IMG/VR virus record: IMGVR_UViG_3300009374_000868 | Span: 1 to 44,799 of that record | DNA from: a virus | Reading direction: 5' to 3' (one strand) | Length of the DNA: 44,799 nucleotides | Part shown: one piece after another, positions 1 through 44,799 of the stretch | Position numbering within the stretch: the first letter of the stretch is position 1 | Layout of the letters: the number at the start of each line of letters is the position of its first letter | Translations under genes and position numbers: made by a program | The notes under the pieces: generated by a model | The model's database searches: none | What the model was told of the DNA's origin: nothing | Seen by the model: the letters and a program-made list of their open reading frames with translations, nothing else

Positions 1-2199
1 AAGAAAACGAAGAATAATGGCAAACTTGAGACCATCCAGGGGCGGATAGATACACTTTTCTATTCGAGTCCTAATTGGTCTGCAGGACGTTTAGAATCCG
101 ATGATGGCGAGAGTATCTCCTTCGCCGGATCATTGATGATCCAGAAAGGCGATCAGGTAAAGCTGTTCGGTAACTGGACGAATCATCCTCAATATGGACG
201 GCAATTCCAGGTAGATCGGTTTGAATATGATATGCCGCTCAATCCGGATGGACTAGCGTCCTACCTCGCCAATCACCCCAAGATCAAAGGCATCGGACAG
301 GTCAAAGCCGGTATGATTGCCGGGAAGTTCGGAAGTGAGTTTGAGACTGTGCTCCTGGAACGACCGGAGGAGATTTCTGCTTGTGCAGGATTGCCCATTG
401 CGAAGGTCAAAGAACTCCAGAAGGAATGGCAACGAACCAGAATACATAATACCGCCTTGACTTGGCTCTCCTCATTCGGATTGACCTTCAAACAAGTCTC
501 GACACTGGTCGACAAGTTCGGAAACGATGTTGTGGCAGTCTTGAAGGAGAATCCATATCTGTTGATTCGAGAGATCAGAGGTTACGGATTCAAGAAGATT
601 GACAAGATTGCCAGGAAGATTGGACTGCCTAAGGACAATCCGCATCGCATCAGCGCCGGTTTACATGATTGCATGAACGAACAGGTCGATGCTGGGCATT
701 GCTGGATCGATTATGAAGATCTGATCGATACGGTAAATGAACTATTGGTGATGGATTGTCTGGACAGTAGAGAGATCATCGAAAAGGAACTCGATAAGCT
801 AATCGATAAAGAAGAGTTTGTCTGTAAATCGCATGGCGGTCGTTTCATTGTTGCCCGTCCGGATCTGTTCCAGATGGAGACTGATCTTCATAATTGGTTT
901 AAGGCGGGTAATGATCACAATCCGCACTTCGAAGATTTTACGCAAACAGAGATTGATAAGGCAGCTCCAACCCTGAATCAATGTCAACGCAATGCCGTGC
1001 TTGCTGCCCTGTCATCTCAGATAACTCTGATCAGTGGAGGCGCGGGAAGCGGAAAGACATTCACGGTAGGTGTTATTACAGAACTTTATCGGACTCACAA
1101 GAAAAAGGTCATCCTGGCAGCGCCGACCGGTAAGGCTGCCAAACGGATGGAACAGGTGGTCGGTGGTGAAGCTTATACCATTCACCGCTTGCTGGGCTAT
1201 GACGGCAAGAATTTCAATGAAGAGTCGATTAACGCTGATGTGATTATTATCGATGAGGTTTCCATGGTCGATGTTCCACTTGCCTGGCATTTGTTCAAAG
1301 CTATCGATCTGGAAGATACAGCTGTGATCCTCGTCGGTGACCATAACCAGTTGCCACCGGTTGGACCTGGGAATATCCTAAGAGATTTGATCGACACTAA
1401 ACTCGTTCCATGTGTTGTTCTGGATGAGGTCGTCAGGCAAGCTGGAATTCTGAAAGAGAACAGCATAGCAATTCTGCGTGGGGAAGTACGCAAAACTGCG
1501 TCCGAAAGTACAAATGGTCGCAGACCATGGTACCTGGTAAATCAATTTACCGATGCTCTGGATGTGCAGCGATTCATCGTTGATCTGTTTGAAACTACTC
1601 TGCATGAACGCCTTGGATTCGATCTTTTGCGTGAAGTCCAGATGATCACTCCCACCAAGAAGGGTCCACTCGGTGTAGCTGCTCTGAATGTCATCCTGCA
1701 ACAAATATTACAGAAGAAACTCTATGGCATCAATGCACCAGCTCCAAAGCCAGGACGTCGTCCCAAGTTTCTGCTGCACGACAGAGTAATTCAGACGCGC
1801 AATAATTACGAGTTGGAAGTAATGAATGGCTCTATGGGAATAATCGAGTATGTCATTCCGGGAGGTGGTCTGAAAATACGGTTTGAAGAAAGGACTGTCG
1901 AGATCGAACCCGGTTCACCTGATCTGAGCGACATCTCTCTGGCATATGCTCTGACTATTCACAAAGTACAGGGATCAGAATTTCCTTGTGTGGTAGTGAT
2001 TATACATAAGGCGCACACATTCATGCATAATCGGAATCTGTTTTATACCGCAGTGACTCGCGCCAGACAGAGTGCGGTTATTATCGGAGACCAGTGGGGA
2101 CTTAGAAACTGTGCGCAGAAGAAACTCGTCGATAGACGGCGCACATTCCTGTCAATATCGGTTGTTGGTTCTTTGCATTCTGAACGTGTACCAGTATGA
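1..2199 (+). CDS. RecD2-like SF1 DNA helicase, 5'-truncated by the window edge
   Basis: A DNA helicase of the RecD/TraA (SF1B) family, probably acting in phage replication or recombination. The frame is open from base 1, and the residues before the first TTG/ATG (133/136) already fit the N-terminal OB-like domain of RecD2 proteins (YSSPNWSAGRL), so the gene starts upstream of the window. Helix-hairpin-helix-like segments follow (KGIGQVKAGMI, IRGYGFKKIDKIA). The helicase core has Walker A GGAGSGKT (about 1036-1059), motif Ia AAPTGKAAKR, Walker B IIIDEVSMVD, motif III VGDHNQLPPVG, motif V YALTIHKVQGSEF and motif VI FYTAVTRARQ. All core motifs look intact. The stop overlaps the next start (ATGA), so it is coupled to the prim-pol gene. 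The family call is secure; its role in this phage is inferred. Confidence 0.93.
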   Translation, partial: KKTKNNGKLETIQGRIDTLFYSSPNWSAGRLESDDGESISFAGSLMIQKGDQVKLFGNWTNHPQYGRQFQVDRFEYDMPLNPDGLASYLANHPKIKGIGQVKAGMIAGKFGSEFETVLLERPEEISACAGLPIAKVKELQKEWQRTRIHNTALTWLSSFGLTFKQVSTLVDKFGNDVVAVLKENPYLLIREIRGYGFKKIDKIARKIGLPKDNPHRISAGLHDCMNEQVDAGHCWIDYEDLIDTVNELLVMDCLDSREIIEKELDKLIDKEEFVCKSHGGRFIVARPDLFQMETDLHNWFKAGNDHNPHFEDFTQTEIDKAAPTLNQCQRNAVLAALSSQITLISGGAGSGKTFTVGVITELYRTHKKKVILAAPTGKAAKRMEQVVGGEAYTIHRLLGYDGKNFNEESINADVIIIDEVSMVDVPLAWHLFKAIDLEDTAVILVGDHNQLPPVGPGNILRDLIDTKLVPCVVLDEVVRQAGILKENSIAILRGEVRKTASESTNGRRPWYLVNQFTDALDVQRFIVDLFETTLHERLGFDLLREVQMITPTKKGPLGVAALNVILQQILQKKLYGINAPAPKPGRRPKFLLHDRVIQTRNNYELEVMNGSMGIIEYVIPGGGLKIRFEERTVEIEPGSPDLSDISLAYALTIHKVQGSEFPCVVVIIHKAHTFMHNRNLFYTAVTRARQSAVIIGDQWGLRNCAQKKLVDRRRTFLSISVVGSLHSERVPV

Positions 2200-4748
2200 G
2201 TGAATCATCTCGAAAACCACAGCCATGTGTGATGACCGAGAAAGATGTCGAACGCATCAGAAATCAGTTCCCCGTAGAAATGATAGAGCTGCCTCAATGG
2301 GTTCCATACAGTTTGAGGTGGAGTGAAAAAACGGGCAAGTTCGACAAGATCCCTATGAATCCTAATACTGGGTATAATGCCAAGTCGAACAAGTCAGAGA
2401 CCTGGGGCAGCTTTGAAATAGCCGTTAAACGCGCCTTAAACAGGAAACTGGGTGGAGTCGGTTTTGTTTTCAGCAAGGATGATCCGTTTGTCGGGATAGA
2501 TCTGGATAAATGCATTAGCGATGATGGTGATGTTGAAAGCTGGGCAACCGAAATCATTGCCGAACTTAACAGTTACACGGAGTTATCGCCCTCCAGGAAG
2601 GGCTATCACATTATCGGTCGTGGACAGTTGCCACCGCGTGGAAGGCGCAAGGATCGTATCGAGATGTACGATTCCAATCGTTTCTTCACCGTAACCGGTT
2701 TGGATTATGATATTGGCAAGCTTAGGGATTTTCAGAAGGAACTTAACCAGCTGCATGCGAGGACTTTTAAGAAAACGCGTACGAAAGGAAAGCCATCTCG
2801 ACCGAACGGCAGGAATCCACCGGTTCTGAATGATGATGAGATCATTGCCAAGGCAATTAGATCAAACAATGGGATAAAGTTTGAAACGCTGTGGCGTGGA
2901 GATTGGGAAGGGGCGGGATATCCATCTCAATCGGAGGCTGATCAAGCTCTTTGCAACCATCTGGCATGGTGGACGAATTACGATGCGATCCGGTTAGATA
3001 CTCTCTTCAGACAATCCGGATTGTCGAGACCGGAGAAATGGGATAAGCAGCATTATTCTGATGGCAGAACTTATGGACAGGGTACAATTGAGAATGCCCT
3101 TGCCGGTCACAGTTTAGGTGATGGATATGATCCAACGATTTCACGAGGATCAATGTCCATTAAGAGAAAAAAAAACTCTAAGATTGCAATAATAGCAATC
3201 AATAGGCAGTTAAGCGATGTTCTATCCGATACATGGGAAATGGTTTTCGAAGTAAACAGGCAGAATAATCAACCCTCTCTGTTCCTGCGATCCGGACAAC
3301 TTGTTCGCATCCGGGAAGATGATGGTAATCCGATCCACATCGAGATCATGAACAAGGATACGGTCAATGTGTTTCTATTCGAGAATGCCGACTGGATTTT
3401 AGAGACGGAAGACTATATCAAACCTGCAAAACCACCTCGGGAAATCACCAACGCATTGGTGAGTGATCCTCATCCGGGATTACCACAGCTTGAGAATGTG
3501 ATGAGCACTCCCTTTGTCGGGCAGGATGGAAAATTGATCACGACCAATGGATATCACGAGAGCAACCGGGCGTGGTTACAACTTAGTCATGATCTGGCGG
3601 GGATCATCGTTCCCAAGAATCCATCGCCAGCTCAGGTTTCCGAAGCAAGATCATTGATTGCTGAGGATTTACTTATCGACTTTCCGTTTGTAACTCAAGC
3701 GGATAGAGCTAATGCTGTCGCTTCATTTCTGTTGCCATTCGTGCGGCAGATGGTCGATGGACCGACTCCGCTGCATTTAATCGATGCGCCGACTCCCGGT
3801 AGTGGTAAAGGACTGCTTGCAAATCTGATTTCTATCATCGCAACTGGTGAAGGGATGGTTATTCAGACGCTGCCATATCAGGAAGAGGAATTGCGAAAAC
3901 GTGTATCATCTGAACTGTTGAAAGGACGACCGCTCATCGGCTTTGACAATGCCGAAACCCGTAGAAGACTCGACTCCGGAACACTGGCAGCCGTCCTGAC
4001 CGCGAATATCTGGAGTGATCGCATGCTTGGTCAGAACAAGGATATCACCGTCCGCAACCGTTCGATGTGGTTGTTAACAGGGAATAATCTCCAGACTTCC
4101 AGCGAGATTGCGGATCGAGTGATGTGGATTCGAATTGATCCCATGATGGAACGACCCCGCGACCGGAAAGGCTTTAAACATGATCCGCTTGAAGGTTGGA
4201 CACATGAAAATAGACGTGCGCTTGTTGAGGCTGCTTTAACAATGGTTTCTGCCTGGGTGCATGCCGGACAGCCTTATTCCGGTAGGAAAATAGGTTCATT
4301 CGAGAACTGGACGAGAGTGATCGGCGGTATTCTGCAGTTCTGTGGAATTGAAGGATTCCTTCAGAACCGTGAGAAATTCTATGAGCATGCAGATGAAGAA
4401 AACGAGATGTGGCGTGCATTTGTCAAGGGCTGGTGGTCGGCTTTCGCTACAGAACCGGTTACCGCTAAGGCGTTATATGGATTATGCGAGGAAAATGATC
4501 TGATGGTTTCTGTTCGAGGGGATAAAACAGAGAGGTCGCAGCAGACTCGACTTGGGAAGGCTTTGAAATCCGCACGCGACAGAACTATCTCCGATTTCAG
4601 AATAGGAATTACTTGGACGCGGAATTCTTCTGGTAATCCAGTGTCTGGATATCAATTGATCCGGTTGGAGGCAAGTGATGAGTCCGCAGAGAGTGAAGAA
4701 AACATTGATAAGGATGATGATTGGCATGATGAGGAGGTACCCTTTTGA
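2196..4748 (+). CDS. NrS-1-type primase-polymerase with C-terminal AAA+ helicase
   Basis: A predicted bifunctional replication protein of 850 aa. The N-terminal third looks like an archaeo-eukaryotic primase/prim-pol domain of the kind in phage NrS-1 polymerase. It has an acidic motif GIDLDKC (D102, D104), a SPSRKGYH motif near 131-138 and a YDSNRFFTVTG strand near 158-168. A helical linker (about 215-305, with LAWWTNYDAIRLDTLFRQSG) matches the helix-bundle domain seen after such primases. The C-terminal part has a Walker A (PTPGSGKG, about 532-540), a GFDNAE Walker-B-like segment, a sensor-1 LLTGNN and an arginine-containing segment DRVMWIRID, as in SF3/AAA+ phage helicases. It would prime and possibly extend DNA and unwind it. 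It is coupled to the upstream helicase, and the iteron field lies just downstream. Polymerase activity is inferred from family resemblance. Confidence 0.85.
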   Translation: MSESSRKPQPCVMTEKDVERIRNQFPVEMIELPQWVPYSLRWSEKTGKFDKIPMNPNTGYNAKSNKSETWGSFEIAVKRALNRKLGGVGFVFSKDDPFVGIDLDKCISDDGDVESWATEIIAELNSYTELSPSRKGYHIIGRGQLPPRGRRKDRIEMYDSNRFFTVTGLDYDIGKLRDFQKELNQLHARTFKKTRTKGKPSRPNGRNPPVLNDDEIIAKAIRSNNGIKFETLWRGDWEGAGYPSQSEADQALCNHLAWWTNYDAIRLDTLFRQSGLSRPEKWDKQHYSDGRTYGQGTIENALAGHSLGDGYDPTISRGSMSIKRKKNSKIAIIAINRQLSDVLSDTWEMVFEVNRQNNQPSLFLRSGQLVRIREDDGNPIHIEIMNKDTVNVFLFENADWILETEDYIKPAKPPREITNALVSDPHPGLPQLENVMSTPFVGQDGKLITTNGYHESNRAWLQLSHDLAGIIVPKNPSPAQVSEARSLIAEDLLIDFPFVTQADRANAVASFLLPFVRQMVDGPTPLHLIDAPTPGSGKGLLANLISIIATGEGMVIQTLPYQEEELRKRVSSELLKGRPLIGFDNAETRRRLDSGTLAAVLTANIWSDRMLGQNKDITVRNRSMWLLTGNNLQTSSEIADRVMWIRIDPMMERPRDRKGFKHDPLEGWTHENRRALVEAALTMVSAWVHAGQPYSGRKIGSFENWTRVIGGILQFCGIEGFLQNREKFYEHADEENEMWRAFVKGWWSAFATEPVTAKALYGLCEENDLMVSVRGDKTERSQQTRLGKALKSARDRTISDFRIGITWTRNSSGNPVSGYQLIRLEASDESAESEENIDKDDDWHDEEVPF

Positions 4749-4774
4749 TGATAATTCAAATTTCAGTCAAAATG

Positions 4775-5089
4775 TTTAGGACGTTGAGTCAAAATTTAGG
4801 ACGTTGTTTAGGACATGCAAATAATGCACTGTTTTGTAAGACGATGATAGTAAAGGAGATAATGTGGTGCTTTTAGGACGTTTAGGACGTTTTAGGACGT
4901 TACTATACCCCCTGCGTGCGAGAAAGAGTTCTTTTCTCCTCATGTACATGTACGTTCGCGCGCACACGTATAAGGGATAGGCAAAACGTCCTAAACGTCC
5001 TAACACGTCCTAAATCTCCAGTCCCAGACAGGAGTTAATATTTAGGACATGAGTCTCAACGTCCTAAATATGGCCTGCAACGTCCTAAA
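4775..5089. repeat. Iteron-like array (12 copies of an 11-bp motif), candidate replication origin
   Basis: The motif TTTAGGACGTT, or a close variant, occurs on the + strand at 4775, 4795, 4807 (ending ATG), 4872, 4881, 4891 and 5041 (ending ATG). It occurs inverted (AACGTCCTAAA and variants) at 4985, 4994, 5004, 5058 and 5079. Three head-to-tail copies (4872-4901) face three inverted tandem copies (4985-5014) across an 83-bp spacer that contains the palindrome GTACATGTAC (4944-4953). The array follows the prim-pol gene and runs into the start of the next ORF. This is typical of iterons bound by a replication initiator; an autoregulatory operator is the alternative. Apart from a single 6-bp near-match near 18532, I noticed no copies elsewhere. 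Confidence 0.8.
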
Positions 5090-5855
5090 CATAAATGGAT
5101 TTTTTAACAATTTCAGAATGATGGCAATACAACAGCAAACACTATTTCAGCAGGAACTGGTTCAAACCATTCCTTACGTCTCGACCGATCTAAGGATGAT
5201 TGAGTTGAGCACACGTCAAGCCAGGCAGCAAGATATGGTTATCAATGGCATATCCTACCGTAGGCTTGATGCTAAATACTTTGTCTGGATTGAAGGTAGA
5301 ATGAAGTTAGCTCAAAATGCAGTACACAACGGAAGACTGACAGAAGTTGCTTTGCATTCTTTGACCACAAGATTTGAACCAATCAAGGATTGGGTGGCTG
5401 AGAACATCGATTCAAGAAATCTGGTTGCAGTCAGGAAGCTGTTCGAGAATACCAATTACAGTCCTCCACCTGCAGCATTGCCCAAACCGAAAGAGATATT
5501 GAAAACCAATGAGGATTCGAAACCTGAATCTGCACAACCATATCTGTATCCGACAACTGGTCACTGGGAATATACAGTATCCATCGATCCGAATGTGGTG
5601 AAGATTATCGATTCTATCTGTGACGAAGCTATATCAAAGGGCTGGTCGGAAGCTTCGCTATATCAGAATCGTGGACATTTCATTGCCGGTAAATGGTATG
5701 GCTTGATCTGCATCCTCGATAAGACCGACCGGATCGAGCGAATCGATGAAGACATCATTTACATCCGGACCTTCAAAGGATCTGCAGTACCACCGGAAGG
5801 TGAAATTGTGAAATTCCCTAATCTTGAGTATGAGGAACGCCATGCATCGAGATAA
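5049..5855 (+). CDS. Hypothetical protein of the replication region
   Basis: A 268-aa soluble protein I do not recognise. The first 20 codons run through two iterons (the repeated NVLN comes directly from AACGTCCTAAA), so this N-terminus may not be translated; ATG codons at 5118/5121 are possible later starts. The 5049 start has AGGAG about 14 nt upstream, which is not ideal, and the later starts have no clear Shine-Dalgarno sequence. The middle is Pro/Lys/Glu-rich (about residues 140-170) and probably a linker between an N-terminal helical part and a C-terminal alpha/beta part (KGWSEASLYQNRGHF, KWYGLICILDKTDRI). Because it sits on the iteron field, an iteron-binding or replication accessory role is worth testing, but nothing in the sequence shows it. 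Confidence 0.7.
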   Translation: MSLNVLNMACNVLNINGFFNNFRMMAIQQQTLFQQELVQTIPYVSTDLRMIELSTRQARQQDMVINGISYRRLDAKYFVWIEGRMKLAQNAVHNGRLTEVALHSLTTRFEPIKDWVAENIDSRNLVAVRKLFENTNYSPPPAALPKPKEILKTNEDSKPESAQPYLYPTTGHWEYTVSIDPNVVKIIDSICDEAISKGWSEASLYQNRGHFIAGKWYGLICILDKTDRIERIDEDIIYIRTFKGSAVPPEGEIVKFPNLEYEERHASR

Positions 5856-5935
5856 GATTGTCGAAATGATGGCAAAAACGTGCCCCCCCGCCGCTGCTGG
5901 ATACCAATTAAAACCCTCAATAAAGGGAATTCTCT

Positions 5936-6508
5936 ATGCCATTAAATAACCTGAATATGCGATGCAAGGCAAAGAATAAGAAAACAGGAGAGAGGTGCAA
6001 GAATCCAGCAGTAAAGGGATATGCTGTTTGTCGAGTACATGGCGCAAATCATAAGAATCGTGGAGGTGCTCCAAAGGGCAGCCTAAATGCAATGGTTCAC
6101 GGTTGCTTTGTCGACCGTTTCCTTAAGCCAGGTGAAGAAGTGATGTTTAATCGATTCATGGATGGCCTTAAGAAGGATATTCCGGATATGAACGATTCCT
6201 CGGATTATGCCATTGCTGTTACCGCAGGGATGGTGTTCATCAGACTGCAGCGTGCTATCGAAGGCGATGCTCAGCCTAACAGTGTTGACTTTCTGTCAAA
6301 GACTCTGATCCGACATCTGGAGGCGTTAAAGGTAACCAGACATGCCAGAAAGGGAACAGATATCAACCTGCCCAGTCCAGCACAGTGGGCTCTGGAGTTG
6401 ATAGAGAAGACAAGACAACGACAGAAAGAACTGGACTCCGGCAAGGAGGTTCGAAGTCTGCCAGGCTCTGAATATGAAATCGAGGAAGTTGAGGTCGAGG
6501 AGATATAA
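5936..6508 (+). CDS. Probable phage terminase small subunit (HGGAPKG-type)
   Basis: A 190-aa protein. Its N-terminus has a Cys/His cluster (CKAKNKKTGERCKNP, then CRVHGANHKNRGGAPKGSLNA, residues about 10-50), typical of small phage proteins annotated as terminase small subunits or as DNA-binding proteins encoded next to terminases. The pattern C-x9-C-x10-C-x2-H could bind a metal. A helical middle and a charged C-terminus rich in Glu and Val follow. A weak AAAGGGA Shine-Dalgarno sequence precedes the ATG at 5936. The large terminase is 3.1 kb downstream, separated by the minus-strand accessory block, which looks like an insertion between the two terminase genes. A DNA-recognition role in packaging is inferred. 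Confidence 0.6.
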   Translation: MPLNNLNMRCKAKNKKTGERCKNPAVKGYAVCRVHGANHKNRGGAPKGSLNAMVHGCFVDRFLKPGEEVMFNRFMDGLKKDIPDMNDSSDYAIAVTAGMVFIRLQRAIEGDAQPNSVDFLSKTLIRHLEALKVTRHARKGTDINLPSPAQWALELIEKTRQRQKELDSGKEVRSLPGSEYEIEEVEVEEI

Positions 6509-6621
6509 TGCCAGTCTGGAGCGCACAAGTCCACCGTGTGGGCATACTGGAGGTAGCTTGGAGTACTTAATCGACTCAATTCAGGGAGCGCACGTGTTCT
6601 ATATCATGAGATTGTTTATGG

Positions 6622-7845
6622 CTAAAGTTCAGTATAGGGCAGTGCTAACACCTTGGGTGCGAGAGGTAACGCTGTTTCACCTGGATAGATTACATAGCCC
6701 TGAGTCACTTTTTCAGGAAAATCATTGAAGATCGTTTTGACGGAAGATGCCATTCTTGGGCGTGCAGTAGCTGTGTGCTTGATCTCAATAGGAATCAAAC
6801 GGTTGTTTATGTCAATGAGGAGGTCAATTTCAACGCCAGCTGATGTCCTCCAGAAATATAAACGAGGCATGTCACCTCGGCTAAGGTATCGTTTGTATAT
6901 ATCAGTCACAACCATGGTTTCGAAAATGGCACCAGCCATAGGACCAGCAATCGCATGCTTGGGCTCAGTGATACCTGTTAGATGACAGAGCGTGCCAGTA
7001 TCTGTGAAATATATTTTTGGTGATTTTACCATGCGTTTACCGACATTCACAAAGTATGGACGGAGGATAATAACCATGTAGGATGCTTCCAGGACAGATA
7101 ACCAATGCCTGGCTGTGTTGCTGGAAATACCAATACTTCGACCAAGGTCAGATAGGTTAAGTAGTTGACCACTACGGATAGCCAATGCTCGAACGAAGGT
7201 TTGAAAGAGGATTAAATCTCCAACCTGACGAATAGATCGAACATCTCGTTCTATGTAGCTCTGAATATAGCTACCATGCCAGGATTCCGATCTAATCGTT
7301 GGTTCAGAAATTAGTTCTGGATAGAATCCACGCAGCATGTTTTCCCAAAGTTGGGTCAGAGGAACGGAAGTACGCGTCAAAAGATCATCATTACGTTCCC
7401 ATGGAAATCGTGAATCCTCATACTTAGAAATCTCGATTTGGGACATTGGTAAAAGTTTGAGTATTGCAGTTCTACCAGCGAGCGATTCGGTAACTCTATC
7501 CAAAAGAGCAAGGTTTTGTGATCCTGAAAGTAGAAAGCGGCCAGCTTCATCCCTTCGCTCGTCAATCATAAATTTGATATATGGGAGTAATATTGGAGTA
7601 TTCTGAATTTCATCGAAAATCACGGGAGGAGGATTTAAAGCAAGGAAACCACGGGGATCTGTTTCAGCAGCAAGTTGATTATCAGGCAAATCCATAGAGA
7701 CATAGCGATGGGTTTTCCCGAAGAGTTCTTTCAAGGTAGTTGTTTTACCTGACTGACGAGGACCGGTCAAGGTGATTGCAGGGAACTGTTCTGCAGCCTT
7801 TAGCAGTATGGGTTCGATGCTACGATGGATGTATTTTACGCTCAT
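6622..7845 (-). CDS. AAA+ ATPase with C-terminal DUF4143-type domain
   Basis: A 407-aa ATPase of a family widespread in bacteria and archaea, usually as stand-alone accessory genes without an established function. Walker A is GPRQSGKT (28-35), Walker B is VIFDEIQ (75-81), and the sensor segment is LLSGSQN (105-111), followed by LAGRTAILKLLPMS. The C-terminal half has a winged-helix-like part (LNLSDLGRSIGISSNTARHWLSVLE) and a nuclease-like fold segment (FWRTSAGVEIDLLI ... PIEIKHT), whose E-x-D ... E-x-K spacing resembles a PD-(D/E)xK core. Its start has AGGTG at good spacing. It runs against the late genes and lies between TerS and TerL, so it is probably a lysogenic-conversion or accessory gene. 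Any role in defence or as part of a toxin-antitoxin pair is speculative. Confidence 0.88.
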   Translation of the reverse strand: MSVKYIHRSIEPILLKAAEQFPAITLTGPRQSGKTTTLKELFGKTHRYVSMDLPDNQLAAETDPRGFLALNPPPVIFDEIQNTPILLPYIKFMIDERRDEAGRFLLSGSQNLALLDRVTESLAGRTAILKLLPMSQIEISKYEDSRFPWERNDDLLTRTSVPLTQLWENMLRGFYPELISEPTIRSESWHGSYIQSYIERDVRSIRQVGDLILFQTFVRALAIRSGQLLNLSDLGRSIGISSNTARHWLSVLEASYMVIILRPYFVNVGKRMVKSPKIYFTDTGTLCHLTGITEPKHAIAGPMAGAIFETMVVTDIYKRYLSRGDMPRLYFWRTSAGVEIDLLIDINNRLIPIEIKHTATARPRMASSVKTIFNDFPEKVTQGYVIYPGETALPLAPKVLALPYTEL

Positions 7846-7872
7846 TTTGCACCTGTAAATAGTTGCAATATC

Positions 7873-8000
7873 GCATTTGAAATGCCGATATGCAAGCTAT
7901 TTCGAATAAATGTACAAGAAAATGGCTGTCGACAATGGAGAAAACGTGCGATTCTGCATTTGAAATGTAGATTTACAAGTATTTTTCTACAACTACAAGA
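7873..8000. repeat. Imperfect direct repeat pair in the divergent intergenic region
   Basis: Two related blocks, 7873-7919 and 7956-8000, both begin GCATTTGAAATG, continue with a GAT-T-CAAG-TATTT pattern, and end in ACAAGAA. They lie between the minus-strand ATPase start (7845) and the + strand small ORFs (from 8085). This is where an operator or divergent promoter would be expected. GCATTTGAAATGC at the first copy is partly palindromic. No convincing -35/-10 pair was identified. Confidence 0.5.
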
Positions 8001-8084
8001 AGTTAGTAATTTCAAAATCGAAATAAAAGGTCACATAACACTGAGAATCGGATGGTGCAAGTCTTTATAAACTCGAGGTCGAAC

Positions 8085-8252
8085 ATGGTGAAAGGGTCAC
8101 ATAAGAGTCCGTATGTGACTGTTCTTAGGTACTCTGCAGGTGAAAATTCAGGAAAGTCAAAATCCAAAGCTCGAAGCACCTTACAAGTGCAAAGTATAAA
8201 TGGTGCTCTCGCGGGGGAGCAGGTATCAAATCTTCCGGCGAGGTCGCAATGA
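8085..8252 (+). CDS. Possible small protein, 55 aa
   Basis: A short Ser/Lys-rich ORF starting MVKGSHKSPYVTVLRY. It has GAGG 6 nt before the ATG at 8085; an in-frame upstream ATG at 8052 lacks this. Its stop overlaps the ATG of the next small ORF (ATGA at 8249-8252), the same coupling style as other genes in the window. There is no recognisable domain. The ORF could be chance, but the ribosome site plus coupling makes expression plausible. Confidence 0.35.
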   Translation: MVKGSHKSPYVTVLRYSAGENSGKSKSKARSTLQVQSINGALAGEQVSNLPARSQ

Positions 8253-8386
8253 CTCTACTGACAGGCGTTTTAGGGTTTCTTCTCTTCATCGCAGTGCTCC
8301 ACATCACTGTTGAAAGGTTGACATCATGGTTGGCCAAGCATGGAGGATTCACCATCCGAATCGAAGTCGATGAAGGCGAGGATTGA
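8249..8386 (+). CDS. Possible small single-pass membrane protein, 45 aa
   Basis: This ORF encodes MTLLTGVLGFLLFIAVLHI followed by a basic/polar stretch and an acidic end (EVDEGED). One hydrophobic helix covers about residues 2-20. GAGG lies 5 nt before the ATG, which overlaps the preceding small ORF (ATGA). It ends 28 nt before the convergent integrase stop. Small membrane proteins of this kind occur in lysogeny regions, for example as superinfection-exclusion or holin-like proteins, but no specific family is recognised. It is too short for standard ORF cut-offs. Confidence 0.4.
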   Translation: MTLLTGVLGFLLFIAVLHITVERLTSWLAKHGGFTIRIEVDEGED

Positions 8387-8414
8387 TATGAATGCAATTA
8401 ACTCAAATCCTTGC

Positions 8415-9299
8415 CTACAGAGTCTCGAGGGCTTCCTCAAGAGACTCGTCCAGCAGGTGAGAATAGATCTGCGTGGTGGCAATAGAAGCATGTCCGAGCG
8501 CCTGTTGAACGACAAGGATGTTCGAGGTGCGAGCATACAAACCGGTTGCGAAACTGTGCCTGAGAGAATGGGGTGTGATACGCTTGTTGATTCCAGCTTT
8601 GGCTATCCACTGATCAATACGGCGTTGGATTTGTCGTGTAGTAATTCTCTTCTGCAACTGGCTGAGGAAGAGCGCCTGGTTTTCAGTGAATACCTGCTTG
8701 CGTCCTTTCAGATAACGATGCAGGATTGTACGCAGCTTGGTGTTGAGAAAGCGATTGACAATCTGTCCACCTTTGGCTTGAATCGTGATTTTCTTCTCCA
8801 GCAGATTAACATCAGTGAAGTTCAGGTTAACCAGTTCGGCCAGTCTAATACCGGTCTGCAGGAAGAGGTTGACGATCACCAGATCTCGCTTTGCCTGCCA
8901 GCCTTTCTGGGATCGGATAGTCTTCAGAAGAACACGTTTTTCGTCCTCGATCAGAAATACCGGAGGTTTTCTGTTATTGCGTTTGATCTGAATCCCGATG
9001 GCGGGATTATGATCGATCTTAGCAGTGTCAGTCAACCAGCGGAAGAATCCTTTGATCGAAGCCCGTGTGCGATTGATGGAAGAGGTCTGCTTTGGTTGAC
9101 CATTGGATTTGTTGATTACAGGTTCCGAGAGAAAGAAGCCATCAAAATCGGTGGATGTTATATCGCGGGTGTTGCAATCGTTACCCAGATGATTGAGCAA
9201 CAGGTTCAGATCTCGCTGCTGTGCTCCAATCGTGTGTGGAGACCTGTCGTTTGCAAGTTGGTGATCCATGAACTGTTTGATATTGTGATCAAGCGTCAT
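8415..9299 (-). CDS. int: Tyrosine recombinase (phage integrase, XerC/D-like)
   Basis: A 294-aa site-specific recombinase with an N-terminal SAM-like core-binding domain (about 1-100) and a catalytic domain. The active-site set is complete: R152 (TGIRLAELVNL), K176 (QAKGGQ), H244 and R247 (HSLRHSFATGL), H270 (LGHAS) and nucleophile Y279 (TTQIYSHLL). It would integrate and excise the phage genome, which makes the phage temperate; a Xer-like dimer-resolution role is the alternative, given its small size. It lies on the minus strand and its start overlaps the stop of the 78-aa gene upstream (ATGA). No attP site could be identified by eye. Confidence 0.93.
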   Translation of the reverse strand: MTLDHNIKQFMDHQLANDRSPHTIGAQQRDLNLLLNHLGNDCNTRDITSTDFDGFFLSEPVINKSNGQPKQTSSINRTRASIKGFFRWLTDTAKIDHNPAIGIQIKRNNRKPPVFLIEDEKRVLLKTIRSQKGWQAKRDLVIVNLFLQTGIRLAELVNLNFTDVNLLEKKITIQAKGGQIVNRFLNTKLRTILHRYLKGRKQVFTENQALFLSQLQKRITTRQIQRRIDQWIAKAGINKRITPHSLRHSFATGLYARTSNILVVQQALGHASIATTQIYSHLLDESLEEALETL

Positions 9300-9532
9300 G
9301 ATTCGTTCTCCGGATTGAATTCGTCAAGAGGTTGCCAGCTCCATACCGACTGGCTGGTGATGAACAAATGTACTTTCTTGCCTAGGTATTCGCTGATTGG
9401 TTCCGTCATTCTGCGGTCACCGATAAGCTGGAAAGTCTCTCTGTTTTCTTGGAAGTCGACAATCGCAAGTGAGCTGTCATATCGGATTGACTTCACCTCA
9501 GCGATCCGTTCTTCAATTTCTTTTTCGGTCAT
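9296..9532 (-). CDS. Small hypothetical protein coupled to the integrase
   Basis: A 78-aa protein transcribed just before the integrase, with stop and start overlapping by 4 nt, so the two are probably co-translated. The N-terminus is a charged helix (MTEKEIEERIAEVKSI). The rest looks like a small beta-rich fold (AIVDFQENRETFQLIGDRR ... KKVHLFITSQSVW). No helix-turn-helix is visible. The position would suit a recombination-directionality factor or regulator of integration, but the sequence gives no direct support. Confidence 0.6.
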   Translation of the reverse strand: MTEKEIEERIAEVKSIRYDSSLAIVDFQENRETFQLIGDRRMTEPISEYLGKKVHLFITSQSVWSWQPLDEFNPENES

Positions 9533-9637
9533 GTTGAGTATCCTGCTGTCGCTTGAATTAGTTTCAAAATCTTCAGTCCAATGGTGCGGTGGGAAACGGA
9601 GAAAGTCAAGGCAGATTTGGATTAATGTGACGGTAAG

Positions 9638-11188
9638 ATGGTGAAAATGAATACAGATTTGTCGGCGTTATCCTCCCGCGACGAGAAGGCATTAATGAAA
9701 ATCCTAACCGATCCGGTGAGGTGGGGCGAGTTATTTCTATCAAACAGAGACGGCAGCTCGAGGCAGTTCTGGGATCATCAGAAAGAAGACCTGCGCTGCA
9801 AGTCAAAAAACATAATTCACCAGGATGGCCGGGATGTAGGCAAGTCGGTCTGCATTGTTACAGAACTGCTGCATTACTCATTCACAACCAAGGGCGGTAG
9901 CGGATTAGTGGCAGCTCCACACCAGGGGCATCTGGATACCCTGATCGATGAGTTTGAGTTTCAACTGGGTGAGAATCCAGATCTGATGTCCGCGATTGCC
10001 ATAAATAAATCCGGGCATTCTGCCATCACCCGCAAGCCCTATTTCAAGGCTCAGTTCATTTCGGGGACGGTGATTCACTTCCGACCGGGCGGGGATTACG
10101 GTAAGGCGTTCAGGTCTTTACACGTTGACCGAGTCTGGATGGACGAAGCTGCCTGGTTGCCGGAACAAGCCTGGCGTGCAATCAGACAGTGTTTGAACGC
10201 CGGTGGAAAATTCAGGATTTATTCCAATCCCAATGGGCTCAGGGATACAACATATTATCGATTGACGAAAGAAAGGAAACGTTGGAAGATTTTTCACTGG
10301 CCTTCGTCACTCAATCCAAGCTGGTCAGAGGATCGAGAACAGGAGATGCTCGATTTCTATGGTGGTCGAGTTACTCCCGGTTTTCAACATGAAGTGTTGG
10401 GAGAACATGGAAGACCATCCTACGGCGCTTTCAACCACGAGCAGTTTAAGCTCTGCCAGAAGATGTATGATGGCTATCGGGCAGTCAGTATTCCAGGTGA
10501 GGAATTGTCCGATTGCGATTCTGAAGATGAAGTCCGTGATCGGTTGGACCTGCTGATGTGTCTTGCCCCCGAAGATGGTCAGTTCTGGGTCGGAGCGGAT
10601 ACGGGATACACAAACGATCCTTCCGAGGTAACAGTCTGGCGTGAAGATGAAATCGGAGCGATGCGACTCGTGTTTCGTCTGCATGCGACCCATGTCCCCT
10701 ACCCGGCGCTGGCAGAGATATTAGCACTGATCGATCGTTACTACAATCCGCGCGGAATCGGGATTGATAACGGCGGGAACGGATTATCGATAGTTCAGGA
10801 TCTGAAAAACCTGGACAAGTTCCGTGGGCAGGATTTTGAAAACAAGGTGCGGGGATTCGATTTCGGAGGCGCAACTGTGATCGGCTATGATGACGACACC
10901 AAACCGGTTCGCAAACGAACTAAGGAATATATGACTTCCTTGATCAACCGAGCGCTCGCCAAACGCAAGGCAATCTTTCCCATCGATGACATAGATATCG
11001 AAAACGAGTTTACCACGCATACCTACACATTGCAGAACGGACGAGTGGTGTACTCAAAGGGAAATGATCATATCGTTGACTCGACTCGTTGCGCTTTTTT
11101 GAGAAGGGAAATAGAAAAGCTTGAGGGACTCGATCCGCATTACGAAGAAGTTTATGTCGCACCCATGGCGACGAATCCAATCTTTTAA
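9638..11188 (+). CDS. terL: Terminase large subunit
   Basis: The 516-aa packaging motor. The N-terminal ATPase has a variant Walker A, GRDVGKS (64-70), and Walker B VWMDEA (166-171). The C-terminal RNase H-like nuclease has GADTGYTNDPSEVTV (first Asp near 320), GIDNGGNG and a final acidic motif in HIVDSTRCAF. It would cut concatemeric DNA and translocate it through the portal. Starts at 9638 or 9647 are both possible. It is separated from the probable small subunit by the accessory block, but is followed closely by the endolysin-like and portal genes. Confidence 0.93.
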   Translation: MVKMNTDLSALSSRDEKALMKILTDPVRWGELFLSNRDGSSRQFWDHQKEDLRCKSKNIIHQDGRDVGKSVCIVTELLHYSFTTKGGSGLVAAPHQGHLDTLIDEFEFQLGENPDLMSAIAINKSGHSAITRKPYFKAQFISGTVIHFRPGGDYGKAFRSLHVDRVWMDEAAWLPEQAWRAIRQCLNAGGKFRIYSNPNGLRDTTYYRLTKERKRWKIFHWPSSLNPSWSEDREQEMLDFYGGRVTPGFQHEVLGEHGRPSYGAFNHEQFKLCQKMYDGYRAVSIPGEELSDCDSEDEVRDRLDLLMCLAPEDGQFWVGADTGYTNDPSEVTVWREDEIGAMRLVFRLHATHVPYPALAEILALIDRYYNPRGIGIDNGGNGLSIVQDLKNLDKFRGQDFENKVRGFDFGGATVIGYDDDTKPVRKRTKEYMTSLINRALAKRKAIFPIDDIDIENEFTTHTYTLQNGRVVYSKGNDHIVDSTRCAFLRREIEKLEGLDPHYEEVYVAPMATNPIF

Positions 11189-11199
11189 AGAGGTTAAAT

Positions 11200-11565
11200 A
11201 TGACAAACAAAATAATCAGGACTCATTTCACGGACAAGGAGATGGACTGCGGCTGCGGTTGTGAAAAGACCGTAGCGCCGGAACTGCTGGTTCGATTAGA
11301 AGCATTACGCGCACTGCTTGACAATCCATTACCGGTAACTTCCGGAGCACGATGCGAGAAGCATAATCGGGAAGTCGGAGGCAGACCACATTCATGGCAC
11401 CTGAAAGGTCTCGCGGTGGATATCGCATGCAAGGATAGCAGTCTGCGGATTGACATTGTTCGTAGCGCCGGCAAACTGGGTTTTAATGGGATTGGCATCG
11501 CTAAGAATTTCATTCACCTCGATCTACGTCCTGACAGCGAAGCAGTGTGTTTTCTCTATGACTGA
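11200..11565 (+). CDS. M15A-family peptidase, probable endolysin
   Basis: A 121-aa zinc peptidase domain of the D-Ala-D-Ala carboxypeptidase type (peptidase M15). The metal-binding set is visible: H67 and D74 in SWHLKGLAVD, and H106 in FIHLDLR. The upstream SGARCEKHNREVGG segment is typical of the family. It probably cleaves cell-wall peptides at lysis. AAAGAGG gives a good ribosome site. Two additional Cys pairs (CGCGC, 18-21) are near the N-terminus. There is no signal peptide, so it would need a holin; the holin-like candidate is 32 kb away at 43376. Its place between terL and portal is uncommon; a virion-associated wall-cutting role is possible. Confidence 0.87.
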   Translation: MTNKIIRTHFTDKEMDCGCGCEKTVAPELLVRLEALRALLDNPLPVTSGARCEKHNREVGGRPHSWHLKGLAVDIACKDSSLRIDIVRSAGKLGFNGIGIAKNFIHLDLRPDSEAVCFLYD

Positions 11566-11598
11566 TAATTTTTCAGAATATGAAAGCGGTGAAGCTTC

Positions 11599-13164
11599 AT
11601 GAAGACTGATACGAAAACACCTCCTTCGCGGGGGAATGAAGCTGAAAACTTCAAGGCTGTCGATGCCATTGTAGTCGATTCAGAATTGATGGGGACCGCA
11701 GCTAATATCGCATCTGGTGTGTTCAGCTCTGAGTATGAGATAAAGGGTATCCCTTCAGACTGGAAAGAACGGGCGCGCAAGGCTTGGGAATATTATTGCG
11801 AAGAACCGATCGTTTCCAACACGATCAATACTTGGCGGACATTTGCCATTGGCGACCAAGTGAAGATCATATCAGATGATGAATCGGTTCGATCCGAGGG
11901 CACAGAGTTATTCAATATGCTCAATGTGAACCGATTTCTGAAAGACATGATTCAACAATTGCTGGTAAAGGGCGAATGCATTGGATACAAGCGTTACGGC
12001 TCGGACGGAAAAACTTCCAAGGGTGAGCATAACGACATTGTCAAGCTGATCTGTGTTAATCCTCCCTCAGTCGATCTTGAATTTGAGAATGGAGAACTTG
12101 TTAAGGCGATCCAGAAACCGGAAACGGAAAGTGGTACCACCGGAGATGAAATTGATCTTCCACTTGACCAGATGATCCACCGCAAATGGAACGCGCCACA
12201 GTTTTCGCAGCGAGGCAATTCTATGGTGACACCGGCGTTCGAATCAATTGAACTACTCAGGGATTATCGAAGGGCACAACGCGCCATTGCCAAGCGCTGG
12301 ACGACACCCCTTCGTTTCATTCTGGTCGGTGGTAAGTACGGCGATAAAGTAATCATGCCCACCCAGAAAATGATCTCAACCATCCGCGACCAGATTAATA
12401 AGATGGATTTAAAATCGGGTCTGGTAGTGCCGTTTTATGTACGAGCCGAAACCTATGGCACCGAGGGACAGGTTCTGAATACCGAGGACAAGGTCAAAGA
12501 GGTCAAGGAGGATATCATCGTGGCTCTCGGTGTTGCCAAGTCTCTCGTCACAGGTGATGGACCTAACTTCGCAACCGCGTCAATCGCCTTTCAGAAAATG
12601 GTCATCATGCTGAAGGAGATCAAGCAGGTGGCACGCGAGATTCTCAACTGGGTATTCAATGACTGGAAGGAGATGAAGGGCTATTCCGAAAATGAAATCC
12701 AATACATCTTCTCCGACGTTGATCTGACCAACGAAATTGATGTCAAGAAACTACTGATCGAACTTTACGACCGCAATCTGATATCCAAAAATACCATTCA
12801 GACCAAGATGGACTTGAATCCCGATGTTGAAAAGTCTAATCGCACCAAGGAGGGCACACTGGTCGACATGTCCTGGGACATCAAGGATATTGTTTCGCTC
12901 GTGCAGATGGGAGTTATGTCGGTGCAGACGGCGCGTGAGATGCTGGGCATGGACAAGGTGAAAGAGGACTCCCGCGTACTGAAGCAGGAGAAATCAGAGT
13001 CTGAAGGAATGTATGCATCTGCAAGTGAAGATCATATTTGTGACGAGTGTGGATTCTTTGATGCTGAGAATAACCATTGCACCGTTACAGATGAAGAACG
13101 ACGATTCGATCAAGTTGCGTGCAGGCAATTTCTCGGGGGCGAAAGTGTGGAGATGGCAGATTGA
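11599..13164 (+). CDS. Portal protein with a C-terminal Cys cluster
   Basis: A 521-aa protein at the portal position between terminase and MuF, with the usual mixed alpha/beta body: RARKAWEYYCEEPIVSNTINTW near the start, a GECIGYKRYG strand, the clip/stem-like LLRDYRRAQRAIAKRW and helices through about 460. It would form the dodecameric channel at the capsid vertex. Unusually, the last 45 residues hold C-x2-C-x9-C-x13-C (HICDECGFFD ... HCTVTDEERR ... VACRQF), which looks like a small metal-binding knuckle. The gene overlaps the MuF start by 4 nt. Confidence 0.85.
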   Translation: MKTDTKTPPSRGNEAENFKAVDAIVVDSELMGTAANIASGVFSSEYEIKGIPSDWKERARKAWEYYCEEPIVSNTINTWRTFAIGDQVKIISDDESVRSEGTELFNMLNVNRFLKDMIQQLLVKGECIGYKRYGSDGKTSKGEHNDIVKLICVNPPSVDLEFENGELVKAIQKPETESGTTGDEIDLPLDQMIHRKWNAPQFSQRGNSMVTPAFESIELLRDYRRAQRAIAKRWTTPLRFILVGGKYGDKVIMPTQKMISTIRDQINKMDLKSGLVVPFYVRAETYGTEGQVLNTEDKVKEVKEDIIVALGVAKSLVTGDGPNFATASIAFQKMVIMLKEIKQVAREILNWVFNDWKEMKGYSENEIQYIFSDVDLTNEIDVKKLLIELYDRNLISKNTIQTKMDLNPDVEKSNRTKEGTLVDMSWDIKDIVSLVQMGVMSVQTAREMLGMDKVKEDSRVLKQEKSESEGMYASASEDHICDECGFFDAENNHCTVTDEERRFDQVACRQFLGGESVEMAD

Positions 13165-14027
13165 ATCAGGCAGAACAAATCCAACAAGCCGTCCTGTGGA
13201 GTCTTCATTCGCGCGACCTTTACACTGAGCGACAGGTCAACACAATGCTGAAATCTCTCCGCATAGCTGAGATGCATGTCAAATCACAACTGGTTGAAAT
13301 CGGCGAGAAAAAGCTCCTGAAGAAAGGTCTTGAGGTTCGTCGTGAACAACTTCGCGGTATCCAGAAAGGAATCGATAAGATAATCGGTGACCTGAAAAGT
13401 GACCAGACTGTGATCATGAAAAACGCTGTCAGGGATTCATTCCGGAACGGCATTACCGGCAGCATCGGAGAATTTAGCGAACTGAAATTTCCACATTATG
13501 AGAACTTATCTCACGAAGACAGAGTCAAGTTGGCTGGACAGGTGATGAGTTTGACTGATCGATCGGCATTGGACTTCCTCGTTAATTACGACCTTCAACT
13601 GCTGGGCAATGTCACACGAGAGCTGGCAGACAATATCAAGCAGCAGATATCTGTAGGCATCGTGAGCGGAGATTCGATTGCCAAGATTGGAGAAAAGATT
13701 GGAGGGATAATTACCGATCCCAATGAGTTTCGACTCGTCGGCAAGACCGTATTCAAGACAGCACAGACGAGAGTTGAGGTAATTACCAGGACTGAGACAC
13801 TGCGAGCTTTCGGACAGGGACGAAATAAGTTTTACGACAGGATCGGCGTGAGAAGAGTTGTCTGGGTGACAGCCGGTGATGAACGCACCTGTCCTGAATG
13901 CGGTCCACTTGACGGCAAGGAGTTTCCAATCGATCAAGCGCCCCCAATTCCGAAGCATCCGCAATGCCGTTGTACAACATTTGCAGCTCGTGCACGGATT
14001 TGCCGGGCAGGACAACCGGTGCATTAA
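13161..14027 (+). CDS. Mu gpF-like head morphogenesis protein
   Basis: A minor head protein of the MuF family. The family signature is clear at the C-terminus: WVTAGDERTCPECGPLDGKEF, then PIPKHPQCRC, a Cys/His cluster shared with Mu gpF and SPP1 gp7. The N-terminal part is helical. I place the start at TTG 13161: it overlaps the portal stop (TTGA), has GGAG 8 nt upstream, and reads MNQAEQIQQAVLWSLHSRD, giving 288 aa. The ORF is open back to an ATG at 13119, which would mean a 46-nt overlap with no clear ribosome site. It is expected to bind portal and capsid and may be injected. Confidence 0.88.
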   Translation: MNQAEQIQQAVLWSLHSRDLYTERQVNTMLKSLRIAEMHVKSQLVEIGEKKLLKKGLEVRREQLRGIQKGIDKIIGDLKSDQTVIMKNAVRDSFRNGITGSIGEFSELKFPHYENLSHEDRVKLAGQVMSLTDRSALDFLVNYDLQLLGNVTRELADNIKQQISVGIVSGDSIAKIGEKIGGIITDPNEFRLVGKTVFKTAQTRVEVITRTETLRAFGQGRNKFYDRIGVRRVVWVTAGDERTCPECGPLDGKEFPIDQAPPIPKHPQCRCTTFAARARICRAGQPVH

Positions 14028-14029
14028 TA

Positions 14030-17000
14030 ATGACAAATCCAACCACATATCTCCACACCTGGGCGATAGCCATTCAGGCTGCATCGAAGAAGGAAAACTT
14101 CGATTGCATCCTCGTGCCATCCGAAATATCTGAGATGGCAACCAAGAAACATGGCGAAGCGGTTAAGGTCGGGAAGGCAGTTTCTGAGGGGGAGTTCGAG
14201 AAACTGACAATCAAACAGTTGCAGAAGCTTGCCCAAGCCAACAGCATATCGATTGCCCGCACCAAGAAGGACTTTATCAAGCTGTTGAAGCCCCTGGAAC
14301 CAGATATAGACTTGGACATGATGAAGGGAGCGGAACTCAAATCAATTATCAAGAAGCACAAAATTGGCGCTCTGCGATCTAAAGACGAATTGATTGCTCT
14401 GCTGAAAAAGAAACTTACTGAAAAAGCTGTGCTGGAGAAAAGCAAGGAACTCGTAGGCAAGCAGATAAAAGCTCTCAAACAGAAGATCTCGATTCACCTG
14501 GATCAACTGCCCGGGTTGAAACCACAGGAATTCAAACTTGCACAAAACCACTTCGAGAAGGTTTCAGAAGCTCTTGCTGAAGCAAAATCTCTTCTTCCGG
14601 AAATTGAATGGTCGGCGCTGAAACAGCAGTATGAATATGCTCGCAGTTCATTCGTCCAGACGGTGAAAGCCCTGAAGGGCAAGGACCTGAAGACCATCGC
14701 AAAACAGGCAAAGTTGAAACATTACCAGTGGGCATCGAAAGAGGATCTGATCACCCTCATGACTTCTGATGATCCGGTGGCTATTATTATGGCAAAGGAT
14801 AACATTGAGGTTAAATGGGCAAAGTGGTCTGAGAAGCATGGAAAGAAGTCTAAAGCTCCAAAGCCAGCCGTCAAACCCACTACAGTGAAACTGCTTAAAC
14901 CTCTGTCACACTCCTCGCATTTCACCAACCCTGATGAAGCCTGGAAGAAGTTTTCGAAAAGTAATCCGTTCAGTTACCAGGGACGAGCTGACATAGAGGG
15001 GGCGCACACCAAGTATTTCTTCACCGATAAAAGCGACAACAAATGGCTTTTCAAACCAGTGTCGGAAGAATTTCGGGGGCACGGTGATGATGTGGCTTAT
15101 CGCATTGGCAGGCTGATCGATCCCGAATCAATCGAAGTCCGTTTCATTGAACTCGATGTTCCAGGCAGAGGGAAGCTCAAGGGCTCGATCCAGAAATGGC
15201 GAACCGACCTACAGAAGGAGTTTGATTTTCGTGATGCAATAGTTGAGAATCTGTCTGGTTCTGAGCTTGAACAGTTGCAGCGCGAGCATGTTATCGACTG
15301 GCTGATTTCCAATCATGACGCTCACTGCAAGCAGTTCCTGCGGTTGAAAGATGGACAGGTCAAGGGGATTGATAAAGGGCAACTGTTTAAATTCATCGGT
15401 GATGATCACCTGTCAATTAATTACCATCCTAACAAAGCGTTTGGAGAGCGTGAACCCTTTTACAATACAGTGATGCGTGCCTGGCGCGATGGCAAGATCG
15501 AGATGGACCTACAGGCGACATACAAATATATCAGTAGTATTGAATCAATCACAGATGATGCCTACATCGATTTACTCAAGCCATACGCAGAGAGGAGGTT
15601 TACCAAGCAACAACTGAAATTGAAGCACTTCTACGAAACTGCGCTTATCCGCAAGAACAACCTTCGACAAGACTTTGAAGAATTCTACACTGAACTTCTC
15701 CGGAAAAGAAAAAAAGACAAAAAGGCAGTATTCCATTTCGATGTTGATGGAAAGGAATTGCCAGATGGAAAAGCTGCAAAAGGATACAGGCATATTCCTG
15801 AAGACGCGGAAATCCTGGTTAAAGAAGCGAAGGAATCAGGTTGGCAGGGCAAATCACTCCCCGTGGATGTGGATGATATCGAGGATCAGAATGTGCTGCT
15901 CTATACTGAAAAGGTAAAGAGTAAGACTCGAACAGTGATGCGTTTGAAGATTCGACCAGAAGCAGAAAAAAAGTTGCTCGCAAACCTCTCAACCGGACCG
16001 GGAGACACTATCGGGCAGGTCGCAGGTCAAGCTATGGCTGATGATCTGTTCTACGATGACATCCTGGCTGCGGTCAAGTCAATCAATTATCACATCAATC
16101 AGGGAGACTTCAATTTCAATAAGTCAACAATCGACCAGGCATTATCTCATCGGCTTGCTTTATCCAAATTGACAGGAATGCGAGATCGAGAATTGAGGTC
16201 TTTGGCAAAATCTTATCTGAAGATCCTTGATGAACTCGATGTTTCTATCTCAGCAAATGGTAGAAAGAAAATCAGGGCGTTTAAACAGTATTTGAAAAAA
16301 GAAAAACCTGTCAAACCATCAGGTGATAAGATTCCAACTGTGAAAAGAAATACCGTTTATGGAGACCAAAAGGTCGTTCGGAAAGGCAAGATAGTGGTTA
16401 TGGATGAGGATGTAACACTCAGAAAATTGCATTCCAGTTTCAAAGCTAAAGGTTTGGAATACAAGATCGACCTGGGAGACGGTGTTGAGGGAATCTACCG
16501 CCCGTGGATTAAGGAAAATTATTACTCGCACCAGGGACAGCTTGAACTTCGAATCCTCTCGGATTGCAACCCTGAATCTGCAGAACGGTTACTCGATGGG
16601 CTTGAGCGTCTCGGCATCGAAGCGTCTTTCTCATCGTCAGTTGATGCGGAATATATGTATCTCCTGAAACAAGCATACATCCTGAATGAGGATAAATCCC
16701 CTGCCTGGAAGAAGGTGCTCAAGAGTTTAGATACTCAGAAAGCCTCCAAAGCTGAAAGAGTCAAAACCCTTCGGCAGTATTGGTCAGATCATTTGGGTGT
16801 CAAAGATGTTACTCGAATTCCAGGATACGACCCCAAAGGCAAATATTCCATCATGTCATCCGCCTGGAAAAAGAAAAAGGATGCTGGATACCGACACCAG
16901 CTCAGGTTCGATATTTCAGATGACCACATGAAACGTGAACTGGGTGATTATGGATTATATCACCGATTGACGAATGGAAGCGACGTCGCAAGCGTCCTGG

Positions 17001-17488
17001 ATGAGATTCTGGATCATAACGGAGCCTTGATCTCAACTGTTGAAAAAATGAGGGTGGGGATTCCGGTGGGTGGCATGAGTCCCAGTTCTGACATGGGAAC
17101 TGGGGGCGCCAGTTATTTCTTCACACGCATTCGCAAGCTTCCCGGAGTGGGATACGAGCGTGGTGATACCGGCTTCTACTTCAAACCGCACCTGCTGCGC
17201 CGAATGGATGCGATCACCTATGAAGGTGATAAATACGGGCGTGTCACCGGCAATCATGTCAGGCAGCATCGAAAGGTTAATATTACTGATTACAAATCCA
17301 TTGCATCCCGGAAAAGCTCTGATGAGACGATCTTCAAGAATGAAGTGACGCTGTTGGATAACCTGCAGATGGTTACAGTTAGCAACGAATCTGAAAAACG
17401 CAGAGTGCTGAATGTCTTCAGGAAGCATGGTGTGACTCGTTTGCCGGATGGCAGACAGGTCAAGGAAATCGTAAGGACGACGAATTAG
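14030..17488 (+). CDS. Giant multidomain head-module protein (SAP-like repeats, kinase-like, ART-like); candidate polyvalent injected protein
   Basis: 1152 aa from ATG 14030, just after MuF; the frame is open back to ATG 13964 inside MuF. N-terminal part: three SAP/HeH-like helical motifs, LTIKQLQKLAQANSISIARTK (59-79), LKSIIKKHKIGALRSKDELIALL (103-125) and LKTIAKQAKLKHYQWASKEDLI (about 220-241). Middle (about 300-470): a region like HipA/PI-kinase folds, with KWLFKPV, then SNHDAHCKQF (427-436; candidate catalytic Asp and His) and GIDKGQLFKF (446-455; candidate metal-binding Asp). C-terminus (about 976-1120): LYHRLTNGS, then MGTGGASYFFTRI, then FKNEVTLLDN, which could be the H-Y/S-E layout of an ADP-ribosyltransferase. 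Long charged linkers separate the parts. Large multi-enzyme proteins after MuF are known as polyvalent proteins carried in the virion. The kinase and ART calls are inferences from motif shape only. Confidence 0.75.
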   Translation: MTNPTTYLHTWAIAIQAASKKENFDCILVPSEISEMATKKHGEAVKVGKAVSEGEFEKLTIKQLQKLAQANSISIARTKKDFIKLLKPLEPDIDLDMMKGAELKSIIKKHKIGALRSKDELIALLKKKLTEKAVLEKSKELVGKQIKALKQKISIHLDQLPGLKPQEFKLAQNHFEKVSEALAEAKSLLPEIEWSALKQQYEYARSSFVQTVKALKGKDLKTIAKQAKLKHYQWASKEDLITLMTSDDPVAIIMAKDNIEVKWAKWSEKHGKKSKAPKPAVKPTTVKLLKPLSHSSHFTNPDEAWKKFSKSNPFSYQGRADIEGAHTKYFFTDKSDNKWLFKPVSEEFRGHGDDVAYRIGRLIDPESIEVRFIELDVPGRGKLKGSIQKWRTDLQKEFDFRDAIVENLSGSELEQLQREHVIDWLISNHDAHCKQFLRLKDGQVKGIDKGQLFKFIGDDHLSINYHPNKAFGEREPFYNTVMRAWRDGKIEMDLQATYKYISSIESITDDAYIDLLKPYAERRFTKQQLKLKHFYETALIRKNNLRQDFEEFYTELLRKRKKDKKAVFHFDVDGKELPDGKAAKGYRHIPEDAEILVKEAKESGWQGKSLPVDVDDIEDQNVLLYTEKVKSKTRTVMRLKIRPEAEKKLLANLSTGPGDTIGQVAGQAMADDLFYDDILAAVKSINYHINQGDFNFNKSTIDQALSHRLALSKLTGMRDRELRSLAKSYLKILDELDVSISANGRKKIRAFKQYLKKEKPVKPSGDKIPTVKRNTVYGDQKVVRKGKIVVMDEDVTLRKLHSSFKAKGLEYKIDLGDGVEGIYRPWIKENYYSHQGQLELRILSDCNPESAERLLDGLERLGIEASFSSSVDAEYMYLLKQAYILNEDKSPAWKKVLKSLDTQKASKAERVKTLRQYWSDHLGVKDVTRIPGYDPKGKYSIMSSAWKKKKDAGYRHQLRFDISDDHMKRELGDYGLYHRLTNGSDVASVLDEILDHNGALISTVEKMRVGIPVGGMSPSSDMGTGGASYFFTRIRKLPGVGYERGDTGFYFKPHLLRRMDAITYEGDKYGRVTGNHVRQHRKVNITDYKSIASRKSSDETIFKNEVTLLDNLQMVTVSNESEKRRVLNVFRKHGVTRLPDGRQVKEIVRTTN

Positions 17489-17958
17489 TGAAAGAAAAGA
17501 TTAGACAAGCACAGGAAGAATTACAGACTCGAATAGACAAGTTCCTGACTGATTGCACCAAATGCCGGATTACGGATGGTAAAGAACTTGTCACATCATT
17601 CTACTTGGCATCGTTCGAAGTCCTGAAAGCAGTGCCATTCTTCTCGCGTAAGACTGGCAGAGTGTTACGGTTTAATTACTGGTGCTGGTTTCAGGAAGTT
17701 CATTTCGAAGCAGGAATGAACCGGTCACACTTGATTTTAATAAAAGAGAGCGAATGGTTGAATGAACGCAATATTGAGATTATTACAGATGGTTACAAGA
17801 TTCTAATCAGCGCAATCGATCCACCCGAAGTAGATCTGGATGCTAATGAGGTTTTCAAAGAATGGAAGTCGTTTCAGGAAGCAAATCCCTGGCTGAATGA
17901 AATTACAAACCAGCTGAGGGAGGAGTTTCAGGATATGGTGAAGAGGGCGATATCATGA
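17488..17958 (+). CDS. Hypothetical protein, 156 aa
   Basis: The start is GTG at 17488, overlapping the upstream TAG by one base, with AAGGA upstream; it is clearly coupled to the giant protein. The N-terminus is helical and contains C-x2-C (DCTKCRITDG). The middle is aromatic-rich (VLRFNYWCWFQEVHFEAGMNRSH). The C-terminus is acidic and helical. There is no known domain. It may assist the upstream protein, since the two are translated together. Confidence 0.7.
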   Translation: MKEKIRQAQEELQTRIDKFLTDCTKCRITDGKELVTSFYLASFEVLKAVPFFSRKTGRVLRFNYWCWFQEVHFEAGMNRSHLILIKESEWLNERNIEIITDGYKILISAIDPPEVDLDANEVFKEWKSFQEANPWLNEITNQLREEFQDMVKRAIS

Positions 17959-18281
17959 GATTGAGATATTTCATTGACTTTCGGTACGATGACAAGGTTC
18001 TGCAATTCCTACCAATCGGAATCTGGATACAGGATATGGGTGATCTTGGGATCGATATGTACTATCCGGACGAGACTTCAGATGAATACTGGGAAGCGAT
18101 GTGGGTGATGAACCGGCTGGTTGAGGACGATTTGAATACGCCACTTAATTTACTTGAATACCATCGGGCAAGGGCTGGATATAAAGGAATGCGATCACGG
18201 ACATTTGAAGAGGAGACTGATTTGAATTTGGATGAATTCATGAGGAAGACTCTGAGTAAATATATGGATGGTAGGAGATAG
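17955..18281 (+). CDS. Hypothetical acidic protein, 108 aa
   Basis: Overlaps the previous gene by 4 nt (ATGA). The protein is rich in Asp, Glu and aromatic residues (IDMYYPDETSDEYWEAMW), with a helical C-terminus (NLDEFMRKTLSKYMDG). It is strongly acidic in the middle. I do not recognise it. DNA mimicry or a binding partner of a neighbour would fit its composition, but that is speculation. Confidence 0.65.
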   Translation: MRLRYFIDFRYDDKVLQFLPIGIWIQDMGDLGIDMYYPDETSDEYWEAMWVMNRLVEDDLNTPLNLLEYHRARAGYKGMRSRTFEEETDLNLDEFMRKTLSKYMDGRR

Positions 18282-18506
18282 ATGGTCAGATTGAAAGAAA
18301 GAGATGTTCTGATCAATCGGACACAGATGCTTGAGATTGCACGCGAATTTAAGATATTTGTTTCAAGATCGACGATTCATAGATGGGCAAATGAACCTGA
18401 TTTCCCGTATGTAATTGGGCAAAGAGGCAGAAATCTGCTTTATTCAAGGTTTGAGTTTATTACATTCCTGAAACGAAAGCTTAGAAGGATTCAGGATATA
18501 CATTGA
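18282..18506 (+). CDS. Small AlpA/excisionase-like helix-turn-helix protein
   Basis: 74 aa starting immediately after the upstream TAG. The layout is of the MerR/AlpA small DNA-binding type: INRTQMLEIAREFKIFVSRSTIHRWANEPDFPYV (about 11-44) gives a helix, turn and recognition helix, followed by a wing (GQRGRNLLYSRFEFITFLK). Proteins like this act as excisionases or transcription regulators. It lies away from the integrase, at the end of a coupled set of three small genes, so a regulatory role may be likelier than excision. Its stop lies inside an AT-rich inverted repeat, CATTGAT-TTT-ATCAATG (18501-18517). Confidence 0.65.
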   Translation: MVRLKERDVLINRTQMLEIAREFKIFVSRSTIHRWANEPDFPYVIGQRGRNLLYSRFEFITFLKRKLRRIQDIH

Positions 18507-18613
18507 TTTTATCAATGGTTTTAATCTATAATTAGGACTTATCAATTCTATTCTTGAATAACATTATCCCTGCCTAATCAATATTTTACTGCAGAAAGCT
18601 TTGTACATTTTGA

Positions 18614-20158
18614 TCAACCAATCAAATGGTATTCTGTGATTTCCTGATGATTAGAATAATCTATTTCACCATAATAACCAAACATTCCCTTCATTGCTTC
18701 TACATGAGGAATCGGTTTATTTGTTTTTTGGTCTACGACTTCCGCTATCCAAAATACTGGATTCGTATTCGATCTTGGTTCTATGGTACATTGCACCCCT
18801 CTTATTCTTGAATATGCCTGCTCAGCAACTTCTTTCATAGAAAAAGATCCATCGTCCGCTAAGTCCTTTATTAACCAAGTTAATATGTGACCCATAAATT
18901 CCTCAGCATGACTCTCTAGTGGAATTATACAACGGTTCCAAAAACAACCTTTACTTTCTTTCCGACACATTCTTCCAAGTTGCACAAGGCAATCTAACGT
19001 AGCAACCACAGTTTGTCTTGAATCAATTTTCGCAGCATTACAACCGAGGTAAGAAAGTGTTTCCATGCAACGATAAACAAAATGATCATGATTTGTTGTT
19101 AAGGCCTTATATCCTAAATTTTTTATAAGAAATGCATATCCAGCAATGTTCCACTGATCGAGACTATTTCCATTGGTCTTTTTTGCATCTTCCTCTATCG
19201 CGTGAATTGCTAGTTCAGTAACGGCATGAATTGTATTTAACACTCTCATCGGCTCATCACTCGTTTTCGCTTCTAAAGTCAATTCACCGAGATGTAGAAT
19301 GTCTTTCATAATGCTCTTCGCAAGACTACTAAGTGGTTTTGCCAAGGTCTTAGGTTTTCTGAGTAAAGCGCATAGTTTTGACGTTAATACCTCTAAATAT
19401 ATACCCTCCTCATCCTCATTTGAAATCCAGTTGATGAGTGCTCCAAAGCGTTTGTGCGTAATTGATCTTACACCCTCTAATTCTTTGTAATCACCTTCTT
19501 GCTTTGATTCAATCTCGTATGACAAAACCAAAATATTTAATATCTGATCCATACACTTGAGAAAAACAGGATAATCATTATTGCTGAATGATTGTTTAAA
19601 TACAACTGCTACTTTATCCCAAACGTCATTCTCAGGAAGTCCAAGTGATTCTGGTAGAAAGGAATATTCATGCTCTGGAATATCAAATACTTTCTTGCTT
19701 TCGAGAAATTTATTATGTCGTTTTACTTCTTGTGAAGTTATCTCATATAAGTTATCCACATATCTTAGGATTAATTTATTTTTACAAACATTGTTTAGAT
19801 ATTTAACCGGATCAAGATAGTTCATGGTTAATATCGCATTGTCAATAGATGACCAAAATATAAAGGGCAGAATCCAGAATGCAATATGCGAGTATAACGA
19901 TGGAAGTACTAAAAATAAAATTAAAGGCACGAAAGGAAAAAACAACAAAAGGGTGATATTAAACCATTGACGTTTAGTTATTTCTACCAATATGGGTTTA
20001 TATCGAGAAAGCTGATATCCAAAGAAAGTAAAATTTATGGAGAAAATAGCAATAACGAAATTAGCGCTAATTAACCATCCCGAAAACTGATCGATATCTT
20101 TACCTATCGAGAGAAAGATTAATGCAATTTCAATTACGATAAAGAAAAGAAGTCTCAT
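18614..20158 (-). CDS. Membrane-anchored hypothetical protein, AT-rich accessory gene
   Basis: 514 aa. Hydrophobic segments at about 2-19, 28-49, 66-88 and 91-108 suggest three or four membrane helices at the N-terminus. A large, mostly helical soluble part of about 390 aa follows, with several Cys (CMDQILNIL, LGCNAAKID, GRMCRKESKGCFWNRC). It has a good Shine-Dalgarno sequence (GAGGGG) before the ATG. The gene is opposite to the late operon and visibly more AT-rich than its neighbours, and AT-rich noncoding DNA flanks it, so it looks like a separately acquired moron. The layout would fit a membrane-bound defence or superinfection-exclusion protein, but no family is recognised. Confidence 0.75.
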   Translation of the reverse strand: MRLLFFIVIEIALIFLSIGKDIDQFSGWLISANFVIAIFSINFTFFGYQLSRYKPILVEITKRQWFNITLLLFFPFVPLILFLVLPSLYSHIAFWILPFIFWSSIDNAILTMNYLDPVKYLNNVCKNKLILRYVDNLYEITSQEVKRHNKFLESKKVFDIPEHEYSFLPESLGLPENDVWDKVAVVFKQSFSNNDYPVFLKCMDQILNILVLSYEIESKQEGDYKELEGVRSITHKRFGALINWISNEDEEGIYLEVLTSKLCALLRKPKTLAKPLSSLAKSIMKDILHLGELTLEAKTSDEPMRVLNTIHAVTELAIHAIEEDAKKTNGNSLDQWNIAGYAFLIKNLGYKALTTNHDHFVYRCMETLSYLGCNAAKIDSRQTVVATLDCLVQLGRMCRKESKGCFWNRCIIPLESHAEEFMGHILTWLIKDLADDGSFSMKEVAEQAYSRIRGVQCTIEPRSNTNPVFWIAEVVDQKTNKPIPHVEAMKGMFGYYGEIDYSNHQEITEYHLIG

Positions 20159-20425
20159 TTAATTCCCCTCTAATATGACTAGTGACATAAAAAATATTTC
20201 CTCTGGGAAGGGCAAAAAAACAACCAAACACCCTCTCTAAAAGATAGTTAAATCTTGTGAGATTAAATATTTCGATGCAATCCTGTTCATTAATACCCTA
20301 AAATGGATATCGATTGTATGAACCTAATCTGAAATCCCATTAGTCCCGTCAGTTCTGGATAAATCAGTTCCCGCCCTTTAACATAGTCTCATGGTTAATT
20401 CTAAGACTAAATCAAAATCGGTTCG

Positions 20426-23400
20426 ATGAACACCGAATTCAAACGCGTTCGCTTCATCCTCGAAGCGGAGGCTGAGTTTTGCCTAGCACGGGATACAGAG
20501 GACAATATCGAAGCAGCGCAGGATCTGCCTCCGTACGTTACCAATTACATCGGTTCCAAACAGAAACTGGTGGATTGGATCTGGGTGCATACTCCAGACG
20601 GCGTAAAGAGTGCGCTCGATGCCTTTTCAGGTAGTGCGGTGGTTGGTTACATGTACAAGGCTAAAGGGCTGCGCGTGATTGCCAACGACCGGTTGCATTA
20701 CTGTTACCACATCGCCAGAGCGATCATCGAGAACAACTCCGTGACGGTTTCGGGCGAAGAACTCGACGCCCTGCTGAAATCCAATTCCAAGGCAGGCGAC
20801 TTCGTCCAGGAAACCTTCCGAGGGAAGTTCTTCCAATCCGGCGTTCACCAGATAATCGATAATATACGGTTAAACATTGATGATCTACAAGGATATAAGA
20901 AGGACATTGCGCTTTTTGCCCTAGCTAAGACCTGTATTTCAGGTTCTGGCAGCTATGGTCACTTCGCATCGACATCTAAGGGAAGCGGAAATCGGCAAGC
21001 GGATACACCCAAAGCATTTACCGACCGCTTCCGGGATAACATCGTTCGGGTAAACAGCCTGGTCTTTGACAACGGCAAAGAGAACAAGGTTTTCTGCAAG
21101 GAAATCCTCGAGGTCATTCCTGATGTCAAGGTTGACCTGGCATATTTCGATCCTCCCTATGCTACAGAATTTTCAACTACAAACTATGCGACTTCTTACC
21201 ACTTCGTTGAAGGCTTAATGACTTACTGGAAGGGGCTTGAGATCGATGAATCGAGCCGAGTGAAGAAGTTCCTCACCGACCATCAGACGGTCACGCAGTC
21301 CAATTCCGAAGAGTTCTTCGATGGATTCCTGGACAAGTCAAAGGGAATCAAACATTGGATTATCTCGTACCGGGATCATGCCTATCCGAATGAAGCAAAG
21401 ATGAAGAAGCTGATCAATAGGCATGGCAAGAGTTCCCGGATGTTCAGCAGGGATCACTCTTACAGTATGGCAGGTCAGAACCGCTCTGGCGAAGCATCGC
21501 ACGGCAAAGAACACATCTTTGTCTGCAGCAATCAGATAGCTGCTAAAGCGGACATGTTAGAAGAACCATTCATGACAGTTGCTGACTTGCAAGGTGAAGC
21601 AGCTAAGGATTCTGACGCTCGTGTTACTGCCTTCATGGGTTCGAAGCATGACATGCTGGATTGGATTTGGAACTACACTCCAGAAGGTGTGAAATCAGCT
21701 CTCGACCTGTTCAGTGGCGGAGCCAATGTCGGTTATTTCTACAAGAAGAAGGGATTACGGGTCATCTCGAATGATCTGCTGGACTATCCCTATCACATCG
21801 CAAGGGCGGTAATCGAGAACTCATCGGTCACTATTTCGGATGAGGATATCGAAGCGCTCCTTGAACCGAACTCGTCGGCAGGTGATTTCATAATAAAGAC
21901 ATTTTATGGGTATTACTACACCAAGCCAATACTTGAATTCCTCGAAAACGCTTATGCGAAAATCCAGCAACTCACGGGATATAAAAAAGATATTGCACTC
22001 TTTGCACTTGGTCGTACCTGTCAAATCCGTGCTTGCTTTGGTGAATATTCCCGTTCGAAGAAGAGTTTGACCGAACCGATTCCCGATGACGCCAACAAGT
22101 ATCCCAATTCCCATATTGGTAATCCTTCCACTTCTGAATTCAAGGAACTGTTCGTCAAGTGTATTCATAATGCTAACGCGCTGGTGTTCGACAACGGACA
22201 GGAATGCAAGGTCTATCATCAGGAAGCGCTGAGTCTTCTACCGAAAGTTAATGTCGATCTTGTTTACGCTGATCCACCTTATATGACACAGTTCGGATTC
22301 AACGACTATGAGGACAAGATGCACTTTGTGGAAGGATTGATGACCTATTGGAAGGGCAAAGAAATCCTAGATAATAAACGCCGCAATTACAAGTCAAAAA
22401 CTAAATATAACAAGGACAGCATCCGGCAGTTAATTCAGGGTTTCGTTGAAAGATCTGCTCAGGGTAATTCCAGGCTCCTCATGAGTTATCGGGATAAAGC
22501 TTATCCCACTGCAGCAGAATTAAAAGAAATGTTTGGGGAGAATTACGACGAAGTCGATTTCAGACGACGAGCTGTTTCCTATGGAATCGCTAAGTATGCT
22601 GGTGAAGGATCAGGACGCGACGCTCAGGAGTATTTGATCATTGCGTCAAAACCGAAAAAGCAGAGTTCAGCCAAAGCAGCGATTAATATAACCCGTTCCT
22701 GTCACACATCCCTCACTGGTAACATAATCCTCCCAGAAGGTTTGTCCTCTGAAGCAATAACCCGGAAGCCAGTTGGTGACCAGAAATTCACTTTCATTTT
22801 AACCCATGCCGGCACCAACCTCAATGGGGATCATTTCAGTGTTGACGAGCTTCGCAAAAACCATGAAAGCGCAATCAATACAAAGATCGATCTTAAGCAT
22901 TCACAGGATTTGACGGATATCGTGGGTGGAGTTACCGAGGCTCGGTTCAAGGAAGAAGATAATGGTTTTGTCGAGTGCGATGGTGAACTCTACACCGAGG
23001 ACAATCCGTTTGCCCGTCTAGCGCACAAGCTGATCCGTAAGGGTATCGTGAAGCAGGTCTCGATGGAGTGTGATTATGAGGAAGGTGAGTGTTCGATCTG
23101 CAAGAAACGCATTAAATCGAAGAAGAATTATTGTCTGCACCTCAAGAAATATAAAGGGCAGGAATATCAAGGCAGGAAGGTTTACGAGATCCTGCACAAC
23201 ATAACATTCACTGGGATGGGACTCCTGGACCGCAAGGGAGCTGATCCCGGTGCGAAAATATTAAGTGTAGCAAAAAACACATTAAGCATAGAGGATAACA
23301 ATATGGAAACGATTGCCGATTTCCAGTCCTATTTGACCGCTAAAAAGATTAACGAGGAGGTCTGGCCGTTGACCAGCGCTTTCGAGGGATACATCAGGGA

Positions 23401-23959
23401 ACTGCTGAAAAAATTTGGTTCGGAAGAGATGAGTGCCAATGATCTGAACTCGTCAATCACCACAGGACTGGAAGTGTTCAGCAACAAGGTTAAGGGTCTG
23501 GTCAATGTGGCGAAAAGCGAGGCGGCAAACAAAGCCTCTGCTGGAGTCGAGGAAGACCTGAAGAAAGTTCAGCAGGAGAATGAGGACCTGAAGAAACAGG
23601 TCGAAGATCTGCAGAAGAAAATCGAGGCTCATGAAACCGAGAAACGCAAGGCTGAACGAAATACCCGAGCCGCTAAACTGGTCGAAACCTGGGAACAGCG
23701 CGGACGGAAGTTCAAGGATGAAGACGAACGAACGGCTGAGATCGAACGCCTTGCCGGTCTGGATGACAGCGCTTTTGATGCTGCCAGATCAGTAATTGAT
23801 GCTTTACCGGAAAACAAGGCTGAAGGCGCGGAACACAAGGATAAGGTGCTACGCAGTGATGCCGGTATCGATCCTGCTGTAGTGGATGATAAAACAGGCA
23901 ACCTGGCAACGCGGCTCAGCAAGGGATTGCGCGACGTTCGTGAAGCCCAGATTACATAA
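20426..23959 (+). CDS. Tandem D12-class DNA adenine methyltransferases fused to prohead protease and scaffold
   Basis: One uninterrupted 1177-aa frame. Residues 36-370 form a D12-type N6-adenine methyltransferase with AdoMet motif DAFSGS (65-70) and catalytic DPPY (242-245). Residues 398-742 form a second, paralogous one with DLFSGG (427-432) and DPPY (616-619); both share the stretch HFVEGLMTYWKG. Residues 785-945 form a prohead serine protease-like domain, with candidate catalytic His in IDLKHSQD (H825) and Ser in KQVSMEC (S879), and an inserted C-x2-C-x10-C-x-H knuckle (889-905). From 960 on it is a scaffold-like region with a coiled coil (about 1050-1085). No good ribosome site precedes ATG 20426. 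The upstream 267 nt are AT-rich, with no gene. The methyltransferases could protect DNA from restriction; fusion to the head-assembly protein suggests they enter the prohead. Confidence 0.88.
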   Translation: MNTEFKRVRFILEAEAEFCLARDTEDNIEAAQDLPPYVTNYIGSKQKLVDWIWVHTPDGVKSALDAFSGSAVVGYMYKAKGLRVIANDRLHYCYHIARAIIENNSVTVSGEELDALLKSNSKAGDFVQETFRGKFFQSGVHQIIDNIRLNIDDLQGYKKDIALFALAKTCISGSGSYGHFASTSKGSGNRQADTPKAFTDRFRDNIVRVNSLVFDNGKENKVFCKEILEVIPDVKVDLAYFDPPYATEFSTTNYATSYHFVEGLMTYWKGLEIDESSRVKKFLTDHQTVTQSNSEEFFDGFLDKSKGIKHWIISYRDHAYPNEAKMKKLINRHGKSSRMFSRDHSYSMAGQNRSGEASHGKEHIFVCSNQIAAKADMLEEPFMTVADLQGEAAKDSDARVTAFMGSKHDMLDWIWNYTPEGVKSALDLFSGGANVGYFYKKKGLRVISNDLLDYPYHIARAVIENSSVTISDEDIEALLEPNSSAGDFIIKTFYGYYYTKPILEFLENAYAKIQQLTGYKKDIALFALGRTCQIRACFGEYSRSKKSLTEPIPDDANKYPNSHIGNPSTSEFKELFVKCIHNANALVFDNGQECKVYHQEALSLLPKVNVDLVYADPPYMTQFGFNDYEDKMHFVEGLMTYWKGKEILDNKRRNYKSKTKYNKDSIRQLIQGFVERSAQGNSRLLMSYRDKAYPTAAELKEMFGENYDEVDFRRRAVSYGIAKYAGEGSGRDAQEYLIIASKPKKQSSAKAAINITRSCHTSLTGNIILPEGLSSEAITRKPVGDQKFTFILTHAGTNLNGDHFSVDELRKNHESAINTKIDLKHSQDLTDIVGGVTEARFKEEDNGFVECDGELYTEDNPFARLAHKLIRKGIVKQVSMECDYEEGECSICKKRIKSKKNYCLHLKKYKGQEYQGRKVYEILHNITFTGMGLLDRKGADPGAKILSVAKNTLSIEDNNMETIADFQSYLTAKKINEEVWPLTSAFEGYIRELLKKFGSEEMSANDLNSSITTGLEVFSNKVKGLVNVAKSEAANKASAGVEEDLKKVQQENEDLKKQVEDLQKKIEAHETEKRKAERNTRAAKLVETWEQRGRKFKDEDERTAEIERLAGLDDSAFDAARSVIDALPENKAEGAEHKDKVLRSDAGIDPAVVDDKTGNLATRLSKGLRDVREAQIT
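23303..23959 (+). CDS. Nested scaffold protein from an internal in-frame start
   Basis: Within the fusion gene, ATG 23303 is preceded by GAGG with 8-nt spacing (GAGGATAACAATATG), right after the protease domain ends (GADPGAKILSVAK). Translation here gives a 218-aa scaffold: a helical start, a Lys/Glu/Gln-rich coiled coil (DLKKVQQENEDLKKQVEDL) and an acidic end. The same nested arrangement of protease and scaffold is known for lambda C/Nu3 and Mu I/Z. The internal ribosome site is a better match than that of the full-length ORF, so the scaffold is expected in excess over the fusion protein. Confidence 0.65.
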   Translation: METIADFQSYLTAKKINEEVWPLTSAFEGYIRELLKKFGSEEMSANDLNSSITTGLEVFSNKVKGLVNVAKSEAANKASAGVEEDLKKVQQENEDLKKQVEDLQKKIEAHETEKRKAERNTRAAKLVETWEQRGRKFKDEDERTAEIERLAGLDDSAFDAARSVIDALPENKAEGAEHKDKVLRSDAGIDPAVVDDKTGNLATRLSKGLRDVREAQIT

Positions 23960-23968
23960 GGAGATAAA

Positions 23969-24364
23969 ATGAGTGATTTCTATTTTAATCCATCGCATCC
24001 GGGAATTGCCTATGGTGATGGCGAGCTGCAGGGTCCGGGTGAAAAGGGTCAGTTCGTCAAACTGATCGATAACGACACCTTCGAGGTGGTGTCCGATGCG
24101 GCGGATGTTCCGGTAGGCATAATCTACCATCTCGACAAGCTGCAGCATATCACACCAGCAGCTACCGACAGGAATAAGGTTGCGGTCTATATGGATGGCG
24201 GCATCTATGAGACTGATAATATCACCGGTACAATCAGCGCGGATGATGATCTGACTTTCGATCCGACAAACGGAAACATTAAAGCTTGGGAAGCAGGTAA
24301 CTTTGTTGTCGGAAAAGCGCTGGCAGTTGAAGGCAGCATCGTCAAATTCAAGCTCGCACTGTAG
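23969..24364 (+). CDS. Probable capsid decoration protein
   Basis: 131 aa, beta-rich and acidic, lying between scaffold and major capsid protein. The start has AGGAG. The composition (GPGEKGQFVKLIDNDTFEV, VAVYMDGGIYETD, NFVVGKALAVEGSIVKF) resembles the small head-decoration proteins found in this position in lambda-like and Mu-like phages. It would bind the outer capsid surface and stabilise it. The role is inferred mostly from position. Confidence 0.7.
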   Translation: MSDFYFNPSHPGIAYGDGELQGPGEKGQFVKLIDNDTFEVVSDAADVPVGIIYHLDKLQHITPAATDRNKVAVYMDGGIYETDNITGTISADDDLTFDPTNGNIKAWEAGNFVVGKALAVEGSIVKFKLAL

Positions 24365-24372
24365 GAGAATTT

Positions 24373-25230
24373 ATGAAAACAAAAGCAATTACACCTGAAA
24401 AGTTCGATGCGATTGGCGCTGATATCAGGGAAGCATACGGAATGGGAGCTGATGGATTGCGCACGATTGCAGCCTCCATTGCCCCTCCGATTTACGACGA
24501 GATCAGACAGAAAGAGATCGCCTCGCTGCTACTCACAGAAAACAAACTACCCAAGGGTGAACCAGCGCGTTACAACAAGATCAAGGAGGTTCAGGCGTAT
24601 TGGATCGCTTCCGGAGGACAAGTTCACCGCTCGAACATGGATGATGCCGAGATCGAATTCCCCGTTGACCGCGTTGCATCCAATCCAGCGGTTGATGTGT
24701 CGGTTCTGCGTAACGGCGATGTACATCGCTTGACCGACATGGAGAAATGGGCAGGTTCTGCAATTCGCAAAAAACTTAACAAGCGTGCTGTGAAGGTCAT
24801 TTCCGGAGCAATTCCGGAAGCCAATACGGTTGAGATCGGCGGCGCTTCATTAACCGAGGATGGACTCAACCAGGCGATATCATTGCTCGAAGATAAAGAC
24901 TTGACCATCAAGTACATCGTGATGCGCGGTGGTCGTTTCAACGATATGCGCGGTTGGGATCTCGATCCGGTGACTGAGCGTGAGCTACGGGAGAAGGGTA
25001 TCCTGAAGTATTTCAATGGCGCACAGGTCATGACTACATCGGCTGCTCAGATGGATGAGATTCTATTAATCCCGGATGAGCCGGTCGGCAAGATGGCGGT
25101 AAGGACACCGATTGCTGTTGAACCGGACAATCGTCCGAGCGAATTCAAGGTCAGTTGGGTGGTGTGGATGGAACTGGCGCTGGGAGTTTTACGCTCCGAC
25201 CTGCTGGCTAAAGTCAAGATTCTCGGATAG
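24373..25230 (+). CDS. Major capsid protein (HK97-type fold expected)
   Basis: 285 aa directly after the protease/scaffold and decoration genes, with GGAG 7-8 nt before the ATG. It is of typical length for a mature-sized HK97-fold protein without a long N-terminal delta domain, consistent with a separate scaffold. Segments such as TERELREKGILKYFNGAQVMTTSA and the late strand RPSEFKVSWVVWMELALGVL fit the P-domain/A-domain layout of phage capsid proteins. The assignment rests on position plus overall character. Confidence 0.83.
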   Translation: MKTKAITPEKFDAIGADIREAYGMGADGLRTIAASIAPPIYDEIRQKEIASLLLTENKLPKGEPARYNKIKEVQAYWIASGGQVHRSNMDDAEIEFPVDRVASNPAVDVSVLRNGDVHRLTDMEKWAGSAIRKKLNKRAVKVISGAIPEANTVEIGGASLTEDGLNQAISLLEDKDLTIKYIVMRGGRFNDMRGWDLDPVTERELREKGILKYFNGAQVMTTSAAQMDEILLIPDEPVGKMAVRTPIAVEPDNRPSEFKVSWVVWMELALGVLRSDLLAKVKILG

Positions 25231-25240
25231 GAGTTTAAAA

Positions 25241-25636
25241 ATGAAAAGAATTATTAACCAGCGACCAGGCATCCTGATTTTGCCTCTGTCCAAGCTGATC
25301 TTCAAACCGAAAGCTGTGATATCGATTGAGGAGATTACCGATGAAGTCCAGCGAGCAATAGATAAAGGCTGGGTGAAACTCGAGGATGAAAAACAGGAGA
25401 TATCTGAATCGAAAACGAATTCCGATACACCTGCTCACGATTGGGAGGTCGACTACTCTCGCGTTGAAGAAAACCTTGTCACGATCACGGATAAGATTTC
25501 TGGCAGGTCTGTAACAGGTGAAATCCAGGAGAAGAAAGGCGATCAGCATTTCACTCTTAAGGATATCGGTACGGTGAAGAAGCAACAATTCTGGCCTACA
25601 GCACAGGCAATGGAAATAATCGATGGTACTGAGTGA
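25241..25636 (+). CDS. Hypothetical head-associated protein, 131 aa
   Basis: Begins at ATG 25241 after a good ribosome site (TAGGAGTTTAAAA). The frame is open upstream into the capsid gene, but that extension has no ribosome site and is Trp/Cys-rich shadow sequence. The N-terminus (RPGILILPLSKLIFKPKAVISIEEITDEVQRAIDKGWVK) is followed by a polar linker and a small beta-rich end. It lies between capsid and connector genes, where some phages encode short accessory head proteins. Function is unknown. Confidence 0.75.
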   Translation: MKRIINQRPGILILPLSKLIFKPKAVISIEEITDEVQRAIDKGWVKLEDEKQEISESKTNSDTPAHDWEVDYSRVEENLVTITDKISGRSVTGEIQEKKGDQHFTLKDIGTVKKQQFWPTAQAMEIIDGTE

Positions 25637-26051
25637 CTTAACACAGGCGTTACGCCTCGAGTATCATGACCGTGACGAAAACTCTCCACTGCTTGAAGAC
25701 GAGCAACTGGAACGAGCAACGCGAAGGGCAATAGTCTCGATAAATAAAGATTTGAAGCGCAGTTATGCAGTCGACAATCAGGGCAACATCTCACCCGATC
25801 TGGAAGATGATGACAAGGAGGTATTGCTACTCAACGCTCTGACTGTGGTCTGCCGGATGATGCAGGCTAAAACCGCTCGCAACTTTTCGTTCTCATCGGG
25901 TGATAAGAAAGTGGATAAGACGAAGCAACCCGTTTATTGGGCGGAACTCGGTCGCAGTTATCAGGCGCAATACAGTCAGACGGTTTCAGAGCGCAATCCT
26001 GAATATGGCGGTGGCATTCCTGATGTTATACCGCAGATCTATGGACAGTAG
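25623..26051 (+). CDS. Head-tail connector (adaptor-like) protein
   Basis: 142 aa overlapping the previous gene by 14 nt. It is mostly helical (LSDLTQALRLEYHDRDENSPLLEDEQLERATRRAIVSINKD, then EVLLLNALTVVCRMMQAKTARNF), which is the pattern of the gp6/gp15-type adaptors that bind the portal. A flexible Gly/Pro-rich end follows (YGGGIPDVIPQIYGQ). The role is inferred from position and helical layout. Confidence 0.72.
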   Translation: MVLSDLTQALRLEYHDRDENSPLLEDEQLERATRRAIVSINKDLKRSYAVDNQGNISPDLEDDDKEVLLLNALTVVCRMMQAKTARNFSFSSGDKKVDKTKQPVYWAELGRSYQAQYSQTVSERNPEYGGGIPDVIPQIYGQ

Positions 26052-26175
26052 TAGAAAACGCTCGAATTTCGGACGCACACAGTCGACCGTGTGGGCAACC
26101 TTTAGGCGATCTGGAGTGGTTGGTCGACCAGTTATCCCACGCGCACAGGGGCGATATGATAAGATTACCAGATAA
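26042..26175 (+). CDS. Possible 43-aa Arg-rich protein in the connector operon
   Basis: ATG 26042 overlaps the end of the connector gene by 10 nt, and the TAA overlaps the next ATG (TAATG). The product is very basic: MDSSRKRSNFGRTQSTVWAT, then FRRSGVVGRPVIPRAQGRYD. Tight coupling on both sides fills what would otherwise be a 123-nt gap in a dense operon. The central 22 nt resemble a stretch just after the small terminase gene (about 6519-6543). It may be a genuine small protein or a conserved DNA/RNA element. Confidence 0.4.
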
Positions 26176-26546
26176 TGTTAGAAAGCCATGAGAAACAGAT
26201 GATCACACTGGATACGGCAGAACTGATCAGAGCCTCGGGTGAGACAGCGGATCTTCTGCGTCCTAGGGTTGCTGGTGCAGGTGGATTTGCCGGACCGCAT
26301 GAACCAAATGAAGAATCGCTTGGTTCTGTTCCGATTGAATTCCAACAGCTGTCACCGGATGAGTTGAAACAGGTTGGAGCCGATGGTATGTGCTCGATGT
26401 TGCCTGAGACTGATGTTTCGGAGGGCGACATATTGGTTTATGACGAGGTTCGATACCGAGTTACGAATGTAAAACCTGTTAACTGTTTCGGAGCAGTGTC
26501 GCATCTAATTGTTAAGCTTGAACGGGAATACCAGGCGCATGATTAA
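26175..26546 (+). CDS. Head closure/stopper-like protein
   Basis: 123 aa whose ATG overlaps the preceding TAA. The N-terminus is helical with an acidic loop; the C-terminal half is a small beta-barrel-like segment (VSEGDILVYDEVRYRVTNVKPVNCFGAVSHLIVKLERE). This pattern, meaning 'value must be given before the dependent strand', is typical of head-closure (gp16/FII-like) proteins. It lies between the adaptor and an HK97 gp10-like gene, which is the expected place. Confidence 0.65.
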   Translation: MLESHEKQMITLDTAELIRASGETADLLRPRVAGAGGFAGPHEPNEESLGSVPIEFQQLSPDELKQVGADGMCSMLPETDVSEGDILVYDEVRYRVTNVKPVNCFGAVSHLIVKLEREYQAHD

Positions 26547-27015
26547 GGTTGACGTGGACATGAAGGCAATTGAGGGTGTAGAGAGTTTTTTTAAACGCTA
26601 TCCGGGAGAACTTAAAGAAGCGGTTTACGATGGAGTTCAGATTATTGCAACTGAGATACAACGCTCAGCGGTTGAGAAATTGAAAGAACATGGCGCTATA
26701 GATCTGGGGCAATTGTGGAACTCTATTAACATCCACCGGATATCGTCAACCGAGGTTATCGTTGGGACTAACGTCGAATACGCGGCAGCAGTGGAATTCG
26801 GAACCAAGGGGCATTGGCTCACCATCGACAAAATACCCGGTTTCCGTAATTGGCTAAGAAGACATGGCATCGACCTGGATAAGAAGATGAAGTATTTCTA
26901 TGTGCATCCCAAACCGAAACCGTACATGGAACCGGCATATCAGGATGGAAAGCAGATAGCGCCCAGTATCATCCGGCGTGAAGTTGAGGCGGCAATACTG
27001 CGAGTAGGACTTTGA
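26539..27015 (+). CDS. HK97 gp10-like tail-completion protein
   Basis: 158 aa from ATG 26539, overlapping the previous gene by 8 nt; the frame is open upstream to a TTG at 26509. The core has the usual features of the gp10/minor tail family: an N-terminal helix (VESFFKRYPGELKEAVYDGVQ), the strand-loop motif VGTNVEYAAAVEFGTKGH and the late PKPYMEPAYQ. These proteins join head and tail in many siphoviruses and myoviruses. Confidence 0.8.
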   Translation: MIKVDVDMKAIEGVESFFKRYPGELKEAVYDGVQIIATEIQRSAVEKLKEHGAIDLGQLWNSINIHRISSTEVIVGTNVEYAAAVEFGTKGHWLTIDKIPGFRNWLRRHGIDLDKKMKYFYVHPKPKPYMEPAYQDGKQIAPSIIRREVEAAILRVGL

Positions 27016-27548
27016 AACTGCAACGCGCCATATCGAAGTATCTGACGGATAATATACCCGACCTGCATGCTTTCAAGGACGATATCGCCTTTGTAGCAGC
27101 CGGTAATCCTTATCCCTATTTCCTGATTGACCTGATATCGACGCGCAAACATAGTCTAGGAACGGGACTCTGGGATAGGACAGAAACGACAGAAGACGGC
27201 GACAGACAGATCAAAGTGACCAAACATCACCAAGTCTTGAGGTTCACAATCCGGGCGGTGAACAGTTCCGAAAAGAACGGTAATGTAATTGTAACTGAAG
27301 TTTCCGATCAGATTGATACTCTGTTATCTGATCTGTGTTGTGAAGGTTCGGTCGATCTGGTCGATCCTGTATCCGGTGAAAGCCTGCATATAGAACAAGC
27401 GATTTTTCAAGAAGGATCAGATCTGGCGCCTTTAGAAAAAGGAATGCCGTTCGTTTACCAGCAGACGCTTTCATACCTGTTTATCGAGCATCGTTTCAAA
27501 ATGAGGGTGGTCGAGAACAGGATGGAAAGTGTCAAAATAGAAATTTAG
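27012..27548 (+). CDS. Tail terminator-like protein
   Basis: 178 aa. TTG 27012 overlaps the preceding TGA (TTGA), as several starts here do. An initial helix (LQRAISKYLTDNIPDLHAFK) is followed by beta strands (YFLIDLISTRKHSLG, QVLRFTIRAVNSSE) and helix EVSDQIDTLLSDLC, the alpha/beta arrangement of tail terminator/gpU-like proteins. It lies just before the sheath gene. It would cap the tail tube and set its length. Confidence 0.65.
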   Translation: MKLQRAISKYLTDNIPDLHAFKDDIAFVAAGNPYPYFLIDLISTRKHSLGTGLWDRTETTEDGDRQIKVTKHHQVLRFTIRAVNSSEKNGNVIVTEVSDQIDTLLSDLCCEGSVDLVDPVSGESLHIEQAIFQEGSDLAPLEKGMPFVYQQTLSYLFIEHRFKMRVVENRMESVKIEI

Positions 27549-27556
27549 GAGGTGAT

Positions 27557-27748
27557 ATGCCTCGAAAGAAAATAGATACAAAGAGCAAAATGAGGATTTC
27601 CACAGTCATAAGACAGTTGAAGATATCACCACATCTGGCAGCGGCAGTAATGGTGAAGCATAACCTGAAAAACACCGACCGCATCGAGCCCGATAAGTTC
27701 ATGGCTATGGTTGAAGCGTGGCTGAAACAGCCGGCAGGAGGTAAATGA
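27557..27748 (+). CDS. Small basic protein before the sheath gene
   Basis: 63 aa with an excellent ribosome site (TTAGGAGGTGAT before ATG). It is basic and helical: MPRKKIDTKSKMRISTVIRQ, then a segment typical of a helical bundle (HLAAAVMVKHNLKNTDRIEPDKFMAMVEAWLK). It overlaps the sheath start by a few bases. There is no known family. It may be a tail-assembly factor. Confidence 0.7.
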   Translation: MPRKKIDTKSKMRISTVIRQLKISPHLAAAVMVKHNLKNTDRIEPDKFMAMVEAWLKQPAGGK

Positions 27749-29139
27749 TGGCAACCAAGGTAATAAAAGACGTCTATACGGAATACCTGTCCGGATCGGT
27801 AATCGTGACGCCACCCGCTTCCAACATCGAGTTTATCGCTGGCGCTGCTGAGGGTGGGCAATTGCTAACGCGCTATACCATTTCCGATAAGGACACTGCC
27901 AGGCAGATATTCCGAGGAGGCGAGTTGCTGAAAGCAATACAGGAACGACTTGATGCCGGTAGTTCCATGATATATGCTGTGCGGATTGGTGATGCGCTGA
28001 AGGCAACCTTGATCCTGAAGTCGAGCGAGATCGATGTGATCAGACTCGAAGCAGTCGAACCGGGGACCTTGTGGAACGGCATCGAAATTGACGTGACGGT
28101 GGATGGAGCGTCAAGAACCATCGAAATCACTGATCCTGAAACTGAAGAGACATCTGCGTTTACTAATGATTCGAATGATGCTCTTGTTGAGTCTATTAAC
28201 AATGGTCAAAGTCTGGTAGTGGGTTCGAAGCTCGCCGATGACTTGCCCGATGCTGTTGAGGCTCAGAATCTCAGCGGCGGTACGGACGGTTCGGTCTTGA
28301 CCAATGGTAATTATATCGACGCCATAGAATTCTCCGAACAATTCTCGGACGTCTCCTGGGTGCATTATATCGGTGCGGATACGCCTGACTTATGGACAGC
28401 GATTGTGACCAGTTGTCAGAACATGATTGAAAACATCCTCGGCGAACGCTTTGCTCTGCTCGATCTGCCTCGCTTCGAGCCCAACGATCCAGATCATATC
28501 ACTCCTCAGGAAATACAGGACTACGTCGATAACTGCATCTCGCTTAAGGAAGACTTTACTAACCGCAATGCGGTGTTCTTTATCGGTGAGGCGAAGTTTT
28601 TGGATCAGGATGGTGATGAATATGTCAGTCGGGTGAGTTCCTCCTGCAGTGGCAAGATGGCATCTGTACCGTTACAGAAGAGTCTGCTCGGTGAATCTCC
28701 GGTGAACATTATATCACTGGTTCCTGAGTTTGGGCGTGGTCATCAGGTACAACTCATCCAGGCGAATATCAATTACCTGCGCACCCAGCCGGGCATCGGC
28801 AAGATCATCGCCCTGTCAAATAATGCTCCTCCGACAGGTGAGACCTATAACAGACTAGAGAAACTGCGTGCGGTGTATAGCGCCGGCAAGCAGTCGCGGA
28901 TTGCAGCCTTCCCGCACCTCGGACGACCGAATGATGAAGGCGGAGAAGGATTGAAATTGCTCGAAGAGGATATTAAGCGACCGTTGGAACTGATGAGACA
29001 AAAGGGTGAAATCGACAGTTATCAATTGTCGATAAGCTCGACTGATGAAATGCGGACGTTGGGTGAAGCGCAGGTGACGCTTTCCGTTAATTCGATGAAG
29101 GCGTTCGAGATCATCTTGACTAAAGTTTATCTGGATTAG
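27745..29139 (+). CDS. Contractile tail sheath protein
   Basis: 464 aa. The N-terminal part (SGSVIVTPPASNIEFIAGAAEGG) and the C-terminal part (LRTQPGIGKIIALSNNAPPTGETYNRLEKLRAV, AQVTLSVNSMKAFEIILTKVYLD) fit the sheath family, whose C-terminal strand docks with neighbouring subunits. It makes the virion a myovirus: the sheath contracts around the tube to drive DNA entry. AGGAGG suits ATG 27748 slightly better than ATG 27745. Confidence 0.87.
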   Translation: MMATKVIKDVYTEYLSGSVIVTPPASNIEFIAGAAEGGQLLTRYTISDKDTARQIFRGGELLKAIQERLDAGSSMIYAVRIGDALKATLILKSSEIDVIRLEAVEPGTLWNGIEIDVTVDGASRTIEITDPETEETSAFTNDSNDALVESINNGQSLVVGSKLADDLPDAVEAQNLSGGTDGSVLTNGNYIDAIEFSEQFSDVSWVHYIGADTPDLWTAIVTSCQNMIENILGERFALLDLPRFEPNDPDHITPQEIQDYVDNCISLKEDFTNRNAVFFIGEAKFLDQDGDEYVSRVSSSCSGKMASVPLQKSLLGESPVNIISLVPEFGRGHQVQLIQANINYLRTQPGIGKIIALSNNAPPTGETYNRLEKLRAVYSAGKQSRIAAFPHLGRPNDEGGEGLKLLEEDIKRPLELMRQKGEIDSYQLSISSTDEMRTLGEAQVTLSVNSMKAFEIILTKVYLD

Positions 29140-29150
29140 GAGTATGATGT

Positions 29151-29621
29151 ATGCCTGATTTAATAGAAGACCTCGGATTTGCAGATGGAATATCAGGAAA
29201 CTCCATCAAGATGTTCCTCGACGGTGTGCCTGTCCTGGCTCTGCAGAATTTCAACTGGAAGATCAAGAAGGGCAAAAAACCGTTGTTCGGAGCTGGATTC
29301 AAAACGGCGCACGGTGTTACACGCAGCGCTCACAAGATCTACGAGATCGACTTTGAGATCAAGGAGATATTGATCAATTCAGCTATCAATGTGGCGCAGA
29401 CTGCCAAGAATGCAGTCTTCCTGTCGACTTTCGAGGATTTTACCGATATCCGTAACGCGGTGATCATCATCATGTATCCGGGCGCGGCGGCTGTGCGTTC
29501 CAAGACTTTCACAGGGGTGGAGATTACCGACCAGGAGGGTGGCTTCTCCGATAGTGAGGATGCCGAACCGATCGGAATCAAATGCAGTGGCTTTGCGACC
29601 AAGGCAACCGGAATATTTTAA
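29151..29621 (+). CDS. Tail tube protein
   Basis: 156 aa following the sheath gene, as in most myoviruses. It is beta-rich, with an early SGNSIKMFLDGVPVLALQNFNWK strand pair and YEIDFEIKEILINSAINV, in the pattern of FII/gp19-like tube proteins that stack as hexamers inside the sheath. GGAG lies about 9 nt before the ATG. Confidence 0.82.
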   Translation: MPDLIEDLGFADGISGNSIKMFLDGVPVLALQNFNWKIKKGKKPLFGAGFKTAHGVTRSAHKIYEIDFEIKEILINSAINVAQTAKNAVFLSTFEDFTDIRNAVIIIMYPGAAAVRSKTFTGVEITDQEGGFSDSEDAEPIGIKCSGFATKATGIF

Positions 29622-29639
29622 CAACTAAGGAAACTTAAA

Positions 29640-29990
29640 ATGAGTGAAACTCAAGAACTCAAAATAACCGATGAGATCATCAATGACCTGAAAGAACGCT
29701 ACAAGGGATTTCCGCTCTTTCAGATAACGGACAGTGTGAGCGGTGATACTTTCATAATACGCGGCTCCAATTGGGATGAGTTTGCCCGTATTGGCAATGT
29801 CCAACCAGGTAAAGAGAATCGTGTTCCGTTGAACATGGTCAAGGCTTATGTGGTATGGCCGGAGATCGATCAACAGGACATCGAGTACAACAGTTCCGGT
29901 AACTGGCAGCCTGGAAGGATCGTGGCTTTGGCTGAGCAGATTCAGGAAGTGCTTGGTTATAACAAGGCTTTTGCCGTAAAAAAGTTGTAG
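29640..29990 (+). CDS. Tail assembly chaperone, short (G-like) product
   Basis: 116 aa with a good AAGGAAAC ribosome site. It has a helical and strand mix (ITDEIINDLKERYKGFPLF, GDTFIIRGSNWDEFARIG, RIVALAEQIQEVLGYNKAF). Its position between tube and tape measure, and a slippery heptamer just before its stop, identify it as the zero-frame tail chaperone. It would coat the tape measure protein during tail assembly. Confidence 0.82.
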   Translation: MSETQELKITDEIINDLKERYKGFPLFQITDSVSGDTFIIRGSNWDEFARIGNVQPGKENRVPLNMVKAYVVWPEIDQQDIEYNSSGNWQPGRIVALAEQIQEVLGYNKAFAVKKL

Positions 29991-30187
29991 GCGAGGTCAA
30001 ACGTGAACTGTCTAAAAACTGGTTTAAGCAAATGCGCGCGGTGATCTGTAAGACCTTTCCAGCTTATACCTTCGAGATGATCGACCAGATGTCATTACAG
30101 AGCGTGATCGAGATTTATACTTCGGCGGAATGGATGGCTGAGGAGGAGAAACGATTGGTTGATAAAGCCTCGAGGAAACATCGGTGA
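29640..30187 (+). CDS. Tail assembly chaperone, -1 frameshift (G-T-like) product
   Basis: The heptamer A AAA AAG at 29978-29984 lies two codons before the zero-frame TAG. Shifting by -1 there continues as VVGEVKRELSKNWFKQMRAV and stays open for 67 codons to TGA 30185-30187, giving a fusion of 182 aa. The extension is helical and charged (SVIEIYTSAEWMAEEEKRLV). The shifted frame fills the otherwise empty 193 nt before the tape measure gene and overlaps its GTG start. This matches the conserved frameshifted chaperone pair of caudoviruses. Confidence 0.82.
29978..29984 (+). promoter_or_regulatory. Programmed -1 ribosomal frameshift site (A AAA AAG)
   Basis: A canonical slippery heptamer, in the correct register relative to the zero frame (GTA AAA AAG TTG TAG). 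The downstream frame encodes the T-like extension. The P-site AAA and A-site AAG codons can both re-pair after a -1 slip. Confidence 0.85.
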
Positions 30188-33042
30188 GCATGCTTCAGGG
30201 ATTCACCCAGGGAATCAATATCCGCATTATCGGATCATCAAACCTTAAGGGAACGATGTCGGACGCGGTCTCGCAGATGGATCGGTTCAAAGCATCTGCC
30301 AAGAACCTGATGAAGGTCGGTGGCTGGATGCTGGGCATCGGTACTGCCATGCTCGGTTTTGCCGGATTGACGGTTGCTTCCACTAATGCCACGACTAAAG
30401 CGCTGGGCGAGATGGCATCGCTCGGTTTCAAGGATCTGAAGTCTCTCGAACGGGCAGCTAAGGAGTTTTCTAACCAGTTTGCTGACATCACCAAATCAGA
30501 TTTTATCGCAGCTGCTTATGACATCAAGTCCGGCATCGCATCGCTGTCGGACACTGCTGTTGGAGAGTTCACCAAGATTGCAGCCTTGACCGCCAAAGCG
30601 ACTAAGGCGAGTGTATCTGAAATGACCTCGCTCTTTGCCACCGGCTATGGAATTTTCAAGGACTTTTACGGCAATCTTTCAGACTTCGATTTTGGCGAGT
30701 TGTTTTCTGGAGGGATATCTGCAGCGGTAAGAGCTTTCAAAACCACAGGTCCGGAGATGGCAGCAGCAATTTCTAACATCGGAGCGATGGCGACATCAGC
30801 ATTAGTTCCATTGGAAGAACAACTCTCAGTACTCGGCATGCTGCAGGCGACCATGTCCGGCGCTGAAGCTGGAACGAGATACCGTGCTTTCATTAAATCT
30901 GCTGCAGAAGCTGGTGAACAGATGGGAATCAGTTTCATGGATGCGAATAACAACCTGCTGCCGATCCCGAATATCCTGGAACGAATTCGCGGCAAATACG
31001 GCGAGACGGTAGATGCGGTTGAGAAGATGGAAATGATGAAGGCTTTCGGACGGATCGAGGCGTTAACGGTCGTTGACTTGCTCATGCCGAAGATCGATGC
31101 CCTGAAAGGAAATATCTCCGATCTGGGTAACGCGATGCGAGGTGGGACAGCGACGACACTCGAGATGGCGACAGCCATGAATGTTGAACTGGGCGCTGTA
31201 TTCGGACTGTTGAAACAGCGCGTCCATAACACCTTCGAGGTGTTGGGTAAGGCAATTCTACCGGTTGTTTTACCCACGATTAATGCGGTGTCCCGGGCGG
31301 CATTGGCTTTTCAGAAATGGACGGAATCCCATCCACATTTACTGAAGCTCGGCATGGGTGTGATGCTGATCGGTGGTGCCCTGATTGGGATTATCGGAAG
31401 TATGGCGCTGTTCGGTGGAATGTTACAGCTCTCACTCGCAGGAATAATCGGTCTGGCAGCTTCGCTGGGGATCGGAACAGTTTCAAGTCTGACATTCACG
31501 ACTGCACTGGGAGGATTGGCAGGAGCGTTGTGGGCGACCATGGCTCCGATCCTACCGATTGTGGCAGCTGTGGGTCTGCTCTATCTGGCATGGAAGTCAA
31601 ACTTTATAGGACTCAGAGATGCCACCAAGGCAGTTTGGTCGGCATTGACGCCACTCTTCACCTCACTTAAGAATACGATCATTAGTGTTAAGAATGTGAT
31701 TGTGTTGGTGTTCGGGGATTGGATAGAAAGCCTATCCGAATGGTACACTGCCTGGAACGCGAAGTTCACAGGAGCGCGTTCACCTCTGCTCGCATTTGCT
31801 GGACTGGTAGCCTACGCAATCGGCTTCTCAATCGGAGTGTTTTCAAGGCTGTTCGGATGGTTGAAAGCGCATAATGTTCTGGGAACTGGTCTGGCAGTGG
31901 TGTTCGGGGGTGGAGCCCTCGGCATGCTGAAATATGTGAAAGCAACTGGGGGACTGACTAATGCCATGCGGACTCTGCCCTATTATCTGCGTGTCGCGGG
32001 TGCGGAATTGAAATACCTGTCGATGAAGATGGCTGCTTTCGATCCGGCGACAATGCCAACTAAAATTAAAGGAGCGTTTTCAGCTGCAGCAACGGGTGTC
32101 AAGTCGGCAGTAACATCGATTGCCGGAGCTTTTACGCATGGAATCAAATCGGCATGGTCATTTTCTACCAACCTGATCAGGTCAACCGCGTCCTGGACGG
32201 TCAAGTTTGCGCAAGGCATCGGTATGGTAGTAAAGCAATTGGGACTTCTGGCTTTCAATTTCATAAGAGCAGCATCCAAGGCAGCTCTTTTCGGTGTGAG
32301 GATGCTGGTTGCCAAGGCAGCCATGATCGCGCAATCTGTCGCCACAGGAGTTGTGACTGCAGCTCAATGGGCATTAAACGTCGCCATGAACGCCAATCCG
32401 ATCGGACTGATTATTACTGCCGTTGGTTTGTTGATCGCTGGGATCGTCCTGCTCTACAAGAACTGGAATACAGTGTGGGCTGGTATGAAAGCCGTTGTCG
32501 AATGGGTCTGGACAGGAATCAAGGCAGGCTGGGACGGGATGGTGGTGGTCTTCCGCAAAGGCTGGAAGGTGTTGCAGGGGGTGTTCGAAGGTGTTGGAAG
32601 TGCGATTGCAGGTTTCTTCACGAGTGTTTGGAGCAATATAAAGTCTGCTCTTGTCTCCACCGCCAATTGGATTATAAACAAGCTCAATGGTCTGTTGGGG
32701 GGCATCCAGAACATTGCCGGATTGGTCGGGATCGAGATTCCGCTGATTCCCACAATCAAAACTGCAGATGATCTAAGTGGACAGCTCACACCAGGAAACC
32801 TTTCCGCAGCATTCTCAAACGAAGATGTGTTCGCGCCTCCGGCCGGAGGCAGCATCGTCTCCAATGCTATTACTAATTCCAGAAATCAGACTGTCAGTGT
32901 CGACCGCAGCATCCGGGACTTACGTTTCGAGATAAATGCTTCGGGACAGAATACAAAGTCTATTAAAGAACAGCTGCTCGAAGTATTCGATGAGTTGGCG
33001 GCTCAGGGTGAGGGAATCGAAGGGGTGATTGTTAATGCCTGA
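30184..33042 (+). CDS. Tail tape measure protein
   Basis: 952 aa, the longest tail gene. The start is GTG 30184 (overlapping the chaperone TGA) or ATG 30190. The N-terminal half matches the phage tail tape measure type (TP901-like core), with GMAAAISNIGAMATSA-like helices (DVKSGIASLSDTAVGEF, GPEMAAAISNIGAMATSALV) and LLKQRVHNTFEVLGKAILP. Hydrophobic helices occur near 390-420 and 740-760. The C-terminal part has Trp-rich repeats (WNTVWAGMKAVVEWVWTGIK). It sets tail length and forms part of the DNA-entry channel. At roughly 0.15 nm per residue this suggests a tail near 140 nm. Confidence 0.9.
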   Translation: MSMLQGFTQGINIRIIGSSNLKGTMSDAVSQMDRFKASAKNLMKVGGWMLGIGTAMLGFAGLTVASTNATTKALGEMASLGFKDLKSLERAAKEFSNQFADITKSDFIAAAYDIKSGIASLSDTAVGEFTKIAALTAKATKASVSEMTSLFATGYGIFKDFYGNLSDFDFGELFSGGISAAVRAFKTTGPEMAAAISNIGAMATSALVPLEEQLSVLGMLQATMSGAEAGTRYRAFIKSAAEAGEQMGISFMDANNNLLPIPNILERIRGKYGETVDAVEKMEMMKAFGRIEALTVVDLLMPKIDALKGNISDLGNAMRGGTATTLEMATAMNVELGAVFGLLKQRVHNTFEVLGKAILPVVLPTINAVSRAALAFQKWTESHPHLLKLGMGVMLIGGALIGIIGSMALFGGMLQLSLAGIIGLAASLGIGTVSSLTFTTALGGLAGALWATMAPILPIVAAVGLLYLAWKSNFIGLRDATKAVWSALTPLFTSLKNTIISVKNVIVLVFGDWIESLSEWYTAWNAKFTGARSPLLAFAGLVAYAIGFSIGVFSRLFGWLKAHNVLGTGLAVVFGGGALGMLKYVKATGGLTNAMRTLPYYLRVAGAELKYLSMKMAAFDPATMPTKIKGAFSAAATGVKSAVTSIAGAFTHGIKSAWSFSTNLIRSTASWTVKFAQGIGMVVKQLGLLAFNFIRAASKAALFGVRMLVAKAAMIAQSVATGVVTAAQWALNVAMNANPIGLIITAVGLLIAGIVLLYKNWNTVWAGMKAVVEWVWTGIKAGWDGMVVVFRKGWKVLQGVFEGVGSAIAGFFTSVWSNIKSALVSTANWIINKLNGLLGGIQNIAGLVGIEIPLIPTIKTADDLSGQLTPGNLSAAFSNEDVFAPPAGGSIVSNAITNSRNQTVSVDRSIRDLRFEINASGQNTKSIKEQLLEVFDELAAQGEGIEGVIVNA

Positions 33043-33685
33043 AGAAACCATCCAGACTGAGCAACTGACCAATGAGGAACAGATCGAGTGCCTGATCGGG
33101 AGTGTCACTCTGCCAGTACCACCGCGTCACATGCGCATCAAGCAGGCATTGAAGATCGATGAGATCGAGATCAAGGGACGTAGCGGCAAGATCAAACAAC
33201 CTATCGGTTACCAGGATTCCTTGATCACAATCGACCTCGAGATTTGCAATAAAGAAGAAGGTGGCAAGGTGGTGGAATCGGCAAGGGAACGGTTTGAACA
33301 GATTCAGGGCATGTTTCGACCGTCGCGGGAGGCTATACAGGAACCTCAGGAGATCGTTTCGACTTTGACCGATGCTTGTGGTATCCGGCACGTACTGATA
33401 AAGGAGCTGGAGATTCATGATAATGAACTGGACTATATCTCCTGCACATTGCAGTTGACCGAGTTTGAATCGGTGGAGAACCAGTTGAAGGCTCAAGCGC
33501 AGGAACAGATGGCAAGTGAAGAAGCGGAGGCACAAGGCGAAGAAGCCATCGCCGGAAATGAAAAACTGAATGAATCCCTCGGTAATCCCGACGATGACTA
33601 TTTAAGCAGGCAATACGAGCAAGGCAAGTCGGACGCCATGGGTGAAGATTACCCAGGCATCCTACCGGATGATGACACCGGTTAG
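33035..33685 (+). CDS. Tail/baseplate protein of unknown type
   Basis: 216 aa from ATG 33035, with AAGGGG upstream; it overlaps the end of the tape measure gene. A beta-rich domain is centred on HMRIKQALKIDEIEIKGRSG and DSLITIDLEICNKEEGGKV, followed by DACGIRHVLIKELEIHDNELD. This resembles tail proteins that follow the tape measure gene in some myoviruses. The acidic, flexible C-terminus (about 165-216) is rich in Glu and Asp. Its stop overlaps the convergent minus-strand gene by 4 nt. It probably belongs to the baseplate hub. Confidence 0.7.
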   Translation: MPEETIQTEQLTNEEQIECLIGSVTLPVPPRHMRIKQALKIDEIEIKGRSGKIKQPIGYQDSLITIDLEICNKEEGGKVVESARERFEQIQGMFRPSREAIQEPQEIVSTLTDACGIRHVLIKELEIHDNELDYISCTLQLTEFESVENQLKAQAQEQMASEEAEAQGEEAIAGNEKLNESLGNPDDDYLSRQYEQGKSDAMGEDYPGILPDDDTG

Positions 33686-33945
33686 GCTTCTTTGAAAAAT
33701 CCGATGCGCAGCAGCTCCTGGATGAAGCTTTCGGATTTCTCGTCAAAGGTTTCACCAGTAACGGTCATGGTTTCACCGGAACTGGCATTAATGAAATTTA
33801 CTAGATGCTCAAGGTAAAATTCTGGTGATGTACCACGCTCGAAGTATGCCTGCTCACGCATTTCGAGGATGATTTCTATGGCAGTGCCGACGAATACAGT
33901 GTCATCGTTGACGATTTCGTGTTTGGTTCTTTCTGGTGCGTTCAT
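33682..33945 (-). CDS. Small acidic protein, third gene of the amidoligase cassette
   Basis: 87 aa with a good ribosome site (AGGAGA, 8 nt before ATG), starting one base after the GGCT-like gene ends, so it is co-translated. It is acidic and helical, with a beta segment (SGETMTVTGETFDEKSE). There is no recognised domain. In amidoligase gene sets a small partner or substrate is sometimes present; this protein ends FFKEA and could offer a Lys or C-terminal carboxyl for ligation, but this is only a possibility. Confidence 0.65.
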   Translation of the reverse strand: MNAPERTKHEIVNDDTVFVGTAIEIILEMREQAYFERGTSPEFYLEHLVNFINASSGETMTVTGETFDEKSESFIQELLRIGFFKEA

Positions 33946-33946
33946 T

Positions 33947-34396
33947 TTATAGTTCTCCTGAATGTGGATTCTTGGCTAGAGATATGATGTACTGAATGTA
34001 CTGTTCAGGTAATTGCCATTGACGGCAGCCTGCTAAAATTATGTTCAAGTAACCCGAACTGGGGCTTGAATATTGATTGCGGTCGGTCATTTGGTAGACG
34101 ACCACCTGCAATTCCCTGTTGTCTTCAGTGATAACGGGAACGGTTTTACGGATGTAAAGCCTGGGATATCCTTCGAAGCGGTCGAGGGATTGCAAATGTT
34201 CTTTGGAAATTTCATATAGTGCGCCGTGAACGTTGTGATCGACAACCGCCTCAATATTGGCCACACCCTTGAACATGAAGCGGTAATCGTTGAGCACTGC
34301 CCTGCAGAGTGGCTTGTTGCCCGGGCAGCGCATATTCATGCCGTCCAGATTGAGGTTCGCGCCATATGCGAAGTAAATAATTTTGTCCGATTTCAT
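33947..34396 (-). CDS. Gamma-glutamylcyclotransferase (GGCT/AIG2)-like protein
   Basis: 149 aa from ATG 34396; a longer frame to 34441 would overlap the amidoligase gene. The family start is clear: YFAYGANLN (the YGxN loop that holds the gamma-glutamyl group), then VHGALYEISKEHLQSLDRFEG, whose final Glu matches the catalytic acid, and YPRLYIRKTVPV. The family cleaves gamma-glutamyl amides with release of 5-oxoproline. Next to an amidoligase it would plausibly undo or edit the linkage. The pair is two bases apart. Confidence 0.85.
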   Translation of the reverse strand: MKSDKIIYFAYGANLNLDGMNMRCPGNKPLCRAVLNDYRFMFKGVANIEAVVDHNVHGALYEISKEHLQSLDRFEGYPRLYIRKTVPVITEDNRELQVVVYQMTDRNQYSSPSSGYLNIILAGCRQWQLPEQYIQYIISLAKNPHSGEL

Positions 34397-34398
34397 AA

Positions 34399-35301
34399 TT
34401 AAGATGCACTGTTTGATGTTGTTGGATTCCCGTAGCGCCATGCGCTGTTGCCGGGCAGGTATCGAGTCAGATGATAACGTGCAGTTTTGAACTCCTCACC
34501 CTTCATGCCGAGGGTGGATACAAGCCAGACCCGGAAGTTGAACTTAGGATTATCAGTTTGAATCTTGCGGTGGCTGGCTGATCGGGCATTCAGCGCTTTG
34601 GCTGAAAGTGCTAAGCAGAGCTGAATGTAGGCTCTGACCTTGCCGGCATGCAGAGTTGAATTGAAGTATCGCACTTCAATAGTGCCGATAGATCTCCAAA
34701 TATTGTTCAGATTTAAACCATGGTAGCGGTGCCCCTCATAATGCGCTGGGTTGGGATTGTAGCGTCCGAACCACATCTCATTTAGTTTCTGTTTCGATCG
34801 TGGTCGGCGTCGGGCAACTTTGTCGATGAACTCGTCATCCATTGGTCTGGTATATCTGCGTCGACGGTTAGGATGTACCTGAAGAGCATCGAAGATCATA
34901 TCCTCGTTTTTGTAAACCATTTTGGCGAGGATCGACAATGATTTAGTGTCATGGGATGCTGCATCTACATGAATATGGATGGCACAGTCTTTATGAGCTT
35001 TTGCGCCCTTGGCACTGACGTTACGAATCACATTCTGCAGCAGCTCGATATCGTCGTAAGCCAGCACCGGCGTTACGATCTCCGAACCTTTATAACCGTT
35101 GATTATGGGAATGGAACCGTCGTTTTGAATTTTCCATTCTCGGTTCTGCAGATCAGTAACGATCGTGGCGTCGTATCCAGCACGATGAGTCGCAGTAACA
35201 CGACCTCCGGTGCCCTCTGCAACTGCATTAGCGATGTTGCGCCTTGGTGCTCCCGCGAGTTCGATCTCGAAGCCAAAATTTTGTTCTTGAAGTGCGATCA
35301 T
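34399..35301 (-). CDS. Putative amidoligase (COOH-NH2 ligase, glutamine-synthetase-like fold)
   Basis: 300 aa with the layout of the phage/bacterial amidoligase family: FGFEIEL at the start (metal-binding Glu residues), KIQNDGSIP, GSEIVTPVL, CAIHIHVD, HGLNLNN and TIEVRYFNSTLHAGKVRAYIQLC. These are the strand motifs of the GS-like active site. It would use ATP to join a carboxylate to an amine on a peptide or small metabolite. GGAG is upstream of the ATG. It forms an operon with the GGCT-like and 87-aa genes on the minus strand, inside the tail operon. Confidence 0.87.
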   Translation of the reverse strand: MIALQEQNFGFEIELAGAPRRNIANAVAEGTGGRVTATHRAGYDATIVTDLQNREWKIQNDGSIPIINGYKGSEIVTPVLAYDDIELLQNVIRNVSAKGAKAHKDCAIHIHVDAASHDTKSLSILAKMVYKNEDMIFDALQVHPNRRRRYTRPMDDEFIDKVARRRPRSKQKLNEMWFGRYNPNPAHYEGHRYHGLNLNNIWRSIGTIEVRYFNSTLHAGKVRAYIQLCLALSAKALNARSASHRKIQTDNPKFNFRVWLVSTLGMKGEEFKTARYHLTRYLPGNSAWRYGNPTTSNSAS

Positions 35302-35422
35302 TGAAGTAAAAAGTCTCCTATCTTATTGCTATGAAACGATTTAATGTTCGCATGCAAGGTGCGCTGGGGGTATCGCGGAAGTCAAGGCAGTTGTTAAAGA
35401 TTATCTCATTATTATTTAATGT

Positions 35423-35438
35423 TTTACAAACTTGTAAA
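35423..35438. promoter_or_regulatory. Inverted repeat TTTACAA-AC-TTGTAAA, candidate operator
   Basis: A perfect 7-bp inverted repeat in the 160-bp AT-rich divergent region between the amidoligase cassette (starting at 35301, leftward) and the baseplate hub gene (starting at 35462). It is the right size for a dimeric repressor site. No protein can be assigned to it from sequence alone. Confidence 0.4.
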
Positions 35439-35461
35439 TGTCGATTTGGTAAGTAGTTAGC

Positions 35462-36232
35462 ATGGGTGGAAAGATCAGATACGAAAACCTCACACCTGAA
35501 GTAAATGTGACCCTTGGGGGAACTCAGGCTGGACGGATTGTTTCCGGTTTTACTGTTACCTCAAATCTCGAAGAGAAGGCGGATACCTGTGTTCTGAAAT
35601 TGGCTGATTATGGTCGTTTTCTGACCGGTTCAGCAAATCGAGGTGATTCGCTGATTATCAAATGGGGTTATGCCGATGAGGAGTTGACAGAGATCTTTCG
35701 GGGCGTGGTCAGATCGATTGGAGTTGACGATCCGGTGGTCATTCGCGGGATCGATTACAACGCGATACTGAACAATAAGCGTATTCAGATGACTTTCGAA
35801 GATGAAACGGTTTCAGAGATAATAAAGGCAGCGATGACAGATTCAGGATTGCAATTGGAGATTGAGGACTGCGATATCGTCATCGATCGGCTACCGTTGT
35901 TCAACCTAACACTACGTGAAGCAGTCGATGCTGTAACCGAGATTGTCAGAAAGGAATCTGATCAGAATTATTACGATTACATCCGTGAAGGAACTTTCCA
36001 TTGGTGCACAAAGAGACTGGACGGTGAGGCACAATGTGCCTTCAGAATGGGAGTCAATATTATCCGGCAGGAAATATTAGCAGATGGATTGGGAGTTATT
36101 GAAACATTAGTGTCTCCGGTTAAGCACAGCGAGATCATCGAAGTCGAAGATGAAAGGCAGTTTGTAGTGAAGGTGGAATATCTGTGGGATGCAGGCGGTC
36201 GGACGAGAATCTGGTATGAACATGCTAGATAA
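35462..36232 (+). CDS. Baseplate hub protein (gpD/gp27-like)
   Basis: 256 aa. The beta-rich start (ITGSFTVTSNLEEKADTCVLKLADYG-like: GFTVTSNLEEKADTCVLKL) and GDSLIIKWGYADEELTEIFRGVVRSIG are typical of late-control D/XkdQ hub proteins, as is the mid segment TVSEIIKAAMTDSGLQLEIED. It would form the hub at the tube tip on which the spike is mounted. There is no strong ribosome site before ATG 35462. It resumes the + strand tail operon after the inserted cassette. Confidence 0.78.
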   Translation: MGGKIRYENLTPEVNVTLGGTQAGRIVSGFTVTSNLEEKADTCVLKLADYGRFLTGSANRGDSLIIKWGYADEELTEIFRGVVRSIGVDDPVVIRGIDYNAILNNKRIQMTFEDETVSEIIKAAMTDSGLQLEIEDCDIVIDRLPLFNLTLREAVDAVTEIVRKESDQNYYDYIREGTFHWCTKRLDGEAQCAFRMGVNIIRQEILADGLGVIETLVSPVKHSEIIEVEDERQFVVKVEYLWDAGGRTRIWYEHAR

Positions 36233-36767
36233 GCTGAAGAAAATCATTGAAATGATTCGACCGGATTTATCCGCCTACATGCGGTTTCCGGTTGAAGGTA
36301 AAGTGGTCGAGGTAGACGCGCAGAATTACACCTGTGATGTTCAACCGATCGATTCCTCGATGTCCCTGCTGCCTAAATGCAGGATATTGTCGATCTGGGC
36401 GACCAAGACGACGAGGATTGTGGTGTTGCCACAGTTGGATGACAAGGTCATGGTCGGATTTGAAAATGGTGATCATATCAAGCCTTATATACAGGGTTTC
36501 CTTCCCGACCAGGGACCTGAAGGTGTGTTGTTAATCGAAGCGGAAAAAGTAAGAATCAAAATTGATCAGGAAGGTAAAATTGAAGTAATGACCGACAAAA
36601 ATATCGAGATTAAATGCAAAAATTGTATAGTGAATGCCAGTGGAAACATCGATCTGGGTGAGAATGGCGCAGGGATTATCACAGGAGGTCCACAGGGGAC
36701 ATTACCAGCATGCTTCGTGACCGGTGCACCCATTCCTTGTTCGGCAACCGTCAAAGCGAAAAAATAA
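36216..36767 (+). CDS. Baseplate spike protein (gpV/gp45-like)
   Basis: 183 aa from ATG 36216 (ATG 36222 is also possible), overlapping the hub gene by 17 nt. An OB-like domain (VEGKVVEVDAQNYTCDVQPI, then QLDDKVMVGFENGDHIKPYI) is followed by a short beta-helix (KVRIKIDQEGKIEVMTDKNI, IEIKCKNCIVNASGNIDLG) and a tip with FVTGAPIPCSATVKAKK. This is the shape of the membrane-piercing spike of contractile tails. Confidence 0.8.
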   Translation: MNMLDKLKKIIEMIRPDLSAYMRFPVEGKVVEVDAQNYTCDVQPIDSSMSLLPKCRILSIWATKTTRIVVLPQLDDKVMVGFENGDHIKPYIQGFLPDQGPEGVLLIEAEKVRIKIDQEGKIEVMTDKNIEIKCKNCIVNASGNIDLGENGAGIITGGPQGTLPACFVTGAPIPCSATVKAKK

Positions 36768-36802
36768 TTGGATATAAATGGATGAGAAAATGGATATTGG
36801 TT

Positions 36803-37009
36803 ATGGCGTTATCTGGTGAACCATTAAAGGCAGCTATCCAGAACATCGACAACATCGATGATTTCTGTGAGAAGTTAGCTAAGGCAATTGTCGATAACCT
36901 GGAGGTTAAAGTACCTGCGTCTCAGGTTATAACCACAGTTTCCGGTGGTAGTGGCGCTCCTGCTGTGGGCGTTTCCAATACCTCTCCCATCGAGTGTGAG
37001 GTAAAATGA
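36803..37009 (+). CDS. Small baseplate-operon protein
   Basis: 68 aa from ATG 36803 (GGAT 7 nt upstream); ATG 36782 would add a basic and hydrophobic heptapeptide. The helical part is SGEPLKAAIQNIDNIDDFCEKLAKAIVDNLEV, followed by a Ser/Gly/Pro-rich tail. It overlaps the gp25-like start (ATGATG). It is probably a minor baseplate or tail assembly protein; no family was recognised. Confidence 0.6.
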   Translation: MALSGEPLKAAIQNIDNIDDFCEKLAKAIVDNLEVKVPASQVITTVSGGSGAPAVGVSNTSPIECEVK

Positions 37010-37422
37010 TGCGTGAGGATTATCTGGGAACGGATATTCAGTTCGATCAGGGTGGTGATCTGGCTGTCAGTCCCACAGGAGATCTGGTGTTGGCTCATGG
37101 CAATAATTGTCTGCTGCAGGATGTACGTGACCAGCTGGAGACTCTGCCAGGTGATCTTTTTTCTCACGAAGACTGGGGCTGTGGGATTACAAAGTTATTA
37201 GGTGCTCCGGATACACCTCTGAATAGAGCTCTTGCGATCCGCTATCTGCGTCATGCTCTGGAATCTGAATCACGTATTGAGGATAGTTCCATATCCATCA
37301 AACCGTTGGTCTTCGATTCTGAAGAGAAGAGGTTCGAAATTAGTTTTACATCCATAAATGGAATTGTTATCGATTCGATGGTCTGGGGATTCGGGGTCAA
37401 TGAGATCATGAACGTTATATGA
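37006..37422 (+). CDS. Baseplate wedge protein (gp25/gpW-like)
   Basis: 138 aa. The core matches gp25-type proteins: an N-terminal GTDIQFDQGGDLAVSPTGD, then LQDVRDQLETLPGDLFSHEDWG (variant of the lysozyme-like EPR-containing motif), and LNRALAIRYLRHALESESRI. It overlaps both neighbours by 4 nt. It would bind the J-like protein to form the wedge. Confidence 0.85.
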   Translation: MMREDYLGTDIQFDQGGDLAVSPTGDLVLAHGNNCLLQDVRDQLETLPGDLFSHEDWGCGITKLLGAPDTPLNRALAIRYLRHALESESRIEDSSISIKPLVFDSEEKRFEISFTSINGIVIDSMVWGFGVNEIMNVI

Positions 37423-38609
37423 TCAGATCTTTTTCAGAAATATTAGATGATCTGATGTCAGAAGTAGTGGCTCGCACCTCCTTCACCAATCTGAATCCGT
37501 CTGCTGCCATTCACGGTCTGCTCGAGGTGATCGCCAAGGTGATTGCAGATCTGTATGGACTGGTGAAAACCGTTATGCAGCAGTCCTTCGTGCAGACGGC
37601 AACCGGAAACTGGCTCGATCTTAAAGTCCGTGAAATGGGCATTGTCCGTCGAACAGCTGTCAAGACCAGAGTATATCTGACCTTCTCCTGCAACGCTCCC
37701 GCAGAGCAGAACATCACCATTCCTGCAGGCACGATAAGCAAATCGCAGAAGGATGTTTCCGGTAATGAGTATAGGTTTATCACGATCGAGGAGAACATAC
37801 TCGAGGAAGGTCAAACCAGCGTTGATGTTGCTGCTGAAGCCGAACTCCCAGGCAAAGATTGGAACGTGGGGCAGGATACTATTACAAGAATAGTGACCAG
37901 AATTACCGGTATAAATGCTGTAACCAATGGTGAGGGATACCTGATCCGGGAAGGCTCGGGTCCTGAATCCGATGAGCAGCTCAGGCAGCGCGCCATTAGT
38001 AAATGGGAAACGATTGGACTGGGTGGAACTCGTGAAGCATATCGCAACTGGGCATTGTTGGTTCCAGGAGTTATTGCAGCCTCGGTGCTGGATGATTTTC
38101 CCTTCGGTCCTGGCACGGTTGGCGTGGTGATATTAGGTGAAAATGGGATTCCTTCTGCAGATTTGATTAATGAAGTGCATCAGTACATCAAGGCTCGCAA
38201 GCCGCTGACAGCCGATGTCAGAATACTCGCTCCGGAGATTAGGTCTGTTAATATTGACCTGGAAGTGATCCGTTTTGCGAGTGTCGATAGAACAACTGTG
38301 GATACAGCTGTTCGTGAAGCAATCGATAATTATTCCGGTCGACTGCAGTTGGGAGAAGGGCTAATAATTGCCCGTCTCATAAATGAAATCATGGACGTGC
38401 CCGGCGTTTACAACCTGAAAGTGAAGGATCCCACAAAGGATGTCAACGTATCGGTCGACCAGTTTTTGGTATTCGAAGAGGTTGAAATCAACCATCGCAT
38501 CAAGGGCAGATCCTATCAGGACACCAGTATCGATGGGAACTTAGGTGATGAATCGGCTGCCAATGCCCAGATCATGGATGTGAACAAGGAGACTTTTTCA
38601 ATTGAGTAA
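37419..38609 (+). CDS. Baseplate J-like wedge protein
   Basis: 396 aa with the full baseplate J layout: FVQTATGNWLDLKVREMGI near the start, GTISKSQKDVSGNEYRF, ESDEQLRQRAISKWETIGLGGTREAYRNWAL in the middle and GEGLIIARLINEIMDVPGVYNLKV near the end. It dimerises in the wedge and links the hub to the outer plate. Overlaps gp25-like (ATGA) and the I-like gene. Confidence 0.9.
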   Translation: MIRSFSEILDDLMSEVVARTSFTNLNPSAAIHGLLEVIAKVIADLYGLVKTVMQQSFVQTATGNWLDLKVREMGIVRRTAVKTRVYLTFSCNAPAEQNITIPAGTISKSQKDVSGNEYRFITIEENILEEGQTSVDVAAEAELPGKDWNVGQDTITRIVTRITGINAVTNGEGYLIREGSGPESDEQLRQRAISKWETIGLGGTREAYRNWALLVPGVIAASVLDDFPFGPGTVGVVILGENGIPSADLINEVHQYIKARKPLTADVRILAPEIRSVNIDLEVIRFASVDRTTVDTAVREAIDNYSGRLQLGEGLIIARLINEIMDVPGVYNLKVKDPTKDVNVSVDQFLVFEEVEINHRIKGRSYQDTSIDGNLGDESAANAQIMDVNKETFSIE

Positions 38610-39291
38610 TTCCATAACAGAATATCTCTGGTGGCTGCTGCCAGCAGTGCGCAAACGAAAAGAGAAATCTCAGTCGAGACTGTATGGATTGCTCGAAGCA
38701 ATAGGCATGGTACTGAGTGAACTAAAGGATACTATCCTGATCGCTCGTTTGCGTCGCTATTCCCTGGTTCGTGATGAAAACAACCCATACTTTAGCTCAG
38801 AAATGCGTTCTAATGATCTAAACAACCATGCTCTGGACAGGGGACTCAGAAGATTGCCGGGTGAAAGCGATGCATCACTTCTGGAGAGGATTGCCACATT
38901 GCCCTATCGCAACCAGTTCCTGGGAACGAAGGCAGGCATGAAATATTTAATCGAGGATATCTTCGGATTGACGTGCACGCAGATTGTGGAATACTACGCC
39001 GATGATCAGTCATGGATTGTGTTGAGTGAAGATGGTCAATCCGCAGAAGCGGAAACCAATGTCTCTCATATTTTCAGTGAGAATGAAATTGATCAATATG
39101 AAGCCTACCGGCAGACGAGGATCTATTCAGGAAATGACCTATATCTTGCGTTTCATTTCTGGATAAATATCTCATATTTGCAAGGTTTGGTAATTGATGA
39201 GGAGGTTATAATCGAAGCGATAAACGCGCAAAAACCGGCTCATACAAGAGCGGTGGTTCATTTTACAGTAATTCCCGCTCCGGTGGTGTGA
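38602..39291 (+). CDS. Tail protein I-like
   Basis: 229 aa from TTG 38602, which overlaps the J-like stop. It carries the expected I-like position and features: an N-terminal helix (ITEYLWWLLPAVRKR), then GESDASLLERIATLPYRNQFLGTKAGMKYLIEDIFG, which resembles the domain that binds tail fibres. The C-terminus is beta-rich (FHFWINISY, RAVVHFTVIPAPVV). It probably attaches the fibre network to the wedge. Confidence 0.75.
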   Translation: MSNSITEYLWWLLPAVRKRKEKSQSRLYGLLEAIGMVLSELKDTILIARLRRYSLVRDENNPYFSSEMRSNDLNNHALDRGLRRLPGESDASLLERIATLPYRNQFLGTKAGMKYLIEDIFGLTCTQIVEYYADDQSWIVLSEDGQSAEAETNVSHIFSENEIDQYEAYRQTRIYSGNDLYLAFHFWINISYLQGLVIDEEVIIEAINAQKPAHTRAVVHFTVIPAPVV

Positions 39292-39292
39292 G

Positions 39293-41398
39293 ATGAAGAA
39301 ACTGAAATATTTCTCAGGGATTAAACCAACTTTAGAAAATCTTGAATACGATCAGTCCGGCAAGGAAGAAGCCATCCTCAACCGGCAGCGTGAGATGTTC
39401 TCAGATGGTGTGTTAATTGGATTGAATTTGGTTGAAAATGAGGGTATTTACTCCATTCAACCCGGAGTCGGTTATGTTAACGGTGAGAGAATAGAAATTA
39501 CAGATGCTCAAGATGTGGATATTATTCCGACTGAAGAATCGCAATTTGTTTTCCTGATTCATAAGAATACTCTTTCGCATCCCGTTCCGCATTTTGTGAC
39601 CGGAGAAGACCATAACATATACCAATCCGATGGTTTTGATATTGAAATTCGTGATAATGATAACATCGGTGAGGATGAGTTGCTGATAACTGAGGTTTCA
39701 AATTCCGGCATCCTTGACCGGAGAACCTTCATCCGCCTGGCTGTGGACGATCGTCTTCACACACAAGATAGTGACTCTGGGACCACTGAAGATGAGTTCC
39801 GGGTCGGAATCGGGAATCCTGCGCATCCAGAAGGACTTAAGGTTCTGACCGAAAGTCCCGTTCCTAAACCACCTTTGAACGTCAGAATCACCAGCATTCA
39901 ATCTGATTTCAAGAAGAAGGAAACTTCAGAGTTATCCACCAATGCCGGTCAGATATCTGGGATGGCACGCGTGTTCTTGGCATGGGATTATCGAGATATA
40001 GTGGGCGAAAGTGTGGCTACGAATATCTTCCGCATTGATAACAGTGAGTATTCATTTTCTGAAAATGAACTTGAGGGATATTATCTGACATTCGTATCCG
40101 GAGAAGAGTTTCTAATTACTGGTAATGAGACCACTGCTAACGGGCAAACTTTAGTCACTATACTTGGTGATCTGGATAGTATCTCAGCGTCGACTCATCC
40201 CGCGATTATCAATCCCGGAGTCACGGAATATCTCTTTTCTGCAATACCGGTAAATGTGGGTGAAAATACCAATATTATAACTGATCAGAATTTAGTTCCT
40301 CCTCCGATAAGTTCTCTGCCTGTTGATGTTAATCAGCGGATTGAGGGTGCAGTCCGCTTAGGTTCTTCACCAGTACTGTCCAACTCTATGCTGCGTCTGC
40401 CCTTGGGTGAATACTATATCTTCCAGGTACAATCGGTCAGAAGGCAGGCAGAATCTGTCCACACAGTAATGGGAGCAGGTTCGTACAGCTGGAAAGGCAA
40501 CCAGATAGCATACACTCATCCCTACAAGGTTTCATTGCCACAGCTTAATCCTGCAACACTATCGGTCGGGATTATGCCGGAAGGGCGTGGATTTGTAATC
40601 AATATTGCTGGCTGGGAGGATGCTGATCTGTATGAATATGGGTGGGTTAAATTATCGGACGTTGAAGGCGGCAATATCAATTTCGATAACGCTGATCACC
40701 ATCTCGGAGTCTCCGCGAACCGAACCATTAACATATATACACTCGAAGATTTTATAGAAGTGGTTGCCAATCCCAATAATGCCGCTCAACTCGTCAACCT
40801 GAATACTGGTCTGCCGATTGTGGGTTCGAGATTAAGACCTATCCGGAACCGGTATCTCTTCGCAGTCAGACCTTTGATCGGTGGTCAGGTTGTGGGAGAA
40901 ACGGTCACCACCGAAGTGGTTCTCGAAGTCGATCCTTTTGCTGGGCAGGCCGCTGTGGTGAAAGCCATTCAAACCCTGACCGGTAATCTCGATAACCTGA
41001 ACAAAACAGTCAGAAATATTGATGCCATCAGGCAGAATCAAGTAGCAATGGTCGAGGATCAACTGTTGACATTAAATTCTCAACTGACAGATGGACAGCA
41101 TTACAGTCGTTTCGACCTGGCTGCTAATGTTACGCTACCCTTCCCGGAAGTGGGTGAAGTGCAGATTTTAGGCAGTGGTGTTGATAATGAAGCCTATCAC
41201 ACCTTTGATCTCGATCCATCGGCAACTGAGCAGACCTTTATCCACAATTTGGGACACCAGAATTATGTCGTACAGGTCAGAGACGGCGATGGCAATATTA
41301 TCGATGCGGAAATTGATATCAACGATAATGATGTGACGGTTAGTTTTGCTGAAGCGATGATTGGAACACTGATCGTAATTGATGCTGAGAAACTGTAA
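39293..41398 (+). CDS. Large tail fibre/baseplate periphery protein, 701 aa
   Basis: Starts one base after the I-like gene. The N-terminus (FSGIKPTLENLEYDQSGKEEAILNRQREMFSDGVLI) is like the attachment part of baseplate or fibre proteins, followed by repeated beta-rich modules, for example DIIPTEESQFVFLIHKNT and RVFLAWDYRD. A helical segment near 570-600 (VKAIQTLTGNLDNLNKTV, AIRQNQVAMVEDQLL) may be a trimeric coiled coil. It ends in a small beta domain (FDLDPSATEQTFIHNLGHQN). It probably forms the proximal fibre. Confidence 0.75.
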   Translation: MKKLKYFSGIKPTLENLEYDQSGKEEAILNRQREMFSDGVLIGLNLVENEGIYSIQPGVGYVNGERIEITDAQDVDIIPTEESQFVFLIHKNTLSHPVPHFVTGEDHNIYQSDGFDIEIRDNDNIGEDELLITEVSNSGILDRRTFIRLAVDDRLHTQDSDSGTTEDEFRVGIGNPAHPEGLKVLTESPVPKPPLNVRITSIQSDFKKKETSELSTNAGQISGMARVFLAWDYRDIVGESVATNIFRIDNSEYSFSENELEGYYLTFVSGEEFLITGNETTANGQTLVTILGDLDSISASTHPAIINPGVTEYLFSAIPVNVGENTNIITDQNLVPPPISSLPVDVNQRIEGAVRLGSSPVLSNSMLRLPLGEYYIFQVQSVRRQAESVHTVMGAGSYSWKGNQIAYTHPYKVSLPQLNPATLSVGIMPEGRGFVINIAGWEDADLYEYGWVKLSDVEGGNINFDNADHHLGVSANRTINIYTLEDFIEVVANPNNAAQLVNLNTGLPIVGSRLRPIRNRYLFAVRPLIGGQVVGETVTTEVVLEVDPFAGQAAVVKAIQTLTGNLDNLNKTVRNIDAIRQNQVAMVEDQLLTLNSQLTDGQHYSRFDLAANVTLPFPEVGEVQILGSGVDNEAYHTFDLDPSATEQTFIHNLGHQNYVVQVRDGDGNIIDAEIDINDNDVTVSFAEAMIGTLIVIDAEKL

Positions 41399-41417
41399 CT
41401 TAAGCTGTGGGGACTAG

Positions 41418-41789
41418 GTGGCAATAAAACGCATAAATGCTGATCTGCAGGTCGTTGGACAGATACTGACCGAGTTCTCAGAAACCCATCATTTAGATGA
41501 CGCTGAGAACTTTCAGCAGGCACTCGAGATTTTAGATCAAGCCATACATGATCTGGCAATATTATCAGGACAGGTATCAGTCGTTGAGTATCTGTCATAT
41601 CAGATTGATGGATTAACCTCCATTTTTCAAACCCAACAGCCGTTTATTGATATCAGAGTGATATTGAACGGTCTCGAACAGAGCGAAGGAATCGATGCTG
41701 ATTATGTGGCAGTTGATAATACTCATATTCAGTTCTACCGTAATCTAAACCAGAACGAAAACTTAAAGGTACAATATACCCTTGCCTGA
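41418..41789 (+). CDS. Fibre-associated protein, 123 aa
   Basis: GTG start at 41418, with GGGG upstream. The N-terminal coiled-coil-like helix (VVGQILTEFSETHHLDDAENFQQALEILD) is followed by a beta end (FIDIRVILNGLEQSEGIDADY, IQFYRNLNQNENLKVQYTLA). That end resembles the C-terminus of the distal fibre gene (43200-43374), in both order and spacing: VxLxGLxQxExxDY then I-F ... VxYxxA. It looks like a short homolog of the fibre tip. Confidence 0.65.
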   Translation: MAIKRINADLQVVGQILTEFSETHHLDDAENFQQALEILDQAIHDLAILSGQVSVVEYLSYQIDGLTSIFQTQQPFIDIRVILNGLEQSEGIDADYVAVDNTHIQFYRNLNQNENLKVQYTLA

Positions 41790-42012
41790 ACATAACGAAT
41801 ACCGAACTGAGGATCTTGCATTCGCAGCCTTTTTGCGGGTGAAAGGTTTTCAACTGAACCGAGTGGAGCGAACTCAACCGAACCGAGCCGACAGTAAACG
41901 GGCGTTCTTTTTCGAACTGCCCGAAACGCAGCTGCAGGAGCTGAAGCTGGAATTTGTCAACAGTGATGTCCTGCGGTTTTACAATGAAATATTAGGTTTG
42001 AAAAAACTTTAG
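41782..42012 (+). CDS. Small DUF5659-like protein
   Basis: 76 aa from TTG 41782, overlapping the previous stop by 8 nt. The pattern YRTEDLAFAAFLRVKGFQLNRVER followed by RAFFFELPETQLQELKLEFVNSDVLRFYNEILGLKKL resembles the DUF5659 family of small proteins found in phages, which have no established function. It may assist fibre assembly given its place between two fibre genes. Confidence 0.65.
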   Translation: MPEHNEYRTEDLAFAAFLRVKGFQLNRVERTQPNRADSKRAFFFELPETQLQELKLEFVNSDVLRFYNEILGLKKL

Positions 42013-42024
42013 GAGTTTACAAAT

Positions 42025-43374
42025 ATGGCAAGGACTAAAATTAACCTGTCTACTCAGGTTGAGGATCAGCTCTCTCCTTCGAACATCGCTCAGGACGCAT
42101 CTAATCGATTAGTGACCGATTCTGAGAAGTCCGGATGGAGTTCAAAGGCGGAGACTGATAACGCGACACAGTCCACAGCAGGATTGATGACCGCGACCGA
42201 TAAAGCGAAGCTGGATGGTGTGGAGAACAGTGCTAACAACTATTCGCATCCAGCCAATCACAGTCTCGATGTTATTACCGAGACTTCTTCAAAGAAAATC
42301 ATGACTGATGCGGAGCGCACCAAGCTCTCAGGCATTGAAGCCAGCGCGAACAATTATTCGCATCCGGGAACGCATGCTGCCTCAATGATCACAGAGAGTA
42401 CCAGTAAACGTTTTGTCTCGGATTCTGAGAAAGCTGACTGGAACGGCAAAGCAGAGACCGATGTGGCGACCAGTGGCGCGGATGGCTTGATGTCGGCAGC
42501 AGACAAGAGCAAGCTCGATGGTGTGGCAGCAAGCGCAAATAACTATTCCCATCCGGCATCTCATCCAGCTACGATGATCGATGAGGATTCTTCCAACCGG
42601 TTTGTTTCTGACAGCGAGAAATCGACTTGGAACGGGAAGCTGGATAAAGCGGGTGGCACAGTTACAGGAGATTTGACTGTATCCGGTGATCTGACAATTG
42701 AAGGAACCACCACATCTATCGATACGACAAATCTTGAGATTGAAGATAACGTTGTGGTACTGAACAAGAACCAAACCGGTACACCTCCGACCACACTTCG
42801 TTCCGGTATAGAAGTCGAGCGTGGTGATGCAGATAACGTGAAGTTGCAGTACAACGAACTCACCGATAAATGGGAGTTGACCGAGGACGGCGTTTCCTTC
42901 AAGGATATTGCTAAAGAAGATGATTCTCGTTTCCTCTCGTCTGCTCAGAAGACGGCAGCAACCCGGGAAGCGACCGGTTCACAGAATGGTCTGATGAGCA
43001 CTGCATATGCTTCGAAGCTGAATGGTGTCGACGCAAACGCCAACAACTACTCGCTTCCGACTGCCGGTGGATCGACCAAGGGTGGTGTTAAGGTTGGATC
43101 GTCTCTGAATATCAGCAATGAGGTGTTGGATGTTCCTTCAGCTGGTGTCAGTCAGAAGGGTGTGATCAAGTTTCCGCAGACTGAGACTTTCTCTGGTGAT
43201 GGCATCACCACCAACTTCAATCTGACCAGTTCTCCGGGCAATTACCTGGCGGTTTACCTGGGTGGTCTGCGTCAGACCGAGACCGATGATTATACCGTTT
43301 CCGGTACGCAGATTACGTTCCTGTCTGCACCGAAGAGCGATCAGAAAATCGTGGTCGATTACATCGCAGCGTAA
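42025..43374 (+). CDS. Distal tail fibre protein with GLMxxxDKxKLDG repeats
   Basis: 449 aa with a strong ribosome site (TTAGGAGTTTACAAAT). The N-terminal half holds four copies of a fibre repeat: GLMTATDKAKLDGVENSANN, AERTKLSGIEASANNYSHPG, GLMSAADKSKLDGVAASANN and GLMSTAYASKLNGVDANANN, each followed by YSHP or YSLP. The middle has GGTVTGDLTVSGDLTIEGTT, a beta-helix-like strand set common in fibres. The end (LAVYLGGLRQTETDDYTVSG, IVVDYIAA) is probably the receptor-binding tip. No chaperone-like C-terminus is visible. Confidence 0.83.
   Translation: MARTKINLSTQVEDQLSPSNIAQDASNRLVTDSEKSGWSSKAETDNATQSTAGLMTATDKAKLDGVENSANNYSHPANHSLDVITETSSKKIMTDAERTKLSGIEASANNYSHPGTHAASMITESTSKRFVSDSEKADWNGKAETDVATSGADGLMSAADKSKLDGVAASANNYSHPASHPATMIDEDSSNRFVSDSEKSTWNGKLDKAGGTVTGDLTVSGDLTIEGTTTSIDTTNLEIEDNVVVLNKNQTGTPPTTLRSGIEVERGDADNVKLQYNELTDKWELTEDGVSFKDIAKEDDSRFLSSAQKTAATREATGSQNGLMSTAYASKLNGVDANANNYSLPTAGGSTKGGVKVGSSLNISNEVLDVPSAGVSQKGVIKFPQTETFSGDGITTNFNLTSSPGNYLAVYLGGLRQTETDDYTVSGTQITFLSAPKSDQKIVVDYIAA
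42178..43060 (+). repeat. Coding repeats in the fibre gene
   Basis: Four imperfect units at about 42178-42262, 42301-42375, 42479-42565 and 42985-43060, encoding GLM-DK-KLDGV-A-ANNYSHP-H. The ANNYSHP half is the best conserved. Such units allow recombination and changes in fibre length. Confidence 0.75.
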
Positions 43375-43375
43375 C

Positions 43376-43693
43376 ATGACCAAGCAGCGAGACAATCCAT
43401 CGAACAACACGTATCTGGCACTTATTGAACAGGTACAGACGGACCTGAGTGATATCAAGGAAGATATCAGGGAGATTCGTTCGGGCAGTAAAACCGACAG
43501 AAAAGAACTGTGGAGTGCCCTCAAAGCCCTGCACGAATCAATCGTTGGAAATGGAAAGGATGGTCTATTAGTAAAAGTGGACCGCAATACCAATTTCCGG
43601 AAAACGCTAACTCGTCTTCTCTGGGCTCTATTTACGCCGTTGTACGGTGGATTGATTGTGCTGCTAATTAAAACACTATTCTTTAACAATTGA
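43376..43693 (+). CDS. Holin-like protein with coiled coil and C-terminal membrane helix
   Basis: 105 aa from ATG 43376, one base after the fibre stop. The layout matches the XhlA-like family: a charged helical region (LIEQVQTDLSDIKEDIREIRSGSKTDRKELW), then DRNTNFRKTLTRLLW and one hydrophobic helix (ALFTPLYGGLIVLLIKTLFF) near the C-terminus. It may form the membrane lesion that lets the M15 peptidase act. A tail-associated membrane protein is the alternative. Confidence 0.6.
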   Translation: MTKQRDNPSNNTYLALIEQVQTDLSDIKEDIREIRSGSKTDRKELWSALKALHESIVGNGKDGLLVKVDRNTNFRKTLTRLLWALFTPLYGGLIVLLIKTLFFNN

Positions 43694-43701
43694 GGTTAAC
43701 A

Positions 43702-44109
43702 ATGAGTGAAAATACAAGTGACCGTATAGGTGACATTACAAGTAAAAATCCATATTTAGACCAGATTCTTGCCGAAATGGAAACTGTGGGAAAGGACTGG
43801 AAGGAGCTGTTTTCCGGTAAGATTCATATTCGGGAAGTGTTCAATTTGGTTTCTTCTCTGGTGAAGACTGCAGAGTCGATTATTACTGCACCGAGTTCTG
43901 GTGAATCGAAACATCAGTTGGTGCAGGAAGCGTTTGATTATTTCGATAAGAAATACAAAATCATCGACCGCATTGATGACCTGATACCACTCCCCTTCTT
44001 TTTGGAGCCGTTTGATGGACCTTTCTTGAGGAAATTGGTTGATTTCCTTATCGGACAGGCAGTGTCTGCATTTAATACAACAATTTGGGCGAAGCCGACT
44101 TCAACTTAG
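43702..44109 (+). CDS. Hypothetical protein at the end of the late operon
   Basis: 135 aa from ATG 43702 with GAGG upstream; the frame is open to a TTG at 43690. The protein is helical, with LFSGKIHIREVFNLVSSLVKTAE, then YFDKKYKIIDRIDDLIPLPFFLEPFDGP and FLRKLVDFLIGQAVSAFN, which is mildly hydrophobic at the end. No domain was recognised. It may be a partner of the holin-like gene. A strong terminator follows. Confidence 0.7.
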   Translation: MSENTSDRIGDITSKNPYLDQILAEMETVGKDWKELFSGKIHIREVFNLVSSLVKTAESIITAPSSGESKHQLVQEAFDYFDKKYKIIDRIDDLIPLPFFLEPFDGPFLRKLVDFLIGQAVSAFNTTIWAKPTST

Positions 44110-44137
44110 CAGCCACCATTATATTGCCTTCAAATTT

Positions 44138-44172
44138 GAGGAATCGTGAGAGCGGTTCCTCTTCTTTTTTTT
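44138..44172 (+). terminator. Rho-independent terminator of the late operon
   Basis: GAGGAATCG and CGGTTCCTC pair as a nine-base stem (one U-G) around a six-base loop (TGAGAG), followed by a TTCTTTTTTTT run. It lies 29 nt after the last structural gene. Confidence 0.87.
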
Positions 44173-44280
44173 GTTTCTGCGTTAAGTTCTTCAACATGCC
44201 TTGATTATAGTCCCCCACCTCTTAAATTCGTCCTGCCATTAAGTAAAGGCATAACAACAAATTAAATCTTGGAGAGTACC

Positions 44281-44799
44281 ATGAGTACTGAGAAAAAACA
44301 ATTAGGTGACAGAGTTCTGATCACCGCTGGTCCCAACAAAGATAAACTTGGGAAACTGGTCGAAAAGAAACGCGGTGGCTGGGTTGTTGAATTGGACGAC
44401 GGGCAGAGAGTCTCCGTATCCTTCCCCATGATTGCTGTGGTGAGGTCGGTTTCTGAAATGGAGAATGAGGGTACAAATGAATCCACAGAGGAGCAGACTG
44501 AAGATACGGCAAATGAAGAGGAATCAAGTGATCAATCTGTTGCCTCCGAGACCACCAATTCTGAGCAGGATATCACTCAATTGTCCGTGAAGCAGCTTCA
44601 GGAACTGGTAAAGCAGCGTGGCATCGGTATCGCACGTACAAAGTCCGATTTCTTAAGGATTATCAAGGAGAAGAATCCGGATGAGGATTTGGATCAACTT
44701 GTTGGCAAAGTACTGTTCAATCGGGTGAAAGAACTTCACATATCGAGACTGCGCAACAAGCAGGACTTGATTAATCTATTAAACAACGACGAGAGATGA
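44281..44799 (+). CDS. KOW-like plus SAP-like protein
   Basis: 172 aa from ATG 44281 (GGAGAG 5 nt upstream); TGA is at the very end of the window. The N-terminal part (GDRVLITAGPNKDKLGKLVEKKRGGWVVELDDGQ) resembles a KOW/SH3-like motif. A long acidic, low-complexity linker follows (about 60-100; Glu, Thr, Ser). The C-terminal 70 residues are two SAP-like helical motifs: LSVKQLQELVKQRGIGIARTK and VKELHISRLRNKQDLINLL. These match, in order, the first two motifs in the giant head protein (14030-17488). The gene stands behind the terminator in its own unit. A nucleic-acid-binding role is likely; the partner is unknown. Confidence 0.7.
   Translation: MSTEKKQLGDRVLITAGPNKDKLGKLVEKKRGGWVVELDDGQRVSVSFPMIAVVRSVSEMENEGTNESTEEQTEDTANEEESSDQSVASETTNSEQDITQLSVKQLQELVKQRGIGIARTKSDFLRIIKEKNPDEDLDQLVGKVLFNRVKELHISRLRNKQDLINLLNNDER

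What the first reader, a model, noticed from the sequence alone, without database searches (positions are those of the whole stretch)
14030..17488. Candidate polyvalent effector protein beside MuF
The 1152-aa protein carries SAP-like motifs, a kinase-like signature (SNHDAHCKQF then GIDKGQLFKF) and a C-terminus with LYHRLT, TGGASYFFTRI and FKNEV, which could be an ADP-ribosyltransferase. Polyvalent proteins with such enzymes occur after MuF in some phages and are thought to enter the host with DNA. The large gap between domains (about 470-970) has no recognised fold and may hide more enzymes.
Basis: partly seen in the sequence, partly recalled or inferred. Interest (0 to 1): 0.82.

Follow-up and report, generated by a model that had tools for sequence, protein, structure and literature searches.

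The report
Phage head-linked kinase and ADP-ribosyltransferase
This phage gene, next to a head protein and fused to that protein in most relatives, encodes a large protein that probably travels with the virion and enters the host, and that carries two intact-looking enzymes: a lipid-kinase/HipA-type kinase and an ADP-ribosyltransferase whose nearest solved structures modify DNA.

Summary
The ORF is real (14030-17488, 1152 aa) and under purifying selection.

Residues 286-565 form a kinase domain of the PI4K/PI3K-HipA-CtkA-Fam20C type (best Z 15.8, PI4KIIalpha). K342, H429-D430 and D448 are invariant where aligned.

Residues ~931-1152 form an ART fold. The top seven PDB entries are all DarT (Z 9.7-10.4), and every other chain listed is also an ART. 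H978 and E1099 are invariant (88/88). No sequence profile links this domain to DarT or any ART family.

Residues 588-930 have no identified fold. Three SAP/Rho_N-like motifs lie at about 59-246.

In 52 complete ORFs the same chain follows a MuF domain in one protein. In this window's clade MuF is a separate, adjacent gene. Gene order (portal, MuF, effector, head genes) is conserved.

I read it as a virion-associated, probably injected two-enzyme effector. MuF-linked effectors are a known kind, so this is a new variant. Delivery, activity and targets are inferred.

The parts
14030..17488 (+). Effector gene, 1152 aa: 3x SAP-like motif, PI4K/HipA-type kinase, MID region of unknown fold, DarT-like ART
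13161..14027 (+). MuF minor head protein, separate gene here (TTG start overlapping the portal stop, TTGA); fused to the effector in 52 complete ORFs of relatives
   Evidence: start codon is inference
14204..14293 (+). SAP/Rho_N-like motif 1 (residues 59-88)
   Evidence: AF2 helix-loop-helix; SAP/Rho_N Pfam hits in relatives
14321..14410 (+). SAP/Rho_N-like motif 2 (residues 98-127)
14672..14767 (+). SAP/Rho_N-like motif 3 (residues 215-246)
   Evidence: phrog_2250/2724 weak hits here
14885..15724 (+). PI4K/PI3K-HipA-CtkA-type kinase domain (residues 286-565)
15311..15337 (+). Kinase catalytic loop N428-H-D430-x-H432-xx-Q435-F
   Evidence: H429 and D430 73/73 aligned, N428 71/73, H432 72/73
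15365..15379 (+). GID448KG, metal-binding Asp of the kinase
   Evidence: D448 74/74 aligned
15791..16819 (+). MID region (residues 588-930), always with the ART, fold not identified
16820..17485 (+). DarT-like ADP-ribosyltransferase domain (residues 931-1152)
   Evidence: AF2 pLDDT 85.7, pTM 0.84; DarT Z 10.4
16961..16963 (+). H978, motif I of the ART
   Evidence: 88/88
17114..17128 (+). Y1029-F-F-T-R1033, motif II of the ART
   Evidence: Y 88/90, R 90/90
17324..17326 (+). E1099, predicted catalytic glutamate of the ART
   Evidence: 88/88; sits on DarT's catalytic Glu in a weak hhalign
11599..13164 (+). Portal protein
   Evidence: phrog_2739 E 3.1e-47
17955..18281 (+). 108-aa gene downstream of the effector, conserved in 68 loci; possible partner, chaperone, head or immunity protein
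   Evidence: function is inference

Best explanation
The protein is a MuF-linked, virion-associated 'polyvalent' effector. It is made from the head operon directly after portal and MuF, from a gene that follows the MuF stop closely and is probably translationally coupled to it, and is taken into or onto the phage head through its MuF partner and possibly its DNA-binding SAP motifs. On infection it enters the host with the DNA. There a PI4K/HipA-type kinase phosphorylates a host target, and a DarT-like ART transfers ADP-ribose from NAD+ to a host macromolecule, preparing the cell for the phage. Shown here: the ORF, the two folds (predicted models), invariance of the kinase and ART core residues, fusion to MuF in relatives and the conserved head-gene order. 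Inferred: packaging, injection, catalytic activity and both targets. A nucleic-acid target for the ART is my first guess, because DarT is the nearest fold and the chain carries SAP motifs.
For: Kinase fold: PI4KIIalpha Z 15.8 (237 aligned, rmsd 4.3), CtkA Z 14.1, Fam20C, HipT. 32 of 35 kinase members individually hit HipA_C (best E 1.1e-5) and 4 hit PI3_PI4_kinase. K342 72/72, H429 and D430 73/73, D448 74/74 aligned. ART fold: all seven top entries are DarT (Z 9.7-10.4) and every chain listed below is an ART. H978 88/88, E1099 88/88, R1033 90/90. Linkage: 52 complete ORFs carry MuF-SAP-kinase-MID-ART in one chain. Where portal was found, the MuF/effector ORF is beside it in almost every locus, and g108 (68 loci), the MTase-head fusion (66) and MCP (45) belong to the same module. 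Purifying selection. Mycobacteriophage MuF-like proteins fuse the same kinase family to an unrelated R-S-E type ART, ADPrib_exo_Tox E 4.7e-16. A two-gene version occurs on Streptomyces plasmids beside replication-relaxation and ATPase genes.
Against: No virion proteomics, no activity assay, no known target. MuF and effector are separate genes in this window's clade, so covalent delivery by MuF is lost here. Sequence profiles do not join the ART to DarT (hhalign probability 3.5%) or to any Pfam/PDB family. HipA_C hits are below Pfam's gathering score. Most kinases carry Q435 where HipA-type enzymes have Asn. Macrodomain and NADAR genes were absent in 32 records and DraG was present in only one, so no immunity partner is visible in the window's phage.
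Confidence: 0.66

Rival explanations
1. A competition or lysogen-protecting toxin: a MuF-type polymorphic toxin that harms sensitive bacteria entered by the virion, with lysogens protected by an immunity protein such as the 108-aa g108 or 156-aa g156 product.
For: Temperate-phage MuF toxins with immunity genes are described (PMC5576092, PMC11699363). Copies lie in bacterial genome contigs, including Desulfobacterota and Gammaproteobacteria. A small gene follows the effector in 68 loci. MabR mycobacterial prophages share an ADP-ribosylglycohydrolase (PMC9434293), found here in McProf.
Against: In polymorphic toxins the C-terminus varies; here the MID-ART C-terminus is constant and the middle is swapped (kinase, Zeta toxin, NUDIX). 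No macrodomain or NADAR near the family and DraG in only 1 of 32 records.
Confidence: 0.17
2. A structural or assembly protein of the head in which the kinase and ART folds have become binding domains without catalysis.
For: Position among portal, MuF and capsid genes; strong conservation; the MID-ART part is constant.
Against: Active-site residues (K342, D430, D448; H978, E1099) are among the most invariant of all, in about 70-90 distinct copies spread over distant lineages, which is unusual for dead enzymes. Kinase and ART also occur as separate genes on plasmids without a recognised head module.
Confidence: 0.12
3. Chance or over-reading: kinase and ART similarity are artefacts of motif spotting and of a model of limited depth.
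For: Sequence searches of the single protein give only weak HipA_C and SCO1664 hits. The ART has no sequence hit at all.
Against: Kinase pLDDT is around 90 with Z up to 15.8, and many family members hit HipA_C independently. The separate ART model has pTM 0.84 and every chain listed in its structural match table is an ART.
Confidence: 0.04

Closest known systems
MuF-fused effectors / polyvalent proteins (Iyer et al. 2017, PMC5512222; NAD-ADPr survey 2022, PMC9503650)
   Same: Large multidomain protein tied to MuF in the head gene cluster, with ART and kinase-like enzymes proposed to enter the host with DNA
   Different: The kinase they describe in polyvalent proteins has lost its C-terminal subdomain and is of the Ser/Thr/Tyr type; this one is PI4K/HipA-type with a full helical C-lobe. 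The MuF-fused ARTs they name are Alt/VIP2 and N4-ART; this one is DarT-like in fold. 'HipA' occurs nowhere in either text
Mycobacteriophage McProf gp54 (MuF-like + ADPrib_exo_Tox) and Onyinye gp16
   Same: Homologous kinase domain (29-34% identity), pairing of kinase with an ART; McProf gp54 lies directly after portal
   Different: Their ART is the R-S-E type ADPrib_exo_Tox, not this H/E DarT-like one; their kinase is not annotated
DarT (DarTG toxin, DNA ADP-ribosyltransferase)
   Same: Nearest solved fold; a similar order of conserved H, R, YFxxR and E (my reading)
   Different: No detectable sequence-profile relationship, no macrodomain/NADAR partner, embedded in a phage head-linked multidomain protein
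Phage T4 Alt
   Same: Works-like model: head-packaged, injected ART (PMC5512222)
   Different: Different ART family (RSE clade), no kinase
Pseudanabaena phage Pan1 head morphogenesis protein
   Same: MuF plus part of MID plus the same ART (29% identity; HMM E 1e-48)
   Different: No kinase or SAP match

Membership tests
MuF-linked polyvalent effector (PMC5512222) | MuF domain fused to, or encoded with, enzymatic domains | tested here: met
   Adjacent in the window; fused in 52 complete relatives
MuF-linked polyvalent effector (PMC5512222) | Several enzymatic domains in one polypeptide | tested here: met
   Kinase and ART folds in one chain
MuF-linked polyvalent effector (PMC5512222) | Packaged in the virion and injected | not testable with these tools
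   Inferred from context only
PI3K/PI4K-HipA-CtkA kinase superfamily | Bilobal kinase fold of this type | tested here: met
   Z 15.8 PI4KIIalpha, 14.1 CtkA, 12.9 Fam20C
PI3K/PI4K-HipA-CtkA kinase superfamily | Conserved ATP-binding Lys, catalytic-loop Asp and metal-binding Asp | tested here: met
   K342 72/72, D430 73/73, D448 74/74 of aligned copies
HipA toxin family (Pfam HipA_C) | Passes Pfam HipA_C gathering score (30.5 bits) | tested here: not met
   14.1-18.0 bits for this protein; not filed as HipA
HipA toxin family (Pfam HipA_C) | Phosphorylates GltX or another translation target | not testable with these tools
   Needs biochemistry
ADP-ribosyltransferase superfamily | ART fold | tested here: met
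   All listed PDB matches are ARTs
ADP-ribosyltransferase superfamily | Conserved catalytic Glu and motif-I residue in the right order | tested here: met
DarT family (PF14487) | Sequence-profile similarity to DarT | tested here: not met
   hhalign probability 3.5%, P 0.012; DarT not among the Pfam hits of any of 45 members
DarT family (PF14487) | DarG macrodomain or NADAR antitoxin next door | tested here: not met
   0 of 32 records; some records are fragments
DarT family (PF14487) | ADP-ribosylates DNA bases | not testable with these tools
   Needs biochemistry
SAP domain | Passes Pfam SAP/Rho_N threshold | tested here: inconclusive
   Not in this protein; Rho_N passes in relatives L065 (35.8 bits) and L034 (25.2 bits); helix-loop-helix in the model

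The most novel reading that the evidence does not exclude
A phage carries a DarT-like nucleic-acid ADP-ribosyltransferase into the cell on its own virion, held by SAP motifs to the DNA and paired with a lipid-kinase/HipA-type protein kinase. This would be a virion-delivered counterpart of the DNA-modifying toxin that bacteria use against phages, with the ART part protecting or marking phage DNA or disabling host DNA.
Probability: 0.18. Interest if true: 0.85.

Novelty: new variant of a known kind. Interest (0 to 1): 0.6.

Why it matters
MuF-linked effectors are predicted widely but few have known enzymes or targets. This family is large (100 viral contigs for the C-terminal module), has two active-site sets that can be knocked out by single residues, and occurs as fused genes in genome assemblies named for cultured strains (Desulfofustis glycolicus DSM 9705, Ectothiorhodospira shaposhnikovii DSM 243, Desulfobulbus rhabdoformis DSM 8777, Desulfosarcina alkanivorans PL12). 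It also suggests that pairing one kinase with an ART happened with two unrelated ART types, which points to cooperation between phosphorylation and ADP-ribosylation in host takeover. If the ART acts on nucleic acid, it would mirror the bacterial DarTG defence.

Tried and rejected
Programmed -1 frameshift joining MuF to the effector: the effector is always in the -1 frame relative to MuF, but the upstream effector frame is stopped close to the junction in L009 and L089 and no obvious slippery heptamer is shared. Several members have TAATG or TGATG overlaps, so termination-reinitiation is more likely (by inspection). DarT membership by sequence: failed (the global hhalign run was also meaningless). 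Known fold or enzyme for MID 588-930: no consistent Pfam hit over 44 members. The PDB profile hits (OT3 7uek, de novo S836) look like amphipathic or designed-protein similarity, and the whole-model fold search was filled by the kinase, so this part is barely tested. Direct Pfam hits on P0001 such as MHC_I_3 are chance. Antitoxin/hydrolase partner near the phage genes: macrodomain and NADAR 0/32, DraG 1/32. One find_related scan with A1 reached only close relatives.

Full report
OBSERVATION. It sits after terminase, portal and MuF and before further head genes of a contractile-tailed phage: terminase phrog_2, sheath phrog_279, major head phrog_2522. The window is a 44.8-kb IMG/VR virus record. 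Against orthologue L008 (77% identical) dS is near saturation while dN is 0.14, ratio about 0.06, in every domain where it could be computed.

RELATIVES. Close full-length relatives number about ten. A scan with the C-terminal alignment found 100 viral contigs, of which 80 were kept, and 30 genome contigs, including Desulfobacterota, Gammaproteobacteria, Verrucomicrobiota-type bacteria and Ca. Hatepunaea meridiana. The last, from Ca. Electryoneota, is the closest at 89% in the ART domain, though its contigs are short and the binning is uncertain. An HMM survey of ORFs in these loci gave 52 complete ORFs with the order MuF-SAP-kinase-MID-ART, 12 untruncated ORFs without MuF in the same reading frame (loci of one contig counted more than once), and 19 untruncated MID-ART ORFs without this kinase. 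In several of the last, Pfam finds MuF and another cassette: Zeta toxin (L075), NUDIX (L085, where my MuF profile also scores), or weak HipA_C hits suggesting a diverged kinase (L077, L084, L087). So the constant part is MuF plus MID-ART, and the middle is exchangeable.

SPLIT FROM MuF. In the window's clade MuF ends 2 nt before the effector ATG, and several relatives show TAATG or TGATG overlaps. The same chain is fused elsewhere. This is best read as one gene split in two with coupled translation. A frameshift was considered and found unlikely (no shared slippery site; in-frame stops in L009 and L089).

KINASE. The AlphaFold model of the whole protein (48 sequences, mean pLDDT 84, pTM 0.49) contains a bilobal kinase at 286-565. 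Structural matches are PI4KIIalpha Z 15.8, CtkA 14.1, Fam20C 12.9, actin-fragmin kinase 11.6, VPS34 11.6 and HipT 10.6; Foldseek also lists HipA. 32 of 35 members hit HipA_C one by one, best E 1.1e-5, and 4 hit PI3_PI4_kinase, though below curated cut-offs for this protein. K342, H429, D430 and D448 are invariant where aligned. Position 435 is Gln in 67 and Asn in 6 copies. I therefore file the domain under the PI3K/PI4K-HipA-CtkA superfamily, not under HipA.

ART. The C-terminal 228 residues modelled alone (45 sequences) gave pLDDT 85.7 and pTM 0.84. The seven best PDB entries are DarT1/DarT2 structures (Z 9.7-10.4, 143-155 aligned, rmsd 3.0-3.6), followed by SopF, Tpt1, OspC3, CopC, CteC and pertussis-type toxins, all ARTs. 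Among viral models the hits include the insect-virus ORF32/422L type and a siphovirus minor capsid protein. In 91 distinct copies H978 and E1099 never vary where aligned; R1033, D1021, D1060 and D1067 do not vary either; Y1029 is Ser only in the two Streptomyces plasmid copies; R1008 is replaced in about eight copies; E1105 is mostly Ser. Published DarT residues are H13, R51, Y71, M78, H119 and E160 (PMC9967889) and DarT1 R52, M71, N104, E152 (PMC11543638). My alignment by order (H978, R1008, Y1029-F-x-x-R1033, E1099 against DarT H, R, YFxxR, E) is a reading, not a test. A profile-profile run gave no significant score (probability 3.5%), but its only aligned block puts E1099 on the DarT catalytic Glu. 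Hence: ART superfamily yes, DarT-like in fold, DarT family no.

SAP AND MID. Three SAP-like repeats precede the kinase (residues 59-88, 98-127, 215-246 in the model). SAP and Rho_N score in relatives, with Rho_N above cut-off in L065 and L034. MID (588-930) is present wherever the ART is nearly complete, has a few invariant residues (G607, E618, D619, E874), and gives no usable family or fold match.

WIDER PATTERN. Mycobacteriophage proteins McProf gp54 and Onyinye gp16 join the same kinase to ADPrib_exo_Tox, the R-S-E type ART, and McProf gp54 is a VG15-type minor capsid protein right after portal. Streptomyces linear plasmids carry kinase (HMM E about 1e-40) and MID-ART (E about 1e-27 and 1e-22) as adjacent genes that both start MGTGSKSSHxSYAV, near a replication-relaxation protein and an ATPase, with an ADP-ribosylglycohydrolase about 5 kb downstream. 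The family therefore crosses phages and plasmids, as described for polyvalent proteins (PMC5512222).

FUNCTION. The best-supported model is a head-associated effector that enters the host with DNA and acts early through phosphorylation and ADP-ribosylation. Packaging, entry, activity and targets are inferred. The main rival is a toxin with immunity. Against that: the constant C-terminus and the absence of macrodomain and NADAR genes in 32 records, with DraG in only one. For it: the conserved small gene behind the effector (68 loci), which I could not assign.

LITERATURE. MuF-fused ARTs and polyvalent effectors are known (PMC5512222, PMC9503650, PMC5576092). I found no paper in the searched open-access library describing a HipA/PI4K-type kinase or a DarT-like ART on MuF. 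Subscription papers and preprints were not searched, so this is not proof of absence.

Noticed in passing
window 20426-23959 (+): 1177-aa ORF with two D12 adenine-methyltransferase stretches (E 1.4e-41) and a C-terminal part with weak head-protease/scaffold similarity; a related ORF lies downstream of the effector in 66 loci. A DNA methylase fused to a capsid-assembly protein would be a second polyvalent head protein.
   Followed up: partly
window 44269-44799 (+): ORF cut by the window end with a SAP-like stretch 40% identical to effector residues 43-126, and weak endonuclease VII family similarity.
   Followed up: no
window 18614-20158 (-): 514-aa ORF on the opposite strand inside the head operon with no family match; no homologue in the fetched loci, while L010 has a different minus-strand ORF in the same slot (8442-9860), so this may be an exchangeable cargo site.
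   Followed up: partly
L093 10219-15071 and L094 10228-15122: On two Streptomyces linear plasmids the kinase and MID-ART genes both start with MGTGSKSSHxSYAV, a shared N-terminal tag that may be a delivery or processing signal.
   Followed up: partly
L075, L085, L086: Relatives carry other enzyme cassettes in the middle: Zeta toxin (L075, E 9e-17), NUDIX (L085, E 1.3e-8) and an intein-like splicing domain next to the MuF part (L086, E 8.8e-6).
   Followed up: no
L155 (McProf 59078-59977): McProf, whose MuF-like protein carries kinase plus R-S-E ART, also encodes an ADP-ribosylglycohydrolase (E 1.1e-50), a possible protection of the lysogen.
   Followed up: no
window 17955-18281 (+): 108-aa gene right after the effector and g156, conserved in 68 loci, of unknown function.
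   Followed up: partly

Follow-up and report, generated by a model that had tools for sequence, protein, structure and literature searches.

Two predicted Dam-type methyltransferases are fused to a prohead protease and scaffold in a widespread viral head gene

We analyzed a stretch of viral DNA of 44,799 nucleotides (the window; IMG/VR record IMGVR_UViG_3300009374_000868) and found that one gene encodes, in a single chain, two DNA methyltransferases (A and B), a prohead protease and a scaffold part (Table 1). The reading frame runs from ATG through to the stop, exactly 20426..23959 (+). The original prediction, made from the DNA letters alone, had proposed one open frame with these parts, and our analysis bears out both the domain identities and the fusion. 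The fusion is genuine and widespread, and as far as we could find it is undescribed: no description turned up in the open-access literature. In the window, the gene lies directly upstream of the cement and major capsid genes, and cement then capsid genes follow the fusion in nearly all loci with enough downstream sequence. The major capsid protein apparently lacks an N-terminal delta (scaffold) domain.

Table 1. Coordinates of the fusion gene, its parts and neighboring head genes in the window
Feature	Position	Strand	Details
Portal	11599-13164	+	upstream, same head module
MuF minor head protein	13119-14027	+	upstream, same head module
Full-length fusion ORF (methyltransferase A - methyltransferase B - prohead protease - scaffold)	20426..23959	+	1177 aa
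Methyltransferase A, D12/Dam-type adenine	20546..21532	+	residues ~41-369; FSGS 67-70, DPPY 242-245; Pfam PF02086
Linker between methyltransferases, probably flexible	21536..21643	+	residues ~371-406; pLDDT <50 at 371-398, 403-406
Methyltransferase B, D12/Dam-type adenine	21623..22654	+	residues ~400-743; FSGG 429-432, DPPY 616-619; Pfam
Flexible linker before protease	22664..22774	+	residues 747-783; pLDDT ~30
Candidate self-cleavage point E776/A777	about 22753/22754	+	L-x-x-E-A motif; 9 residues before first protease strand
Prohead (assemblin-fold) protease core	22781..23269	+	residues 786-948; His825 22898-22900, Ser879 23060-23062
Nested in-frame start	23290..23305	+	AGAGGA 23290-23295, then ATG 23303-23305 (M960)
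Scaffold part, coiled coil	23303..23959	+	residues 960-1177
Cement/decoration-like head protein	23969..24364	+	Pfam Phage_cement_2 E 2.8e-4, below cut-off; after fusion in relatives
Major capsid protein	24373..25230	+	285 aa; PHROG_2522 major head protein E 4.4e-54

We checked the frame for a frameshift at 22660-22760, a possibility that the original prediction had raised as a caveat, and excluded it, as colinear open relatives were found. An independent Calditrichaeota assembly (L082) carries a colinear 1177-aa ORF with 84% identity to the window fusion, and the parts follow one another in the same order, in a single open frame, in dozens of viral contigs and bacterial genomes of independent origin, complete chromosomes of Desulfosarcina and Sulfidibacter included. 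An assembly error or a mis-called read-through of neighboring genes, for which we found no support beyond that caveat, is thus ruled out by colinear homologues from independent metagenomes and from complete chromosomes of cultured bacteria, and we give it virtually no weight.

The search for other phages with the same fusion, suggested at the outset, returned many relatives. Hosts of the lineage include Desulfobacterota, Acidobacteriota, Calditrichota, Kiritimatiellota, an Ectothiorhodospira and others; the cultured candidate lysogens are Desulfosarcina widdelii, Desulfobulbus rhabdoformis DSM 8777, Ectothiorhodospira shaposhnikovii DSM 243 and Sulfidibacter corallicola. Sampling of the phylum of D. 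widdelii showed the fusion in 7 of 297 genomes, every time open and 802-1291 codons long; the phylum-level sample for the S. corallicola group yielded few members (2/297 genomes). The protease domains of the relatives share just 51-83% identity with the window's own, yet the fusion is kept. It comes in two forms, with one methyltransferase (~800 aa) or with two (~1180-1370 aa); among the candidate lysogens, E. shaposhnikovii DSM 243 has the first form and D. widdelii the second. The single-methyltransferase relatives had been absent from the original prediction. A methyltransferase is present in 93 of 100 distinct protease-bearing ORFs; among the seven ORFs without it, four end at a contig edge and two are split by a frameshift, with the methyltransferase just upstream. 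Two relatives are methyltransferase-free (L204/L211 and L127), which argues that the methyltransferase is dispensable for head building. No D12 methyltransferase was seen outside the fusion in the three viral records examined. A close methyltransferase is a stand-alone gene in a different phage, L123. A second apparent case of a free gene, L069, has foreign ends and looks chimeric, and we set it aside as evidence. A phage collection search gave matches to the methyltransferase part only, and our literature search found no isolated or analyzed virion, or virion proteome, of the fusion family.

The two methyltransferases carry complete D12 sets, as had been proposed: motif I (DAFSGS in A, DLFSGG in B) is followed by motif IV (YFDPPY and YADPPY), and Pfam MethyltransfD12 (PF02086) matches the ORF twice (E 1.4e-41). 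DPPY is retained in all 86 methyltransferase domains of the family (A copies, 32/32; B copies, 32/32). Single-sequence searches found no solved relative of A or B. Because sequence and profile searches with the methyltransferases and the protease gave little, folds had to be compared: Foldseek with the full-length model returned E. coli Dam as the best PDB match (prob 1.00, target-normalised TM ~0.6). Both domains are predicted to be active Dam-type adenine enzymes. No helicase domain was found in the ORF by Pfam, and its architecture is not that of a methylase-helicase. Many relatives bear an accessory domain of ~130 aa at the position of the A-B linker. Copy B forms a separate, old paralogue clade, and losses of it have occurred; the duplication is old.

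We then consider what these enzymes may recognize. E. coli Dam and DpnII-type methyltransferases have the same fold and motif order as the fusion domains, and homologues on plasmids (~30-33% identity), some of them beside DpnII-family endonucleases, carry the annotation Dam family or DNA adenine methylase. However, the recognition hairpin of the fusion differs, so GATC specificity does not follow. The window shows no avoidance of GATC (329 observed versus 382 expected), a count that cannot decide specificity. Within one protein, the hairpins of A and B that align to the Dam recognition region share just 26-30% identity, and it is plausible from the sequences that A and B recognize different sites. 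Across viruses from several host phyla, copy A is about as conserved in its recognition region as elsewhere in the enzyme, which disfavors a host-by-host arms race; such conservation would be unlike a tailored anti-restriction enzyme. We saw no restriction partner beside the fusion.

The protease domain is a herpes/T4-type prohead protease. Its candidate catalytic His825 and Ser879, named in the original prediction, are invariant in 56 of 56 sequences. A profile search with the domain gave little beyond zinc fingers matching its Cys/His insert, a zinc-finger-like CxxC...CxH at residues 889-905. The domain was modeled by AlphaFold2 with a pLDDT of 87, and the best PDB matches were mostly T4 gp21 and herpesvirus assemblins, in keeping with the predicted class: T4 gp21 came top (E 0.012, prob up to 0.99) along with many herpesvirus proteases, with protease-fold E-values of just 0.01-0.1 and other folds (MlaD) among the matches. 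Many BFVD matches are named prohead proteases (E down to ~1e-7).

Long helices are predicted at residues 963-1125, in agreement with the coiled-coil scaffold that had been proposed. The scaffold identity rests on these helices, on gene position and on weak profile matches (Pfam Phage_scaffold, E 1.3e-4; PHROG scaffold, E 1.1e-3). The scaffold part opens with an in-frame start codon. Among the relatives, a Shine-Dalgarno match of at least 6 nt precedes this nested start in 36 of 44 non-redundant sequences, versus 0.76% for other in-frame start codons (n = 1841) and 0.68% for other 35-codon windows (n = 1180); the full-length start has a 6-nt match in just 4 of 41. The window's own nested start is of moderate strength (AGAGGA), weaker than in the relatives. 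The start at 23303 had been overlooked in the original prediction. We infer nested translation at M960: free scaffold is probably also made from this start, in excess over the full-length protein, as in lambda C/Nu3.

The domains of the window ORF are all separated by linkers of low model confidence (pLDDT). In the linker before the protease, T761 is invariant (56/56), and the motif [LMIVF]xxEA occurs in 21 of 38 such linkers versus 3.9 ± 1.7 in shuffled ones. The E-A pair is not universal, some relatives having D, S, Q or R for E. We found no enrichment of L-x-x-E-A in the linker separating the methyltransferases, in the stretch following the protease or at the C-terminal end; one cleavage motif common to all linkers is thus ruled out. 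Self-cleavage at the candidate E776/A777 may free the methyltransferases. A nested start giving free protease was rejected as well: a strong Shine-Dalgarno (at least 6 nt) precedes the protease in 0 of 40 methyltransferase-protease linkers, so the protease comes attached to methyltransferase.

Taken together, these results suggest a C/Nu3-like head gene with N-terminal methyltransferases that would be loaded into the prohead, released by the maturation cut and retained in the head, a reading that we hold with moderate confidence. Two products would be made: few full-length molecules from the weak start and many free scaffolds from the strong nested start. The full-length protein would co-assemble into the prohead core, because the scaffold part is common to both products, and each protease would thus arrive in the prohead with methyltransferase attached. 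Entry of the full-length protein through its scaffold part, expected from the original prediction, is well supported, and the nested scaffold start strengthens the expectation. At maturation, the protease would cleave its own chain immediately before the core, in the manner of T4 gp21, severing the methyltransferases, and would digest the scaffold. The freed methyltransferases, each of ~40 kDa, would remain inside the head and could methylate DNA either as it enters or, following ejection, in the next host. Retention in the virion, ejection and protection from restriction are speculative, and maturation might instead destroy the methyltransferases or remove them along with the scaffold. A bolder reading, which we advance tentatively, makes the N-terminus a cargo slot: active methyltransferases would be loaded via the scaffold, cut free by the protease's activation, closed inside the virion and ejected together with the DNA, and in some relatives the slot would also hold extra small domains.

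Alternatively, the methyltransferase could mark progeny DNA during replication or packaging, then be cut up or expelled, and never be injected. The late head-gene position and the fusion would bring the enzyme to the prohead, the active sites of A and B are conserved, and the conserved recognition region would fit a fixed mark. However, a free late methyltransferase would suffice for this, which leaves unexplained why the enzyme is constantly joined to the prohead protease; we consider marking of this kind unlikely. It is less probable still that the ORF is a polyprotein for co-expression, cut early in the cytoplasm so that the released methyltransferase would work outside the head, on phage or host DNA, as an ordinary phage Dam does. 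The low-confidence linkers, the conserved L-x-x-E-A before the protease and the separate gene in L123 would suit such a scheme, yet T4 gp21 is active only once the prohead is complete (PMC9958956), few late copies would fit cytoplasmic methylation poorly, and the fusion persists despite the divergence of the protease domains. That the methyltransferase domains are chiefly structural, holding DNA in head assembly with catalysis incidental, seems very improbable: almost every member keeps them, invariably N-terminal to the head protease, but the invariant DPPY is not needed for DNA holding alone, copy B has been lost, and methyltransferase-free relatives exist.

Loading and release from within a head gene, as we favor, have partial precedents. 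In lambda and P2, a single gene encodes protease and scaffold (PMC8508860). As in the fusion, the protease and a C-terminal scaffold share one chain just upstream of the decoration and capsid genes, and lambda gpC/Nu3 also has an in-frame nested start for free scaffold; however, lambda and P2 lack a methyltransferase, the fusion has ~750 extra N-terminal residues, and its protease is of the assemblin/T4 gp21 and phage prohead protease fold with a zinc-finger-like insert. T4 gp21 has the same protease fold and cleaves itself N-terminally, nine residues being removed on activation, and the enzyme Alt is a component of the prohead core (PMC9958956); T4 cargo, however, consists of separate proteins with cleavable targeting sequences, outside the protease-scaffold chain. 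DarB of phage P1 is a packaged protein and is believed to pass into the cell (PMC9024508). Like the fusion, DarB and the polyvalent proteins (Iyer et al. 2017, PMC5512222) combine a head-associated adenine methyltransferase, a contractile-tailed phage and potential DNA protection. In contrast, DarB is a methylase-helicase with a short N-terminal targeting signal, encoded apart from the protease, whereas the fusion enzymes are D12/Dam-type, without a helicase, and covalently joined to prohead protease and scaffold; in the polyvalent-protein paper (PMC5512222), prohead protease appears only in the reference list. Finally, PHROG_27806, 'DNA methyltransferase', matches residues 399-950 and, in addition, the scaffold (E 5.6e-281). 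With 798 columns, it represents the same fusion in its single-methyltransferase form, and its name covers the methyltransferase alone, leaving out protease, scaffold and nested start.

Prophage genes of this lineage are likewise likely annotated 'DNA methyltransferase', although they encode the protease and scaffold that seem to be missing. To our knowledge, known head-carried phage enzymes are separate proteins with targeting tags; in the fusion, the enzyme is instead part of the head protease itself. If true, the proposed mechanism would give a simple way to test whether incoming DNA is protected through adenine methylation by a virion protein. If loading and release hold, the fusion would be a self-timed delivery device, in which the loading and release of the enzyme are inherent in head maturation.

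The fusion frame is uninterrupted, and Pfam matched the D12 adenine methyltransferase family twice within it (E 1.4e-41), confirming the prediction that a single ORF holds two D12 methyltransferases. It lies in a 44.8-kb virus record with portal, MuF, terminase, baseplate J and minor tail genes. PHROG_27806 ("DNA methyltransferase") matched fusion residues 399-950 and, separately, the scaffold (E 5.6e-281); its 798 columns thus cover methyltransferase, protease and scaffold. The fusion is already contained in the PHROG library under that family, whose name is silent about it.

A frameshift or assembly error, which the original prediction had named as its refutation, is contradicted by the relatives. 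A Calditrichaeota assembly (L082) encodes a 1177-aa protein colinear with the window fusion at 84% identity, and the fusion also occurs in three complete chromosomes, those of Desulfosarcina widdelii, D. alkanivorans and Sulfidibacter corallicola. The suggested search for the same fusion in other phages returned relatives on 80 viral and 49 genome contigs. ORF analysis of these relatives showed an open fusion frame in nearly all complete cases, with sizes of ~800 aa (one methyltransferase), ~1180 aa (two) or ~1285-1370 aa (two plus an inserted domain). Among 297 sampled genomes of the phylum of D. widdelii, 7 were carriers, all with long fused frames. The methyltransferase was present in 93/100 distinct protease-bearing ORFs. 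Four of the other seven were cut by contig ends, two were split by a frameshift with the methyltransferase upstream, and in one (L127) it is really absent. In a second S. corallicola prophage (L204/L211), the corresponding slot behind MuF is occupied by a 416-aa protease-scaffold that lacks a methyltransferase, and no D12 methyltransferase was found elsewhere in its 90-kb record.

We modelled the whole chain with AlphaFold2 (45 sequences in the alignment). The model contains two methyltransferases (44-369, 408-743) that match E. coli Dam in Foldseek, a protease (786-948) and scaffold helices (963-1125), separated by low-confidence stretches (371-406, 747-783, 950-967); with a whole-chain pTM of 0.43, it does not predict the relative arrangement of the domains. 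Modelled alone, the protease domain reached pLDDT 87 and best matched T4 gp21 and herpesvirus assemblins, with E-values of only about 0.01-0.1. The predicted prohead protease is nevertheless a firm assignment because the match list is consistent and BFVD gave many named prohead proteases. The proposed catalytic residues His825 and Ser879 also held up: both are invariant in 56/56 sequences, as are D831, E854 and a C889/C892/C903/H905 cluster. Distant protease relatives were found in Bacillus phage G (gp19), with weak ones in Vibrio and mycobacterial phages. The putative scaffold is identified by weak profile matches, long helices, position and a nested start. A viral BFVD entry from outside the window named for a Ferritin/DPS domain (A0A6J5N5R9) matched the full-length model in the same prohead-protease-rich list and may be a further case of cargo attached to a head protease.

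Several other features accompany the fusion in the window or its relatives (see table). The MuF gene and the ORF it overlaps look as if a larger MuF fusion had been split in the window. Between the MuF operon and the fusion, close relatives carry genes that are unrelated to one another, and this interval looks like a cargo gene slot. GGCC is strongly avoided both across positions 1-44799 (14 seen, where tri- and dinucleotides predict 87) and in L082 (11 of 36), and many other relatives show no avoidance; this pattern points to a GGCC-cutting host restriction enzyme, which the phage would escape by site loss. The linkers of relatives contain accessory domains of ~115-150 aa, of three types that are unrelated to each other and have no Pfam or PHROG match; the first type (WEET...AKEWI) is also the N-terminus of the methyltransferase-free L127. 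The L069 ORF has foreign N- and C-terminal ends and is either a recombination product or a chimeric assembly.

Features of the window and of contigs carrying relatives of the fusion (L handles)
Feature	Sequence	Position	Strand	Remarks
Fusion ORF	window	20426-23959	+	uninterrupted, 1177 aa
AAA_14 + DUF4143 ATPase gene	window	6622-7845	-	between replication and packaging genes
MuF gene overlapping 1174-aa ORF	window	13119-17488		PHROG_6577 (1066 columns) matches both
514-aa protein	window	18614-20158	-	hydrophobic N-terminal segments; in MuF-fusion gap
2089-aa ORF	L082	1501-7770		signal-like N-terminus; counterpart of the window's MuF-fusion gap
Amidoligase_2 gene (E 6e-54) adjoining gamma-glutamyl cyclotransferase/AIG2-like gene (E 4e-15)	window	33947-35301	-	opposite strand, within tail module
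Methyltransferase A + part of accessory domain	L069	7656-9572		one ORF
Accessory domain WEET...AKEWI	L091 fusion	residues 384-515		
Accessory domain HSILHRW	L012	residues 763-905		
Accessory domain LPYR...GARGG	L018 second ORF	residues 281-425		

Among the methyltransferase domains (METHYLTRANSFERASES), DPPY is present in 86/86 and motif I is recognisable in most. In the methyltransferase tree, copies A and B form separate groups; most single copies fall within A, and the three that group with B all come from truncated or split ORFs. Thus, the duplication is old and copy B has since been lost. Within copy A, the presumed DNA-contacting region is conserved, but it differs strongly between the two copies of one protein (26-30% identity at 172-201), as would fit two different targets. 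Homologues on plasmids, at ~30-33% identity, carry Dam-family annotations, and some of them lie next to DpnII-family endonucleases. An unfused A-type methyltransferase, frameshifted near its end, lies in the head operon of a different phage (L123) whose head protease is unrelated.

Directly 5' of the scaffold, relatives carry a strong Shine-Dalgarno sequence ahead of an in-frame ATG, GTG or TTG (for example, GAAGGAGGTCCGACG-ATG). At this nested start, 36/44 non-redundant members match at six or more bases; the same threshold was reached at 0.76% of the 1841 other in-frame start codons and in 0.68% of the 1180 other 35-codon windows. Such a signal is rare at the full-length start (4/41), and no strong one was found in the linker before the protease (0/40). 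The window has AGAGGA seven bases 5' of ATG 23303, weaker than most relatives. L204, which has no methyltransferase, shares the nested start, so this start either predates the methyltransferase or arose independently of it. Lambda C/Nu3 follows the same plan; in lambda and P2, one gene encodes both protease and scaffold (PMC8508860). Such a plan implies that the scaffold would be made in excess, with the full-length protein as a minor, co-assembling partner.

In T4 gp21, the N-terminus keeps the protease inactive until self-removal of nine residues activates it upon prohead completion (PMC9958956). The SPN3US protease cleaves after AxE (PMC10052503), and the P1 capsid protein is cut between E120 and S121 (PMC9024508). 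The low-confidence linker ahead of the protease contains a conserved L-x-x-E-A motif (21/38 linkers versus 3.9 expected), with E replaced in some; in the window, E776/A777 sits 9 residues ahead of the first protease strand. We infer a candidate cleavage site at which a gp21-like activating cut would release the methyltransferases. Because the linkers are homologous, conservation of the motif alone does not prove cleavage.

We found no description of the fusion in open-access papers. Its parts belong to known families (Dam-type methyltransferase, assemblin-fold prohead protease and lambda-type nested scaffold); the novelty is their combination in one chain. Once freed, the enzymes may be lost, or may methylate the DNA as it is packaged; alternatively, they may stay in the head and then be ejected like the P1 Dar proteins. 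DarB has a helicase-bearing architecture, and the fusion, having no helicase, is not DarB-like in architecture but may work like DarB.
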